Origin: a virus
Virus record (IMG/VR): IMGVR_UViG_3300043409_001462
Coordinates: 109,385 to 173,384 of that record
Strand: one strand, 5' to 3'
Length of the DNA: 64,000 bases
A model generated the notes under the pieces. It ran no database searches and had not been told where the DNA came from. It saw only the letters and a list, made by a program, of their open reading frames with translations. Position 1 is the stretch's first letter. Every line of letters starts with the position of its first letter. Below, piece by piece: positions 1-64,000 of the stretch. The position numbers and the translations under genes are program-made.

Positions 1-5695: not shown

Positions 5696-5703
5696 TATAA
5701 ATA
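5696..5703 (+). promoter_or_regulatory. T4 late-type promoter box
   Basis: TATAAATA immediately after tRNA-Ser; would transcribe tRNA-Trp and the autotransporter-like gene. Confidence 0.55.
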
Positions 5704-5709
5704 AAAAGT

Positions 5710-5783
5710 ATCAGTGAAGTGTTACGGTAGCACATCGGTCTCCAAAACTGAGGGCGAGGGTTCGACTCCTTCCACTGGTGCCA
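5710..5783 (+). tRNA. tRNA-Trp(CCA)
   Basis: Acceptor 5710-5716/5773-5779, stem TCGGT/ACTGA, loop CTCCAAA (CCA), discriminator G, encoded CCA. Last tRNA of the main cluster. Confidence 0.93.
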
Positions 5784-5837
5784 TTTCATACAATGCTTTT
5801 GATGAAGATTTTGTCATATTCATCAAAGGAGTAATAT

Positions 5838-7568
5838 ATGAAAAAAATATTAGCGTTTATTGCTGCACTTTTCTGCGTAACTTCAGTATATGCACAAACT
5901 TTACCATCAGGTTCAATTGGTACAGTAACAAACAATACACCTAACACCTGGCAAACATTCACATACACATTCACACCATCAACAACTGGTGCTAACTTTC
6001 TCGGCTTTGCATTTCGTCAGGATCCAGCTTTCTGGACTTTCGATAATGTAAAGCTTACAGCTGCTGGTTCAACAACTAATCTTTTGACTAATGGTGCGTT
6101 TGACAATGGTGGTTCATTTAGTGTAACAACCAGCAATGGTCCATCATCCATTCAAGCCCCAACTAACTGGGGTGTTTGGTATCAGAATGGAACATATCCA
6201 GCCGCTGCTGGTCAGTGGCAAAGCTCAGGTGTTTGGTACGATGGTGCTGTTGGTACATTCGATGGTATCTATCAGGGCATAGTCCTACAAGCAGGAACAA
6301 CTTATACCATAGCCTTTGATGTCAGTGGAAACAATACTGCTAACACTAGCTCTATTCAGCTTGGTGCATATGGTGGCGCTTGTGCTGATGTATCGGTTTC
6401 ACCCGATCAATGTACTATTCCATCGTCTGTTGGCTTCACGACATTAGCAACTCCAGCTCAAGGCGCTTCTGCTGGTGGACCACCAACTCCTCCACCTGTT
6501 ACTCTTGTCAGCACTACAAACGCTCCATCAACTTCTGTTGCAACAACGGTAAATGGTACAGCTGTAACAGTTAACAATGTAGCTACTGGTGGTACAAATA
6601 ATGGTAGATGGATTGCTGTAACAAGAACAACAACACCTGTTACTACAAGACCATTTACTGTCACAACTGTGACAACTCCACACGCTACTGAAACTTATAG
6701 CGATGGAACAACTGTTACAACAAATGGTACTGCTGTAACAACTACTCAAACTGGTGCTACTGTTACTGTAGGTCAATCAACAGCTCAAACTGCTTCTGCT
6801 TCTGCTATTGCTCTCAAAGATGCAATGGCTATTAGTAGATTCAATCCATTTATTGTAGATGCTCTTGCAACCAAAGATGGTGCATGGGCAACTCCTTCTA
6901 TGGGATATGCTAAGACTGGTGGTTCATTTAGAACAAGTGGTCTTGGACTTGGCGCTCAGACAACTGTAGAAGAGAATACTTTTGGTATCGCTGGTACATT
7001 TGGTAAAACAAACAGTAGTGGTTATCTAAACTCTCAATCTCAAGCTGATACATATGGTGCAACTGCATATGTTTTAAGCAGACAGAGTGATATTTGGGTA
7101 AAAGGATCTGTTGGGTTCAATGTGTCAGAATATAACACAACAACATCACTTCCAGTGTTTGCTCTTATCAATCAGAGCAATGTAAGAGCTAAGAATTATT
7201 ATGCTGATGTGACATTCTACTCTGCGCAGGAGTATTTTGGCTTCAGACCGTTGGTTGGCGTTGTTGTAACTAACTCAACAATATCATCAAAGGCTCAATC
7301 AGGTTCGCCTCTGCTTTCAACATTACCGACTGATGATAGAGTTATCGAAGCTCGACCATATGCTGGTATCAGATTTGATATTGACCAGACATTTGGAATT
7401 GAAACAAGAGTAACACAATCAAAAGACTTCAAGACAGTTGGACAGGCTCGTTTGACTGCTAATCATGAAGTGTTCAAGGATGTGTTCTTCAACGTTCAAG
7501 CTGGGTTTGAAAAAGGTTCTGGTTACACAGCAGCTGTAGGTATGATTGGTTTGAAAATCAACTTCTAA
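5838..7568 (+). CDS. autotransporter-like outer-membrane protein
   Basis: 576 aa. Sec signal peptide (MKKILAFIAALFCVTSVYAQ). Residues ~21-200 are a beta-rich domain with Trp/Gly-rich strands like carbohydrate-binding modules. Residues ~210-310 are a Thr/Val-rich low-complexity linker. The last ~260 residues alternate hydrophobic and polar residues and end in the aromatic terminus GLKINF, as in outer-membrane barrels. Together this is a monomeric autotransporter plan. A phage-encoded copy could alter the host surface or block other phages (inference). A strong terminator follows. Confidence 0.65.
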   Translation: MKKILAFIAALFCVTSVYAQTLPSGSIGTVTNNTPNTWQTFTYTFTPSTTGANFLGFAFRQDPAFWTFDNVKLTAAGSTTNLLTNGAFDNGGSFSVTTSNGPSSIQAPTNWGVWYQNGTYPAAAGQWQSSGVWYDGAVGTFDGIYQGIVLQAGTTYTIAFDVSGNNTANTSSIQLGAYGGACADVSVSPDQCTIPSSVGFTTLATPAQGASAGGPPTPPPVTLVSTTNAPSTSVATTVNGTAVTVNNVATGGTNNGRWIAVTRTTTPVTTRPFTVTTVTTPHATETYSDGTTVTTNGTAVTTTQTGATVTVGQSTAQTASASAIALKDAMAISRFNPFIVDALATKDGAWATPSMGYAKTGGSFRTSGLGLGAQTTVEENTFGIAGTFGKTNSSGYLNSQSQADTYGATAYVLSRQSDIWVKGSVGFNVSEYNTTTSLPVFALINQSNVRAKNYYADVTFYSAQEYFGFRPLVGVVVTNSTISSKAQSGSPLLSTLPTDDRVIEARPYAGIRFDIDQTFGIETRVTQSKDFKTVGQARLTANHEVFKDVFFNVQAGFEKGSGYTAAVGMIGLKINF

Positions 7569-7573
7569 TTCGG

Positions 7574-7596
7574 GGGAGCTTCGGCTCCCTTTTTTT
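7574..7596 (+). terminator. intrinsic terminator
   Basis: GGGAGC-TTCG-GCTCCC followed by seven T residues; ends the autotransporter-like gene. Confidence 0.92.
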
Positions 7597-7600
7597 ATTA

Positions 7601-7608
7601 TCTAAATA
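7601..7608 (+). promoter_or_regulatory. T4 late-type promoter box (variant)
   Basis: TCTAAATA 30 nt before the start of the PP-loop gene at 7639. Confidence 0.45.
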
Positions 7609-7638
7609 TCAAATATGTGAATCGATTCGGAGTTTGAT

Positions 7639-8808
7639 ATGATCTATGGTTATCATCCTACATACTATAAACATTTTTTGAGAATTGCTTCTAAATATCC
7701 TAACGATAGCAGAGCGAAACAAATCTTAAACTTTAACTTCCACAGCAGAAAGGAAAATCCTCTCTGGTGGATTAGTCGTTTTATGCACAATCAAGTTCCA
7801 GTTGACAGAACTGATACATTTAATATTCTTAAGGTTGACACTTGGTCGATACCAGATGTAGATACATCATTCAAAAAAACATTCGATCAAATATGCTACG
7901 GAACAGCTACAGAATACTGGAACAATAATGACGACGTAAGCGTTCTTTGGTCTGGTGGATTAGATAGCACATGTGTCGCTATTGCATTCATAGAAACAAA
8001 ACCAGCTGGTAAAAAACTAACATTGGTAGGCACGCAAGAAAGCGTTGACGAGTATCCCTCTTTCTATGAACAGCATAAAGCTTTAATGAAGATTGATACT
8101 ACTGAAGAATTTTGGGGAAGGTTTAAATATCATCAAAATGAAACTCTGTATGTTTCTGGTGATATTGGGGACCAAATATTCGGCGGTGTTATAGATGAAT
8201 ATGCTGATCATAAAGACGAACCTTGGGAGAGCTTTATCGAGTGGAAAGATGTGTTCGAACAAAGTGCTTTCAATGCAGATAATTTAATCCGAGATTGGTA
8301 TAAGGATGAAAAAAGTTTATTCATCAAAAGATTTACTGAGTTCAATAAAAAAGCACCATTCCCAATCGTTACTATTTTAGATTTTGTCTGGTGGTTAACA
8401 TTTACAACTAGATTTAATGGTGCTGCAAACAACATAACAAATCTTGTCAATGCAGTTTATAAATTAGAAAAAGCTGCTATAGGAACAGTTAACTGTTTCT
8501 TTCACAACTACGAATTTGAACAATGGTCGATGCTTAATCATCATTTGAAATTTCCTGGCGGACCAGAAACATACAAACAACCTATCAAAGATTTTATTGC
8601 GAAGTACAATGGTGATATGGATTTTCTTCTCAATAAAAGAAAAGAAAAATCTACACCTCGCCTTTTAGGAAGCGATGATTGGTTTAAACAATGGCGCTTG
8701 AACGATTACTCAAATTATTATTTGATTATGTCAGATGGAACCATATATAATACTAAGAATGACATTCCTTTCGAACTGATGGTAAAGTCTTTAACATTTA
8801 TAAAGTGA
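7639..8808 (+). CDS. asparagine-synthase-like PP-loop ATP pyrophosphatase
   Basis: 389 aa. PP-loop SGGLDS at residues 105-110, followed by a second conserved site SGDIGDQIFGG (~172-182) like the asparagine synthetase C-terminal domain. No N-terminal glutaminase domain. Such enzymes adenylate a carboxyl group for amide formation; the substrate here is unknown. First of three closely spaced genes; the last is a distant paralogue with the PP-loop at the same position. Confidence 0.72.
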   Translation: MIYGYHPTYYKHFLRIASKYPNDSRAKQILNFNFHSRKENPLWWISRFMHNQVPVDRTDTFNILKVDTWSIPDVDTSFKKTFDQICYGTATEYWNNNDDVSVLWSGGLDSTCVAIAFIETKPAGKKLTLVGTQESVDEYPSFYEQHKALMKIDTTEEFWGRFKYHQNETLYVSGDIGDQIFGGVIDEYADHKDEPWESFIEWKDVFEQSAFNADNLIRDWYKDEKSLFIKRFTEFNKKAPFPIVTILDFVWWLTFTTRFNGAANNITNLVNAVYKLEKAAIGTVNCFFHNYEFEQWSMLNHHLKFPGGPETYKQPIKDFIAKYNGDMDFLLNKRKEKSTPRLLGSDDWFKQWRLNDYSNYYLIMSDGTIYNTKNDIPFELMVKSLTFIK

Positions 8809-8814
8809 GATGAT

Positions 8815-9567
8815 ATGGAAAGAATTATTGGAAGTGTTTTAGATGGTCACTATTATAATGATGATGGGTCTCGGAAGAAGATAGGAATATACTGTCAGCA
8901 AATAGATAGGTGGATTCTTATTGATGAATATGACATGTGGATTACATTTAAAACTGCACAAGCTTTATCATCAAAATTAGCAACTACTGTTTATATTCTT
9001 TCTGGTGATTTGCAGGGTATGAACAACGAGAACTGTATTGAATATAGCATCCTAAACAAAACGATATTCAAACGCAAAAACGTTGCTGATCTGATTCAAA
9101 ATCAAACTCCTACTATGAAAAAGGTAGTCGACGATAATATTGTTAAGGTTGGATTGCCTGAAGATTTTTTGTCAATTGTTGGGCGCAAGAAGTTAGAAAA
9201 AATGAAAAAATATGTAAATTTTGTTAACAAGTGTATCTACGGTGTAGAAATATGTAATTCTAAAAATTGGATTGATAATAAAACTGTAGCCATAGTATAT
9301 CATCCGAAAGAATGGAGCGATGTGATAACACCATATGAACACAAATCAGAATCAGATAAAAGTGTGTTCAGCGAAATCAATGGCGTTCTGTATTTTTCCA
9401 ACTCAGTTAAAGAAGCTAAAGCTGAGATAAAGAATTTGTTTCAATTTTATCTAGATGAATGTTTGGTATCGACCAATCTTGTAAACGTTTTTTATAATGT
9501 CATCAAAGAAAAAAATCCATTCTCAGAGTATGTCTATAAAACTTCTAACTTTTACAAAACTACTTGA
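8815..9567 (+). CDS. unknown protein between two PP-loop proteins
   Basis: 250 aa, lysine-rich, no recognised motif, no signal peptide or membrane segment. Lies 6 nt after and 14 nt before the two PP-loop genes, so likely functions with them, possibly as a substrate or partner. Confidence 0.7.
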   Translation: MERIIGSVLDGHYYNDDGSRKKIGIYCQQIDRWILIDEYDMWITFKTAQALSSKLATTVYILSGDLQGMNNENCIEYSILNKTIFKRKNVADLIQNQTPTMKKVVDDNIVKVGLPEDFLSIVGRKKLEKMKKYVNFVNKCIYGVEICNSKNWIDNKTVAIVYHPKEWSDVITPYEHKSESDKSVFSEINGVLYFSNSVKEAKAEIKNLFQFYLDECLVSTNLVNVFYNVIKEKNPFSEYVYKTSNFYKTT

Positions 9568-9581
9568 ACGAGTAAATCATC

Positions 9582-10889
9582 ATGATAACTTCAGACGAAA
9601 CACTTTATTTTTTTAACATAAGAGACCAGCAAAAGTTTTGGAAAGAAATTTATCCATCGGCTCCACCAGCAAGTAAATTTTATATTGACATCACAAAAAG
9701 AATAAACCCACATAGACTTTGTAATAGAAACGAAGGCGAGTGGAGTTTACCTTGGAAGCAACACGCTCCTGATAAATTTAAAATGCTTCCATACAATCCA
9801 AATTTTAATAAAACGTATGAAGAAGTAACTGATGAAAGAGCTATGGATATCAAACGAGGTATCCATGCTGGTAAAAAATATGCAGTGATGTATTCTGGTG
9901 GTATGGATTCTACCAGTGTTGTTGTCGCACTATTAAAGAACTTGACCAAGGAAGAATTAAAATGCGTTACGATATGCGCATCGATTCATAGTCTTGTAGA
10001 ATATCCCCTTTTCTGGCGCAAATATATTCAAGATAAATTTGAAGTTTTAGATTCCAACAAATATTTGTACGACGATTATATTGGTATGGGTTATACTCCT
10101 ATCACAGCTGATGAGGGTGATTGTATCTTTGGTACTTCTATCGGATTGCAACTTTATCATAATTACGATTATCTTGTTGGGTTGCAGGATCCTGCGGTGC
10201 AGGGTAATTTAATGAAATTGAAATATCGAATATCAGATGGTGATGTTCATTATAGTCTTTTTAAAGATGTTATCGCTAGATATTTTGCATATGACGATAC
10301 GCCTTCTGGATTAGAATTCGGCAGGTTACTTTATGCGAAGTATCATCGTAATATTATTACGTCTTCCGTGCCAATTTATTCTCTACACGATTTCTTTTGG
10401 TGGCTTATCTTCAACGTAAAATATTTGAATTGTTCAATCCGTGGCGCTATTTTCTTCAACGCTACAATGCCTTTCGATAAGTGCGTTGACTCTATTGAAA
10501 ACTGGTTTAATGGACCTGGATTTCAGTACTGGAGTATGAATAACAATAACAATGGATTGAAAATTAAAAAGACTCTAGCTTCATATAAACATATTCAAAG
10601 GAAATATATCTACGATTTCACCAAAGATGATTGGTATTTTTGGTACAAAACCAAGCTAGAATCTATGGGTAATTTGTCTGTCAAGGGTAAAAATGATATG
10701 TCTAAATCATTTACCAATAGCGTTATTGGAATTAATGATAAGAATGAGTATCTTTGTATCCCTGACCCTGATGATTTAGATTCAGTTGTCAATAGCAAAT
10801 ATCAAGGTGTGTATCATTATGGTCCAGATGTGAGAAATTTTTTCGAAGAATCATTAATGAAATTCGAAATAGACTGGATGGATGACTAA
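9582..10889 (+). CDS. asparagine-synthase-like PP-loop ATP pyrophosphatase
   Basis: 435 aa. PP-loop YSGGMDS with Ser at residue 105, then TADEGDCIFGTS (~184-195) matching the GD-IFG motif of the gene at 7639. Both share a C-terminal pattern around a Trp-rich FWWL segment (DFVWWLTF / DFFWWLIF) and QYWSMN / QWSMLN, so they are paralogues. No glutaminase domain. Confidence 0.72.
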   Translation: MITSDETLYFFNIRDQQKFWKEIYPSAPPASKFYIDITKRINPHRLCNRNEGEWSLPWKQHAPDKFKMLPYNPNFNKTYEEVTDERAMDIKRGIHAGKKYAVMYSGGMDSTSVVVALLKNLTKEELKCVTICASIHSLVEYPLFWRKYIQDKFEVLDSNKYLYDDYIGMGYTPITADEGDCIFGTSIGLQLYHNYDYLVGLQDPAVQGNLMKLKYRISDGDVHYSLFKDVIARYFAYDDTPSGLEFGRLLYAKYHRNIITSSVPIYSLHDFFWWLIFNVKYLNCSIRGAIFFNATMPFDKCVDSIENWFNGPGFQYWSMNNNNNGLKIKKTLASYKHIQRKYIYDFTKDDWYFWYKTKLESMGNLSVKGKNDMSKSFTNSVIGINDKNEYLCIPDPDDLDSVVNSKYQGVYHYGPDVRNFFEESLMKFEIDWMDD

Positions 10890-10892
10890 ATA
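10885..10892 (+). promoter_or_regulatory. T4 late-type promoter box (variant)
   Basis: ACTAAATA overlapping the stop codon of the second PP-loop gene, 58 nt before the DctP-like gene. Confidence 0.45.
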
Positions 10893-10949
10893 GAGTTGCA
10901 GGGGTCATGACCTGTATCATTTAACGTTAAATCAACATGGAGTTTTTTA

Positions 10950-11894
10950 ATGACAACTAATATTCGCTGGGTTATCGCCCATGAACCAGTAGATCTTTTC
11001 CTTAAGGTTGCTGATTCTTTTTCTAAGGAAGTAAACGAACAGACTAACGGTAAGTTCAATATCGAAGTTCTTTCGCTTACTGATTATTCTAAGAAGTATA
11101 ATGGTGGCAAGAAGGTATCTAAGAACGATCTTATGAACCTTATTGATACTGGCGCTATCGAAATGAGCCATATCTACACTACTTGGCTTGCAGACTACAA
11201 CAAGGACCTTCATGCCCTTGATCTTCCATTCCTATTCAAGGATCATGATCACGCTGACCGTGTTCTTGAAGGCGATCTTGGCAAGTCATTGCTTGCTGAC
11301 GTTTCTAAGACTTCCAACATCAAGGCAATGAGCTTCACTTACTCTGGCGGTTATCGTATCGTTCCTGCGAACTTCGCAGCTGATACTGTATCTGCATGGG
11401 AAGGTAAGGTAGTTCGTACTAGCCGTTCTCCAGTTGCTGTTGATACATTCAAGCTTCTTGGTGCAACTCCTCGTGCAGACATTGAACTTGAAGAAATGAA
11501 CTCTGCTGCTGACGCTGGCGTTATCGCTGCTGGCGAATCAACATATGTTCGTGTGTTCCCACTCGAGCAGAATAAGAGCTTCGAAGTTGTTAACGATACA
11601 GCTCATAGCTTGTTCCTAACTTCAATCATCGTGAACCAGGATTTCTTCAAGCAGTTCGATGCTGAAACACAGGAAATCTTTGCTAACGCTGCATTCAACG
11701 CTGCTCGTAAGGAGCGTCGTGAGTCTGTTGCTGATATTCCAAACATCCTTGCTCAGTGCGAAGCTACTGGCGTTAAGGTTGTTAAGATGTCTGAAACTGA
11801 AGCAGGCAAGTTCAAGGCAATCACATCTAAGGTTTATGAGATGTACGCTGACTACTTCACTCCAGGTCTTGTGCGCAAGCTCCAGGTTGCTTAA
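10950..11894 (+). CDS. TRAP-type solute-binding protein (DctP-like) without signal peptide
   Basis: 314 aa. Follows the DctP fold in order: IRWVIAHEPVDLFLKVADSF, an early NGKFNIEVL strand, DLPFLFKDHDHADRVLEGD, GGYRIVPAN, GKVVRTSRSPVAVDTFKLLGATP, and a C-terminal helix rich in Glu/Lys. Family members bind carboxylates in the periplasm, but this one starts straight in the first strand and has no signal peptide, so it should stay in the cytoplasm. Codon use is more GC-rich than neighbours. No TRAP permease genes nearby. Confidence 0.78.
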   Translation: MTTNIRWVIAHEPVDLFLKVADSFSKEVNEQTNGKFNIEVLSLTDYSKKYNGGKKVSKNDLMNLIDTGAIEMSHIYTTWLADYNKDLHALDLPFLFKDHDHADRVLEGDLGKSLLADVSKTSNIKAMSFTYSGGYRIVPANFAADTVSAWEGKVVRTSRSPVAVDTFKLLGATPRADIELEEMNSAADAGVIAAGESTYVRVFPLEQNKSFEVVNDTAHSLFLTSIIVNQDFFKQFDAETQEIFANAAFNAARKERRESVADIPNILAQCEATGVKVVKMSETEAGKFKAITSKVYEMYADYFTPGLVRKLQVA

Positions 11895-11915
11895 TAGCTA
11901 CTAATAAATAATACA

Positions 11916-11942
11916 GGGGTGGGGGAAACTCCACCCTTTTTT
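11916..11942 (+). terminator. intrinsic terminator
   Basis: GGGTGG...CCACCC stem (11917-11922/11931-11936) followed by six T residues. Confidence 0.88.
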
Positions 11943-11964
11943 ATGATAACTGATGGAGACTTAT

Positions 11965-12219
11965 ATGTTTAATTTTCTTTCTTCTAAGTGGACTGAGCAA
12001 CAGCGTCGTAGCATCACTAAAGTCGTCACTTGGAGAATTCTCGTTACAATCACAAATTTTGTTGGTGGATGGCTTGCCTCTGGATCTTGGCAAGTTGGTC
12101 TTGGTGTAGTTTCATTTGCGCTTGTAGTCAACTCAATTCTTTATTGGTTTCACGAGAGAGCATGGAATCGTACTGACTGGGGTAAGCAGGTTAAAGAGCC
12201 TGAGGAAACTCCAATTTGA
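11965..12219 (+). CDS. DUF2061 membrane protein
   Basis: 84 aa. Pattern RSITKVVTWRILVTITNF then a second hydrophobic segment and LYWFHERAWNRTDWG, typical of DUF2061. Two membrane helices. Start at 11965 is preferred because GGAG sits 6 nt upstream and overlaps the ATG at 11953. Its TGA stop is part of the next promoter's -35 box. Confidence 0.8.
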   Translation: MFNFLSSKWTEQQRRSITKVVTWRILVTITNFVGGWLASGSWQVGLGVVSFALVVNSILYWFHERAWNRTDWGKQVKEPEETPI

Positions 12220-12244
12220 CTATTTCTATCGATTGAGGTATAAT
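12216..12244 (+). promoter_or_regulatory. sigma70-type promoter
   Basis: TTGACT (12216-12221), 17-nt spacer, TATAAT (12239-12244). The -35 box contains the stop codon of the DUF2061 gene. Confidence 0.85.
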
Positions 12245-12267
12245 ATATTCAATCGATGGAGAAAGAT

Positions 12268-13086
12268 ATGACACCACTTATATGGACATGCGTATACGGA
12301 GGAGATGATTATTTCAATATCCTCCGTATCAGTTTAGAATCACTAATCAAGTATGGAAAATACAAGCGTAGCCTGTATATTTTTTCTGATAAGGATCAGC
12401 AACAAACACTTCAATATGTACCAACCGAACTTTGGTCTTGGACGATAGTTCTTCCATTCCCAGAAAAAGCGCACATCTCAGCAAGATATGAATGTTCCAG
12501 TTATCTACCGAAGGACTACGACGTTTATCTTTACGTAGATACAGACATCATCTACGATGCATCAGTATGGCCAATGCTTTATGACATCAAAAATTCAGAG
12601 AAGCTGTGCTTCACTAGCGAAAAGCATCTCTACCCAAATCTTCAGGCGAAAATTGGTTCGCTTCGAAACGGTAGCGCGTACAACTCTGAATGGTTCGGCT
12701 TGGCTATCGCTCATCAGGATGGTAGTTTGGAAGATTGCTACCTACCAATCATCAACTCAGGCGTCATAGGCTCGAACGATTTGGACGAGTTGATAACCGT
12801 ATGCTGTGATATTAAAGCCAAGCTCAAGTACATCGATCCAAAATACCTCCAAGAGTTTGGCGACCAACCCGTAACGAATTATGTAATAATCCAATACGGT
12901 TGCGAAACGAATATTACCAGATACGTTCACTTCGTCAATTCGGCTCCACCAGAGCTACACGTACGTAATGGGGTGGGGTTGCGAGGAATGGTTCATTTTT
13001 TGTGGGCTGGAAGCCTCAAATACGCCGAAATGAGCCAGTACCTAGACCTCCTAGAGCGGATGGGACTGGACGCTCCTCAGGGCTAG
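12268..13086 (+). CDS. glycosyltransferase (GT8-like, DxD)
   Basis: 272 aa from ATG 12268 (GGAG 8 nt upstream; the ATG at 12256 overlaps that site). YLYVDTDIIYD supplies the DxD metal/nucleotide-sugar motif and INSGVIG matches the acceptor-side motif of GT-A enzymes acting on nucleotide sugars. Acceptor unknown; could act on DNA or on a surface polymer. Codon use is slightly more GC-rich than neighbours. Confidence 0.7.
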   Translation: MTPLIWTCVYGGDDYFNILRISLESLIKYGKYKRSLYIFSDKDQQQTLQYVPTELWSWTIVLPFPEKAHISARYECSSYLPKDYDVYLYVDTDIIYDASVWPMLYDIKNSEKLCFTSEKHLYPNLQAKIGSLRNGSAYNSEWFGLAIAHQDGSLEDCYLPIINSGVIGSNDLDELITVCCDIKAKLKYIDPKYLQEFGDQPVTNYVIIQYGCETNITRYVHFVNSAPPELHVRNGVGLRGMVHFLWAGSLKYAEMSQYLDLLERMGLDAPQG

Positions 13087-13087
13087 A

Positions 13088-13195
13088 AATACTTCTATAA
13101 TACTTGTTTTTTACTTGTAATACTTACAGTCATGAGAGTATACACAAAGCAAGAAAAATCGCCTATACTGTGATTTTTTAGTATTCGCAAGTATT
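13088..13195 (+). repeat. AATACTT repeat cluster (possible operator)
   Basis: Three direct AATACTT copies (13088, 13099, 13119), one inverted AAGTATT (13189-13195) and a related GTATT (13181), all upstream of the promoter at 13203. Spacing of 11 and 20 nt places the direct copies on one helix face. No gene in this 170-nt gap. Confidence 0.45.
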
Positions 13196-13202
13196 AAATC
13201 GG

Positions 13203-13230
13203 TTGACTTTTCCTCTAGATAGGGTACAAT
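13203..13230 (+). promoter_or_regulatory. sigma70-type promoter
   Basis: TTGACT, 16-nt spacer, TACAAT, upstream of the gene at 13259. Confidence 0.75.
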
Positions 13231-13258
13231 ATATGTAACCTAAAGAAAGGAGCACCGA

Positions 13259-13474
13259 ATGACCCGTCATAATCCCCGCCTCGTACCCGAGTTCCTCGCC
13301 CGATACCCCTCCGTAGACGGCTATACTCTCATCTGTGTCTGTGAGGAAATCAATCGCCGTACTCAAGCTGGAGTTGGCGTACAGGGTATCCTAACTCAAG
13401 CTCTGCTTTTAGACAACGCTGGTCAATACCTAGCTCGAGTCTGTGAGTCACTTCAAGCCCAACAAAGTGCTTGA
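13259..13474 (+). CDS. small early protein, unknown
   Basis: 71 aa, AAAGGAG ribosome site and own promoter. No recognised domain. Its TGA stop forms part of the next -35 box. Confidence 0.7.
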   Translation: MTRHNPRLVPEFLARYPSVDGYTLICVCEEINRRTQAGVGVQGILTQALLLDNAGQYLARVCESLQAQQSA

Positions 13475-13499
13475 CGAGTTTCGCGAATTACGCTATAAT
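13471..13499 (+). promoter_or_regulatory. sigma70-type promoter
   Basis: TTGACG (13471-13476), 17-nt spacer, TATAAT (13494-13499); drives the 13527-14540 cluster of small genes. Confidence 0.85.
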
Positions 13500-13526
13500 A
13501 TATCTACGGTTGAAGAGGAGAACGAT

Positions 13527-13781
13527 ATGAACCCCACCTACACGAAGATCCCCCTCGAAAAGCTCGACGAAGTTCGTACGGCTCTTAATGCCAAGCTCAA
13601 GGCGCATAGCCAAGCTACTGGCTTTCGCTATAAGACCCGTACCTTTTACCTCGGTCCCCGTAAGGTTTATGGCGGTCGTCGTCAGGGTACTACCAACAAG
13701 AGCGACGCCTATAGCGCCAAGCTTGCCGTTTACGAGGATAATGGTCGTTACGGTTACTTTGATATCGCCTACTACGTTTGA
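13527..13781 (+). CDS. small early protein, unknown
   Basis: 84 aa. Start chosen for its GAGGAG site and because it follows the promoter at 13471. Basic and Tyr-rich middle. Not recognised. Confidence 0.7.
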   Translation: MNPTYTKIPLEKLDEVRTALNAKLKAHSQATGFRYKTRTFYLGPRKVYGGRRQGTTNKSDAYSAKLAVYEDNGRYGYFDIAYYV

Positions 13782-13791
13782 GGAGAAAGCT

Positions 13792-14073
13792 ATGAAACTC
13801 GACGATTATGATTTTGATATGACTGCCAAGGCTGTGTTCGCGATGAACCCTTCGGCTCCCCAAAATTACGATACCTGGGAGGACCTGAAGTCCTTCATGG
13901 TTTCCATGGCGTACACCTACGGTCACAAGACCAACTCTTTCAGCACCAGTGGATTCCAGCTGACTTTCTTTCCGAGCTCTAATGACACAGATATTAGCTG
14001 TCGTTCGTCTGTTTCGTCTTTTGTTGCGCTTGAGTATGTGAAGCGTATGACCCTCGTCAAGGAGAATGCATAA
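13792..14073 (+). CDS. small early protein, unknown
   Basis: 93 aa, GAGGAG site upstream. Acidic N-terminus, no recognised domain. Stop overlaps the next start. Confidence 0.68.
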   Translation: MKLDDYDFDMTAKAVFAMNPSAPQNYDTWEDLKSFMVSMAYTYGHKTNSFSTSGFQLTFFPSSNDTDISCRSSVSSFVALEYVKRMTLVKENA

Positions 14074-14258
14074 TGTTTATCGCAAAACCCAACCTGAATA
14101 ACTCACTCGGTCAAAAGACTTTCTCCGATATGGAGGCGGCTGTTACCTACCTCGAGGAAGCCACTGGTTACAAGATGGATTTTGTTACCGACAAGCGTAC
14201 GAAGGAGCGCACTTATGACTGGGAAATCATCGGCAAACTCAAGCGTGTCAAAGCGTAA
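14073..14258 (+). CDS. small early protein, unknown
   Basis: 61 aa, coupled to the previous gene by a one-base overlap (TAATG). No recognised domain. Confidence 0.65.
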   Translation: MFIAKPNLNNSLGQKTFSDMEAAVTYLEEATGYKMDFVTDKRTKERTYDWEIIGKLKRVKA

Positions 14259-14364
14259 CCCATTCGCACATGAGCTTAACGATGCAAAGTTTCGGTTGCG
14301 CATCGTTAAGCCACGTAAGGGCAAAGGTTCTTATTCTCGCAAGGAGTCAAAATTATGGGTATGA
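14215..14364 (+). CDS. 49-aa basic phage protein, overlapping genes on both sides
   Basis: Starts inside the previous gene in another frame with an AAGGAG site 6 nt upstream, and ends inside the next gene. Sequence is strongly basic with a KRNPFAHEL...KFRLRIVKPRKGKG core, a pattern seen in small conserved phage proteins. Function unknown. Confidence 0.65.
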   Translation: MTGKSSANSSVSKRNPFAHELNDAKFRLRIVKPRKGKGSYSRKESKLWV

Positions 14365-14540
14365 TGAAAGAACGCTATATGGATATCGTTGATTACGCCG
14401 AAGAGTGCTGTGGTGGTACGCTTCAACATGATGAAGCTTGGAAGATGTTTCAGATGGTTTATCCTGACGAAGGCGAGATTTTCGAAGAAGCTTGGAACAA
14501 CTGGGATTCTTTTTCTGAATATATTCTAACACATCATTAA
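14355..14540 (+). CDS. small acidic early protein, unknown
   Basis: 61 aa, AAGGAG site, rich in Glu, Trp and Met. No recognised domain. Confidence 0.68.
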   Translation: MGMMKERYMDIVDYAEECCGGTLQHDEAWKMFQMVYPDEGEIFEEAWNNWDSFSEYILTHH

Positions 14541-14547
14541 AAAGTGC

Positions 14548-14576
14548 TTGACTTATCTCTAAATATTAAGTATAAT
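14548..14576 (+). promoter_or_regulatory. sigma70-type promoter
   Basis: TTGACT, 17-nt spacer, TATAAT (14571-14576). Confidence 0.85.
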
Positions 14577-14603
14577 AGATCTTGATGATGAAGGAGTATA
14601 TGC

Positions 14604-14798
14604 ATGTCAAAACCAAAGTTCAAAGTTTGCTACGATGTTAAGCACGTCGTAAAAGGTGATGGTATCTATGGATTACTCGTCACCAAAAAGTCTTACTTCC
14701 ATACCTTACAGGAAGCATTCTCCTTCTCTAAGGAGATTTATGGTCTTCGTATAAATGGTGTAGAAGTAGTAGGTCGTCCATCTATCGAACGTATGTGA
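14604..14798 (+). CDS. small early protein, unknown
   Basis: 64 aa, AAGGAG site, own promoter. Beta-rich, no recognised domain. Confidence 0.7.
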   Translation: MSKPKFKVCYDVKHVVKGDGIYGLLVTKKSYFHTLQEAFSFSKEIYGLRINGVEVVGRPSIERM

Positions 14799-14805
14799 GG
14801 GAACT

Positions 14806-15087
14806 ATGCGTAAACTGTTGATCGTTGCATCTTTGTTGGCTATGTCTTCAGCTGCAATCGCTGCAGACGGTCGACGTATGTATGGTGGTCCTAATCGACC
14901 TGCTCATGGACATCATCGTCACCATAACGTACTGCCATGGATAGCTGGTGGATTAGCTCTTGGAGCAATTGCTGGTGGAGCATATTACTACGACCATAGC
15001 CCACCAAGGTATCGTCGTCAGTGTTATGACGATTTAATTGGTTACGATCGTTATGGTCGTGAAGTTTGGCGCAAATATTGCAATTGA
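14806..15087 (+). CDS. exported small protein with His-rich segment and membrane helix
   Basis: 93 aa. Signal peptide (MRKLLIVASLLAMSSAAIAA), then a His-rich patch (HGHHRHH), a Gly/Ala membrane helix at ~46-60 and an Arg/Tyr-rich tail with two Cys. Likely inner-membrane or periplasmic. Function unknown; a superinfection or envelope role is only a guess. Confidence 0.7.
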   Translation: MRKLLIVASLLAMSSAAIAADGRRMYGGPNRPAHGHHRHHNVLPWIAGGLALGAIAGGAYYYDHSPPRYRRQCYDDLIGYDRYGREVWRKYCN

Positions 15088-15094
15088 GGTTAAT

Positions 15095-15274
15095 ATGAAA
15101 ATTGGTGATACAGTAGAGTTGATAGATGAGAATGATTACGAAGGCAACTATCGTGGTCGTATGAAGGTGGTCAACATCAAAGGTCTGTCCGTTCTGTGCG
15201 ACCACCCATTCTACGACGAGTTGCTTTGGGTTCTTGAGGATCAATTGGTGGTAATGGAGGAAGCAAATGACTGA
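15095..15274 (+). CDS. small protein, unknown
   Basis: 59 aa with a KOW/SH3-like beginning (KIGDTVELIDENDYEG) as in many small phage proteins. Overlaps the next gene by 8 nt. Confidence 0.65.
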   Translation: MKIGDTVELIDENDYEGNYRGRMKVVNIKGLSVLCDHPFYDELLWVLEDQLVVMEEAND

Positions 15275-15491
15275 TGATGGTAAGTACAAGTGCACATACT
15301 CTTTTAGCTGTGAATATGAGAATGTTGCTTTGCCTGGCGAGCCGAAGCACAGCTTGAATGTTCTATCTTTCGATGGTACTGATGCTCACATTCAAACAGT
15401 GGTCAACCAGTTTGTTACCTTTTTGAAGGCATCTGGTTACAGTTTCCAGGATTTGGAGATCATTAAAGATGCTAATTCCTACAAAGTATAG
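15267..15491 (+). CDS. small protein, unknown
   Basis: 74 aa, GGAGG site within the previous gene. No recognised domain. Confidence 0.68.
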   Translation: MTDDGKYKCTYSFSCEYENVALPGEPKHSLNVLSFDGTDAHIQTVVNQFVTFLKASGYSFQDLEIIKDANSYKV

Positions 15492-15822
15492 CATTGGGTA
15501 CACCTATTGGGTGCCTCGTGTTTACAAGCAATTTGTGAGTACAGAAACTCTTTATTATGAAGGTGAAGAGTGGACTCGTGATGTGTATGAAATGCGTGCT
15601 TTTGCCAAGCAGAAGGTGGTCCGTTGTATGGAAATCAAGGTCCATAAAAATGGTACGCATTCTGTAATGTATGGTGTAGAGAATATTACAGATGCTGGTA
15701 CAAGTATGTTTCAGTGGTATCCAGAAGCAAATATACCTGAAAGCAATACCGAAGAGATTGCTCTAGCTTTTGCTGAGGGATTCTTGAAAGATAACCCAGA
15801 CACAGAATACTTTGGTAACTAG
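15469..15822 (+). CDS. small protein, unknown
   Basis: 117 aa, start overlaps the previous gene by 23 nt with GGAG 10 nt upstream. Aromatic-rich. No recognised domain. Confidence 0.62.
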   Translation: MLIPTKYSIGYTYWVPRVYKQFVSTETLYYEGEEWTRDVYEMRAFAKQKVVRCMEIKVHKNGTHSVMYGVENITDAGTSMFQWYPEANIPESNTEEIALAFAEGFLKDNPDTEYFGN

Positions 15823-15832
15823 GAGATAAGTA

Positions 15833-16072
15833 ATGATAGATAATGCATTGCAGTTGATTAACCATAAAGGTGCGCTGTTGAAGGAGATTGCATTCCTTGA
15901 AACACAGCTTAAAGATCACGATACTGGTCATATCCGTACAGCTATCAGTGTTCTTGAAGGTCGTGTGAAGGATATCGTTGAGTTTCTTAATGATACCGAT
16001 AGAAAGTCAAAGCATTTGATGAATGGTATCATGAATTGGGACAAGATTATGTCCACACCTGGTAACCTATAA
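15833..16072 (+). CDS. small helical protein, unknown
   Basis: 79 aa, predicted two-helix coiled coil, AGGAG site. Unknown function. Confidence 0.68.
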   Translation: MIDNALQLINHKGALLKEIAFLETQLKDHDTGHIRTAISVLEGRVKDIVEFLNDTDRKSKHLMNGIMNWDKIMSTPGNL

Positions 16073-16101
16073 TAAGTAGTGGTGTTGTTAAAGTTTATTG
16101 A

Positions 16102-16177
16102 TCGGGGTTAGTTCAATTGGTAGAACTACAGACTTTGAATCTGTGTGTTGGTGGTTCGAGCCCATCACCCCGAGCCA
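16102..16177 (+). tRNA. tRNA-Gln(TTG)
   Basis: Acceptor 16102-16108/16167-16173, stem ACAGA/TCTGT, loop CTTTGAA (TTG), discriminator G, encoded CCA. Isolated from the main cluster. Confidence 0.94.
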
Positions 16178-16193
16178 ACTTTGGAGATATATG

Positions 16194-16358
16194 ATGGATG
16201 GATATCAAGGCGATTCAAATAATTTACTCGAAAAACTCAAATATGCTACTCAAAGTTCTTCAATAGTAGATTTATATTGGGGTGAAGTTATGGAACTTTT
16301 GAGAGAAAGTCGAGATAAAATTGAAGAATTGACTTCACTTCTTAAAGAGGATAAGTGA
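16194..16358 (+). CDS. small protein, unknown
   Basis: 54 aa; the second of two adjacent ATGs is chosen for 7-nt spacing from GGAG. Helical, acidic. Stop overlaps the next start (TGATG). Confidence 0.62.
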   Translation: MDGYQGDSNNLLEKLKYATQSSSIVDLYWGEVMELLRESRDKIEELTSLLKEDK

Positions 16359-16564
16359 TGTTTTTCAGCAAGAAGAACGAAAAGTATATTCGTTGGAAAA
16401 TTGAGATTGATGGTATCACTGCAGAAGGTAAGCCAATCTATCATGTGTACAAAGCAAGAGCGCCATACGGTATGGATTTGGTCTGTGAGTTTCATGACTA
16501 CGATCAAGCAAGGCAATTTGTAGAGAAGCACATTGACTTCCCTATCTACTTCTATAAGGATTAG
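16358..16564 (+). CDS. small protein, unknown
   Basis: 68 aa, coupled to the previous gene. Lys/Tyr-rich. No recognised domain. Confidence 0.65.
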   Translation: MFFSKKNEKYIRWKIEIDGITAEGKPIYHVYKARAPYGMDLVCEFHDYDQARQFVEKHIDFPIYFYKD

Positions 16565-16566
16565 CA

Positions 16567-16809
16567 ATGCCATTCGGTGGATACAACCCATTAGACGACG
16601 GCGAATACCAAGATTTTTCGCCCTGGTTCAAGCCCAAAAAGGAACCTAAAATGTCAGAGCTTGATTTAACAAAGATACAGTTGGTTTGGTCTCAAGATAT
16701 CTTGGTCAGGATCAAAACAATCCTAGACTCAAAAGGATGGACAGACGAGCAGAAGTTGGTCAGCATTGCTTGGCTTGTAAAGCAAGCTGTTAAAAGAGAA
16801 GATGACTAG
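16567..16809 (+). CDS. small protein, unknown
   Basis: 80 aa. An internal Met (MSELDLTK) at residue 29 with GGAAC upstream could be an alternative start. Ends 4 nt inside the convergent spanin gene. Confidence 0.62.
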   Translation: MPFGGYNPLDDGEYQDFSPWFKPKKEPKMSELDLTKIQLVWSQDILVRIKTILDSKGWTDEQKLVSIAWLVKQAVKREDD

Positions 16810-17093
16810 TTTTTCTTCTCTGCTCTCTTCTTCGCCTCGTCAAGCGTCTTATACAATGCATTCATATTCTTCTGGCACTCAGTATTCTTTGAATGTAATT
16901 CTACCAGAAGTTTTGCAACCTGCACATCCGTTAAAGTTTCAGAATTTGGAAATCGTCTTACGTTTTGACAGTAAAACATCGATTTGTCTGGCACAACTAC
17001 CTGTAGTTCTGTTTTAGTAATAATTTGTGGCGGAAGAGCTTTGGCGCATCCTGCAAGAGATAAAGCTATAAACGAAGCAAATATTACTCTCAT
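16806..17093 (-). CDS. outer-membrane spanin lipoprotein (Rz1-like)
   Basis: 95 aa. Lipoprotein signal with lipobox LAGC, then a charged periplasmic helix. Start overlaps the stop of the upstream Rz-like gene by 4 nt. The paired arrangement with a TM/coiled-coil protein matches two-component spanins that fuse inner and outer membranes in the last lysis step. Unlike lambda, the genes overlap only at their ends. Confidence 0.75.
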   Translation of the reverse strand: MRVIFASFIALSLAGCAKALPPQIITKTELQVVVPDKSMFYCQNVRRFPNSETLTDVQVAKLLVELHSKNTECQKNMNALYKTLDEAKKRAEKKN

Positions 17094-17443
17094 TTTACCA
17101 CATCCTTCAGCTTGTTTACTGTATCTTTAAGAACCTTTGAAGACTCTTTATCAGCTGCAACTGTTTCTTTCGAATTTAAATCTGCGCTAATAGAATTGAT
17201 TTTATCTTCAAAAACTTTTTTTGATGCAGCGTTTTCTGCTTCTATTTCTCTACGCTTCTTTTCGATATCTTCGATTTGTTGACGTAGTATTTCTTTGTCT
17301 TTGGCGTCCTGTTCGATTTGTTTTTGGTTGTACTCTAAAAGAGCTTCGCGCTCGATACCTGCGCGCCAAGAATAATACCCTGCTGAAAGAGCACCGAATG
17401 CTAGTATACCAATAAATATGTAAAGTTGTAAACGTCCAAACAT
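17090..17443 (-). CDS. inner-membrane spanin (Rz-like)
   Basis: 117 aa from the ATG with GGAGG 5 nt upstream. One N-terminal membrane helix (~5-22) then a long coiled coil rich in Glu/Lys/Gln, the typical i-spanin plan. Opposite to all its neighbours and preceded by a minus-strand late box at 17466-17473. Confidence 0.75.
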   Translation of the reverse strand: MFGRLQLYIFIGILAFGALSAGYYSWRAGIEREALLEYNQKQIEQDAKDKEILRQQIEDIEKKRREIEAENAASKKVFEDKINSISADLNSKETVAADKESSKVLKDTVNKLKDVVK

Positions 17444-17465
17444 CGTAACCTCCATAGCTAGGAGC

Positions 17466-17473
17466 TATTTATA
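17466..17473 (-). promoter_or_regulatory. T4 late-type promoter box, minus strand
   Basis: Minus-strand TATAAATA 22 nt before the Rz-like start codon. Confidence 0.6.
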
Positions 17474-18078
17474 TGAAAGTATATCTCGGACCTTATAAAA
17501 ACTGGATTGGACCGTATCAGATTGCCGATGCTGTTTTCTTTTGGGTAAATCGTCGTGGTGTCTTTGCTGACGATGACCCTCGTCATGACCGTTGGGACTA
17601 CAAGGCAGCTGATGCGTTTGGCGACTGGCTCGCTGATATCAAGTGGCTCTATAAGTCTTGTAACTGGATTCATGCGAAGCGCAAGCGTAATATCAAGGTA
17701 CGTATTGACGAGTATGACACTTGGTCAATGGATCACACTCTTGCTTACATCGTTCTGCCTATGCTTAAACAGTTGAAAGCTACAAAGCACGGCTCGCCTT
17801 TCGTTGATGATGAGGATGTTCCTGAACACCTTCGTTCAACTGCTGCACCAGAACTAACTGACGAAGAAAAGAAATGGGGTGAAACAGATGCGTTGTTTCA
17901 TGACCGTTGGGTTTATGTTCTCGACGAAATGATCTTCGCTTTTGAATTAGAAATTAACGACGAATGGGATGATGAATATCACAAAAGTGGCGATTATGAT
18001 GCTATGAACGTTATTGGTGATCGTCAGAAAAACGGCTTCCGCTTGTTCGGTAAATATTATCAGGGGCTATGGGACTAA
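17473..18078 (+). CDS. conserved phage protein, unknown
   Basis: 201 aa, GGAG site. Trp/Asp-rich with IDEYDTWSMDHTLAYIVLPM, a pattern I associate with uncharacterised proteins of T4-like aquatic phages. No enzyme motif recognised. Confidence 0.72.
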   Translation: MKVYLGPYKNWIGPYQIADAVFFWVNRRGVFADDDPRHDRWDYKAADAFGDWLADIKWLYKSCNWIHAKRKRNIKVRIDEYDTWSMDHTLAYIVLPMLKQLKATKHGSPFVDDEDVPEHLRSTAAPELTDEEKKWGETDALFHDRWVYVLDEMIFAFELEINDEWDDEYHKSGDYDAMNVIGDRQKNGFRLFGKYYQGLWD

Positions 18079-18293
18079 TGGAAACTCTGACTCAATACAC
18101 TCAAATCCCAGAAGAAGTTGTACAGCAAGCAGCAGAGATGTGTTCAGATGATGAAAACAATAGCTTCTTTAGAATATGGAATGTTGGTCAAGGGTATAAG
18201 TCTGCTGGTATGACACCTATCTATTTACTAGATCAAACAGTAATGCAATTATTTGTTGTAGCCCAAGAAACTTTTGGAAAAAAATTGCACTAA
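18078..18293 (+). CDS. small protein, unknown
   Basis: 71 aa, start coupled to previous stop (TAATG). No recognised domain. Confidence 0.65.
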   Translation: METLTQYTQIPEEVVQQAAEMCSDDENNSFFRIWNVGQGYKSAGMTPIYLLDQTVMQLFVVAQETFGKKLH

Positions 18294-18386
18294 CCCCTTT
18301 AAAAATATTGCGTCGCAACCTATATAATATGTGAGATGCCAGTCGGGTCTCGCAATTATCAACTCTCGCTTCACAGGAGAACTACT

Positions 18387-18881
18387 ATGACTAACTTTAA
18401 ATTCGATCACACATTCTCAGACCTCGCCAAGTTCGACAAGTTTTATGTTGGCTCTGATAAGTTTCTAGCAAAGATGCAGGAAACAGCAGAGCATCTAGCA
18501 AATACTGCAACTCATGGCGCGTATCCTCCATTTAACCTCAAGAAAACTGATGACAATGTTTATGTCGTCGAGCTTGCTGTTGCTGGCTTTGCTAAGCAGG
18601 ATATCGAGCTTACGCTTGAAGAGAATAAGCTAATCATCAAGGGTGGCACTACACTTGATACTCTTACATCTGATGGTATCGATACTCAGTACCTTCATAA
18701 GGGCATTTCAGACCGTGCATTTACCCGCACCTTCTCGCTCGCTGACAATGTTGTCGTGAATAATGCGCAGATGGTTAATGGACTTCTTAAAATTTGGCTG
18801 GAACACATTATTCCAGAGCACAAGAAGCCAAAGAAAATTGACATCGAAGAAGAGGTAGCGACAAAGGTTGCTAAGAAATAA
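18387..18881 (+). CDS. Hsp20 small heat-shock protein
   Basis: 164 aa from the ATG with AGGAG 8 nt upstream. Alpha-crystallin domain at ~48-145 (PPFNLKKTDDNVYVVELAVAG ... IELTLEENKLIIKG ... FTRTFSLADNV ... NGLLKIWL), flanked by a short N-terminus and Lys-rich tail. ATP-independent holdase; small Hsps are frequent in T4-like marine phages. A TATAAT (18323-18328) lies upstream but with a weak -35. Confidence 0.9.
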   Translation: MTNFKFDHTFSDLAKFDKFYVGSDKFLAKMQETAEHLANTATHGAYPPFNLKKTDDNVYVVELAVAGFAKQDIELTLEENKLIIKGGTTLDTLTSDGIDTQYLHKGISDRAFTRTFSLADNVVVNNAQMVNGLLKIWLEHIIPEHKKPKKIDIEEEVATKVAKK

Positions 18882-19076
18882 ATGTTTGACTTGTTTACAA
18901 ATTATATCGACCAATCATTAATTTGGATGAAGAGAAGCTTTGCTTATAATAAGGCAGCATCAGAGCTTCATAATCTTTCTGATAGAGAGCTTGCCGACTT
19001 GGGCATTTACCGTGGTGAAGTACATAATGTCGTTTTGAATACATTGAGACAGCGAATCCCAAGTCGGTCCTTTTAA
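18882..19076 (+). CDS. DUF1127 protein
   Basis: 64 aa with ASELHNLSDRELADLGIYRGEV, the diagnostic DUF1127 core seen mainly in Alpha- and Gammaproteobacteria. Starts directly at the Hsp20 stop. Host members of this size are linked to RNA metabolism and phosphate/carbon regulation; the phage role is unknown but host reprogramming is plausible. Confidence 0.82.
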   Translation: MFDLFTNYIDQSLIWMKRSFAYNKAASELHNLSDRELADLGIYRGEVHNVVLNTLRQRIPSRSF

Positions 19077-19077
19077 C

Positions 19078-19085
19078 AATAAATA
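19078..19085 (+). promoter_or_regulatory. T4 late-type promoter box (variant)
   Basis: AATAAATA just after DUF1127 and partly overlapping the following terminator; could drive the endolysin. Confidence 0.4.
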
Positions 19086-19112
19086 ACGGGGAAGCAATTC
19101 CCCGTTTTCTTT
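19086..19112 (+). terminator. intrinsic terminator
   Basis: ACGGGGAA-GCAA-TTCCCCGT followed by TTTCTTTT. Confidence 0.88.
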
Positions 19113-19125
19113 TATGGAGATAGAT

Positions 19126-19740
19126 ATGAAAGTCACACTCGAACAATTATGCAATTTCTTCGAAGACACAGATGATTTTGTGCTAGAGAAATTCGTCGGT
19201 CCAATTAATCAAATTATCGAAGATTTTGACATCAATACACCTAAGCGTTTGTCTATGTTTCTTGCACAGGTAGGGCATGAGTCAGGTGGGTTGACAAGGC
19301 TTCATGAGAATTTGAACTACAAGGCTGCTCGCCTTTCTCAGATCTTTCCAAAATATTTCAGGGACGTTGATCCTGATGATTATGCAAACAAGCCTGAAGC
19401 TATCGCTAATCGTGTGTACGCTAGTCGCATGGGTAATGGTGATGAAGATTCTGGTGATGGTTATCGCTTTCGCGGTCGTGGTGCTATCCAGTTGACTGGT
19501 CGTTCGAATTACACTGCATGTGGTGCAGATCTTGAAGTTGATTTGATTAACAATCCCGACTGGTTGGAAACTCCAGAAGGTGCTATTATGTCAGCTGCTT
19601 GGTTCTGGGACCAGCATGATCTAAATGACTGGGCGGACAAGAGTGATGTTACTACAGTATCAAAGAAGATCAATGGTGGTACTATTGGTCTCGAAGAGCG
19701 CAAAGAACTATTTGAAGAAGCACTCACAATTTTCGCTTGA
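19126..19740 (+). CDS. endolysin, glycoside hydrolase family 19
   Basis: 204 aa. GH19 signatures: FLAQVGHESGG with catalytic Glu at residue 52, second Glu in RLHENLNY, YRFRGRGAIQLTGRSNY and PDWLETPEGAIMSAAWFW. Cleaves peptidoglycan during lysis. No signal peptide, so needs a holin. ATG 19126 chosen for its GGAG site. Stop TGA lies inside the next -35 box. Confidence 0.9.
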   Translation: MKVTLEQLCNFFEDTDDFVLEKFVGPINQIIEDFDINTPKRLSMFLAQVGHESGGLTRLHENLNYKAARLSQIFPKYFRDVDPDDYANKPEAIANRVYASRMGNGDEDSGDGYRFRGRGAIQLTGRSNYTACGADLEVDLINNPDWLETPEGAIMSAAWFWDQHDLNDWADKSDVTTVSKKINGGTIGLEERKELFEEALTIFA

Positions 19741-19765
19741 TTTTTTCAACGTAGTAGGGTATTAT
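19737..19765 (+). promoter_or_regulatory. sigma70-type promoter for DNA polymerase
   Basis: TTGATT (19737-19742), 17-nt spacer, TATTAT (19760-19765). The -35 contains the endolysin stop codon. Confidence 0.65.
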
Positions 19766-19804
19766 TGGTAACAGTGATGCCCTACACTCACATTCGGAGT
19801 TATG

Positions 19805-22270
19805 ATGAAGTTTTACACAAGTGTTTATCAGCGTGGAGATAAGATTTATGTTCGTGGTTATGAAGACGGTCAACGTGTAGAATTTATCGAGAAGTATAAG
19901 CCATACCTCTTTCTTCCTAAGAAGGATGGGTTTTATCGTACACTGGATGGTAAGCAAGTTGATAAAATGCAGTTCGAGTCTATTTCGGACGCACGTGATT
20001 TTTGTGAGAAATATAAAGACGTATCGAACTTTGATTATTATGGACTGAACAACTATCAATATGTGTTTATGTATGACTATTACAACGGCGAGATCAATTA
20101 CGATCCGTCGATTATTTCAGTAGTAACTATCGATATCGAGTGTGCAGCTGACGAGGGATTTCCTGATATTCAGAAGGCTGATAAAGAAATCACAGCTATC
20201 ACTCTACGTAAGAACGGTAAGAACATTGTGTTCGGATGTGGAGAATATATTGAGCACAATGATGAGACCAAGTATATTCGTTGCAAAGATGAATTCGAAT
20301 TGCTTGATAAATTTATCAAAGTGTGGAATCATCCTACTTGGAAGCCAGATGTTGTTACTGGTTGGAACATAGAGTTCTTCGACATTCCTTACACGGTCAA
20401 TCGTATCAAGAACGTACTAGGCATAGAGTATGCTAAGAAGCTATCTCCTTGGCTTATTCTTGACGAGAAAGAAGTTGAATTCAAAGGCAAAAAAAATCAA
20501 ACATACACTCCAGCTGGTATTGCTGTTCTTGACTATTATCAGTTGTATCGTAAGTTTTCATTCGGTAACCAAGAGAACTATAAGCTAGATTATATTTCTC
20601 AAGTTGAGCTGGGCGAGCAAAAGATCGATTACTCTGAATATGGTTCATTGCTTGAATTGTATAAGAGTAACTTTCAAAAGTTTATCGAGTATAACATTCA
20701 CGACTGTGTGCTTGTTGATAGGCTTGACGAAAAGCTTAAGTTCATTGAACAGGTTATGGCGTTGGCGTATGACGCAAAGGTAAACTATGGTGATACCATG
20801 ACGACTGTTCGTCCATGGGATGTAATTATTCATAACTATCTGCTTGATCGTCGTATTGTTATTCCTCAGTTCGAACCTTCTAGGCAGGAGTTCGAATTGG
20901 TTGGTGGTCATGTGAAGGAACCTGTCCCAGGTTTGTATAAGTGGGTTGTATCATTCGATTTGAACAGTCTGTATCCGCATTTGATTATGCAATATAATAT
21001 CAGCCCAGAAACATTCATTACCCGTTTACCTAACTTCAATTCAATTGATAGTTTGCTTGATGGGACAATGTCGCATAACTGCGAACATGCTATCGCAGCG
21101 AACGGTTGCATCTATCATAAGGACAAGCAAGGGTTTCTACCTCAGCTTATGGAAACAATGTACGACGACCGTACAAAGTATAAGAAGCTAATGATTGAAG
21201 CCAAGAAGCGATATGAGGAAAGTCACTCTCGCGAGGACGAGATGTTGATTGCTCGTTATCATAATATGCAGATGGCCAAGAAGATTCAATTGAACTCAGC
21301 TTACGGTGCGCTTGGTAATAGATACTTCCGTTGGTTCAGCTTTAATAATGCAGAAGCTATCACTATGTCTGGTCAGCTTTCTATCCGTTGGATTGAGAAA
21401 AAGATGAACCAGTTTATGAACAAGGTTTGTAAGACCAAGGGAATAGATTTTGTTGTTGCTTCTGATACCGACTCAATCTATGTTACCTTTGATAGATTGA
21501 TCCCTGCAGGTAGCGACGAACTTGAAGCAGTAAAGTTAATCGATCAGTTCTGCGAAACTAAAATTCAGCATTATATCAACTCATGCTACGACGAGCTAGC
21601 TGGTATGATGAATGCTTATCAGCAGAAGATGCAAATGAAACGCGAAACTATCGCTAACAAGGGCATCTGGCGTAAGAAGAAGATGTATATTTTAAATGCC
21701 TGGAACGTTGAAGGTGTTCAGTATGATAAACCAAAGCTGAAGATTCAGGGTATCGAAGCTGTTCGTTCTTCAACACCTCACGTCTGTCGCGAGAAAATTA
21801 AACAGGCGTTGGATATCATTATGAATAAAGATGAAGAGACACTTCAAGCATTTATTGAAACGTTTCGTCAAGAGTTTCTTGAACTTCCTTTCGAGAAAGT
21901 CGCCTTTCCTCGTGGAATTAAAGGTATGAGTAAGTATTCTAGTAAGAAAGAAATATATATCAAAGGTACACCTATTCAAGTTAAAGGTGCATTGCTTTTC
22001 AATAACCTACTGCAAACTAAAGGTATGAAAAACATACCACCTATCATGGATGGTGATAAAGTTAGGTTTGCTTATCTCAAATTGCCTAATCCTATCGGTG
22101 ATACTGTTATTGCAACTCCTGATGAACTTCCGAAAGAATTCAAGCTTGATAAGTATATCGATCGCGAGATGCAATTCAATAAAAGTTTCGTAGAACCACT
22201 ACGCTCAATCACAGAAGTTATCGACTGGGAAGTTGAGCAGAGAGCAACATTGGAGGATTTCTTTGGCTAA
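19805..22270 (+). CDS. DNA polymerase, family B (T4 gp43-like)
   Basis: 821 aa; the second ATG is preferred for spacing from GGAG. Exonuclease motif I DIE (D110/E112), polymerase motif A DLNSLYP (D385), motif B QLNSAYGALGN, motif C SDTDS (D554/D556). Replicates the phage genome with 3'-5' proofreading. Followed by an overlapping small gene and then uvsX. Confidence 0.97.
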   Translation: MKFYTSVYQRGDKIYVRGYEDGQRVEFIEKYKPYLFLPKKDGFYRTLDGKQVDKMQFESISDARDFCEKYKDVSNFDYYGLNNYQYVFMYDYYNGEINYDPSIISVVTIDIECAADEGFPDIQKADKEITAITLRKNGKNIVFGCGEYIEHNDETKYIRCKDEFELLDKFIKVWNHPTWKPDVVTGWNIEFFDIPYTVNRIKNVLGIEYAKKLSPWLILDEKEVEFKGKKNQTYTPAGIAVLDYYQLYRKFSFGNQENYKLDYISQVELGEQKIDYSEYGSLLELYKSNFQKFIEYNIHDCVLVDRLDEKLKFIEQVMALAYDAKVNYGDTMTTVRPWDVIIHNYLLDRRIVIPQFEPSRQEFELVGGHVKEPVPGLYKWVVSFDLNSLYPHLIMQYNISPETFITRLPNFNSIDSLLDGTMSHNCEHAIAANGCIYHKDKQGFLPQLMETMYDDRTKYKKLMIEAKKRYEESHSREDEMLIARYHNMQMAKKIQLNSAYGALGNRYFRWFSFNNAEAITMSGQLSIRWIEKKMNQFMNKVCKTKGIDFVVASDTDSIYVTFDRLIPAGSDELEAVKLIDQFCETKIQHYINSCYDELAGMMNAYQQKMQMKRETIANKGIWRKKKMYILNAWNVEGVQYDKPKLKIQGIEAVRSSTPHVCREKIKQALDIIMNKDEETLQAFIETFRQEFLELPFEKVAFPRGIKGMSKYSSKKEIYIKGTPIQVKGALLFNNLLQTKGMKNIPPIMDGDKVRFAYLKLPNPIGDTVIATPDELPKEFKLDKYIDREMQFNKSFVEPLRSITEVIDWEVEQRATLEDFFG

Positions 22271-22484
22271 AACAGATGACGACAACGACTTCGGTTTTTC
22301 TTTCTCGCATACCGAAGATATTAAAATAGAAGCCAACGATAAAGTTGAAGGGTTGAGAAAGATGATTATGCCTCTACTCAACAATCTAATGAAGAACCCA
22401 GACAAGGACACAATTGTTTGGCCAGATCGCGAAAAGAAAATTAAAGCATTCATCAAAAAGATGGATGACTATATTAACTCTTGA
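22263..22484 (+). CDS. small acidic protein, unknown (TTG start)
   Basis: 73 aa. TTG start at 22263, 6 nt after GGAGG and overlapping the end of the polymerase gene. Acidic N-terminus (DDDNDFGFSFSHTED) and Lys-rich C-terminus. Position between polymerase and UvsX suggests a replication accessory role (inference). Its TGA stop is inside the next -35 box. Confidence 0.65.
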   Translation: MAKTDDDNDFGFSFSHTEDIKIEANDKVEGLRKMIMPLLNNLMKNPDKDTIVWPDREKKIKAFIKKMDDYINS

Positions 22485-22509
22485 CAAATACAATAATATA
22501 AGCTATACT
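22481..22509 (+). promoter_or_regulatory. sigma70-type promoter for uvsX
   Basis: TTGACA, 17-nt spacer, TATACT (22504-22509). Confidence 0.88.
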
Positions 22510-22533
22510 AATAATATTACATAGGAGAACAAT

Positions 22534-23574
22534 ATGTCGCTTAAAGATCGTTTGATTAAGAACTCTACTATTGATTTGACTTCTACTCTTGAAGATAGCA
22601 AGATCTTCACCAAGAAGGATATGATTCCTACCTCTGTACCTATGATCAACGTTGCGTTGTCAGGGTCAGTTGATGGCGGTATTACTCCTGGTCTAACCAT
22701 GCTTGCAGGTCCGTCAAAGCATTTCAAAACTGGTTTTGCTTTGCTACTCGCCTCAGCTTTTCTAAAGAAGTATAAAGATGGAATTATTCTCTTTTATGAT
22801 TCTGAGTTTGGTACTCCTCAGTCTTATTTTCAAACGTTTAATATTCCTTTCGATTCTGTGGTGCATACACCGATTACTGATATCGAAGAGCTAAAGTTCG
22901 ATATCATGCAGCAGATGAAAGAACTAGGTCGTGATGATCATTGTATGATTGTTATTGACTCTATCGGTAATCTTGCTTCAAAGAAGGAAGTCGAAGACGC
23001 TCTTGATGGTAAGTCTGTTGCTGATATGACTCGTGCCAAGCAGCTTAAGTCATTGTTCCGTATGATTACACCTCATCTGACTCTCAAGGATATTCCTATG
23101 GCTGTAATCAATCATACGTATAAGGAAATTGGTCTCTATCCCAAGGATATCGTTGGCGGTGGTACAGGCTCGTATTATGGTTCAGACAACATCTGGATCC
23201 TTGGGCGTCAACAGGAAAAGGATAGCGATGGTATTTCGGGTTATCATTTCGTAATTAATGTGGAGAAGTCAAGATATGTCAGAGAAAAGTCAAAGATTCC
23301 TATCACTGTTTCATTCGAAGGAGGTATTAATCGCTGGTCTGGCTTGCTTGATGTCGCTCTTGATGGTGGCTACATTGTTAAACCTAAAAATGGATGGTAT
23401 GCTACGGTGGATAGAGATACTGGCGAAGTTCGTCAGCCCTCAATGAGAGCTGGTGATATTGTTGACAATGGCGAATTTTGGAAAAATATGTTTTTGTCAA
23501 CTGACTTTTCTAAGTATATTGAGAACAAATATAAGATGTCTATGGGTCCAATTATGGAGAGTGATGATGAGTAA
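22534..23574 (+). CDS. uvsX: UvsX/RecA-like recombinase
   Basis: 346 aa. T4 UvsX-type Walker A GPSKHFKTGF (~58-67), ILFYDSEFG, Walker B CMIVIDSIGNLASKKE and GGGTGSYYGSD loop. Strand exchange in recombination-dependent replication and repair. AGGAG start site, own promoter. Confidence 0.95.
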   Translation: MSLKDRLIKNSTIDLTSTLEDSKIFTKKDMIPTSVPMINVALSGSVDGGITPGLTMLAGPSKHFKTGFALLLASAFLKKYKDGIILFYDSEFGTPQSYFQTFNIPFDSVVHTPITDIEELKFDIMQQMKELGRDDHCMIVIDSIGNLASKKEVEDALDGKSVADMTRAKQLKSLFRMITPHLTLKDIPMAVINHTYKEIGLYPKDIVGGGTGSYYGSDNIWILGRQQEKDSDGISGYHFVINVEKSRYVREKSKIPITVSFEGGINRWSGLLDVALDGGYIVKPKNGWYATVDRDTGEVRQPSMRAGDIVDNGEFWKNMFLSTDFSKYIENKYKMSMGPIMESDDE

Positions 23575-23788
23575 GGTACTGTCTGAATTTTGGAGTGATG
23601 ATAATTACAAGAAAGCTTTGGTTTGTGTTGATGCTAAAACTCAATGCTATTTTATTGAGTGTTACGATGTACATCTTAGTGGATTAAAGATTGTAGATAC
23701 AATTTCTTTTCCTGGTAGGAGCCTTAGATATGCAGAAGATGCAGCTGAGAACTTTATACTTGGTATACTAAATGTCAAAGCTTCTTAA
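23567..23788 (+). CDS. small protein, unknown
   Basis: 73 aa, start overlaps the uvsX stop. Two adjacent ATGs; the second is better spaced. No recognised domain. Confidence 0.65.
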   Translation: MSKVLSEFWSDDNYKKALVCVDAKTQCYFIECYDVHLSGLKIVDTISFPGRSLRYAEDAAENFILGILNVKAS

Positions 23789-23808
23789 TTATACAGCTCC
23801 ATTAAGAT

Positions 23809-23834
23809 CCTCGGTGGAAGTGGGTTCACCGAGG
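23809..23834 (+). other. hairpin before helicase gene
   Basis: Perfect 8-bp stem CCTCGGTG/CACCGAGG with a 10-nt loop, no T tract, 35 nt before the helicase start. Possible regulatory or processing hairpin. Confidence 0.4.
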
Positions 23835-23869
23835 TTGGCGAAATTTGCAAAAGACGTAACGGAGAATAG

Positions 23870-25312
23870 ATGGACATGGCGATTGAAAATGCGATTTTTG
23901 GGAACCTGGTATACAATGAAGAATACGCTCGCAAGTGCATACCCTTTCTCAAAGAGGAATATTTCTCTACGCAGGATCAAAAAGCGTTATTCCGACTCAT
24001 TAAAGAATACGTAGACAAATATAATTCTTTCCCCACCAAAGAAGTTATGGCTATTGACTTGTCTAACACTGATGGCATAAGCGAAGATACCTTTAAGAAC
24101 TGTAAGGAGTTAATCAGTGGTCTCACGCATGACAAAGAAACCCAAGTCGATTGGCTCTTGGACCAAACAGAGAAATTCTGTCAAGACAAAGCAATCTATA
24201 ATGCGATCATGGCGTCAATCGGGATTCTTGATGATAGCTCTGGGAAAACCTCAAAGGGGTCAATACCTCAGATACTCTCCGATGCACTTGCTGTATCGTT
24301 TGACACACATATTGGTCATGACTTCCTTGAAGACTCGGATACACGCTATGAGTTCTATCACACCAAGGAAAGTCGTATCCCGTTCGACCTCGAGTACCTT
24401 AACAAAGCAACGAATGGCGGGTTGCCTAAGAAAACGCTCAACATTGCTCTAGCAGGCACTGGCGTTGGTAAGTCTCTATTTATGTGTCATTGTGCAGCAT
24501 CTAACCTTGTAAATGGTTTGAATGTGCTGTACATTACGATGGAGATGGCGGAAGAAAAGATCGCAGAGCGTATTGACGCCAACCTGCTTGACACCCCTAT
24601 TGATCAACTAGCATTATTACCCAAGGACGTTTACGATAAAAAGGTTGAGCGTATTCGTAAAAAGACAGCGGGTAAGTTGATCGTGAAGGAGTACCCTACA
24701 GCATGCGCAGGTTCGGCTAACTTCCGCCATCTTCTAAACGAACTTAAGTTGAAGAAAAACTTTGTACCCGATATTATCTATATCGATTATCTAAACATTT
24801 GTATGTCATCGAGGATTAAAAATGGAGCCAACGTCAATTCTTATACCCTTGTCAAAGCCATTGCAGAAGAACTGCGAGGACTTGCAGTGGAGTTCAATGT
24901 TCCTGTCGTCTCTGCGACTCAAACAACTCGAAGCGGATATTCGAACAGCGACGTGGGACTGGAAGATACGTCAGAGTCCTTCGGACTCCCAGCCACAGCT
25001 GATTTTATGTTTGCACTCATCGCGTCCGAAGAACTTACTGACCTCGGTCAAATTATGGTTAAACAGCTCAAGAATCGCTATAATGATCCAGGGGTGTATA
25101 CTAAGTTTTGTGTTGGTGTGGATCGCAGCAAGATGCGGCTATACAATGTAGAACAGTCTGCTCAGGAAGATATTCTCGATGGTCCTAAAAAGAAAAAAGA
25201 TCGAGATGAAGACAAGTCTGTATTTGATAATGGTAAGTTTATGACGGAAGACCTAGAACGTAGTAAGCCTAAACAGAAGTTTGATAAAAACAAATTTGCG
25301 GGGTTCAAATGA
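23870..25312 (+). CDS. replicative DNA helicase (T4 gp41/DnaB-like)
   Basis: 480 aa. N-terminal helical domain, then RecA-like core with Walker A ALAGTGVGKS, VLYITMEMAEEKIAERI, Walker B DIIYIDYLNI, and VSATQTTRS. Lys/Asp-rich tail. Unwinds DNA 5'-3' and partners the primase at 36280. GGAG 5 nt before the ATG. Confidence 0.95.
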   Translation: MDMAIENAIFGNLVYNEEYARKCIPFLKEEYFSTQDQKALFRLIKEYVDKYNSFPTKEVMAIDLSNTDGISEDTFKNCKELISGLTHDKETQVDWLLDQTEKFCQDKAIYNAIMASIGILDDSSGKTSKGSIPQILSDALAVSFDTHIGHDFLEDSDTRYEFYHTKESRIPFDLEYLNKATNGGLPKKTLNIALAGTGVGKSLFMCHCAASNLVNGLNVLYITMEMAEEKIAERIDANLLDTPIDQLALLPKDVYDKKVERIRKKTAGKLIVKEYPTACAGSANFRHLLNELKLKKNFVPDIIYIDYLNICMSSRIKNGANVNSYTLVKAIAEELRGLAVEFNVPVVSATQTTRSGYSNSDVGLEDTSESFGLPATADFMFALIASEELTDLGQIMVKQLKNRYNDPGVYTKFCVGVDRSKMRLYNVEQSAQEDILDGPKKKKDRDEDKSVFDNGKFMTEDLERSKPKQKFDKNKFAGFK

Positions 25313-25518
25313 GCAAGCGTAAGATGACATATAATCTAGTCGAAGGCAAAGATAAGTCTATGTACGATGTACTAGAGGAAACTACATCTCAGGTAATCAA
25401 ATCGTTCCCTGGAGATAAATTTCTAGAAGCAAAATCATTCATGCGCCACTTAAACCTTGGTGGTGGATTCGATGGTTGGACTCCATCATTTTTGTTAAAA
25501 AAAATTAAAAATGCTTGA
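25309..25518 (+). CDS. small protein, unknown
   Basis: 69 aa, ATGA overlap with helicase. Lys-rich with GGGFDGWTPSFLL near the end. Coupling suggests a replication-related role. Confidence 0.66.
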   Translation: MSKRKMTYNLVEGKDKSMYDVLEETTSQVIKSFPGDKFLEAKSFMRHLNLGGGFDGWTPSFLLKKIKNA

Positions 25519-25536
25519 AAAAACATCGTTACGTTG

Positions 25537-25544
25537 TATAAATA
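25537..25544 (+). promoter_or_regulatory. T4 late-type promoter box
   Basis: TATAAATA at the head of a 115-nt gene-free stretch that ends in a strong terminator. Confidence 0.55.
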
Positions 25545-25549
25545 ATCTC

Positions 25550-25682
25550 AGAAATGATATGTATTACGTTTAACGTATGAGGCACGAGGCTAATTAGGCT
25601 ACGGAATAGTTGAGAGAAAACGGTGGGGTTCCGCTCAACCATATCAATCTGTTTTGGGGGGATCGAAAGGTCCTCCCTTTTT
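25550..25682 (+). ncRNA. candidate small RNA between late box and terminator
   Basis: No ORF of note. Holds a GTTGAG/CTCAAC stem (outer) with an inner CGG/CCG, and ends in a 9-bp terminator. A promoter-to-terminator unit of this length fits a small RNA. The boundaries are approximate. Confidence 0.45.
25656..25682 (+). terminator. intrinsic terminator
   Basis: Nine base pairs (GGGGGGATC with GGTCCTCCC) capped by a GAAA tetraloop, then TTTTT. Confidence 0.92.
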
Positions 25683-25686
25683 ATTT

Positions 25687-25694
25687 TATAAATA
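25687..25694 (+). promoter_or_regulatory. T4 late-type promoter box
   Basis: TATAAATA 18 nt before the gene at 25713 and just after a terminator, so that gene depends on it. Confidence 0.7.
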
Positions 25695-25712
25695 TATTAA
25701 AACGGGGTAACT

Positions 25713-27071
25713 ATGTCTTATAACTATAATCAATTAACAGTATCTGCAAAAAAAGCTGTTAGCTTGATCATAAGCAGTGGGGTCCCAGCTTCAATTAAAA
25801 CTTCTAGGTATCAAACGCAAATTAAAGCCGTTGAAGTTTCGTATAAAGGCAATTTAGGCGATTTGTTAGAAGCTTCAGGGTTGATAGGCACCTTAACAGA
25901 TTTATCTTCTATAGAAGAAAAAAATATATCAGGAAAATATAAAGCTAAGTTGTTTACCACAGCAAAAGCTGCCAAAGCTTTTTCGAAAGAAGAGTCATTT
26001 TTTATTGTTAATACCTTTACTGAAAAAGGTAGTCTTAAAACAAAAGATTTAGCACCAGATAAACTCGGGTTAACTGCATATACGGATATCAGGAGTTTTG
26101 ATAAAGCTATATCTTCTGGCATCGAATATCTAGCAGTTGACGAAGCTATTAAATTCGTATTGGGTTCTTTACATTACGATATACGACAATTTAAATCAAA
26201 CAACTCTGATGTCGTGCCTTTTAGTAAAGAAACTAAAGAGCTTATGTCTGTAACAAAACCTCAAGACAGACAAGCCATCGGTAAAGATTTCGGAGAGATA
26301 CTTTCCCTACGTTGGTATATCACGCAAAAATTTGCACAACCAGTAACGAAATTTGGATTTTCGGCTGTTAGTAACGAAGCACTCGTAGATTTTTATGTCG
26401 TTCATGGTAAAATAACTTCAAATGTGTCGGCTAAGTTTGAAGCTGGTGCTGCGCCTTCTATTGGTTCTATTGTAAAAAATATTGATAAAGTATACAAATC
26501 TCCAACGAGCGAAGAGAAAAAAGCAATTGACGTTTTGAAAGCTCTCGCGAGTGAAAAAGATAACACTTCAACTAAAATACTCAACGCATATAAAACGTTG
26601 AAATTACCAGCATTAGCTAAATTAAATACCATTCTAAAAAAGAACAGTGTAGAATTGAAAGATATTAACGAACATATTCAATCTATTGCAAAAAGTGGCA
26701 GTAAAGCTGCGAATAGAATAAAATTATTTAAAATTAAATTTGATTCGGTTTATACACTATTAAACAAAACTGCATCCGAAGATTCTTTAAACACAGTATT
26801 TTATAATGAAACATATCCAAAACCATATTATTCATTATTGTTATCACCAATGGGTTACGCATTAGTTGATTATATGAATAAAACTCCTATCTATCAGGAC
26901 ATACTCAATAATATAAGTAGGAGTATGAAAACAGAACAAGTGTATTTAAATTTCACCTCAAGCGGTATGAAGTTTGAAAAAAAACTCTTTTCAAAAGCAG
27001 AATTTAAATTTGCATATGGAGCTAATGCAAAAGATGCAAACAATACTGGCATTAAGTTCTCTATGAAATAA
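25713..27071 (+). CDS. late protein, unknown
   Basis: 452 aa, Lys/Ser-rich, mixed alpha/beta, no recognised motif or signal peptide. Late box and terminator upstream imply late expression, so a virion component is possible. More AT-rich codon use than the replication genes before it. Confidence 0.72.
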   Translation: MSYNYNQLTVSAKKAVSLIISSGVPASIKTSRYQTQIKAVEVSYKGNLGDLLEASGLIGTLTDLSSIEEKNISGKYKAKLFTTAKAAKAFSKEESFFIVNTFTEKGSLKTKDLAPDKLGLTAYTDIRSFDKAISSGIEYLAVDEAIKFVLGSLHYDIRQFKSNNSDVVPFSKETKELMSVTKPQDRQAIGKDFGEILSLRWYITQKFAQPVTKFGFSAVSNEALVDFYVVHGKITSNVSAKFEAGAAPSIGSIVKNIDKVYKSPTSEEKKAIDVLKALASEKDNTSTKILNAYKTLKLPALAKLNTILKKNSVELKDINEHIQSIAKSGSKAANRIKLFKIKFDSVYTLLNKTASEDSLNTVFYNETYPKPYYSLLLSPMGYALVDYMNKTPIYQDILNNISRSMKTEQVYLNFTSSGMKFEKKLFSKAEFKFAYGANAKDANNTGIKFSMK

Positions 27072-27085
27072 TAAAAAGGCATAAT

Positions 27086-29146
27086 ATGTTAAAGTTCAAT
27101 ACTTACTTATTAGAATCATTAGATATCGAGAAGCTTAAACATCTTGAGCATCTCGAAGACCATATAATTCATGGTGGCCATGAAGGTGTAATACACGCCT
27201 CTGAAACGTTATCTGATGTGGTTGGAATTCTAGAGGGTAAGCCAAGAAAAAACTTCAATCAACAAACTAGAATAACAACAAAGTATGATGGCGCTCCATC
27301 TATTGTATTCGGTATCAATCCAGAAAATGGTAAGTTCTTTGTTGCATCTAAGTCAGCATTCAATAAAAATCCAAAGATAAACTACAACGACAGAGATATC
27401 GAAGAGAACCATGGTCATGCTCCTGGACTTGTAGAAAAACTAAAGCTAGCTTTGAAAGAGCTACCAAAAATTATGCCAAAGTCAGGTGTGTTTCAAGGCG
27501 ACTTAATGTATGGTAAGGAAGATCTATCAAAGAACGAAAATGGCACTTATAGCTTTACACCTAACACAATTACATATACTACAGATAATCCCGAACAAAC
27601 TCGTAGCGCTGAAGTAGCAAACATTGGTGTCGTAGTTCACTCTAGATATACTGGTAAAACATTAGCTGATGCAAAGGTAAGCTTTGATGTTGATCAAAGC
27701 CAGTTCAAACGTAATCCTGACGTTCATATGGTTAATCCAGAAATATCTGGAGCCAATATCAAACCTGTTGAAAAGAAAAAGTACGAAGCAGAACTTCAGC
27801 AAGCAACAGATATCTATAAAACATTAGACGATGATTTCTTTAATATCGTCGACGGTCATAACGACACATTGAAAATGTATATCAATTCATGTGTAAGAAA
27901 TAAAAGCGTTCCTGAAGGTAAAGGTTATCTAGCTTTCGTTAAAGATAGAGCTGACAAAGAAGTAGAAAAAGCAAAGTCTGCAGATGGTAAAACTAAGAAG
28001 AAAGCTGCGTCAGCTGCTATTACTTCACATGTCAAAAACCATATGGATCAATTTAATAGTTTGTTTAGATTACATTACTCTTTACAGCAAGCGAAAGATA
28101 CATTAACAACTGCATTATCTACCACTGTCAACACAGGATTTAAAACTACACTCGGTGGTAAACCAGCAAAGCAAGAAGGCTTCGTTGCTATTCGTGGTGG
28201 AAGACCAACTAAACTAGTTGATCGTGCAGAGTTCAGTGCTGCTAATTTCTCTGGTGGCTCATTCCAGAAAGCAGCAAAAGAAGAAGAAGCTGCTGCTGAA
28301 GATTTAAATCCAGTTGTTACTGCATGGGGAAGAATGAATCCTCCAACTCATGCTGGTCATGGAGCTGTTGTTGGTAAAGTAATGGACCTAGCTAAAGAGT
28401 TAAAGGCTCCACATTCTATTGCTCTTACTAGATCACAAGATCCAGAAAAGAACCCACTATCACCAGAACAAAAACTAAAGCATGCCAAGCGTATGTTCCC
28501 TGGTGCTAATGTAATGATAGCTGATGAAGATGCTAAAACAGTTATTGAACATATTAAGAAACTAAATCAAAAAGGTCACAAGCATCTTGCTTTGGTTGTT
28601 GGTTCTGATCGTGTAGAACAGATGCAAAAGCTTCTTGATCAGTATAATGGTAAAGAGTATAAGTTCAAAAAGATAGATGTTGTATCAGCTGGTCAGCGAG
28701 ATATGGATGCTGATGTTGATGAAGAAGATGAAAAGCCATCTAAAGATGAAACACCACAGCAGAGAAAAGAGCGTGAAGAAAAGAAACGTCGTAAAATGTC
28801 TGCTTCTAAAATGCGTGGACATGCTATCAAAGGTAAATATCAAGACTTCAAATCAGGTATGCATCCAGATGCTCCAGAAGAACATACTCGTGAAATGTAT
28901 GATGAAGTTCGCCAGGGTATGAATATCGATATTGGACCAAATACATCTGGTATATCATTAGCTCGATACGCTAAACGTAAAGATCCTATTGGTATGAAAG
29001 CTCGTAGAGAAATGAAGCGTAGAGAAATAGTTAAGCAACAAGAAATTAACACGAAACAAGCGAAAAAACCAGTTAAGCCATCAGATAAACCAAAAGTAGC
29101 TGGTTTTAAGCAGTTTTCTCCTGCTAAGAAAATCGTAAAAATATAA
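27086..29146 (+). CDS. two-domain nucleotidyltransferase: KxDG ligase-like plus HxGH cytidylyltransferase-like
   Basis: 686 aa. N-terminal part has TKYDGAPSIVFG (Lys66) resembling motif I of covalent nucleotidyltransferases (DNA/RNA ligases, capping enzymes), with GVFQGDLMYG and IGVVVHS in positions of motifs III and IV. From ~405 a second domain, WGRMNPPTHAGHG with HAGH at 422-425 and later SASKMRG, is a nucleotidyltransferase of the cytidylyltransferase superfamily (ISSxxR-type motif). Basic tail. Related proteins occur in T4-like phages but the reaction is unknown. Late region, next to virion-like genes. Confidence 0.7.
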   Translation: MLKFNTYLLESLDIEKLKHLEHLEDHIIHGGHEGVIHASETLSDVVGILEGKPRKNFNQQTRITTKYDGAPSIVFGINPENGKFFVASKSAFNKNPKINYNDRDIEENHGHAPGLVEKLKLALKELPKIMPKSGVFQGDLMYGKEDLSKNENGTYSFTPNTITYTTDNPEQTRSAEVANIGVVVHSRYTGKTLADAKVSFDVDQSQFKRNPDVHMVNPEISGANIKPVEKKKYEAELQQATDIYKTLDDDFFNIVDGHNDTLKMYINSCVRNKSVPEGKGYLAFVKDRADKEVEKAKSADGKTKKKAASAAITSHVKNHMDQFNSLFRLHYSLQQAKDTLTTALSTTVNTGFKTTLGGKPAKQEGFVAIRGGRPTKLVDRAEFSAANFSGGSFQKAAKEEEAAAEDLNPVVTAWGRMNPPTHAGHGAVVGKVMDLAKELKAPHSIALTRSQDPEKNPLSPEQKLKHAKRMFPGANVMIADEDAKTVIEHIKKLNQKGHKHLALVVGSDRVEQMQKLLDQYNGKEYKFKKIDVVSAGQRDMDADVDEEDEKPSKDETPQQRKEREEKKRRKMSASKMRGHAIKGKYQDFKSGMHPDAPEEHTREMYDEVRQGMNIDIGPNTSGISLARYAKRKDPIGMKARREMKRREIVKQQEINTKQAKKPVKPSDKPKVAGFKQFSPAKKIVKI

Positions 29147-29149
29147 ATA
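29142..29149 (+). promoter_or_regulatory. T4 late-type promoter box
   Basis: TATAAATA overlapping the stop of the previous gene, 66 nt before the gene at 29215. Confidence 0.6.
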
Positions 29150-29214
29150 GAAAGTTCGCAGAAAGCTACGGCAACCCTGCAATTGTTCAATGGTTAAGCC
29201 CAAGGGAAACACCA

Positions 29215-30393
29215 ATGTTAAAAGATACAAGTCTCCAAACTAGTCCTCAGCTAGCTCTTGTAGAGCAACCAAGGGTTGTCGTAGCCCTTTCTACTAAACA
29301 GGTTATATCACTTTTTAAAAAATCAGAATACTCACATATTCCTTTTGACACTTTGAAAGAAGTATATCAAAGAGGTTATTCACAAAGTTTATCCGAGCAA
29401 ATTGCATACAATAGAGTTAATTCATTTATTGCAGGTGGTGCAGCGATGGAAATTGATCAAGATTTAGTAGAAGGTCTCAAAACAACAGGTCGCAAAGACT
29501 TACATGGAAAAGATTCTAGACTTCATCATAAAGAATTAAAAGCATCTGGTTATGTAAGCAAGGGTTCTGATGCGAATTATAAAAATAGTGAAGGAACAGA
29601 ACACTCTTACTATCATCCTAAATCAAATACCATGCATGCATTTCGCGCCAAAGGTGGAAAGATTAATCATGCATATGAATGGACACCAAACATATCTTAT
29701 GGCAAAGCTCATGGCGCTGTTGTTCATGAAGAAACTATTAATGAAAAGCGTGGTCTTTGGGATAATATCCATGCAAAGAGAGAACGTATTAAACGTGGCT
29801 CTGGCGAAAGCATGCGTAAGCCAGGATCAAAAGGCGCACCAACAGCTGCTGCGTTAAAAAATTCACAGACAAAAGAAGAATATACAGGCGCTGAAAAAGT
29901 GTCTAAGAATTCAGACGATGCGTCAAGCCGTTTCGTTGGCGCTAACTCTTTAACTGATGTTTATAAGAAAGCAACACCAGGTTATACTTCTACCGTCAAG
30001 CGTGTAGTAAAAGAAATGGCTACTCGTGTAAACGAAGGCGACGTAATTAAAACTAAATTCGCCACAAAGAATATGCATAAACGAGGTATTGAAGGACCGC
30101 ATCCTGTTGTTGGTGATGATCTTATGCGTAACTGGGCGCTTCATAAAATGCCTAAAAAATCTCATGATATGCCAGATATTTCATATCATATGGGAACAGC
30201 AAGATTCCATAATATGGAAAAGGGAACACATTTTGATGTTAAAGGCGGCGCTCCAAGAACTACTGTTATTACAAAACATAATAACAAACCTACTCTTGGA
30301 TTGATAGCTCCAAAAAGCCCTGTGAGTTTTAAACAAGATAAAGTGAAAAAGAAAAAGGGTAATGTTGTTCCTATTAAAGGTAAAGATAAATAA
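29215..30393 (+). CDS. probable virion-associated protein
   Basis: 392 aa, strongly basic. Contains KRGLWDNIHAKRERIKRG and a GSKGAPTAAALK stretch, a short motif that recurs in many phage late proteins. No enzyme motif. Late box upstream. Exact role unknown. Confidence 0.65.
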   Translation: MLKDTSLQTSPQLALVEQPRVVVALSTKQVISLFKKSEYSHIPFDTLKEVYQRGYSQSLSEQIAYNRVNSFIAGGAAMEIDQDLVEGLKTTGRKDLHGKDSRLHHKELKASGYVSKGSDANYKNSEGTEHSYYHPKSNTMHAFRAKGGKINHAYEWTPNISYGKAHGAVVHEETINEKRGLWDNIHAKRERIKRGSGESMRKPGSKGAPTAAALKNSQTKEEYTGAEKVSKNSDDASSRFVGANSLTDVYKKATPGYTSTVKRVVKEMATRVNEGDVIKTKFATKNMHKRGIEGPHPVVGDDLMRNWALHKMPKKSHDMPDISYHMGTARFHNMEKGTHFDVKGGAPRTTVITKHNNKPTLGLIAPKSPVSFKQDKVKKKKGNVVPIKGKDK

Positions 30394-30425
30394 GAATAGT
30401 AACTAAAATATAATGGAGAAAACAA

Positions 30426-30872
30426 ATGGAAATTATGGATTTAATAGTAACAGTAATTGTGGTTGGTTTTGCTGGTTGGCTTGTTTTAGAATTTCTTCTT
30501 CCAAAGAAAGATAAAGTAGAATCAGAAACTAAAATTGAACCTGCAAAGAAAATCGATTCTGACTTTGTTACTGGTTTAACTGTTGAGAAAGTTGAAGAAG
30601 TTAAACCTGCACCAGTTGCATCACTTGAACCAGTGGTTGAAAAAGCAAAAGAAGAAGAAGTTAAGAATGTTGAAACTGCAGTAGTTGAAGAAGCTAAAGA
30701 AGCAGCTGCTGAATTGGTTAAAGAAATTGATCAAGTCTTAGAAGAAGTTAAAGTAACAACTAAGAAAGTTAAGGCTAAGGCAAAGGCTATTGAAGAAGCT
30801 ATTGAAGAAAAAGCAGAGCAGTTAGAAGCTGCAGTAAAGAAAACAAGAGCAAAGGCGAAGAAGAATGGATGA
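30426..30872 (+). CDS. membrane-anchored coiled-coil protein
   Basis: 148 aa. N-terminal membrane helix (~4-25), then a Glu/Lys/Ala-rich region with repeated VEE/KKV patterns forming a long helix. GGAG site. Overlaps the Dps-like gene by 8 nt. Confidence 0.68.
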   Translation: MEIMDLIVTVIVVGFAGWLVLEFLLPKKDKVESETKIEPAKKIDSDFVTGLTVEKVEEVKPAPVASLEPVVEKAKEEEVKNVETAVVEEAKEAAAELVKEIDQVLEEVKVTTKKVKAKAKAIEEAIEEKAEQLEAAVKKTRAKAKKNG

Positions 30873-31302
30873 ATTAATTGAGCAAATGAAGGTAACTCTT
30901 GCTAGTACCTTCTCATTCTATTTGAAAGCTCATAATTTTCATTGGAACGTGGAAGGTGCAAACTTTCCACAGTTTCATTCATTCTTTGAAGGGATTTATA
31001 CTGATGCGTGGGGAGCAGTTGATGTTATTGCCGAACATCTTCGTACATTAGATGCATATGCTCCTGGTTCACTAAGTCGTTTTGGTGAATTATCTTTAAT
31101 TAAAGACGAAATCAATATTCCTTCTGCTATCGCTATGATGACTAAGTTAACAACTGATAATGGCACAATGATTGAATTGTTGAATAAAACTCAGGCTCTT
31201 GCAGAACAAAATAATAAAATGGGATTAGCTAACTATCTACAAGATCGCATCGACGCCCACGAAAAACATGGCTGGATGCTACGTTCAATTATAAAGGCAT
31301 AA
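30865..31302 (+). CDS. Dps/ferritin-like protein
   Basis: 145 aa. KAHNFHWNVEGANFPQFHSFFEG then IYTDAWGAVDVIAEHLRTLD carries the His, Asp/Glu pattern of the Dps interfacial ferroxidase site; the C-terminal half is helical with ahis-containing DRIDAHEKHGWML. Shorter tails than DNA-binding Dps. Could bind iron, protect DNA, or be a structural protein that reuses the fold. Confidence 0.72.
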   Translation: MDELIEQMKVTLASTFSFYLKAHNFHWNVEGANFPQFHSFFEGIYTDAWGAVDVIAEHLRTLDAYAPGSLSRFGELSLIKDEINIPSAIAMMTKLTTDNGTMIELLNKTQALAEQNNKMGLANYLQDRIDAHEKHGWMLRSIIKA

Positions 31303-31304
31303 CA

Positions 31305-32744
31305 ATGAGAGACAATCGCAGCTTAGAACAAAAGATTAGAAATATCGTACACGAATCAAATCGTAATACAGAGCTACGTAAAAAAGAACCTAATGTTGGT
31401 CGCCCAACAGGTGATAATAAGCTCGCGAAGCAGGGTCAAATTAAAACTAAAATTATTGATGAAGATAAAGAATGGGAAAAAGATTCAGCTGCTGTAAAAG
31501 CTTCTACAGATAAAAAATTCGTTAGTAAAATGGCAAACAAATGGGGCGAACGTGGTGGTGCATTTTTAAGTCATCCATCAATCACTGGCTCAGATAAAAG
31601 AGAAAAGAAAACAGTAAAAGAAGACAGCGAATATGGTATGGCTCGTAACGAATTAGAAACAGCCAAGCGTGCTATCGATAGATTAAATGCAAAGATGGGT
31701 AAAGGCGAAGGCGAACTCGAAGCTTGGGTGCAGTCTAAAATAACTAAAGCCGCTGATTACCTAGACACAGTTGCTGATTATATCGAAAGCGGATCAGTTA
31801 AAGAAGAAGTAATTGATGAAGACACAGCTGTCGCTAGCGTATCAACTAAAGATACACCAAAAGAACAGCCTGAAAGTAAGAACAAAAAAAAGGATGATGG
31901 TAAAGATTTGATGGAACCAGGCACCATCAAAGGTGGTAAAACAGAAGTTGATACAGAACCAACAACTGATGATCGCGCTGACGATGGTAAGAAAATTAAC
32001 AAAAACGAAAAAGCAACAAAAGCAGCTAATGCACAGGCTGGCGTCAAGGAGGAAACAATGAACAAAACTAAACATTTCGGACTGCCAGCTGATCTAATTG
32101 CAGCAGTTACAGAAGCACTTAAGGGTGATCAGCATAAGATTGATGCCAATAAGAATAATAAGATTGATTCTCATGATTTCAAACTTCTTAGAGGTAAGAA
32201 GAAGGTTGAAGAAGAAGTAGAAGAGCTTGATGAACGTGATGCTGGTAATAAAGCTAAGAAAGATGCTGCTGTTGCTTCTGTTGGTGCAGCAAACAAAGAC
32301 GAAAAGCATCTTACTACTAAAGGTACAGGAATTCGTGGTAGCGTAGCTGACAAGATTCGTGGTCGCGAAGTAACTTCTGGCAAGGATCGTATGAAAGAAG
32401 AAGTCGAATCGATCGAAAAGCTTTCAAAAGATACAATGAAATCTTACGAAGAAACTGATCCAGGTTTCTCAGAAGCTGAACTAGCCCGTATCGAAGAAAT
32501 CGCAAACAACATCGATGAAGTAGTAACAGCAAGAAAGCTTACACCAGCTGATAAGGCTGCAAGAGCAAAGTATCTTGAAGGTCATGCAGCAAAAATGGCT
32601 GGTATGGCTCATCATGCTATTAAGGGTGACGCAAAGTCATTCAAAGCTCGTAACACAGAACATGGCGATTATTCAAAAGAGCCAAGTAAAATGGCAGGTA
32701 TTGGTTTAGATTACACTTTAACAAAGCAAGATACCAAAAGATGA
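31305..32744 (+). CDS. late protein with EF-hand-like motif
   Basis: 479 aa, highly charged, low complexity, Lys/Glu/Asp-rich. HKIDANKNNKIDSHDFKLLR near residue ~270 resembles an EF-hand/dockerin calcium loop and is a motif I recall in other T4-like phage late proteins. C-terminal segment 405-450 is Ala-rich and helical. Probably a virion or internal-head protein. Confidence 0.62.
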   Translation: MRDNRSLEQKIRNIVHESNRNTELRKKEPNVGRPTGDNKLAKQGQIKTKIIDEDKEWEKDSAAVKASTDKKFVSKMANKWGERGGAFLSHPSITGSDKREKKTVKEDSEYGMARNELETAKRAIDRLNAKMGKGEGELEAWVQSKITKAADYLDTVADYIESGSVKEEVIDEDTAVASVSTKDTPKEQPESKNKKKDDGKDLMEPGTIKGGKTEVDTEPTTDDRADDGKKINKNEKATKAANAQAGVKEETMNKTKHFGLPADLIAAVTEALKGDQHKIDANKNNKIDSHDFKLLRGKKKVEEEVEELDERDAGNKAKKDAAVASVGAANKDEKHLTTKGTGIRGSVADKIRGREVTSGKDRMKEEVESIEKLSKDTMKSYEETDPGFSEAELARIEEIANNIDEVVTARKLTPADKAARAKYLEGHAAKMAGMAHHAIKGDAKSFKARNTEHGDYSKEPSKMAGIGLDYTLTKQDTKR

Positions 32745-33316
32745 AATCTTTCTCATCATTTATAACTGAGGCTAGAAGACCTAAGATTCGTCCCGATGCA
32801 AAACATGGGGACGAACCAGGTGTTACTGATAAGAGTAACAACATTGCAACAGTTAACATAACTGATGAGAAACTTCATGAACTTTCACCAGAGCTAGTTG
32901 GTAAAGTACACAAGGCTCGAGCTGTTGGTGGTAAGCCAAGCAAAACACTTGCAGCTAGTAAAACTCTTTCCGCTGCTGTAAGAAAAGCTTGGCTTAAAAC
33001 TAAAGCTGGTAAAATGAAAACTGAATCTGTTGGTTTAGATGTTACTGCAAAAACTCCTATCCCTCATGTGACCATTTCGAAAACATCTCGTAATAAAGCT
33101 ACTAATGCACCAGCTTCTGCTGCTTCTTCTCAGGCAGCTGCTACAAATAGATCTGCAGATCTACAAAAGAATGCTGAGAAAGAAAGAGAAGCTAAGAAAA
33201 AAGCTTCTCAATCTGAAATTGCAACAAGAAAAGTAGCTGAGAAATTACGTAAATCGACTGGTCTTAAACCACCTGAAGCACCAAAAGCAAAACAGATGGC
33301 TGCACCGAAAATTTAA
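32741..33316 (+). CDS. basic late protein, unknown
   Basis: 191 aa, ATGA overlap with previous gene. Lys/Ala/Ser-rich, disordered or coiled. Starts MKSFSSFITEARRPKIR, a SFxxFITEA N-terminus recurrent in T4-like phage late proteins. Confidence 0.65.
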   Translation: MKSFSSFITEARRPKIRPDAKHGDEPGVTDKSNNIATVNITDEKLHELSPELVGKVHKARAVGGKPSKTLAASKTLSAAVRKAWLKTKAGKMKTESVGLDVTAKTPIPHVTISKTSRNKATNAPASAASSQAAATNRSADLQKNAEKEREAKKKASQSEIATRKVAEKLRKSTGLKPPEAPKAKQMAAPKI

Positions 33317-33320
33317 AAAC

Positions 33321-33328
33321 AATAAATA
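33321..33328 (+). promoter_or_regulatory. T4 late-type promoter box (variant)
   Basis: AATAAATA 32 nt before the gene at 33360, with an AGGAGG ribosome site following. Confidence 0.5.
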
Positions 33329-33359
33329 GAAAAAACACTTTCTCTAGGAGGATATCTAA

Positions 33360-34121
33360 ATGGCACAATGGGGTAGAAACGATCAGGCTGTTACAGCTAA
33401 CACTAGTACTACTGTAGAAACATCAACTGGCGCACCAATCGGTACTTGGGCTCTCGTAAAAGGTAGCGGCAACGGTACAACACCAATCGCAATGACACCA
33501 AATGGACATTTTGGTAACACGTCATCAGGTTCAAGAGCATCTGTTGACGTTAATATGTTCGGTAACACAACTCCAGGCGCTTTTATTCCTGGCGCTGCTT
33601 ATGGTGTATTCGGAGCTGGTGCTGATTCTAGTGGAGCTGCTGGTATTGAATTGGCAGTCGATAATGCTGCTGGTCGTAAATTGACTCATGCTGGATGGCA
33701 GCTACGTAAAGCTGGCACTGGTCCAGTAATCGGTGTTTCTTTTACTGGCGGTGCTGCTACTGCTTATAATAATGCTGATATTCTTGTTGTTAGATCAACT
33801 CAGGCTGGTGGCAATGCAGCAATTTCAATGACTACTAACTCAACTGGTGGTAGTTTAACTCTAGCAATTACTAATGCTGGTGCTGGATTTCTTGTAACAT
33901 CAATTCCAACTTCAAACTTAGTAATCACTAACACAGCTGGTGGTACAGCTGCTGGTAACTCAACAGTAACTAACTTTGTTGTAACTGTTGGTGGTCGTGC
34001 TGGTCGTGTGCAGTATGAAACACTTGTAGCTATGGGATCTCTTGGCGCTCAAACTGCCGCTTATGGTACTGCAGCTGCTGTAGCTGATGCATCGGACGAC
34101 GCAATTCTTCCAGATGCCTAA
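33360..34121 (+). CDS. probable virion decoration/structural protein
   Basis: 253 aa, Gly/Ala/Thr-rich with repeated beta-strand segments (GGTAAGNSTVTNFVVTVGGRAG). N-terminus MAQWGRNDQAVTANTSTTVE is of a type found in structural proteins of aquatic T4-like phages. Strong AGGAGG site and late box suggest high late expression. Confidence 0.62.
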   Translation: MAQWGRNDQAVTANTSTTVETSTGAPIGTWALVKGSGNGTTPIAMTPNGHFGNTSSGSRASVDVNMFGNTTPGAFIPGAAYGVFGAGADSSGAAGIELAVDNAAGRKLTHAGWQLRKAGTGPVIGVSFTGGAATAYNNADILVVRSTQAGGNAAISMTTNSTGGSLTLAITNAGAGFLVTSIPTSNLVITNTAGGTAAGNSTVTNFVVTVGGRAGRVQYETLVAMGSLGAQTAAYGTAAAVADASDDAILPDA

Positions 34122-34137
34122 TAGTTAGGACTAACTG

Positions 34138-35283
34138 ATGGCTAATGATTCAAAAAAAGTATCGGAATTAACTGTTACTACTAGTCTATCTGCAAATGAT
34201 AGACTAGTAGTTCTTACCAATCCGAACACTTCTGGCGCCGCTGTAAAAACTATTACATCAACTACTTTTGCGAATTCTGTAGTTAATTATATACCAAAAG
34301 CTAACAGTTCTGTTCTTGGAATTGTTAGAGTAGGTAATAACATTGTATCTGTTAATGGTGTCATAAGCACTTCATATTCTCTTCCAAATTCAAGTATAGT
34401 AGGTTATATTTTAACAGTTAATTCTTCTGGTAATTCTGCATGGAGTGCATTTACTGGAGTAAATAATGTTAGAAGTATTTTTAGTGGTACTTCTAACAGT
34501 GTATCATCAGAAGATAGTGTATTATTAGTTAATCCATATGTTTCTGGTGCTAACGTTACTATTATTCTTCCAATCGAAAGCGCTATTGAAGGTAAAGAAA
34601 TTCTTATTAAGAATGTAGACGCTACAGGAAACAAAAAAGTAAGAATTACAACTGATGATGTTGGTAATGCTTATCTTGAAGATCCAATAACTGGTAGCTT
34701 TGTTACATATTATGATTTGATTGAAACAGGTCAAGCCGAAACATGGATTCATGATGGTAATGTTTATCGTCATTTAAACACAGCACGTGCTACTCCTATT
34801 TTCTATACTAACGCAAACACATACGCACAAGTTGTTATCAAAAATGCTTCTGCTGGTAATAATGCTTCTTCTGATCTAGTTTTATATAATAATGCTGGTG
34901 ACGAAGCAGCTGGTGCTGGTCCGTATATTGATTTAGGTATCAATAGTAATACGTATTCGAATTCATCATATAGTATTGGTGGATTTAGCGACGGATATCT
35001 ATTCAACGTTGGCGGTAATCTTACCGTTGGTACATCAGATGATAAATCTATCATTTTCCATGCTAATGGAACAACTGTAGATAAAAGAGTATTGACTATT
35101 AATAGTACAGCTGTAAGTATTAATAGTACTTCAGTATCGATAGCTGGTTTATTACAAGCACCACAAAGTACAAAACAAAACAACTCTACTGGAACTGTTG
35201 GACAAATTTGCTGGGATGGTAGCTATATATATGTATGCACTGCAACGAACGTTTGGAAAAGAGCAACACTTAACACATTTTAA
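34138..35283 (+). CDS. probable tail-fibre or adhesin protein
   Basis: 381 aa, Ser/Asn/Val-rich beta-structured. Starts MANDSKKVSELTVTTSLSANDRLVVLTNP, a common start of phage tail-fibre proteins; ends with a QNNSTGTVGQICWDGSYIYVC motif typical of fibre C-terminal caps. Confidence 0.65.
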   Translation: MANDSKKVSELTVTTSLSANDRLVVLTNPNTSGAAVKTITSTTFANSVVNYIPKANSSVLGIVRVGNNIVSVNGVISTSYSLPNSSIVGYILTVNSSGNSAWSAFTGVNNVRSIFSGTSNSVSSEDSVLLVNPYVSGANVTIILPIESAIEGKEILIKNVDATGNKKVRITTDDVGNAYLEDPITGSFVTYYDLIETGQAETWIHDGNVYRHLNTARATPIFYTNANTYAQVVIKNASAGNNASSDLVLYNNAGDEAAGAGPYIDLGINSNTYSNSSYSIGGFSDGYLFNVGGNLTVGTSDDKSIIFHANGTTVDKRVLTINSTAVSINSTSVSIAGLLQAPQSTKQNNSTGTVGQICWDGSYIYVCTATNVWKRATLNTF

Positions 35284-35293
35284 AGTAACATGA

Positions 35294-35695
35294 ATGATTT
35301 TTGAGAATTTGACTGATGATAATTTTTTAATTTATTGTGCTAAACATTATGATAACCCTCAGTGTCATTCAACTGAAGAGTTTATGGAAGACTTGAAACG
35401 CATAAAGTATATTAAAAAATTGATAACAAGATACGTAGAGAATGGTGATTTGAAAGAGAGATTAATTCTCAATCATCTTACCATTCTCTATAATGTTTTT
35501 GGGGCTGAACATTTATGTAGAATATTATACCTTAAAATGAAGCCGCAGTATAGTTATATTAAACCGTTTTTAATTATGTTAAATATAATACCAGAGCGAT
35601 TGTTTAATATAAAAGACGAAAAGATTATCGACACTAATACAATTCCAATGGACGAAAACATCGTCAAGATTTTAAGAGCATTATCAAATGGATAA
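35294..35695 (+). CDS. conserved T4-like phage protein
   Basis: 133 aa, helical. FENLTDDNFLIYCAKHYDNPQC and RYVENGDLKERLILNHLTILYN recall a conserved uncharacterised family in T4-like marine phages. Overlaps the next gene by 8 nt. Confidence 0.65.
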   Translation: MIFENLTDDNFLIYCAKHYDNPQCHSTEEFMEDLKRIKYIKKLITRYVENGDLKERLILNHLTILYNVFGAEHLCRILYLKMKPQYSYIKPFLIMLNIIPERLFNIKDEKIIDTNTIPMDENIVKILRALSNG

Positions 35696-35846
35696 AAAGT
35701 TAGTAAAAGAAGATGGTATTGCTCCTAGTGCAGTAAACGCTACTAGTCCAGCTGTTGCTGGAACTGCTGGTGATATAACATGGGCGAAACAGAAAAAAAA
35801 ACTTCGTGTTATAACCAGGCAGAACCCAAATGGCACCAACTGTTGA
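35688..35846 (+). CDS. 52-aa protein, unknown
   Basis: Starts inside the previous gene and ends inside the next, both in other frames. DGIAPSAVNATSPAVAGTAGDI resembles small late proteins of T4-like phages with an APxNAVG-type motif. Basic C-terminus. Confidence 0.55.
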   Translation: MDKKLVKEDGIAPSAVNATSPAVAGTAGDITWAKQKKKLRVITRQNPNGTNC

Positions 35847-36204
35847 TCGTATTGATTCAATAATTGAAAAATTATCGTTAATTGCAATTGATTTAAAATC
35901 AATGATAGCAGTTCATGAGCAACGTATAAATCAGCAAGAAAAAGCTTCTATAGATATACAAATATCAGTTGAAAAACGTCGTGAAGAATTGGATATAAAA
36001 TTGAAAGATGTATACGATACGATTCGTGAAAGAGATGATAAACTTTTTGCTGAAATTAGAGCAAGTAGAGAAGAGCATAACAAACACTATCAATGTTTAA
36101 ATGAAAAATTTACATCCATTCAAAAAATTATATGGATGGCTATAGGTGGTGGTATTGTGCTAGGATATGCACTGTCTTTTATTACAAATTATTTAAAATT
36201 CTAG
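35830..36204 (+). CDS. coiled-coil protein with C-terminal membrane helix (XhlA-like)
   Basis: 124 aa. Long coiled coil (~10-98) then one membrane helix (WMAIGGGIVLGYALSFITNYL) at the C-terminus. The plan matches haemolysin XhlA-type holin partners; could be lysis-related or structural. Confidence 0.6.
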   Translation: MAPTVDRIDSIIEKLSLIAIDLKSMIAVHEQRINQQEKASIDIQISVEKRREELDIKLKDVYDTIRERDDKLFAEIRASREEHNKHYQCLNEKFTSIQKIIWMAIGGGIVLGYALSFITNYLKF

Positions 36205-36218
36205 GACAATAATAACCC

Positions 36219-36247
36219 TTTACTTTTTCCTATTATACCAGTATAAT
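36219..36247 (+). promoter_or_regulatory. sigma70-type promoter for primase
   Basis: TTTACT, 17-nt spacer, TATAAT (36242-36247). Confidence 0.75.
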
Positions 36248-36279
36248 TCTATGTGAGACTGTGATATAGGAGATAAGTT

Positions 36280-37305
36280 ATGGACTGGATTGAGAATAAA
36301 TACTTGATGTTGATTTCAAGTCGACTCGAGAGATTTAAAAGAAAATCAGGAAACGTGTTTAACTTTCGTTGTCCGATTTGTGGTGACTCAGAAACACATA
36401 AAAATAAAACTCGTGGATACATATATGATAAGAAAGGTAAGTCGCTTTTCCACTGTCATAACTGCAATGCCACAATGGGCTTGAGTAATCTAATCAAATC
36501 AATAGATCAAGTTCTCTATAATGAGATGCAGCTTGAAAAGCTAAGAGGCGAAAAAACACCAGAGCAAACAGAGCTTGAATCGTTCGTAGAAAAAATGAAG
36601 AAACCTATCTTTATGAAAGAAGGTCCATTGAAAGGACTTAAGAAGGTTTCGCAGCTATCGCCAGACCATAGAGTAAAGAAGCTGGTTGACGCTCGTAAAA
36701 TTCCTAACCCATATCACGCCAAGTTATTTTCTTGCCCCAATTTTAAACAGTTTACAAACAATTTGATTCCTAATAAGTTCGATGAGGAATCTATTGCAAG
36801 AGATGAAACACGTTTATTGATTCCATTTTTTGACAAAGAAAAGAGGTTACATGCTTACCAAGGTCGCGCATTGGGTGACTCCAAAGTTAAATATATTACG
36901 ATTATTCTTGATGATTCAGTCCCTAAATTGTATGGCTTGGATAGTGTCGATTTTACAAAAACTTTATATGTTTTTGAAGGTCCGATTGACTCCATGTTCA
37001 TACCTAACTCAATCGCTACTGCGGGTGGTGATTTGGTTAGTTCTATTGGAATGTACGGTGATAAAAAAAATATCGTTATTGTCTATGACAACGAACCAAG
37101 ATCAAAAGACACAATAAAAAAGCTTGACAAAGCGATCATGCAGGGGTATAATATTGTAATATGGCCTGATAACCTAGAGCATAAAGACATCAACGATATG
37201 GTTCTTGCAGGTATGAGTTCTGAGTTTATTACGCATATTTTGAAAACAAATACCTACCGAGATCTAGCTGCCAAGCTAGCGCTAACTAAATGGAGCAAAG
37301 TGTGA
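36280..37305 (+). CDS. DNA primase (T4 gp61-like)
   Basis: 341 aa. Zinc ribbon CPICGD...HCHNC (~27-64), then TOPRIM motifs FEGPIDSMF (Glu) and IVYDNEPRSKD (Asp). Synthesises primers with the helicase at 23870. Followed by coupled small genes. Confidence 0.93.
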   Translation: MDWIENKYLMLISSRLERFKRKSGNVFNFRCPICGDSETHKNKTRGYIYDKKGKSLFHCHNCNATMGLSNLIKSIDQVLYNEMQLEKLRGEKTPEQTELESFVEKMKKPIFMKEGPLKGLKKVSQLSPDHRVKKLVDARKIPNPYHAKLFSCPNFKQFTNNLIPNKFDEESIARDETRLLIPFFDKEKRLHAYQGRALGDSKVKYITIILDDSVPKLYGLDSVDFTKTLYVFEGPIDSMFIPNSIATAGGDLVSSIGMYGDKKNIVIVYDNEPRSKDTIKKLDKAIMQGYNIVIWPDNLEHKDINDMVLAGMSSEFITHILKTNTYRDLAAKLALTKWSKV

Positions 37306-37715
37306 TGGAAGATGATATCGTTAGTCGTATCGATAAGCTGATACTTGGTTGGGAACGAGAGTATGGTATCACCAACAAGACGATGGTTGATGCTATGTTA
37401 ACAATCATTGATTTGCGTTCTAAGATTCCTGGATACGATGATCTTCATACAATTATCGAAAAGCAAGAAGAAGAAATTCATATGCTTCGCGCTCAGTGTC
37501 TTATTCGTAAAGATATGATTGAAAAGCTTAAGTCAGGTCCTGGTGGCATCATGGAAATGAAACAAACTATTGCTGATCTAGAAAAGTACCGTAACCTCGT
37601 AGAGTTTATCGCCAATGACTATATCGAGTTGAGTTATGAGAAAGCTCAATGTCAGCGTGATGATTGGCGCAAGCGTTGTAATAAACTTATAAAGGAATTA
37701 AATAATGGCATATAG
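37305..37715 (+). CDS. coiled-coil protein, unknown
   Basis: 136 aa, ATG overlaps the primase stop (TGATG). Helical, IIEKQEEEIHMLRAQCLIRKD coiled coil in the middle. Unknown role. Confidence 0.66.
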   Translation: MEDDIVSRIDKLILGWEREYGITNKTMVDAMLTIIDLRSKIPGYDDLHTIIEKQEEEIHMLRAQCLIRKDMIEKLKSGPGGIMEMKQTIADLEKYRNLVEFIANDYIELSYEKAQCQRDDWRKRCNKLIKELNNGI

Positions 37716-37929
37716 TCAAACAGGCAATCCATTGAAAGATGATTTGCTTTTTAAATTGTTTCAAGATCATGTTAGGCAAGAGCTTCGAACAGCATTAACG
37801 CCTGTAATTGAACAGGTTGTTGATAGCTGTATTGATAAAGCTATTGATAGTATGGGTGTTACGATTCATAGTTATTATGATCATACTGGTCTTGGGCAAG
37901 TAGTCAAGATCATTATGGAAAAGAAATGA
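37705..37929 (+). CDS. small helical protein, unknown
   Basis: 74 aa, AAGGA site, overlaps both neighbours. No recognised domain. Confidence 0.65.
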   Translation: MAYSQTGNPLKDDLLFKLFQDHVRQELRTALTPVIEQVVDSCIDKAIDSMGVTIHSYYDHTGLGQVVKIIMEKK

Positions 37930-38306
37930 CAAAAATAGATAGATTGGTTTTAGGTGCATATATGACTGGATACAAATCTAAAAAAATGCTGGCCGAAAGC
38001 CGCGAACCAGACGTACCTGATGTAGATTATCATTATAGAGAGACAAGTGATATGATTATGGAAAAGGCTAACTCTGATTTGTTCTACAATCTTCGTCATT
38101 TGAAGATGTTTAAAGAACGTACTAAGATGGAAAAGTCCCGTTGGTTTATTACCTGGGATGATGGTGATAGAATTATCGTTCATGACGACCGTAAGCAAGT
38201 TATTTGTGAACTCGATGATATTGTAATGGCTGAGTATATTTGCTCACTACATAATATGTCTTTTATGTTAATTAAGGAAGTGGAGCAAAAATATGAAACT
38301 TGTTAA
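37926..38306 (+). CDS. small protein, unknown
   Basis: 126 aa, ATGA overlap with the previous gene. No recognised domain. Confidence 0.66.
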   Translation: MTKIDRLVLGAYMTGYKSKKMLAESREPDVPDVDYHYRETSDMIMEKANSDLFYNLRHLKMFKERTKMEKSRWFITWDDGDRIIVHDDRKQVICELDDIVMAEYICSLHNMSFMLIKEVEQKYETC

Positions 38307-38508
38307 ATTTACAAATAACAATGAACAGTTAAAGGGTATGCCTGTTTATTTGATGGACGAACATATCGTTTCTGTATTTGAAATGCCAACAGAAGGTGGT
38401 AGTTTAGTTACTTCTATCTATGGTATCCGTGGTGATACATGGTATGTTGAGGAAGGTTTAAAGGAAGTTGTTGATATTGTTAATGGGAGAATAATTGATG
38501 CCCGCTAA
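38293..38508 (+). CDS. small protein, unknown
   Basis: 71 aa, GTGGAG site. SH3-like beta-rich sequence. Overlaps thyX by 11 nt. Confidence 0.64.
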   Translation: MKLVKFTNNNEQLKGMPVYLMDEHIVSVFEMPTEGGSLVTSIYGIRGDTWYVEEGLKEVVDIVNGRIIDAR

Positions 38509-39211
38509 AATTATTGCTGTTACACAGCCATTGATACATAAAAGTGGCGATGTTATATATGACGAATCTGGATTTATTATTGGTGAGGCTGATGGTTTAA
38601 AACTTACAGTCGATGAATTTATCGCCTATGTTGCTCGTGTATCTAATCCAGGTAATCAACATAACACCTTGACTGCACCAAAGCTGCTTCGTTATCTTGC
38701 CAAGCATAAGCACTGGTCGCCATTCGAGATGGTTAATGTGGTTATGGAGATAAATACGACTAGAGATATTGGTCGTCAGATCCTTCGCCATCGTTCCTTC
38801 ACCTTCCAGGAGTTTAGTCAACGCTATGCAGATCCAACCAAAGATATGGGGTTTACCGTTCGTGAAGCCCGTTTACAAGATATATCCAATCGACAAAATT
38901 CCGTCGAAACGGACGATGAAGCAATTCAAAAAAGATGGATTGACCAACAAAATTGGGTCAGAGAACTCTCAATGCAAGTCTATCAGGAAGCAATCGCAAA
39001 CGGAATTGCCAAGGAGCAAGCACGTGCTGTCTTACCAGAAGGACTTATTCTTAGCCGCATGTATATGGCTGGCAGTCTTCGCTCTTGGATTCATTATTGC
39101 CAACTGAGATCTGGTATTGAAACGCAGAAAGAACATCGTGAAATTGCTCTTGATGCTTGGTATCAGATTACTGAGCACTTCCCATCTCTTAAGGATGCCC
39201 TGGATATATAA
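38498..39211 (+). CDS. thyX: flavin-dependent thymidylate synthase
   Basis: 237 aa from the ATG with GGGAG 8 nt upstream. ThyX signature RHRSFTFQEFSQRY (~97-110) and the substrate-binding SRMYMAGSLRSWIHY segment. Makes dTMP from dUMP with FADH2 and methylene-THF for phage DNA synthesis. Ends in the late box of the curli-like operon. Confidence 0.95.
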   Translation: MPAKIIAVTQPLIHKSGDVIYDESGFIIGEADGLKLTVDEFIAYVARVSNPGNQHNTLTAPKLLRYLAKHKHWSPFEMVNVVMEINTTRDIGRQILRHRSFTFQEFSQRYADPTKDMGFTVREARLQDISNRQNSVETDDEAIQKRWIDQQNWVRELSMQVYQEAIANGIAKEQARAVLPEGLILSRMYMAGSLRSWIHYCQLRSGIETQKEHREIALDAWYQITEHFPSLKDALDI

Positions 39212-39214
39212 ATA
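39207..39214 (+). promoter_or_regulatory. T4 late-type promoter of curli-like operon
   Basis: TATAAATA overlapping the thyX stop, 19 nt before the csgF-like start; GGAG site follows. Confidence 0.7.
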
Positions 39215-39233
39215 GTGGGTAACGGAGATTAAC

Positions 39234-39671
39234 ATGAAGAAATTAGCGTTCATATTCTTTCTAATTTCTTCTGTTTCTTTTGCTGGTGAAATTCAATTTG
39301 GATTCAAGAGTCCATCATTTAACGGTGTAGGATACTCTTCTCATGTTCTTACTATTGAAAACTTAGAAGCAACAAGAAAGCAGAAGATATTCGACGATAG
39401 AAAATCAGCTGCTGAAAAGGCTGCTTCTGATGCAAAGAATACGAACCTAGCTAAGTTTCTCAATAACTTAGAGAGTCGTATATACGCTACTATTTCTCAA
39501 AATATTGCTTCCGAATTGTTTAAAGACGGGGGAGCATCGGCAGGTGAATTTAATATCCAAGGTAATAACTTACAGTGGGTTTCTGATGGTTCAACTATTA
39601 CGTTACGAATAACTGATCCAGGTGGAAGTGTGACGCAAGTGGTTGTACCTTATGGGAGTTTGGCATGGTAA
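39234..39671 (+). CDS. csgF: CsgF-like curli assembly protein
   Basis: 145 aa. Sec signal peptide (MKKLAFIFFLISSVSFAG), then EIQFGFKSPSFNGVGY, which matches the mature N-terminus of CsgF that inserts into the CsgG pore; next a helical region (NLESRIYATISQNIASELF) and a C-terminal beta sheet. In bacteria CsgF sits at the outer face of the CsgG channel and helps nucleate curli. Overlaps csgG by 7 nt. Confidence 0.85.
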   Translation: MKKLAFIFFLISSVSFAGEIQFGFKSPSFNGVGYSSHVLTIENLEATRKQKIFDDRKSAAEKAASDAKNTNLAKFLNNLESRIYATISQNIASELFKDGGASAGEFNIQGNNLQWVSDGSTITLRITDPGGSVTQVVVPYGSLAW

Positions 39672-40471
39672 AGTATACAGCTATAGTATTAGCTTTGTTA
39701 CTTGGTGGATGTACTGGTAAGCAAGTAACAACACAATCTGTTGTTGAAGCTGAGGTTGATGCGCCTGAGATTATAACTCACAAGCGTTTCAACGAGATTG
39801 TCAACATTACACCACCAGTTGGGGATCCTATTCCAATTGCAGTTTATCGCTTTCAAGATATGTCTGGTCAACGTAAGCCTAATAACAATTATGCATCATT
39901 GAGCTCTGCTGTTACTCAGGGCGGTGATGTATTTCTTATCAAGGCATTACAGGACGCTGGTAAGGGTAAATGGTTTCAACCTGTAGAGCGTGTTGGTCTC
40001 GAGAATTTAGTTAAAGAGCGTCAGCTTATTCGCTCGCAGAGAGAAACATATGAAAAGGATCAGGCAAAGCCACTGGTACCTCTTATTGTAGCAGGAGTTA
40101 TGATTGATGGTGGAATTGTCGGTTATGATACTAATATGGGTACTGGTGGTATTGGCGCTCGCTTTCTTGGAATAGGTGTCGACCAACAGTATCGTAAAGA
40201 TGAAATAACAGTTATGGTTCGATTGATCTCAGTCAACACTGGTGAGATATTAATATCAACTGGAGCTACTAAAACTATCTATTCTACAGGAACTAACTTA
40301 AACTTGATGAAGTTTGTTGATGCTGGTACTAAGTCGTTTGAACTTGAGGCTGGTTCTTCCGTCAACGAGCCTACAACATATGCTGTTAGAATAGCTATTG
40401 AAGCAGCTATTGTTGATATGATTAAAGAAGGCGTAAAGAAGAAAATCTGGGCTTATAAGAAAGGAAAATAA
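39665..40471 (+). CDS. csgG: CsgG-like outer-membrane curli secretion lipoprotein
   Basis: 268 aa. Lipobox LGGC near residue 16. Strong CsgG signatures: PIPIAVYRFQDMSGQRKP, SSAVTQGGDVFLIKAL, WFQPVERVGLENLVKERQLIR and the later barrel-forming region. CsgG forms a nonameric outer-membrane channel that exports unfolded curlin. Lies between csgF and a curlin-repeat gene. Confidence 0.9.
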   Translation: MVKYTAIVLALLLGGCTGKQVTTQSVVEAEVDAPEIITHKRFNEIVNITPPVGDPIPIAVYRFQDMSGQRKPNNNYASLSSAVTQGGDVFLIKALQDAGKGKWFQPVERVGLENLVKERQLIRSQRETYEKDQAKPLVPLIVAGVMIDGGIVGYDTNMGTGGIGARFLGIGVDQQYRKDEITVMVRLISVNTGEILISTGATKTIYSTGTNLNLMKFVDAGTKSFELEAGSSVNEPTTYAVRIAIEAAIVDMIKEGVKKKIWAYKKGK

Positions 40472-41146
40472 ATGAAAACACTAACAAGAATGATTGCGTT
40501 TTTGTCATTCTTTGTTATGATTCAGTATGCATATGCGGCAGGTAATAAAATATACGTTGACCAAATTGGTGATGGTTCAAATATAACTATGACGCAAACT
40601 GGAAGTGATAACGGGATTGGTACACCTACCACCCGTAGTATGTTTAGTGGCACAAACAACACAGTAACAGTATCTCAAATAGGTAATCAAAACAACCAAT
40701 TAATCAAAGTAATTGGTGATGGTGTTACTTTGAATTCAACTATCACTGGTAATACAAACCAAGTTGATATTGAATGTACTTCTTGTACAGCATCAAGTAT
40801 AACCAGTGCAGTAACTGGTAGTAGTAATTTAGTTACAATAACTAACGAAAATTTAACAAATACAGCTTTAACAATTGATTCAGATAATAACACTGTCACA
40901 ATGACCAATAACTCATCTTCTATTGGCGGCGTAAATAACGTCATCAATATTTCTGGTGGTAATGGCAACCAAGTAACCATTGATCAAACAGGGGTTGCTG
41001 GTCCACTTGGTCATAAGATTGATTTGGCAGTAACTGGTGCGCTTAATAATGTTCAAATAGGACAAGGCGGATCAGTTGATTCAATCGTTAATAGTACGAT
41101 TACTGGCTCTAGCAACACTCTTATTATTAAGTCTAACCACCAGTAG
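40472..41146 (+). CDS. curlin-repeat protein (CsgA/B-like)
   Basis: 224 aa. Signal peptide to about residue 23 (AYAAG). The rest is ~8 short Asn/Gln/Gly/Thr-rich repeats with the NxVxIxQxG-type pattern (e.g. NTVTVSQIGNQNNQ; NQVTIDQTG; NNVQIGQGG), as in amyloid curlin subunits. Likely the cargo of the CsgG channel. Starts directly after the csgG stop. Its last 71 nt also encode the start of the FecR protein. Confidence 0.8.
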   Translation: MKTLTRMIAFLSFFVMIQYAYAAGNKIYVDQIGDGSNITMTQTGSDNGIGTPTTRSMFSGTNNTVTVSQIGNQNNQLIKVIGDGVTLNSTITGNTNQVDIECTSCTASSITSAVTGSSNLVTITNENLTNTALTIDSDNNTVTMTNNSSSIGGVNNVINISGGNGNQVTIDQTGVAGPLGHKIDLAVTGALNNVQIGQGGSVDSIVNSTITGSSNTLIIKSNHQ

Positions 41147-42182
41147 TGGTGAAATAGGCAAGGTTACAGAGCAATCTGGACCTACTGAAATACGCAGAGA
41201 CAAAGCAAACTTACCTAGCTCAATATCATCAGGTATTGAGATGAGTGATATTGTTACTACGGCTAATAGCAAAACTGCTATTACATTTAAAGATGATACT
41301 AAGGTACAAATAACAGAACAGAGTAAACTTGTTATTGATACGTTTGTTTATGATGGTGAAAAGAAAACTGGTAAACTTGCTATCAAGATGGCTCTTGGCA
41401 CTATTAAATATGCAAGCGGTCAGATAGCAAAAAATGACCCACAGCAAGTTGTGGTAGAAACACCAACAGCAACGATTGGTGTAAGAGGAACAGATTTTTC
41501 GGGGACTGTAGATGAAACTGGACGCTCAACAATCATATTGTTACCATCATGCCCACTGGGTTGGAAAAGTATTGAAAGAGATTGTGTTACTGGTAATATT
41601 TCTGTCACTACTATTATGGGCACTATCTGGTTAACAAAACCGTTCGAAGCAGTTGTTGTTAATACAGTTATAGCACAACCAAAGTCAGCTATATTGAATC
41701 TCAGTTTAGATCAGATTAATAATATGCTGATCGTTACGCCTCCTAAAGAAGTTAGAGAAGAGCGTACAAGAGATAAAAGTAAAGCTTTCAATTTTCTTGA
41801 TGAGAATGCTCTTGATAAAGATCTGTTAAAATTTGATGGTTTAGATAACAATGCATTAGATAAACCAACAGGTCTAGAAAGAAACTATTTAGATTCTGAT
41901 TTCCTTTTGAACTATTTGGATATTCAGAACAGTCAAATGTTGAGTAATGAACTGGATGAGTTTAATGGATTGTTGCCTAAATATAATAAATCTACAGGGT
42001 TGAAATATACGGTTGATGATACTACTTTGTCATTGTATAGGGAAACCTATTCTAGTTATTTTGAATTAAAAGTAGATACAACAAGAAGCTTGACTTTGAA
42101 TATTAATCAAGATAACCTAGCAATTAAACAGATAGTAAATAGTGCTGGATCAACAACAATAACAATAAAACAGAGTAACTGA
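41076..42182 (+). CDS. FecR-domain exported protein (TTG start)
   Basis: 368 aa. TTG start at 41076 gives a signal peptide with core LLALATLLLLSL overlapping the end of the curlin gene; no later start in frame would supply one. The FecR domain (~25-200) includes DIVTTANSKTAITFKDDTKVQI and VETPTATIGVRGTDF. C-terminal half is Asn/Leu/Asp-rich. In bacteria FecR-domain proteins often neighbour CHASE2 cyclases, as here. Probably periplasmic. Confidence 0.75.
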   Translation: MIQSLIVRLLALATLLLLSLTTSSGEIGKVTEQSGPTEIRRDKANLPSSISSGIEMSDIVTTANSKTAITFKDDTKVQITEQSKLVIDTFVYDGEKKTGKLAIKMALGTIKYASGQIAKNDPQQVVVETPTATIGVRGTDFSGTVDETGRSTIILLPSCPLGWKSIERDCVTGNISVTTIMGTIWLTKPFEAVVVNTVIAQPKSAILNLSLDQINNMLIVTPPKEVREERTRDKSKAFNFLDENALDKDLLKFDGLDNNALDKPTGLERNYLDSDFLLNYLDIQNSQMLSNELDEFNGLLPKYNKSTGLKYTVDDTTLSLYRETYSSYFELKVDTTRSLTLNINQDNLAIKQIVNSAGSTTITIKQSN

Positions 42183-42183
42183 T

Positions 42184-42462
42184 ATGTCATTACTTCGTAT
42201 AGCAATATTATTGATTTTCGTTAATTTGAGCTGTTATGCTAATGCTCAAACCGTAAACAATGCAACCGTGAATATACAAGGAGCGAATCAAAGTGTATCT
42301 ATTACTCAGTCTGGTGCTGGCCATTCTGCTAATCTTAACTTTATTGGCGATAGCATCAATGCAATTATCTCTCAAACTGGAAACACACCTCAGTCGTTTA
42401 GCCTTTCTGTTACTTGTGGTTACAGTTGTCCTGTCTCCCCTTATATTGTTAATCAGTACTAG
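42184..42462 (+). CDS. short curlin-repeat protein (CsgB-like)
   Basis: 92 aa. Signal peptide ending ANAQ (~21), then two or three curlin-type repeats (NATVNIQGANQSVSITQSGAGHS; DSINAIISQTGN) and a short Cys-containing tail. Small size suggests a nucleator or minor subunit (inference). Confidence 0.72.
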   Translation: MSLLRIAILLIFVNLSCYANAQTVNNATVNIQGANQSVSITQSGAGHSANLNFIGDSINAIISQTGNTPQSFSLSVTCGYSCPVSPYIVNQY

Positions 42463-42464
42463 CG

Positions 42465-44522
42465 ATGGAAAAGATAGGCTTATACCTCACAAGCACATGG
42501 ATGGTTGCTATCAGCGCCTGTCTCCTGTTGACATTGTATGTAATCAATCCAAGTCCTATACAAACACTTCAGCTAAAAACTTTTGATTATCTAATAACTT
42601 CACTTGATAGAAAACAATCAGATGAAATTGTCGTTGTCAACTTTGGTGAAAAGTCGGTCGAACAGTTTGGTCAGTGGCCATTCGACAGACGCGATATCGC
42701 AAAGACGATTGATAAACTAAAAGAAAACGGTGCTGCGGTAATCGTTGCACCTATTTTGTTTTCCGAAAAGGATAGAGCAGGTGGCGATGATGAACTGGCA
42801 AAAACTCTTGATGGTGTTATCCTCGCACAAACACCTACTACACAAAACAATAAGCCTGATTCGGTCCGTCGTGGGTTCGCTAGTATCGGTCCTATTGATC
42901 CTGCTGGGGTTGTCTATCGTTGGCCTGGTGGACTACGCCCTCTTGACCAGCATGCCAAAGTTGCCTCAGGAGTTGGTGTGGTCGCAACAGTTCCTGAAGT
43001 GGACGGTGTGGTTCGCCGTATTCCTTTACTTGTCAATATTGCATCTGGTCTTTATCCAAGTATTCCTTTGGAGACCATTCGTGTCGCTGCTGGAGATCCT
43101 AGCTTTCAAGTTAAGACGAACGAAGGTGGAATAGAGGCTGTAAGGGTTCCAGCGTTTCCTGCTATACCAACTGATGAAAGAGGACGAATCTGGTTAAGCT
43201 GGAATACCAAATTTGAAACAATAGAAACAACTCAAATCGACAACCGTGTCAAAGATAAGATAGTCATACTTGGTTTGACTATTGAAGGTGTTGGAGGTAT
43301 AATAGGTACTCCAATAGGTGAGAAGTGGGCACATGAGATACAAGCTCAGGCTCTTCAAACACTAGTTGATGGTACTTCTATTTCTCGCCCCAGCGTAGGA
43401 AGGCTAGTAGAAGGAATATTACTAACCACCATGCTACTACTATTGCTCCATATAGTTCCAAGACTGACTGTAGCGTTAACAGTTCCATTCTACGCTTTCA
43501 TTGTGGTTGGAGTATCAGTTTCGAGTTATTATTTATTTAAAACACAGCTGCAGTTATGGGACCCAAGTTATATAGTATTGGCTGTATCTATCATATTTGC
43601 CCATCTAGTGTTTAATAACTTTGCTCGTGAGTTTAGATTAAAGCAACAAATCAAGAAGCAATTTGGAACTTATCTTTCACCAGCTTTGGTTGAAAAGTTG
43701 CAGAAAAATCCAGAACTACTAAGATTAGGAGGAGAAACACGTGAGCTATCTATTATGTTTACTGACGTTAGGGGTTTCACGACTATTTCTGAACATTATG
43801 GTAGTGATGTACAAGGTCTTACGCAAATAATGAATCGATATATGACAGCGATGACAGCTAAGATAATTCAAAACGAAGGTACATTAGACAAGTATATTGG
43901 CGATGCTCAGATGGCGTTTTGGAATGCACCACTAGATGATGAAATGCACGCTAGACATGCAGTAAAAACGGCGTTGGAGATGTTAAATGATTTGGAACGA
44001 TTTAATAAAGAAATCGCTTTGGAAGGAGTTCCTGCTTTCGGTATGGGATTGGGTATTAACACTGGTAGTGTTGTTGTGGGTAACATGGGAAGTTCTCAGC
44101 GTTTTGATTACACATGTTTGGGTGATACTGTTAATTTGGCTTCGAGGTTAGAAGGTCAATCAAAACCATATCATGTAAAGATGGTTATCGGACCACAAAC
44201 ATATGAGTATGTTAAGGATGAATACCTATGCTTAGAGCTAGATTGTCTTGCTGTTAAGGGTAAAACAAAAGGCGTTAACATATACACTATCGTAAACAAG
44301 AATGGACTCAACATAGCCGCATCTCGCTCTCACGCAGAATTTTTAATGCATTATCGTGAACAAAATTGGGATAAAGCTCTTGAATATATACCGTATATAG
44401 AACAAGCATTCGAAGGCGATATGATAGAATACTATGAAATGATGAAAGAGAGAGTAGAGGACTATAAGAAGAATCCTCTATCAAAGGATTGGGATGGAGT
44501 ATATCGTACCAACAGCAAGTAA
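42465..44522 (+). CDS. CHASE2 membrane adenylate/guanylate cyclase (class III)
   Basis: 685 aa. N-terminal membrane helix (~8-30), extracytoplasmic CHASE2 sensor (~40-290; FDYLITSLDRKQSDEIVVVNFGEKSVEQFGQWPFDR), three membrane helices (~305-390), then a class III cyclase domain: FTDVRGFT (metal Asp434), LDKYIGDAQMAFW (Asp480) and YTCLGDTVNLASRLEG. Complete catalytic motifs, so likely active and producing cAMP or cGMP. Last gene of the curli/FecR operon. Confidence 0.9.
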   Translation: MEKIGLYLTSTWMVAISACLLLTLYVINPSPIQTLQLKTFDYLITSLDRKQSDEIVVVNFGEKSVEQFGQWPFDRRDIAKTIDKLKENGAAVIVAPILFSEKDRAGGDDELAKTLDGVILAQTPTTQNNKPDSVRRGFASIGPIDPAGVVYRWPGGLRPLDQHAKVASGVGVVATVPEVDGVVRRIPLLVNIASGLYPSIPLETIRVAAGDPSFQVKTNEGGIEAVRVPAFPAIPTDERGRIWLSWNTKFETIETTQIDNRVKDKIVILGLTIEGVGGIIGTPIGEKWAHEIQAQALQTLVDGTSISRPSVGRLVEGILLTTMLLLLLHIVPRLTVALTVPFYAFIVVGVSVSSYYLFKTQLQLWDPSYIVLAVSIIFAHLVFNNFAREFRLKQQIKKQFGTYLSPALVEKLQKNPELLRLGGETRELSIMFTDVRGFTTISEHYGSDVQGLTQIMNRYMTAMTAKIIQNEGTLDKYIGDAQMAFWNAPLDDEMHARHAVKTALEMLNDLERFNKEIALEGVPAFGMGLGINTGSVVVGNMGSSQRFDYTCLGDTVNLASRLEGQSKPYHVKMVIGPQTYEYVKDEYLCLELDCLAVKGKTKGVNIYTIVNKNGLNIAASRSHAEFLMHYREQNWDKALEYIPYIEQAFEGDMIEYYEMMKERVEDYKKNPLSKDWDGVYRTNSK

Positions 44523-44540
44523 GTTTTTATACTTACTTGC
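44515..44540 (+). terminator. hairpin between convergent genes
   Basis: Perfect 9-bp stem GCAAGTAAG/CTTACTTGC with an 8-nt loop covering the stop codons of the cyclase gene and the convergent gene. No strong T tract; a bidirectional terminator or RNA stabiliser. Confidence 0.5.
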
Positions 44541-44967
44541 CTTTATTTGCTGGCTCTGCTTTGGGCTCTTGCTTTGGTGGCGTTATGGATATATTATCTA
44601 TCTTGATAGTACTATTATTATGCTTGGCTGCTAATTCTTCTGCAGCCTTAACCTGTTTATCGGCAGCTTCAAGTTCGCGAGATTGAGCTTTAGCTGCTGT
44701 TTCTACGTCGTGTAGGTGTCTTTCTGATTCAATTTCTTTACCGCGTAACTGTAATACAATATTAATTTTTTGATTCAAACGAATCAAATCATTGTCTAAC
44801 ATACGGATACGATCTATGAGTGCTATAAGTACAGTGCTGGCTTCACTTGTTACAGGTTTGATCTCTTTTGTTGCCCAGGTCCATACATAGTAAATCATAT
44901 ATCCCATGCCACCAGCGGCTACAATAGGAAATCCGTATTTGTTAATTAGTTCTGCTAACCCACCCAT
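44533..44967 (-). CDS. holin-like membrane protein
   Basis: 144 aa. Short N-terminus, one membrane helix (~11-32), then a long charged coiled coil and a Lys/Pro-rich tail. Same plan as, and partial similarity (EVGFPIASA / KYGFPIVAA) to, the adjacent gene. Candidate holin or antiholin; BhlA/UviB-like topology. Confidence 0.6.
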   Translation of the reverse strand: MGGLAELINKYGFPIVAAGGMGYMIYYVWTWATKEIKPVTSEASTVLIALIDRIRMLDNDLIRLNQKINIVLQLRGKEIESERHLHDVETAAKAQSRELEAADKQVKAAEELAAKHNNSTIKIDNISITPPKQEPKAEPANKGK

Positions 44968-45248
44968 TAGTCTCTCCTTGCATCATTTTTGCCATCTGCG
45001 CGTGCGATTCTATCCACGTCTGGCTTTACGCCCAATGCGTTTGAAACCAATGTATCGATTCGAATAACGTCATGATTCATTGTTTTGACACGATTATCAA
45101 GAGCAGTAATAATACCAGAGAGACTCTTGACCGCAGACATAACACCAGCGAGGATAAATTTCATTGTTAGAAATACAAAATATCCACCAGCACAGGCTGA
45201 AGCGATAGGAAACCCTACCTCGGCTACTAATTTAAACCATTCATCCAT
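44967..45248 (-). CDS. holin-like membrane protein
   Basis: 93 aa. One membrane helix (~10-35) followed by a helical charged region (IITALDNRVKTMNHDVIRIDTLV) that parallels IALIDRIRMLDNDLIRLNQKI of the neighbour. The pair look like paralogous holin/antiholin. Transcribed against the flanking genes from a minus-strand late box. Confidence 0.6.
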   Translation of the reverse strand: MDEWFKLVAEVGFPIASACAGGYFVFLTMKFILAGVMSAVKSLSGIITALDNRVKTMNHDVIRIDTLVSNALGVKPDVDRIARADGKNDARRD

Positions 45249-45264
45249 ATCAACACCTTTTTAG

Positions 45265-45293
45265 TTGACTTATCAGTAAGAATATAGTATATT
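45265..45293 (+). promoter_or_regulatory. sigma70-type promoter for nrdA
   Basis: TTGACT, 17-nt spacer, TATATT (45288-45293). Confidence 0.75.
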
Positions 45294-45297
45294 TATA
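45290..45297 (-). promoter_or_regulatory. T4 late-type promoter box, minus strand
   Basis: Minus-strand TATAAATA 41 nt before the holin-like start; overlaps the -10 box of the nrdA promoter, so the two directions may exclude each other. Confidence 0.55.
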
Positions 45298-45315
45298 ATC
45301 AAGAGGAGAATAAAA

Positions 45316-47607
45316 ATGATGGCAAGTATTCAAGTAACGAAGCGTAACGGTAGTAAAGAACCTCTTGATCTGAATAAATTCCATAAGGTGGTAGCTTGGG
45401 CTTGTGAAGGACTGAATGCAGTTTCTGAATCAGAAATTGAATTGAAGTCGCATATTCAGTTTTATAATGGAATCAAAACAACAGACATTCAAGAAACTTT
45501 GATCAAAGCTGCAGCTGATTTGATCAGTGAAGATACTCCTGCGTATCAGTATGTTGCTGGTCGTCTTATTAACTATCATCTTAGAAAGCAAGTTTATGGC
45601 GACTACAACCTTCCTACTCTCGTTGCTCATATTGATAATGTTATTGGGGCTGGATACTACGACAAGAATATTAAAGAATGGTATTCTATTGATGATATGG
45701 TTATTCTTAATTCTTATATTGATCACAAGCGAGACTTTTCAATTGCTTATGTTGGTATGGAGCAATTTCGCGGCAAATATTTGATCAAGAACCGTTCGAC
45801 TGGACAAGTTTTTGAAACGCCTCAGTTTGCGTACATGCTGATAGCAATGGTGTTATTCCGCAATTATCCAAAAGAAACACGTTTGAAATGGGTAAAGGAT
45901 TTATATGACGCAACATCTACTTTTGAAATTTCGCTGCCGACTCCTATTATGGCAGGTCTCCGCTCGCCTCAGAAGCAATTCTCTTCGTGCGTCCTTATCG
46001 AGGCAGATGACAGCCTTGATTCAATTAATGCTACAGCTTCCGCAATCGTTAAGTATGTTTCTCAAAAAGCTGGTATCGGTATTAATGCTGGGCGTATTCG
46101 TGCTCTCGGCTCTCCTATTCGCGCTGGTGATACTACGCATACTGGTGTGGTGCCTTTCTTCAAGCACTTTCAGTCTGCAGTTAAATCGTGTTCACAAGGC
46201 GGTGTCAGAGGCGGTGCAGCAACTCTATACTACCCTATCTGGCATTTGGAAGTCGAAGATCTATTGGTACTAAAGAACAACAAAGGTACAGAAGATAATC
46301 GTATCCGTGGTTTGGACTATGGCGTTCAATTTAATAAGGTGATGTATGAAAGACTGCTTGTGGGTGGAAACATCACCCTCTTTTCCCCTAATGACGTTCC
46401 TGCTCTTTATGATGCTTTCTTTGTGGACGTGGATAAGTTTCGAACTCTATACCTCGAAGCAGAAGCAGATCCAACCATCAGAAGAAAGTCAATCCCAGCC
46501 GTTGACCTCTTTTCAGCTTTCATGCAAGAGAGAAAAGATACAGGGCGAATTTACCTGCAAAATGTAGATCATGCAAACGACCACGGATCCTTCATCAAAG
46601 AACTAGCACCCATTCATCAGTCTAACCTTTGCTGTGAAATTGACTTGCCGACCAAGCCACTAAATGATATTAATGATCCTGATGGAGAGATTTCACTATG
46701 TACATTAGCTGCTATCAACTGGGGAAAAATTCGTGATCCTGCTGACTTTGAACGTCCTTGCACTTTGGCTGTTCGTGCACTTGATGAGCTACTCGACTAT
46801 CAGGACTATCCTGTCTTGGCAGCAAAAAATTCCACGATGGCAAGGCGTCCTCTTGGAGTTGGTATCATTAATCTTGCTTATTGGCTCGCTCGTAATGATT
46901 TGTCTTACCAGCATATTGATCATGATGGTTTGAGTAAGCTACATTCATTTGCAGAGGCTTGGTCTTATTATCTTATTAAAGCATCAGTTGATCTAGCAGA
47001 GGAGAAGGGTGCCTGTGAGAAGAGTAATGAAACAAAGTATAGTCAAGGTGCGTTCCCCATACACACCTACAAGAGAGAACTGGACGATATTGTATCGCCT
47101 GAATATCGGATGGACTGGGTTTCGTTGGGCGCTAAAGTTCAGCGTGTCGGCATCAGGAACTCAACTCTTATGGCTCTCATGCCATCAGAAACATCAGCAC
47201 AGATTAGCAACGCAACGAATGGTATTGAACCGCCAAGATCTTTGGTTTCGGTTAAACAAAGTAAGGATGGTGTACTTAAGCAAGTCGTACCTGAGGTGCG
47301 TAAGCTTAAAAAGAAGTACGATCTTCTCTGGGACCAACAATCGCCAGAGGGATACCTTAAAATCTGTGCAGTTCTTCAGAAGTTCATTGATCAAGGAATT
47401 TCCGTTAACACCTCGTACAACCCAAAGTTCTACGAAGATGAAAAGATACCGATGAGTGATATGATTGGTCATCTATTGATGTTCTATAAGTATGGTGGAA
47501 AACAGCTATATTATTTCAACACCAATGATGGTGCTGGCGAGTATGAAGAAGCACCATTGGCTCCTGGCGTAGATAACGAAGAGGATTGTGAATCATGCAA
47601 GATTTAA
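45316..47607 (+). CDS. nrdA: ribonucleotide reductase class Ia, large subunit
   Basis: 763 aa. N-terminal ATP-cone-like start (IQVTKRNGSKEPLDLNKFHKVVAWA), FSSCVLIEADDSLDSI and LCCEIDLPT with the redox Cys pair, and the C-terminal swinging-arm CESC. Makes dNDPs with NrdB at 49957. The genes are split by eight small genes. Confidence 0.95.
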   Translation: MMASIQVTKRNGSKEPLDLNKFHKVVAWACEGLNAVSESEIELKSHIQFYNGIKTTDIQETLIKAAADLISEDTPAYQYVAGRLINYHLRKQVYGDYNLPTLVAHIDNVIGAGYYDKNIKEWYSIDDMVILNSYIDHKRDFSIAYVGMEQFRGKYLIKNRSTGQVFETPQFAYMLIAMVLFRNYPKETRLKWVKDLYDATSTFEISLPTPIMAGLRSPQKQFSSCVLIEADDSLDSINATASAIVKYVSQKAGIGINAGRIRALGSPIRAGDTTHTGVVPFFKHFQSAVKSCSQGGVRGGAATLYYPIWHLEVEDLLVLKNNKGTEDNRIRGLDYGVQFNKVMYERLLVGGNITLFSPNDVPALYDAFFVDVDKFRTLYLEAEADPTIRRKSIPAVDLFSAFMQERKDTGRIYLQNVDHANDHGSFIKELAPIHQSNLCCEIDLPTKPLNDINDPDGEISLCTLAAINWGKIRDPADFERPCTLAVRALDELLDYQDYPVLAAKNSTMARRPLGVGIINLAYWLARNDLSYQHIDHDGLSKLHSFAEAWSYYLIKASVDLAEEKGACEKSNETKYSQGAFPIHTYKRELDDIVSPEYRMDWVSLGAKVQRVGIRNSTLMALMPSETSAQISNATNGIEPPRSLVSVKQSKDGVLKQVVPEVRKLKKKYDLLWDQQSPEGYLKICAVLQKFIDQGISVNTSYNPKFYEDEKIPMSDMIGHLLMFYKYGGKQLYYFNTNDGAGEYEEAPLAPGVDNEEDCESCKI

Positions 47608-47804
47608 ATCACTGTGATTGTTCAACTATTTGTTCTCGTTGGGTACGATACAGCGACGGTTCTGGTGGATGGTTTTGTCCTTATGCTCTCTACTCTGAGA
47701 CCATCTGTAAAAAAACTACCGACATTGGTAAAGATATGCAACCAACAATTGTTGAAAAAGTTGTGCCAAAAATAATTGAATATGATGAAAGTTGTAAAAT
47801 ATGA
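47595..47804 (+). CDS. small Cys-rich protein with NrdA-like tail
   Basis: 69 aa, overlaps nrdA by 13 nt. Five Cys in the first 39 residues. Its C-terminus DESCKI repeats the last six residues of NrdA (CESCKI) with the first Cys changed to Asp. Could interact with the redoxin that recycles NrdA (inference). Confidence 0.65.
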   Translation: MQDLNHCDCSTICSRWVRYSDGSGGWFCPYALYSETICKKTTDIGKDMQPTIVEKVVPKIIEYDESCKI

Positions 47805-48019
47805 GATACTTCTGTTATAATTCAATTGATCCAAAGACAGGCGATAAATCGGTTGAAACAGTATCAGAGCAACAAATTCGTGATTGGGAATGGTACGCAT
47901 GGCAACGTAGGAAGTCTTGGAAAGAAGGAACAGATTATGTGAACAAAACCTACTGTTTCCAAGACTGTCTAGATGAATGGATCATTGTTAACCAAGCATG
48001 GGAGAGTACTAATGAATGA
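47801..48019 (+). CDS. small protein, unknown
   Basis: 72 aa, ATGA overlap with previous gene. Trp/Tyr-rich; no recognised domain. Confidence 0.65.
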   Translation: MRYFCYNSIDPKTGDKSVETVSEQQIRDWEWYAWQRRKSWKEGTDYVNKTYCFQDCLDEWIIVNQAWESTNE

Positions 48020-48704
48020 ATCACACGCATATCCAGCACCAGTAGTTGATTGGGGTCTAAGAACATATCTCGTTGGTGTGTTCAATCACATGGGAATCGC
48101 ATTGCTAATCAGTGCGGTTGTCAGCGCATACATTGGTCTCACACCTGAGATTGGTGCAGCTATTTGGGGAACACCATTCAAGTGGGTTGCTATCTTTGCG
48201 CCTCTTGCATTCGTATTTCTGTTTGCATATATTGCAGATAAGATTTCATCAGGAACTGCAGCAATCATGCTCTATTGTTTTGCTGGTTTGATGGGATTGA
48301 GCCTCAGTAGCATCTTTATGATATTCAAGTTGGGTAGCATTGCTAATGTGTTCTTCATTAGTGCTGCAACATTTGGTGCTACTGCATTGTATGGCTACAC
48401 TACCAAGCGCGATCTTAGTAGCATGGGTTCGTTCCTCATGATGGGCGCAATTGGTTTGATTATTGCTGGTGTCGTCAATCTGTTCCTACAGAGTAGCGTT
48501 ATGGCCTTTGTCATCAGTGTCATCGGTGTGCTTATCTTTGTTGGCTTCACCGCATATGACATGCAGGATATCAAAGAGAAGTACTACGAACTAAATGACG
48601 ATGAAGAAATCCGCAAGGCTGGTATCTTTGGCGCTCTTAATCTTTACCTAGACTTCATCAATATCTTTGTGAACCTGCTACAGTTGTTGGGAGATAGAAA
48701 GTGA
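48012..48704 (+). CDS. Bax inhibitor-1/YccA family membrane protein
   Basis: 230 aa. Seven hydrophobic helices and the C-terminal FVGFTAYDMQDIKEKYYE...LNLYLDFINIFVNLLQLLG signature of the BI-1/TMBIM family, which act as Ca2+ leak channels or modulators of membrane proteases such as FtsH in bacteria. Start 48012 overlaps the previous gene; GGAG 8 nt upstream. Phage role unknown; host membrane protease or stress control is plausible. Confidence 0.88.
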   Translation: MNESHAYPAPVVDWGLRTYLVGVFNHMGIALLISAVVSAYIGLTPEIGAAIWGTPFKWVAIFAPLAFVFLFAYIADKISSGTAAIMLYCFAGLMGLSLSSIFMIFKLGSIANVFFISAATFGATALYGYTTKRDLSSMGSFLMMGAIGLIIAGVVNLFLQSSVMAFVISVIGVLIFVGFTAYDMQDIKEKYYELNDDEEIRKAGIFGALNLYLDFINIFVNLLQLLGDRK

Positions 48705-48886
48705 ATGATTCATTAGAAAAAGCTAATGGTCTTCATATCGTTGTTCACGAAACAGAACCAACAGCAAAAATCTATATGTTCATAGATGGAAAATATACAC
48801 ATTGGGTTGAATATGATGTGGAACAGATGTGGAATATGATGGAAGTTTTTCGTAAAAAGCTTGATCAAATGGTGGAGAATATGTGA
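48701..48886 (+). CDS. small protein, unknown
   Basis: 61 aa. GTG start overlapping the previous stop (GTGA). No recognised domain. Confidence 0.6.
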   Translation: MNDSLEKANGLHIVVHETEPTAKIYMFIDGKYTHWVEYDVEQMWNMMEVFRKKLDQMVENM

Positions 48887-49119
48887 TGAACGAGCGAATT
48901 AAAGAACTACATGAACAGGCTGAAGTGTATTCTTCTATGTGGACAGGGGAAGAAAAACAAAAAGCATTACTAGAAAAGTTTGCTGAGTTGATCGTTAAAG
49001 AGTGTGTTAGGTGTGTTACTCAACCAACTATTCAGGCTGAATTTCCGTATGATATTGCTATAAGAGAATTGCAAAACGTATTAGCAAATGATATGAAGTC
49101 TCACTTTGGAGTTAAGTGA
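48886..49119 (+). CDS. small helical phage protein, unknown
   Basis: 77 aa, TGATG coupling. MNERIKELHEQAEVYSS...EKFAELIVKECV is a recurrent pattern in phage small proteins of unknown function. Confidence 0.7.
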   Translation: MNERIKELHEQAEVYSSMWTGEEKQKALLEKFAELIVKECVRCVTQPTIQAEFPYDIAIRELQNVLANDMKSHFGVK

Positions 49120-49565
49120 TGAACAGACGTAGTATGCTATCTTTTCTTGGTGTTGGTGCTGTTGGTGCGTCAACTCTTGGCGCTCAATCAGGTATGAATC
49201 CTGTTCCTTCTACTCATGGCACAACTTACGATATGGCATATTCTATTACCAAAGAACCATACGATATTCCTATGGTAAAAGATACCAGTGGATATATCAA
49301 AGACATGCAGGAACAGCTATCGCTAATCACTAGCGACCCTGCTAAGTGGATTGCTCAGAGAGTTACAGACGAAATGAAAGATTGGCGTATGGGGTTTGGA
49401 GGTGTCAGGCTTAATGATATTGATCCAGACATTCGCAATATGAAGTCGGTCTCAGAAACAACCAAGATGCGTATGTACTTTGAACGGCGAGCAAAACGGC
49501 AAGCTGAAGTCAATCAAATGTCATTGACGGCTCGCATTGCAGAATATCTGGGAGTGAAGGTGTGA
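49119..49565 (+). CDS. protein with twin-arginine-like N-terminus
   Basis: 148 aa, TGATG coupling. MNRRSMLSFLGVGAVGAS resembles a Tat signal (RR followed by a mild hydrophobic stretch and AQS site near 24). Rest is helical, Met/Arg-rich. Function unknown. Confidence 0.65.
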   Translation: MNRRSMLSFLGVGAVGASTLGAQSGMNPVPSTHGTTYDMAYSITKEPYDIPMVKDTSGYIKDMQEQLSLITSDPAKWIAQRVTDEMKDWRMGFGGVRLNDIDPDIRNMKSVSETTKMRMYFERRAKRQAEVNQMSLTARIAEYLGVKV

Positions 49566-49792
49566 GTGAGTGGTCTGAGAAAAACGATTCTACTACCGAA
49601 AGTACTGAGTGGATTGTAAGATGGGAAAATGGTAAATCCAAAAGATATGTTCCCTATGATTATTTGGGTGTAACACGATTTGTTATAAACGGTCTTAAAG
49701 AAGGTAAAGTTTATCTTAACGAAAAAGAAGTTGTTGAACATATAATGTGGGATGGATCATCTTATTGTAAACTTAGGATAAATGATGAGTGA
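49562..49792 (+). CDS. small protein, unknown
   Basis: 76 aa, GTG start overlapping the previous stop. Begins MSEWSEK like the next gene's MSEWSDK. Central IVRWENGKSKRYVPYDYL. Unknown. Confidence 0.62.
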   Translation: MSEWSEKNDSTTESTEWIVRWENGKSKRYVPYDYLGVTRFVINGLKEGKVYLNEKEVVEHIMWDGSSYCKLRINDE

Positions 49793-49967
49793 GTGGTCTG
49801 ATAAACGCGATAGAGAATATCGTGATATAGAATATATCGATAAAACATATAAAGATAAATGGTTCGTTCATAGAGTTATTAGGTTTCTTCGTGATCATCC
49901 CGAAAGAGCGCCAGACTATATAGATTTCGTACCAGATTGGGAGACTAGGAATATAGATGTCGTATAG
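49785..49967 (+). CDS. small charged protein, unknown
   Basis: 60 aa, overlaps previous gene. N-terminus MSEWSDKRD parallels the previous gene, probably a local duplication of the start region. Asp/Arg-rich. Confidence 0.58.
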   Translation: MSEWSDKRDREYRDIEYIDKTYKDKWFVHRVIRFLRDHPERAPDYIDFVPDWETRNIDVV

Positions 49968-51069
49968 TGTATTTGATTCAAATAACAAGAAAGACGCAAC
50001 ACAGGTAAGAGCATTCTTTGATGATGCTCCTACTATTGCTCGTTATGATAAGCAAAAGTATGCATGGATTGAGAAGCTAACTGATAAACAGCTTGGTTTC
50101 TTTTGGCGTCCAGAGGAAGTCGATATCTATAAGGATGCTAAAGATTTTAAGGATTTGACTGTCCATGAACAACATATTTTTACCTCAAATCTTAAGCGAC
50201 AAATTCTCCTTGACTCAGTACAAGGTAGGGCACCAACAATGGCATTTGGACCTATTTGTAGTTTACCTGAACTCGAAACATGGATCACAACTTGGGCATT
50301 CTCAGAGACCATCCACTCACGCAGCTATACGCACATCATACGAAACATTTATCCAAACCCATCTAAAATCTTCGACGAGATAATGGATATCCCTGAGATC
50401 GTCGATTGTGCTGGCGATATTAGTAAGTACTATGATACATTGATTGAATATAATAATCTATCAACTGTTGATCCTTATTGGGATAATGCTCCTACTATTT
50501 CAATACATGAGCACAAAAAGGCTCTTTGGCTTGCGCTAATGTCTGTTAACGTACTTGAAGGAGTTAGATTTTATGTATCTTTTGCATGCTCATGGGCATT
50601 TGCTGAAGTCAAAAGGATGGAAGGTAATGCGAAAATCATTAAGTTTATCGCTCGTGACGAAAACTTGCATCTTGCTGGAACACAACAGCTACTCAAGGCG
50701 CTACCGAAAGAGGATGAAGAATTCGCCGCAATTGCGGAAGAAACAAGAGATGAATGCTGCAAACTATTTGTGGATGCTGTTGAGCAAGAAAAGGCATGGG
50801 CAAGTTACCTATTCAAAGACGGGTCGATGGTTGGTCTCAACGAAGCCTTACTCAGCGAATATATCGAGTGGATCGCTAACAAGCGAATGACCGCTGTTGG
50901 ATTGCCAACTAAGTACAAAGGTGGTAGCAACCCATTGCCTTGGACGCAGAAGTGGATTAGTGGTTCTGAGGTTCAGGTAGCACCACAGGAAACTGAGATA
51001 ACCAGTTATGTGAATGGTGGTGTAAAGAAAGATGTTAATGGTGATACGTTTAAGGGGTTCTCATTATGA
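49957..51069 (+). CDS. nrdB: ribonucleotide reductase class Ia, small subunit
   Basis: 370 aa. ETIHSRSYTHIIRN contains the iron-ligand His and the radical Tyr (Y124); EGVRFYVSFA and ARDENLHL supply further ligands. Ferritin-like fold; forms the tyrosyl radical for NrdA. Confidence 0.95.
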   Translation: MSYSVFDSNNKKDATQVRAFFDDAPTIARYDKQKYAWIEKLTDKQLGFFWRPEEVDIYKDAKDFKDLTVHEQHIFTSNLKRQILLDSVQGRAPTMAFGPICSLPELETWITTWAFSETIHSRSYTHIIRNIYPNPSKIFDEIMDIPEIVDCAGDISKYYDTLIEYNNLSTVDPYWDNAPTISIHEHKKALWLALMSVNVLEGVRFYVSFACSWAFAEVKRMEGNAKIIKFIARDENLHLAGTQQLLKALPKEDEEFAAIAEETRDECCKLFVDAVEQEKAWASYLFKDGSMVGLNEALLSEYIEWIANKRMTAVGLPTKYKGGSNPLPWTQKWISGSEVQVAPQETEITSYVNGGVKKDVNGDTFKGFSL

Positions 51070-51257
51070 TTACTGATGAACAGCAAAAAAGAAATGTAGA
51101 AAATGGTCTAGGTCCAAACGGAGATTGGAATTACAATAATTGGTTGATTTGGTTAGAAAAACAACCCAAGGTATTCAAAGAAGGTTATCGTGCAGTAGAA
51201 GAAGCTATGGGGCATCCAAGTCCTGAGTTTTGGGTGGAGAGAAAATATGACAGATGA
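51066..51257 (+). CDS. small protein, unknown
   Basis: 63 aa, ATGA coupling with nrdB. Trp-rich. No recognised domain. Confidence 0.64.
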   Translation: MITDEQQKRNVENGLGPNGDWNYNNWLIWLEKQPKVFKEGYRAVEEAMGHPSPEFWVERKYDR

Positions 51258-51624
51258 ATATAAGCAAAAGTATGACGATCTTATGAAACGTTGTGCTGAG
51301 TTTATGAGAGATTTTGCTCCACCTTCTCCATATGAGCTTGGCTTCAAAGCTGGTTGGGAAGCAGCAAAGCAAGAGTTTCATAAAGACAATACATATGTTC
51401 CTGATACAACCAAACCAGCTAAGACAATGGACATTCAGTGGCCAAGAGATAAAATGGCATGGCCATGGCCACCAACAACTGCGCCATGGCCACCAAAAGT
51501 GTACCAAGCTTGTAGTGTTTGTGGTATGGGCAGTGATATAAATAAGGCTATGTCATTTGTATGTAATAACCCACAATGCCCTACAAAGGTAACTTGCATT
51601 TCAACTACAGGAACATCAACATGA
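51247..51624 (+). CDS. zinc-ribbon protein with Pro/Trp-rich linker
   Basis: 125 aa. Helical N-terminus, a PWPPTTAPWPP linker and a C-terminal ribbon CSVCGM...CNNPQCPTKVTC. Possibly nucleic-acid or protein binding. Overlaps next gene by 4 nt. Confidence 0.66.
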   Translation: MTDEYKQKYDDLMKRCAEFMRDFAPPSPYELGFKAGWEAAKQEFHKDNTYVPDTTKPAKTMDIQWPRDKMAWPWPPTTAPWPPKVYQACSVCGMGSDINKAMSFVCNNPQCPTKVTCISTTGTST

Positions 51625-51776
51625 ACAAATACGAAATTACCTGCGAAGAATGCCTAACATCTTTTGATGTTTTATATGATACAACAGAAAGAGTTGACTA
51701 CTGTCCTTTCTGTGGTGAATTTATGCCACATCAGTCAGATGGTTGGGATGAAGAAGAAGACGTATTCGACGAGTAA
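51621..51776 (+). CDS. small zinc-ribbon protein
   Basis: 51 aa. CEEC at 8-11 and CPFC at 28-31 form a four-Cys zinc ribbon, followed by an acidic tail. Coupled to the previous gene. Confidence 0.7.
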   Translation: MNKYEITCEECLTSFDVLYDTTERVDYCPFCGEFMPHQSDGWDEEEDVFDE

Positions 51777-51782
51777 TAAATA
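51775..51782 (+). promoter_or_regulatory. T4 late-type promoter box (variant)
   Basis: AATAAATA overlapping the stop of the zinc-ribbon gene, 18 nt before the GIY-YIG gene; GGAGGAGG follows. Confidence 0.5.
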
Positions 51783-51800
51783 TAGGGAGGAGGACTCCCT

Positions 51801-52199
51801 ATGTGGACTTATGATGGAATTGTATTTGAAAATAAAGAAAGTTGGGTGTCGTTCGTCTACCTAATTACCAATCTTGTTAACGATAGAAAATACATCGGCA
51901 AGAAAGGATTTACCTTCTCAAAAACGAAGCAGGTAAAAGGTAAAAAGAAACGTTTCAAAGTAGAATCTGACTGGAAAGATTATTACGGTTCCTCTGAAGA
52001 GCTCAAAGCTGAAGTTGAAAAATTTGGTGAGAAAGCTTTTCGAAGAGAGATAATAAGGCTATGCAAGTCAAAGGGAGAAGCCTCCTATTTCGAAGCAAAG
52101 GAGCAATTTGCTCGAAACGTGCTAGAATCTGCGGAATATTACAATTCATGGATTTCTTGCCGAATTAGAAAATCGCACTTGATTTTTCTTAATAAATAG
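51801..52199 (+). CDS. GIY-YIG-like endonuclease
   Basis: 132 aa. VYLITNLVNDRKYIGKKGF corresponds to the GIY-YIG pair (degenerate VYL/YIG) and R plus Glu follow; the DWKDYYGSSEEL block is typical of phage SegE-like nucleases. Probably a free-standing homing-type or DNA-processing nuclease. Sits next to tRNA-Leu(TAA). Confidence 0.72.
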   Translation: MWTYDGIVFENKESWVSFVYLITNLVNDRKYIGKKGFTFSKTKQVKGKKKRFKVESDWKDYYGSSEELKAEVEKFGEKAFRREIIRLCKSKGEASYFEAKEQFARNVLESAEYYNSWISCRIRKSHLIFLNK

Positions 52200-52207
52200 G
52201 CTATTAT
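52179..52207 (+). promoter_or_regulatory. sigma70-type promoter for tRNA-Leu(TAA)
   Basis: TTGATT, 17-nt spacer, TATTAT (52202-52207), 10 nt before the tRNA. An AATAAATA late-like box (52191-52198) lies within the spacer. Confidence 0.65.
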
Positions 52208-52216
52208 ATAAACATT

Positions 52217-52294
52217 GCCCCAGTAGGCCAACTGGTTAGAGTCAACGGACTTAAAATTCGTACAGTGTCGGTTCGAATCCGACCTGGGGCACCA
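52217..52294 (+). tRNA. tRNA-Leu(TAA), short variable arm
   Basis: Acceptor 52217-52223/52284-52290, stem ACGGA/TTCGT, loop CTTAAAA (TAA), encoded CCA. Variable region ~5 nt, like the other two Leu tRNAs here. Confidence 0.88.
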
Positions 52295-52310
52295 AAATTT
52301 CGAGGAAAAT

Positions 52311-52529
52311 ATGACAGAAATAGATCGTGATAGTCCTGCATACAGGCGTAAGAGAATGAGAGATCTATTTCGTCCTATAGAACGACAGATACTAATGACT
52401 GACGATGCAAGTGACTTGATTATGTTAGGTTCTTTAATGGTCACAACTGGTAAAGATATTTTGGTCCAGAGACTTGGATCAGAAAAGGCGAAGAGAATTA
52501 TTTTAACAATGAACTTTGGAGAAGATTAA
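52311..52529 (+). CDS. small protein, unknown
   Basis: 72 aa, AGGA site. Basic N-terminus (RRKRMRDLFRPIE), helical. One-base overlap with the next gene. Confidence 0.68.
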   Translation: MTEIDRDSPAYRRKRMRDLFRPIERQILMTDDASDLIMLGSLMVTTGKDILVQRLGSEKAKRIILTMNFGED

Positions 52530-52630
52530 TGCCTCATCCTCATAAGAATCGTCCTCGTAAGGGTCGCCGTAAGGTTGGATCAGCAAAGCGTAAATCTCGT
52601 CGTACCAAGGGTAAGAAGAGCAAGAAGTAA
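52529..52630 (+). CDS. 33-aa highly basic protein
   Basis: TAATG coupling on both sides and GGAG 11 nt upstream. About 60% Lys/Arg (PRKGRRKVGSAKRKSRR). Likely nucleic-acid binding, similar in composition to small ribosomal or protamine-like proteins. Confidence 0.62.
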   Translation: MPHPHKNRPRKGRRKVGSAKRKSRRTKGKKSKK

Positions 52631-53802
52631 TGGATGATACTGACTTAGACGACTTCATTGAAGAAACAAAAGAAGGCACTTTAAAATCTAACTCTCGATT
52701 GATTTATGATATAAATCAGCTAGATACAGAATCTTCTGATTTCCATGAAAAGTTAACTAGAATAATTTACCTTTTGGTTACAAAAAAACCAATGGTTGTT
52801 AATTACGCTAAGTTAGATAGAAGAACAGCTTGGTCTAAGTACTTAAGAGAAAATAACATACCAAATAATAGTTTGATGGCGAATGTTATCAAATCTCTTG
52901 GTAAGGTTGGTGATGTTGGTAAAATACATGATAATGTATTAAATTTATATGAAGATAATTATCACAACACTAGATTTTTTATCCGTTATCTTAACTCGTT
53001 AAAGAACGAAGATAAAGTTCCATATCTAGGAGTTGCACTTAATTCTATTAGTGAATTTATTTTTGAACATCCTATCAAAAATTTAAATGATCTTAAAAAA
53101 TTGATGATGTTATCTGAAACAGAAATTGTTGAAAAGCTCACAGAAATTTCTAATAAGATAGGTGGTCTTAAGAGAATAAGTGGCGAGACAAATACTGATT
53201 GTAATATGTATTCTTGGATTCCTTTAGAATTCGAATATGATAGAGAGTTCATAAAGAATGCTGATATAGCATATGATTTAGGTGGAGGATTTACTACACC
53301 TCACCTAAGTTATCTTTTCGAAAAAGAAATGATAAGTTTAGACAGGATTAATCCTGCTATAGCAAAAGAGAACAAAATTAAAATTGTTAATCCTAAACAT
53401 GTTCCTTTAGAAGATTACTACGATGCTTTGTCAAAGCAAAAGTGGCAACCTTTCGATGTGTTCATTGACAGTATAGATGATAGCTACGATAGCTATTTTG
53501 TAACAAGCTTTGGTTTCACTACGTCAACTGTAGCGCCTCATAAAGATATAAAAAGCGAAGACGAAAATATGAACACGTTTCATACTTCGTTTCATGCACT
53601 AAAAGTTATAACTGAATTGATTGCAAAAAACAAAACAGTATATTTCTTTCTTTATGGTAGACCAACAGGAAGAGTTTATCAAAATAAAATTATTTCTATG
53701 AAGTTTATAAATAAAAAGTTAGTAAGGTACAATTTTTATGTTGATATATACTCTAGTAAAACGAAACACAATTTCGGCGTAACAAAGTTAGTATCATTAT
53801 AA
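52630..53802 (+). CDS. unknown protein with Rossmann-like C-terminal half
   Basis: 390 aa. Residues 1-200 helical. At ~217, ADIAYDLGGGFTTPHLSYLF then EMISLDRINP resembles methyltransferase motif I plus acidic loop, and FDVFIDSIDDSYDSYF motif IV-like. Could be a divergent SAM methyltransferase; confidence low for function. tRNA-Gly follows by 2 nt. Confidence 0.6.
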   Translation: MDDTDLDDFIEETKEGTLKSNSRLIYDINQLDTESSDFHEKLTRIIYLLVTKKPMVVNYAKLDRRTAWSKYLRENNIPNNSLMANVIKSLGKVGDVGKIHDNVLNLYEDNYHNTRFFIRYLNSLKNEDKVPYLGVALNSISEFIFEHPIKNLNDLKKLMMLSETEIVEKLTEISNKIGGLKRISGETNTDCNMYSWIPLEFEYDREFIKNADIAYDLGGGFTTPHLSYLFEKEMISLDRINPAIAKENKIKIVNPKHVPLEDYYDALSKQKWQPFDVFIDSIDDSYDSYFVTSFGFTTSTVAPHKDIKSEDENMNTFHTSFHALKVITELIAKNKTVYFFLYGRPTGRVYQNKIISMKFINKKLVRYNFYVDIYSSKTKHNFGVTKLVSL

Positions 53803-53804
53803 TT

Positions 53805-53878
53805 GCGGGGTTGGTATATAGGTTGTGCCCTAGCCTTCCAAGCTAGAGAAACGAGTTCGAGTCTTGTACCCCGCTCCA
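53805..53878 (+). tRNA. tRNA-Gly(TCC)
   Basis: Acceptor 53805-53811/53868-53874, stem CTAGC/GCTAG, loop CTTCCAA (TCC), discriminator T, encoded CCA. Confidence 0.94.
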
Positions 53879-53893
53879 AAAAACAGGTGAAAC

Positions 53894-54565
53894 ATGTCAA
53901 ATAATTTATTGCCATATCCATGGTTTACTTTTTCTGCTATCTCTTATCTTCAAGAAATATTAAAAAGAGAAACAAAAGTTTTTGAATATGGAGCTGGTAA
54001 CAGTACATTGTTTTTCAACAACAATGTTGATGAGTGTTATTCTGTTGATCATAATTATTCATGGGTTAATTATGTTCTTAGCTCGATTCCAAAAGCGAAT
54101 ATTTCGTTTTGCGGAGAAAATGAAACGCCTCTAAAATCTGGTATTGAACTTATTGAAAATTTCAAAAGCGAAAATTTCGAATTACCAGTTCATCCTAATA
54201 GAAATCATAATATAGAACATGGTTTATTGAACCTTGAATTTGCAAATTATGCTAGTCAATTGACCAAATGGGATAAGGGTTATTACGATCTAATTATTGT
54301 AGATGGAATGGCCAGAAGTTTGAGTGGATATATTGCTGCTCATATGATTTCAGATCAAGGATATATTGTTCTTGACAATTCTGATAGATGGCAGTATAAT
54401 TCTTTACAGCAATATTTGATAGACCAAGGATTTGGTAGATTAGATTTTTTTGGAATGGGAGCTGTAAATGAATGGCCATGGTGCACTTCTTTCTTTTCTA
54501 AAAAAGTAGAAACAAACAATCCCGTAATTCAAAGACCACGAGATAGTGGTGATTTGAAATGGTAA
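53894..54565 (+). CDS. SAM-dependent methyltransferase-like protein
   Basis: 223 aa. VFEYGAGNSTLFF is a clear motif I, followed by SVDHNYSWV and later DLIIVDG and YIVLDNSDRW. Small-molecule or FkbM-like class I methyltransferase fold. Substrate unknown. Confidence 0.75.
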   Translation: MSNNLLPYPWFTFSAISYLQEILKRETKVFEYGAGNSTLFFNNNVDECYSVDHNYSWVNYVLSSIPKANISFCGENETPLKSGIELIENFKSENFELPVHPNRNHNIEHGLLNLEFANYASQLTKWDKGYYDLIIVDGMARSLSGYIAAHMISDQGYIVLDNSDRWQYNSLQQYLIDQGFGRLDFFGMGAVNEWPWCTSFFSKKVETNNPVIQRPRDSGDLKW

Positions 54566-54576
54566 AAAGGTGAAAT

Positions 54577-55050
54577 ATGTCAAGAGAGTTCAATCTCGAT
54601 GAAGTTAAAGAATTTATCAGTCGCACTTCAGATTCATCCAATATTTACATTGGAGCCGATAGCGAGCGGTATCGTGGTCGCGATAACTTCTGGTATGCTG
54701 ACTACACAGTTGCTATCGTGGTTCATATTGATGGCTCACGTGGATGTAAGGTATTCGGGCAAGTCACTACTGAGCGAGATTATGACAAAAAGCATGATCG
54801 CCCAGCGTACCGCCTGATGAACGAAGTATACAAGGCTTCGGCCATGTATATCGATTTGTTCGAACACATTGGCGACCGTCACTGTGAAGTTCATCTTGAC
54901 ATTAATCCTGACGAAATGCATGGATCTTCTTGTGTTATTCAACAGGCAACTGGCTATATTCGTGGTATGTGTGGGTTCGCGCCCAAAGTGAAGCCAGAAG
55001 CCTTTGCAGCATCATACGCTGCTGATAGACTCAAGGAGATCCTTGCTTAA
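54577..55050 (+). CDS. RNase H-like protein (DUF458/YkuK-type)
   Basis: 157 aa. IYIGADSERYR at ~23 supplies the first catalytic Asp; VAIVVHIDGSRGCKVF and HLDINPDE (second Asp) and a C-terminal ADRL fit the RNase H fold of DUF458/YkuK. Possibly RNA/DNA hybrid processing. Confidence 0.7.
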   Translation: MSREFNLDEVKEFISRTSDSSNIYIGADSERYRGRDNFWYADYTVAIVVHIDGSRGCKVFGQVTTERDYDKKHDRPAYRLMNEVYKASAMYIDLFEHIGDRHCEVHLDINPDEMHGSSCVIQQATGYIRGMCGFAPKVKPEAFAASYAADRLKEILA

Positions 55051-55056
55051 CAATAA

Positions 55057-55132
55057 GCGCGAGTAGCTTAGCGGCTAAAGCCGACCGCTCATAACGGCCA
55101 GATCGGGGGTTCGAGTCCCTCCTCGCGCACCA
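55057..55132 (+). tRNA. tRNA-Met or tRNA-Ile2 (CAT)
   Basis: Acceptor 55057-55063/55122-55128, loop CTCATAA (CAT), one A-C mismatch in the anticodon stem, encoded CCA. As third CAT tRNA after fMet and Met, it may be the lysidine-modified Ile2 isoacceptor. Confidence 0.88.
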
Positions 55133-55138
55133 TTTCTA

Positions 55139-55146
55139 ACTAAATA
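55139..55146 (+). promoter_or_regulatory. T4 late-type promoter box (variant)
   Basis: ACTAAATA 32 nt before the exported peptidase gene. Confidence 0.5.
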
Positions 55147-55177
55147 GAAACTGGTTAAACAATTTAAAGGAAAACAA

Positions 55178-55987
55178 ATGCGAAAGATTATTCTAGCTGC
55201 TTTGTTAGCTGTACCATTTATTTTTACAAGCGTTGCTTATGCAGAGCCAGTTAATAAACAAACTACTGAACAAACAGTTAAGAAGCCTGTTAAAAAGAAA
55301 AAAGTTAAAAAGCAAAAAGAAGCTGTAAAAGTCGAAGATAAGCTTAATGCGTTTTTGAGAGATTGTGGCTTGTTCGGCTGCGCTTCGCCTACGTATACTT
55401 CATTCGCAGCTCCTATTTCTGACGAAAACGCAGGAGCTTATTGGGCTAGAGAATATGAAAGAGAACAAATTCGTAAAAAGCAAATAGCTAAAGCTCCACC
55501 AGCGCCAAAACAACCAGCTAAGAAAGAGAAAGAATGTACTGGGTTCTTTACAGTTTGCGATAGAGATTCTGGACCATATATTGAAGCCAAGCGTTGGGAA
55601 GGTAAAACTGCTACTGGTAATCGCCAAGAGTTAAAAGCTTTACTTGCGCAAGGTAACAATAATATTCCTGTAGATCCAGCAAGAATTCCATGGTGCGCTG
55701 CATTCGCTAATGCGATTCTCAATCGTCAAGGGTATGAAACCACTGGTAGCTTGACAGCTCGTAGTTTCCTTACTCTCAATCACAAAACAAAAGATCCTGA
55801 AATTGGCGACATTGTAATTACTAAACGTGGGCACAGTAATGCTACTGGTCATGTTGGTTTCTTCGAAGGGTTTGAAGAAGTTGATGGTGTCAAGTATGTA
55901 AAGGTATTTGGTGGTAATACACAGAAGGCTGTTTCTACTGGATGGTTTCCTGTTAATGCAGTACTTGGTTATCGCAAAGTCGCGTAG
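55178..55987 (+). CDS. exported peptidoglycan peptidase (TIGR02594/CHAP-like)
   Basis: 269 aa. Signal peptide (MRKIILAALLAVPFIFTSVAYA), Lys-rich linker, then an NlpC/P60-CHAP type domain (~165-268): IPWCAAFANAIL (catalytic Cys), GDIVITKRGHSNATGHVGFFEG (catalytic His) and VFGGNTQKAV. Cleaves peptide stems of murein from the periplasm. Late box upstream; complements the GH19 endolysin. Confidence 0.82.
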   Translation: MRKIILAALLAVPFIFTSVAYAEPVNKQTTEQTVKKPVKKKKVKKQKEAVKVEDKLNAFLRDCGLFGCASPTYTSFAAPISDENAGAYWAREYEREQIRKKQIAKAPPAPKQPAKKEKECTGFFTVCDRDSGPYIEAKRWEGKTATGNRQELKALLAQGNNNIPVDPARIPWCAAFANAILNRQGYETTGSLTARSFLTLNHKTKDPEIGDIVITKRGHSNATGHVGFFEGFEEVDGVKYVKVFGGNTQKAVSTGWFPVNAVLGYRKVA

Positions 55988-55994
55988 GTGATTG

Positions 55995-56144
55995 ATGTGG
56001 AGATTATGGGCTAAAGCTCTTGGTGATAAATATGGAAAAGACGATAGGGAAGCTGATAAGATTGCGTTCATTAGAACAGCTATCGTCTTTTGTTATTTGA
56101 TTACAAATATTGTAATTATAGCAGGCGTCGTACGACATTGGTAG
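55995..56144 (+). CDS. 49-aa membrane protein
   Basis: Basic N-terminus followed by one membrane helix (AIVFCYLITNIVIIAGVV, ~29-46). Weak ribosome site. Next to the exported peptidase; could be a small lysis-related protein. Confidence 0.5.
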   Translation: MWRLWAKALGDKYGKDDREADKIAFIRTAIVFCYLITNIVIIAGVVRHW

Positions 56145-56173
56145 TTGACAAACGTGAAAATATCAGGTATAAT
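56145..56173 (+). promoter_or_regulatory. sigma70-type promoter
   Basis: Near-consensus TTGACA, 17-nt spacer, TATAAT (56168-56173); drives the glutaredoxin/SpeD/epimerase operon. Confidence 0.9.
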
Positions 56174-56192
56174 GATGACAATGGAGATTAAA

Positions 56193-56300
56193 ATGTACAG
56201 TGAACTTGAACTACTCGTTATGAAAGATATGATGGAACTAGATTTTGATCCTTTGAATGTACACGATATTCAACTTTATTGGGAAAGAATTCTAGGATGA
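56193..56300 (+). CDS. 35-aa acidic leader protein
   Basis: GGAG site, stop overlaps the glutaredoxin start (ATGA). Acidic, Leu/Met-rich (MYSELELLVMKDMMELDFDP). May serve translational coupling. Confidence 0.58.
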   Translation: MYSELELLVMKDMMELDFDPLNVHDIQLYWERILG

Positions 56301-56554
56301 AAGTTACACTATATACAAAACACGACTGTTTCTATTGCAGTCAAGCTAAGGTTCTTCTAGCTTCGAAGAATATTCAATTTAACGAACTTAAGCTTAACGA
56401 TGATTACACTCGAGATAACCTTCTCGAGATGTTCCCTTCTGCTACTACGTATCCAGTTGTAGTTGTAGATGGATTTAATATCGGCGGATTTACGCAACTT
56501 AAGAGTATGCTTGCAGAACAAACAACTACCACAGCTAAACTATTGAACGAGTGA
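56297..56554 (+). CDS. glutaredoxin
   Basis: 85 aa from the coupled ATG. CFYC redox motif at ~12-15, TYPVVVVDG cis-Pro motif and IGGFTQL glutathione-binding motif. Likely the electron donor for NrdAB. Confidence 0.92.
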   Translation: MKVTLYTKHDCFYCSQAKVLLASKNIQFNELKLNDDYTRDNLLEMFPSATTYPVVVVDGFNIGGFTQLKSMLAEQTTTTAKLLNE

Positions 56555-56564
56555 AGGATATAAA

Positions 56565-56837
56565 ATGCTATATGATCGTGATACTCTTCTGAAAGATCTT
56601 CAGGAGCAGGTGATTAAGGTGACATTCACTAAGGTTAATGGAGAGCAACGTGTTATGCGTTGTACTTTGATGCCACATCATCTCCCACAAAACACAGACA
56701 CCAACTATCTTATTCAAGAACATCGTAAGCCAGAGAATTTGAACACTCTTGCTGTTTGGGATTTGGAAAACGGTGGATGGCGATCTTTCCGTATCGAATC
56801 CGTAACTTATGTAGAATCTATGCACGAGAACTACTGA
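56565..56837 (+). CDS. WYL/SH3-like small protein (T4-like conserved)
   Basis: 90 aa. VIKVTFTKVNGEQRVMRCTLMP...VWDLENGGWRSFRIESV matches small conserved T4-like phage proteins with an SH3/WYL-type beta sheet; some cyanophage homologues are annotated only as hypothetical. Confidence 0.68.
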   Translation: MLYDRDTLLKDLQEQVIKVTFTKVNGEQRVMRCTLMPHHLPQNTDTNYLIQEHRKPENLNTLAVWDLENGGWRSFRIESVTYVESMHENY

Positions 56838-56838
56838 A

Positions 56839-57147
56839 ATGAAAAAGCTTGTTATGGTTGATTGTCTCTCACAGTTTCGTATTCGTTACTGCGTAGAGGT
56901 TGAAGACGATATTGAACATGCTCTTGATGAAGTTGTTATGGAATATGATGACACAGAATTCCATGAATTTTCTCAAGAGCACCTTAGACCTTCCCCAATT
57001 ATCCTTTCTTACAGAGAGATAAATAAGGAAGAATACCTTCGCATGTTCGACGAAGACAATGGCTATCTCAAGGATTGGTCAGAAGAACAAAAACTTAATT
57101 TCATCAACAAAATTAACTATGACAAGCCTGATCTTGTCGAGGGCTAA
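56839..57147 (+). CDS. small acidic protein, unknown
   Basis: 102 aa. Starts 1 nt after the previous stop. Acidic; no recognised domain. Confidence 0.68.
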   Translation: MKKLVMVDCLSQFRIRYCVEVEDDIEHALDEVVMEYDDTEFHEFSQEHLRPSPIILSYREINKEEYLRMFDEDNGYLKDWSEEQKLNFINKINYDKPDLVEG

Positions 57148-57157
57148 GGAGAACATT

Positions 57158-57544
57158 ATGGCATACTGGGGTTATCATCTTATTTTGGACTGTGCAGGTT
57201 GTGATCACGAAGCAATCACAAGTGCTGAAAACATTTCAGCTTTCGCCAAGCAATTGGTGCGAGATATCGACATGGTTCCTTATGGTGAACCACAGGTTGT
57301 AAATTTTGGTAGTGGTAACAAGGCAGGATATACGCTCGTTCAGCTAATTGAAACTAGTAATATCACAGCTCATTTTGTTGAGGAAAACGATACTATGTAT
57401 CTTGATGTTTTCTCTTGTAAGCCATTCGATCCTCAGAAGGCTATCGAAGTTGCGACTAACGCATTTAAGTTCCAGCGTTACAATACTGCATACATTGAAC
57501 GACAAGCTCCTTCAATGGAAGATCCTGTTCCAGAGAACAGCTGA
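57158..57544 (+). CDS. S-adenosylmethionine decarboxylase-like protein (SpeD)
   Basis: 128 aa from the ATG with AAGGAG upstream. WGYHLILDCAGCD start, GYTLVQLIETSNITAHF aligning with the pyruvoyl-forming ESH segment of SpeD (Ser kept, next His is Asn), and YLDVFSCKPFDPQKA with the conserved Cys. Would make decarboxylated SAM for spermidine synthesis. The Asn substitution leaves activity uncertain. Confidence 0.72.
   Translation: MAYWGYHLILDCAGCDHEAITSAENISAFAKQLVRDIDMVPYGEPQVVNFGSGNKAGYTLVQLIETSNITAHFVEENDTMYLDVFSCKPFDPQKAIEVATNAFKFQRYNTAYIERQAPSMEDPVPENS

Positions 57545-64000: not shown

What the first reader, a model, noticed from the sequence alone, without database searches (positions are those of the whole stretch)
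42465..44522. Intact membrane nucleotide cyclase encoded by a phage
Full-length CHASE2 sensor, three membrane helices and a class III catalytic domain with both metal Asp residues. A phage-encoded sensory cyclase would directly write host second-messenger levels late in infection.
Basis: partly seen in the sequence, partly recalled or inferred. Interest (0 to 1): 0.75.

Follow-up and report, generated by a model that had tools for sequence, protein, structure and literature searches.

The report
Phage curli cassette with adenylate cyclase
A T4-like phage carries an intact membrane-bound adenylate cyclase as the last gene of a late-expressed curli-secretion cassette that hundreds of aquatic phage contigs share; the cassette was already described in marine phages, but what reads its signal in hosts that lack the usual cAMP receptor remains open.

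Summary
Window 42465-44522 (+) encodes a 685-aa protein with one N-terminal membrane helix, a periplasmic CHASE2 domain, three more helices and a class III cyclase domain. All six canonical catalytic residues are present (D434, D480, K476, T550, N557, R561), the pattern of a class IIIb adenylate cyclase. The gene is under purifying selection.

The interpretation needs correcting. The cyclase is the last gene of a cassette, csgF-csgG-curlin-FecR-curlin-cyclase, behind a T4-type late promoter. All 47 viral relatives with enough upstream sequence carry csgF, csgG and FecR. The cassette is published in pelagiphages and phage Melnitz, so this is a new member of a known kind.

Additions made here:
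(1) A pair of small membrane proteins accompanies the cassette in 37 of 38 well-flanked phage loci, and is absent from three cellular cassettes.
(2) Three Caulobacterales MAG contigs carry the cassette among ordinary metabolic genes; publications called FecR and cyclase absent from bacterial curli operons.
(3) 58 of 60 SAR11 genomes and 14 of 14 phage records lack a recognisable cNMP-binding domain, so cAMP to host CRP is unlikely in SAR11.

Best mechanism, inferred: a FecR/CHASE2 envelope sensor reporting curli-pore or fibre status. The downstream target is unknown.

The parts
42465..44522 (+). CHASE2 class IIIb adenylate cyclase, 685 aa: TM1 (res 11-27), CHASE2 (21-326 by Pfam), TM2-4 (312-395), catalytic domain (426-609), C-terminal tail
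43764..43766 (+). metal-binding Asp D434 (FTDVRGF)
   Evidence: invariant in 83 phage cyclases
43890..43904 (+). purine-binding Lys K476 and second metal Asp D480 (DKYIGD)
   Evidence: both invariant in 83 phage cyclases
44112..44147 (+). T550 (class IIIb purine position), transition-state N557 and R561 (TCLGDTVNLASR)
39207..39214 (+). T4-type late promoter TATAAATA, 27 b before csgF
   Evidence: exact motif before csgF in 11 of 51 viral loci against 0.19 expected, and in none before the other cassette genes
39234..39671 (+). csgF homologue
   Evidence: Pfam CsgF E 1.9e-14
39665..40471 (+). csgG homologue (outer-membrane curli pore)
   Evidence: Pfam CsgG E 2.8e-50
40472..41146 (+). curlin-repeat protein 1
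   Evidence: Pfam Curlin_rpt 20.5 bits, just under the 20.7 cut-off; same place in relatives
41076..42182 (+). FecR-domain periplasmic protein with N-terminal hydrophobic signal-like segment, linker and C-terminal beta module
   Evidence: Pfam FecR E 1.1e-12; model and Foldseek match to PupR/FecR-type cell-surface-signalling domains
42184..42462 (+). curlin-repeat-like protein 2 (92 aa)
   Evidence: position and repeats; homologues at the same place in relatives; no Pfam match
44533..44967 (-). small single-TM protein A (phrog_18771, unknown function)
44967..45248 (-). small single-TM protein B (phrog_18771, unknown function)
45290..45297 (-). late-promoter-like TATAAATA upstream of small protein B
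   Evidence: single site; such motifs also occur by chance in the window

Best explanation
This is a membrane-bound class IIIb adenylate cyclase that works as the inner-membrane sensor of a phage curli-type (type VIII secretion) cassette. Late in infection one transcript makes CsgF, CsgG, two curlin-like proteins, a FecR-domain periplasmic protein and the cyclase. CsgG/CsgF form an outer-membrane pore and the curlins pass through it. The FecR protein bridges the envelope and reports the state of pore or fibre to the CHASE2 domain, which switches the cytoplasmic cyclase on or off, and the enzyme makes cAMP. Shown here by sequence: intact enzyme, gene order, single upstream late-promoter motif, strong linkage, purifying selection. 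Modelled: the FecR fold. Inferred: that it makes cAMP, that FecR is the CHASE2 ligand, and that pore or fibre status is the signal. It is unlikely to be CRP in SAR11. The two small membrane proteins that travel with the cassette only in phages are the first candidates.
For: Catalytic residues complete and conserved; nearest solved enzymes are the class III cyclases CyaB 3r5g and CyaC 1wc1. csgF, csgG and FecR present in 47 of 47 viral loci with enough upstream DNA, in fixed order in nearly all. Late-promoter motif before csgF only. FecR genes stand next to CHASE2 cyclases in alphaproteobacterial plasmids L084 and L086 (L085 was picked through its FecR) and within 2 kb in 3 of 20 chromosomal loci. 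Published FecR-CHASE2 pairs: Campylobacterota (PMC9239204), Burkholderia (PMC5192318). The FecR part is modelled as the cell-surface-signalling fold of anti-sigma regulators such as PupR (4m0h E 9.7e-5, 6ovk E 8.3e-4). Three cellular cassettes keep curli, FecR and cyclase together.
Against: FecR and CHASE2 are also often apart (17 of 20 chromosomal cyclase loci had no FecR found nearby), so the partnership is not obligate outside the cassette. No tool here tests binding or activity. The catalytic core of the structural model has low confidence. Without a known cAMP reader the output has no demonstrated purpose. The curlin-like nature of the FecR tail is weak: no Pfam match and only slightly higher scores than shuffles.
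Confidence: 0.5

Rival explanations
1. The cyclase floods the host with cAMP and reprogrammes host transcription through CRP.
For: Intact adenylate-type catalytic residues. The three bacterial genomes that own the cassette each have 4-7 cNMP-binding domains, so CRP-like reading is natural in cells.
Against: 58 of 60 SAR11-family genomes lack cNMP-binding domains; none in 13 related phage records or the own record. The host of this phage is unknown.
Confidence: 0.2
2. The cassette is a lysis or egress timer: CsgGF is an outer-membrane pore, the two small single-TM proteins are holin- or pinholin-like, and the cyclase is the checkpoint. This extends the proposal for phage Melnitz (PMC9004378).
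For: Late-promoter motif. Two small membrane proteins near the cassette in 37 of 38 well-flanked phage loci and absent from three cellular cassettes, so they may serve something phage-specific.
Against: No holin family matches the small proteins; no endolysin was sought next to them; cAMP has no known role in lysis timing.
Confidence: 0.2
3. The cyclase is a counter-defence enzyme or decoy against cyclic-nucleotide defence such as Pycsar.
For: PADLOC PycC models match the catalytic domain (E 1.6e-25).
Against: PycC and this protein share only the general class III domain; here the residues are of the adenylate type, and the gene is tied to curli genes in every testable locus, not to defence.
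Confidence: 0.04
4. The cyclase is a passenger kept only because the cassette moves as a block.
For: Cassette moves as a block between phages and some bacteria; Melnitz has lost the transition-state Asn.
Against: dN/dS about 0.1 over the whole gene and 0.04-0.09 in the catalytic domain; catalytic residues conserved in over 80 phage sequences.
Confidence: 0.06

Closest known systems
T8SS (curli) cassette with FecR and adenylate cyclase of pelagiphages, PMC9599517
   Same: Same genes in the same order: csgF, csgG, curlin, FecR, curlin, cyclase; phage-borne.
   Different: The 'histidine kinases' said there to precede csgF may correspond to the two small membrane proteins, which here lie downstream on the other strand (my inference, not checked against their sequences). 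That paper held FecR and cyclase to be absent from bacterial curli operons; three MAG contigs here contradict it.
Methylophilales phage Melnitz gp104 and Pelagibacter phage HTVC008M gp019
   Same: Homologues over 98% and 88% of the query (45% and 41% identity), same cassette, same small protein pair.
   Different: Melnitz has Ser for the transition-state Asn and Asp for Thr; the small pair lies upstream of csgF in both.
CHASE2 adenylate cyclases of Alphaproteobacteria (e.g. Sinorhizobium CyaK, CyaD1, CyaD2)
   Same: Same domain order; near full-length similarity of 31-33%; sometimes next to FecR.
   Different: Not known from curli operons; act through the CRP-type regulator Clr (PMC13001267).
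CyaB of Pseudomonas aeruginosa (3r5g) and CyaC of Spirulina (1wc1)
   Same: Class III catalytic domain, among the best solved matches.
   Different: Other sensory domains.

Membership tests
Class IIIb adenylate cyclase | Two metal Asp residues | tested here: met
   D434, D480, invariant in 83 phage sequences
Class IIIb adenylate cyclase | Purine Lys plus Thr/Ser in place of Asp | tested here: met
   K476 and T550; Melnitz has Asp at T550. Class rule from general knowledge
Class IIIb adenylate cyclase | Transition-state Asn and Arg | tested here: met
   N557, R561
Class IIIb adenylate cyclase | Makes cAMP, bicarbonate response | not testable with these tools
   needs an enzyme assay
CHASE2 sensor protein | CHASE2 domain between TM1 and a group of TMs | tested here: met
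   Pfam 143.9 bits against cut-off 26.3; helices in model
Pelagiphage T8SS cassette | csgF, csgG, curlin repeat, FecR, cyclase in order | tested here: met
Canonical curli operon of E. coli | CsgC, CsgD, CsgE | not tested
   not among the Pfam matches of the cassette genes; the rest of the phage genome was not searched for them
Pycsar PycC | Linked TIR/TM effector with cyclic-pyrimidine-binding domain | tested here: not met
   neighbours are curli genes; no cNMP-binding domain in own record
Holin (small membrane pair) | Match to a holin family | tested here: not met
   PHROG unknown-function family only; Pfam nothing relevant

The most novel reading that the evidence does not exclude
The phage brings a closed envelope-to-cytoplasm relay of its own: curli pore and FecR as the outer part, CHASE2 cyclase as transmitter, and the phage-only pair of small membrane proteins as a new type of cyclic-nucleotide-responsive effector, used in hosts that have no cAMP signalling at all.
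Probability: 0.12. Interest if true: 0.8.

Novelty: new member of a known kind. Interest (0 to 1): 0.42.

Why it matters
The cassette is common in aquatic phages, and its function has been a stated mystery since 2020 (PMC7029224). The cyclase would be a second-messenger enzyme in hosts such as SAR11 that seem to have no receptor for it, which turns 'what is the phage curli operon for' into a testable question: what reads the cAMP, and does it depend on the pore. The two small membrane proteins, found here in nearly every phage copy but in none of three cellular copies, give a concrete candidate to test.

Tried and rejected
First genome-contig scan with the cyclase alignment found nothing, probably because its two peptide patterns were too phage-specific; CsgG was used instead. 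Seven further cassette contigs in bacterial MAGs (L087, L090, L096, L101, L112, L121, L138) were not counted as cellular: for L121 and L138 the neighbours are T4-like phage genes, and all seven carry one or both of the small proteins of the phage cassettes. L090's two tested neighbours matched no PHROG, and the small contigs were not tested further.

Direction of transfer: the cyclase tree puts the bacterial cassettes as sister to the phages (support 80), the CsgG tree puts them with one phage group (97), and the AU test does not decide. Left open; G+C is lower around the cassette than in the upstream flank in L093 and L095, which would suit a recent arrival.

Curlin nature of the FecR tail: suggestive only. 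Holin identity of the small pair: no support from family libraries. Host of this phage: not determined. Pycsar: considered and rejected as above.

Full report
What is there. The window is bases 109385-173384 of a 173,384-base virus record with T4-like DNA polymerase, UvsX and DnaB-type helicase. ORF 42465-44522 (+) encodes 685 aa with CHASE2 and class III cyclase domains over their curated cut-offs. The metal Asp pair D434/D480, K476, T550, N557 and R561 are present and conserved among 83 phage relatives, apart from Melnitz (Asn to Ser, Thr to Asp) and HTVC008M (Thr to Ser); two further rows are cut short before these sites. Lys plus Thr is the class IIIb adenylate pattern (general knowledge). 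Nearest solved catalytic domains include CyaB 3r5g and CyaC 1wc1. Synonymous change far outruns amino-acid change: dN/dS about 0.09-0.12 overall and 0.04-0.09 in the catalytic domain. AlphaFold models CHASE2 and four membrane helices well, but the catalytic core poorly, probably because the alignment is too uniform there.

Surroundings. The cyclase is the sixth gene of a compact cassette: csgF 39234-39671, csgG 39665-40471, curlin 40472-41146, FecR 41076-42182, curlin 42184-42462, cyclase 42465-44522. All 47 viral loci with more than 6 kb upstream of the cyclase carry csgF, csgG and FecR, in this order with few exceptions. TATAAATA, the T4 late promoter, stands 27 b before csgF. In relatives it occurs before csgF in 11 of 51 loci against 0.19 expected, and in none before the other five genes. 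This fits one late transcript; it is not an expression measurement.

A phage-only pair. Two small single-TM proteins of phrog_18771 lie just beyond the cyclase on the other strand (44533-45248). In relatives the pair lies there or, as in Melnitz and HTVC008M, directly before csgF. Of 38 loci with ample flanks 37 have both. Conversely, of 80 loci found through protein B, 73 show cassette genes, and the other seven end within 2 kb of the pair on its right-hand side, where a cassette might lie. Among 50,697 phage records only the six with the cyclase covering most of the query carry the pair; these are two phage lineages, so this is weak on its own. The three cellular cassettes lack the pair. PMC7029224 mentioned two hypothetical proteins in the operon and PMC9599517 one or two 'histidine kinases' before csgF; these may be the same genes, which I could not check. 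No library names them a holin.

Cellular copies. A CsgG scan of 84,980 species genomes found the cassette on three Caulobacterales contigs: L092 (705-kb contig, Hyphomonas MAG) between TonB receptors, acetyl-CoA hydrolase and other metabolic genes, and L093/L095 (two Caulobacteraceae MAGs) among glycosyltransferase, peptidase, acyl-CoA dehydrogenase and similar genes. PMC9599517 states that FecR and cyclase are not within bacterial curli operons. The exception is rare: 20 other CsgG loci examined from a sample of 299 genomes of the same order show no such FecR or cyclase nearby. Cassette CsgGs from phages and these bacteria form one group apart from ordinary curli CsgG (98); the cyclases behave likewise (100). 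Direction of transfer is open. These are MAG contigs, so assembly error is not fully excluded.

Who reads the signal. In 60 SAR11-family genomes, 58 have no cNMP-binding domain and 58 no class III cyclase. The two cyclase hits are copies of the phage cassette with its small pair. None of 13 related phage records, nor the own record, has the domain, while the three bacterial cassette genomes have 4-7 matches each. So in SAR11 a CRP route looks closed. The host of this phage is unknown, many genomes may be incomplete, and other cAMP receptors were not searched.

Mechanism. FecR and CHASE2 proteins are neighbours in several bacteria: Campylobacterota (PMC9239204), Burkholderia (PMC5192318), and alphaproteobacterial plasmids here. 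The phage FecR domain is modelled as the cell-surface-signalling fold of PupR-like regulators, which bind periplasmic parts of outer-membrane proteins (general knowledge). I therefore infer that FecR links CsgG or the fibre to CHASE2. Sinorhizobium gives a precedent: CHASE2 cyclases respond to a signal sensed through the outer-membrane protein NsrA (PMC13001267).

Verdict. The kind is already published (PMC9599517, PMC9004378, HTVC008M annotation), so novelty is modest. The additions are the phage-only membrane pair, the cellular cassettes and the missing receptor.

Noticed in passing
window 44533-45248 (-): Pair of small single-TM proteins (phrog_18771) tied to the curli-cyclase cassette in 37 of 38 well-flanked phage loci, absent from three cellular cassettes; function unknown.
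   Followed up: partly
L002:7980-10031: Phage Melnitz cyclase has Ser in place of the transition-state Asn (GDSVSTAARIE) and Asp in place of Thr, so its activity may differ from the other phage cyclases.
   Followed up: no
L092, L093, L095: Caulobacterales MAG contigs with the whole csgF-csgG-curlin-FecR-cyclase cassette in a cellular neighbourhood; L095 also has a calcineurin-like phosphoesterase shortly upstream.
   Followed up: partly
L339 (G646), L340 (G682), L094 (G007): Phage curli-cassette contigs sit inside MAGs filed as SAR11-family genomes, probably phage sequence binned with the host.
   Followed up: partly
window 41076-42182 (+), residues 302-366: C-terminal beta module of the FecR protein has strands about 22 residues apart and ends in TITIKQ-like motifs, weakly curlin-like.
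   Followed up: partly
window 1-5783: Dense tRNA array: 18 tRNA genes in the first 5.8 kb, 22 in the window.
   Followed up: no
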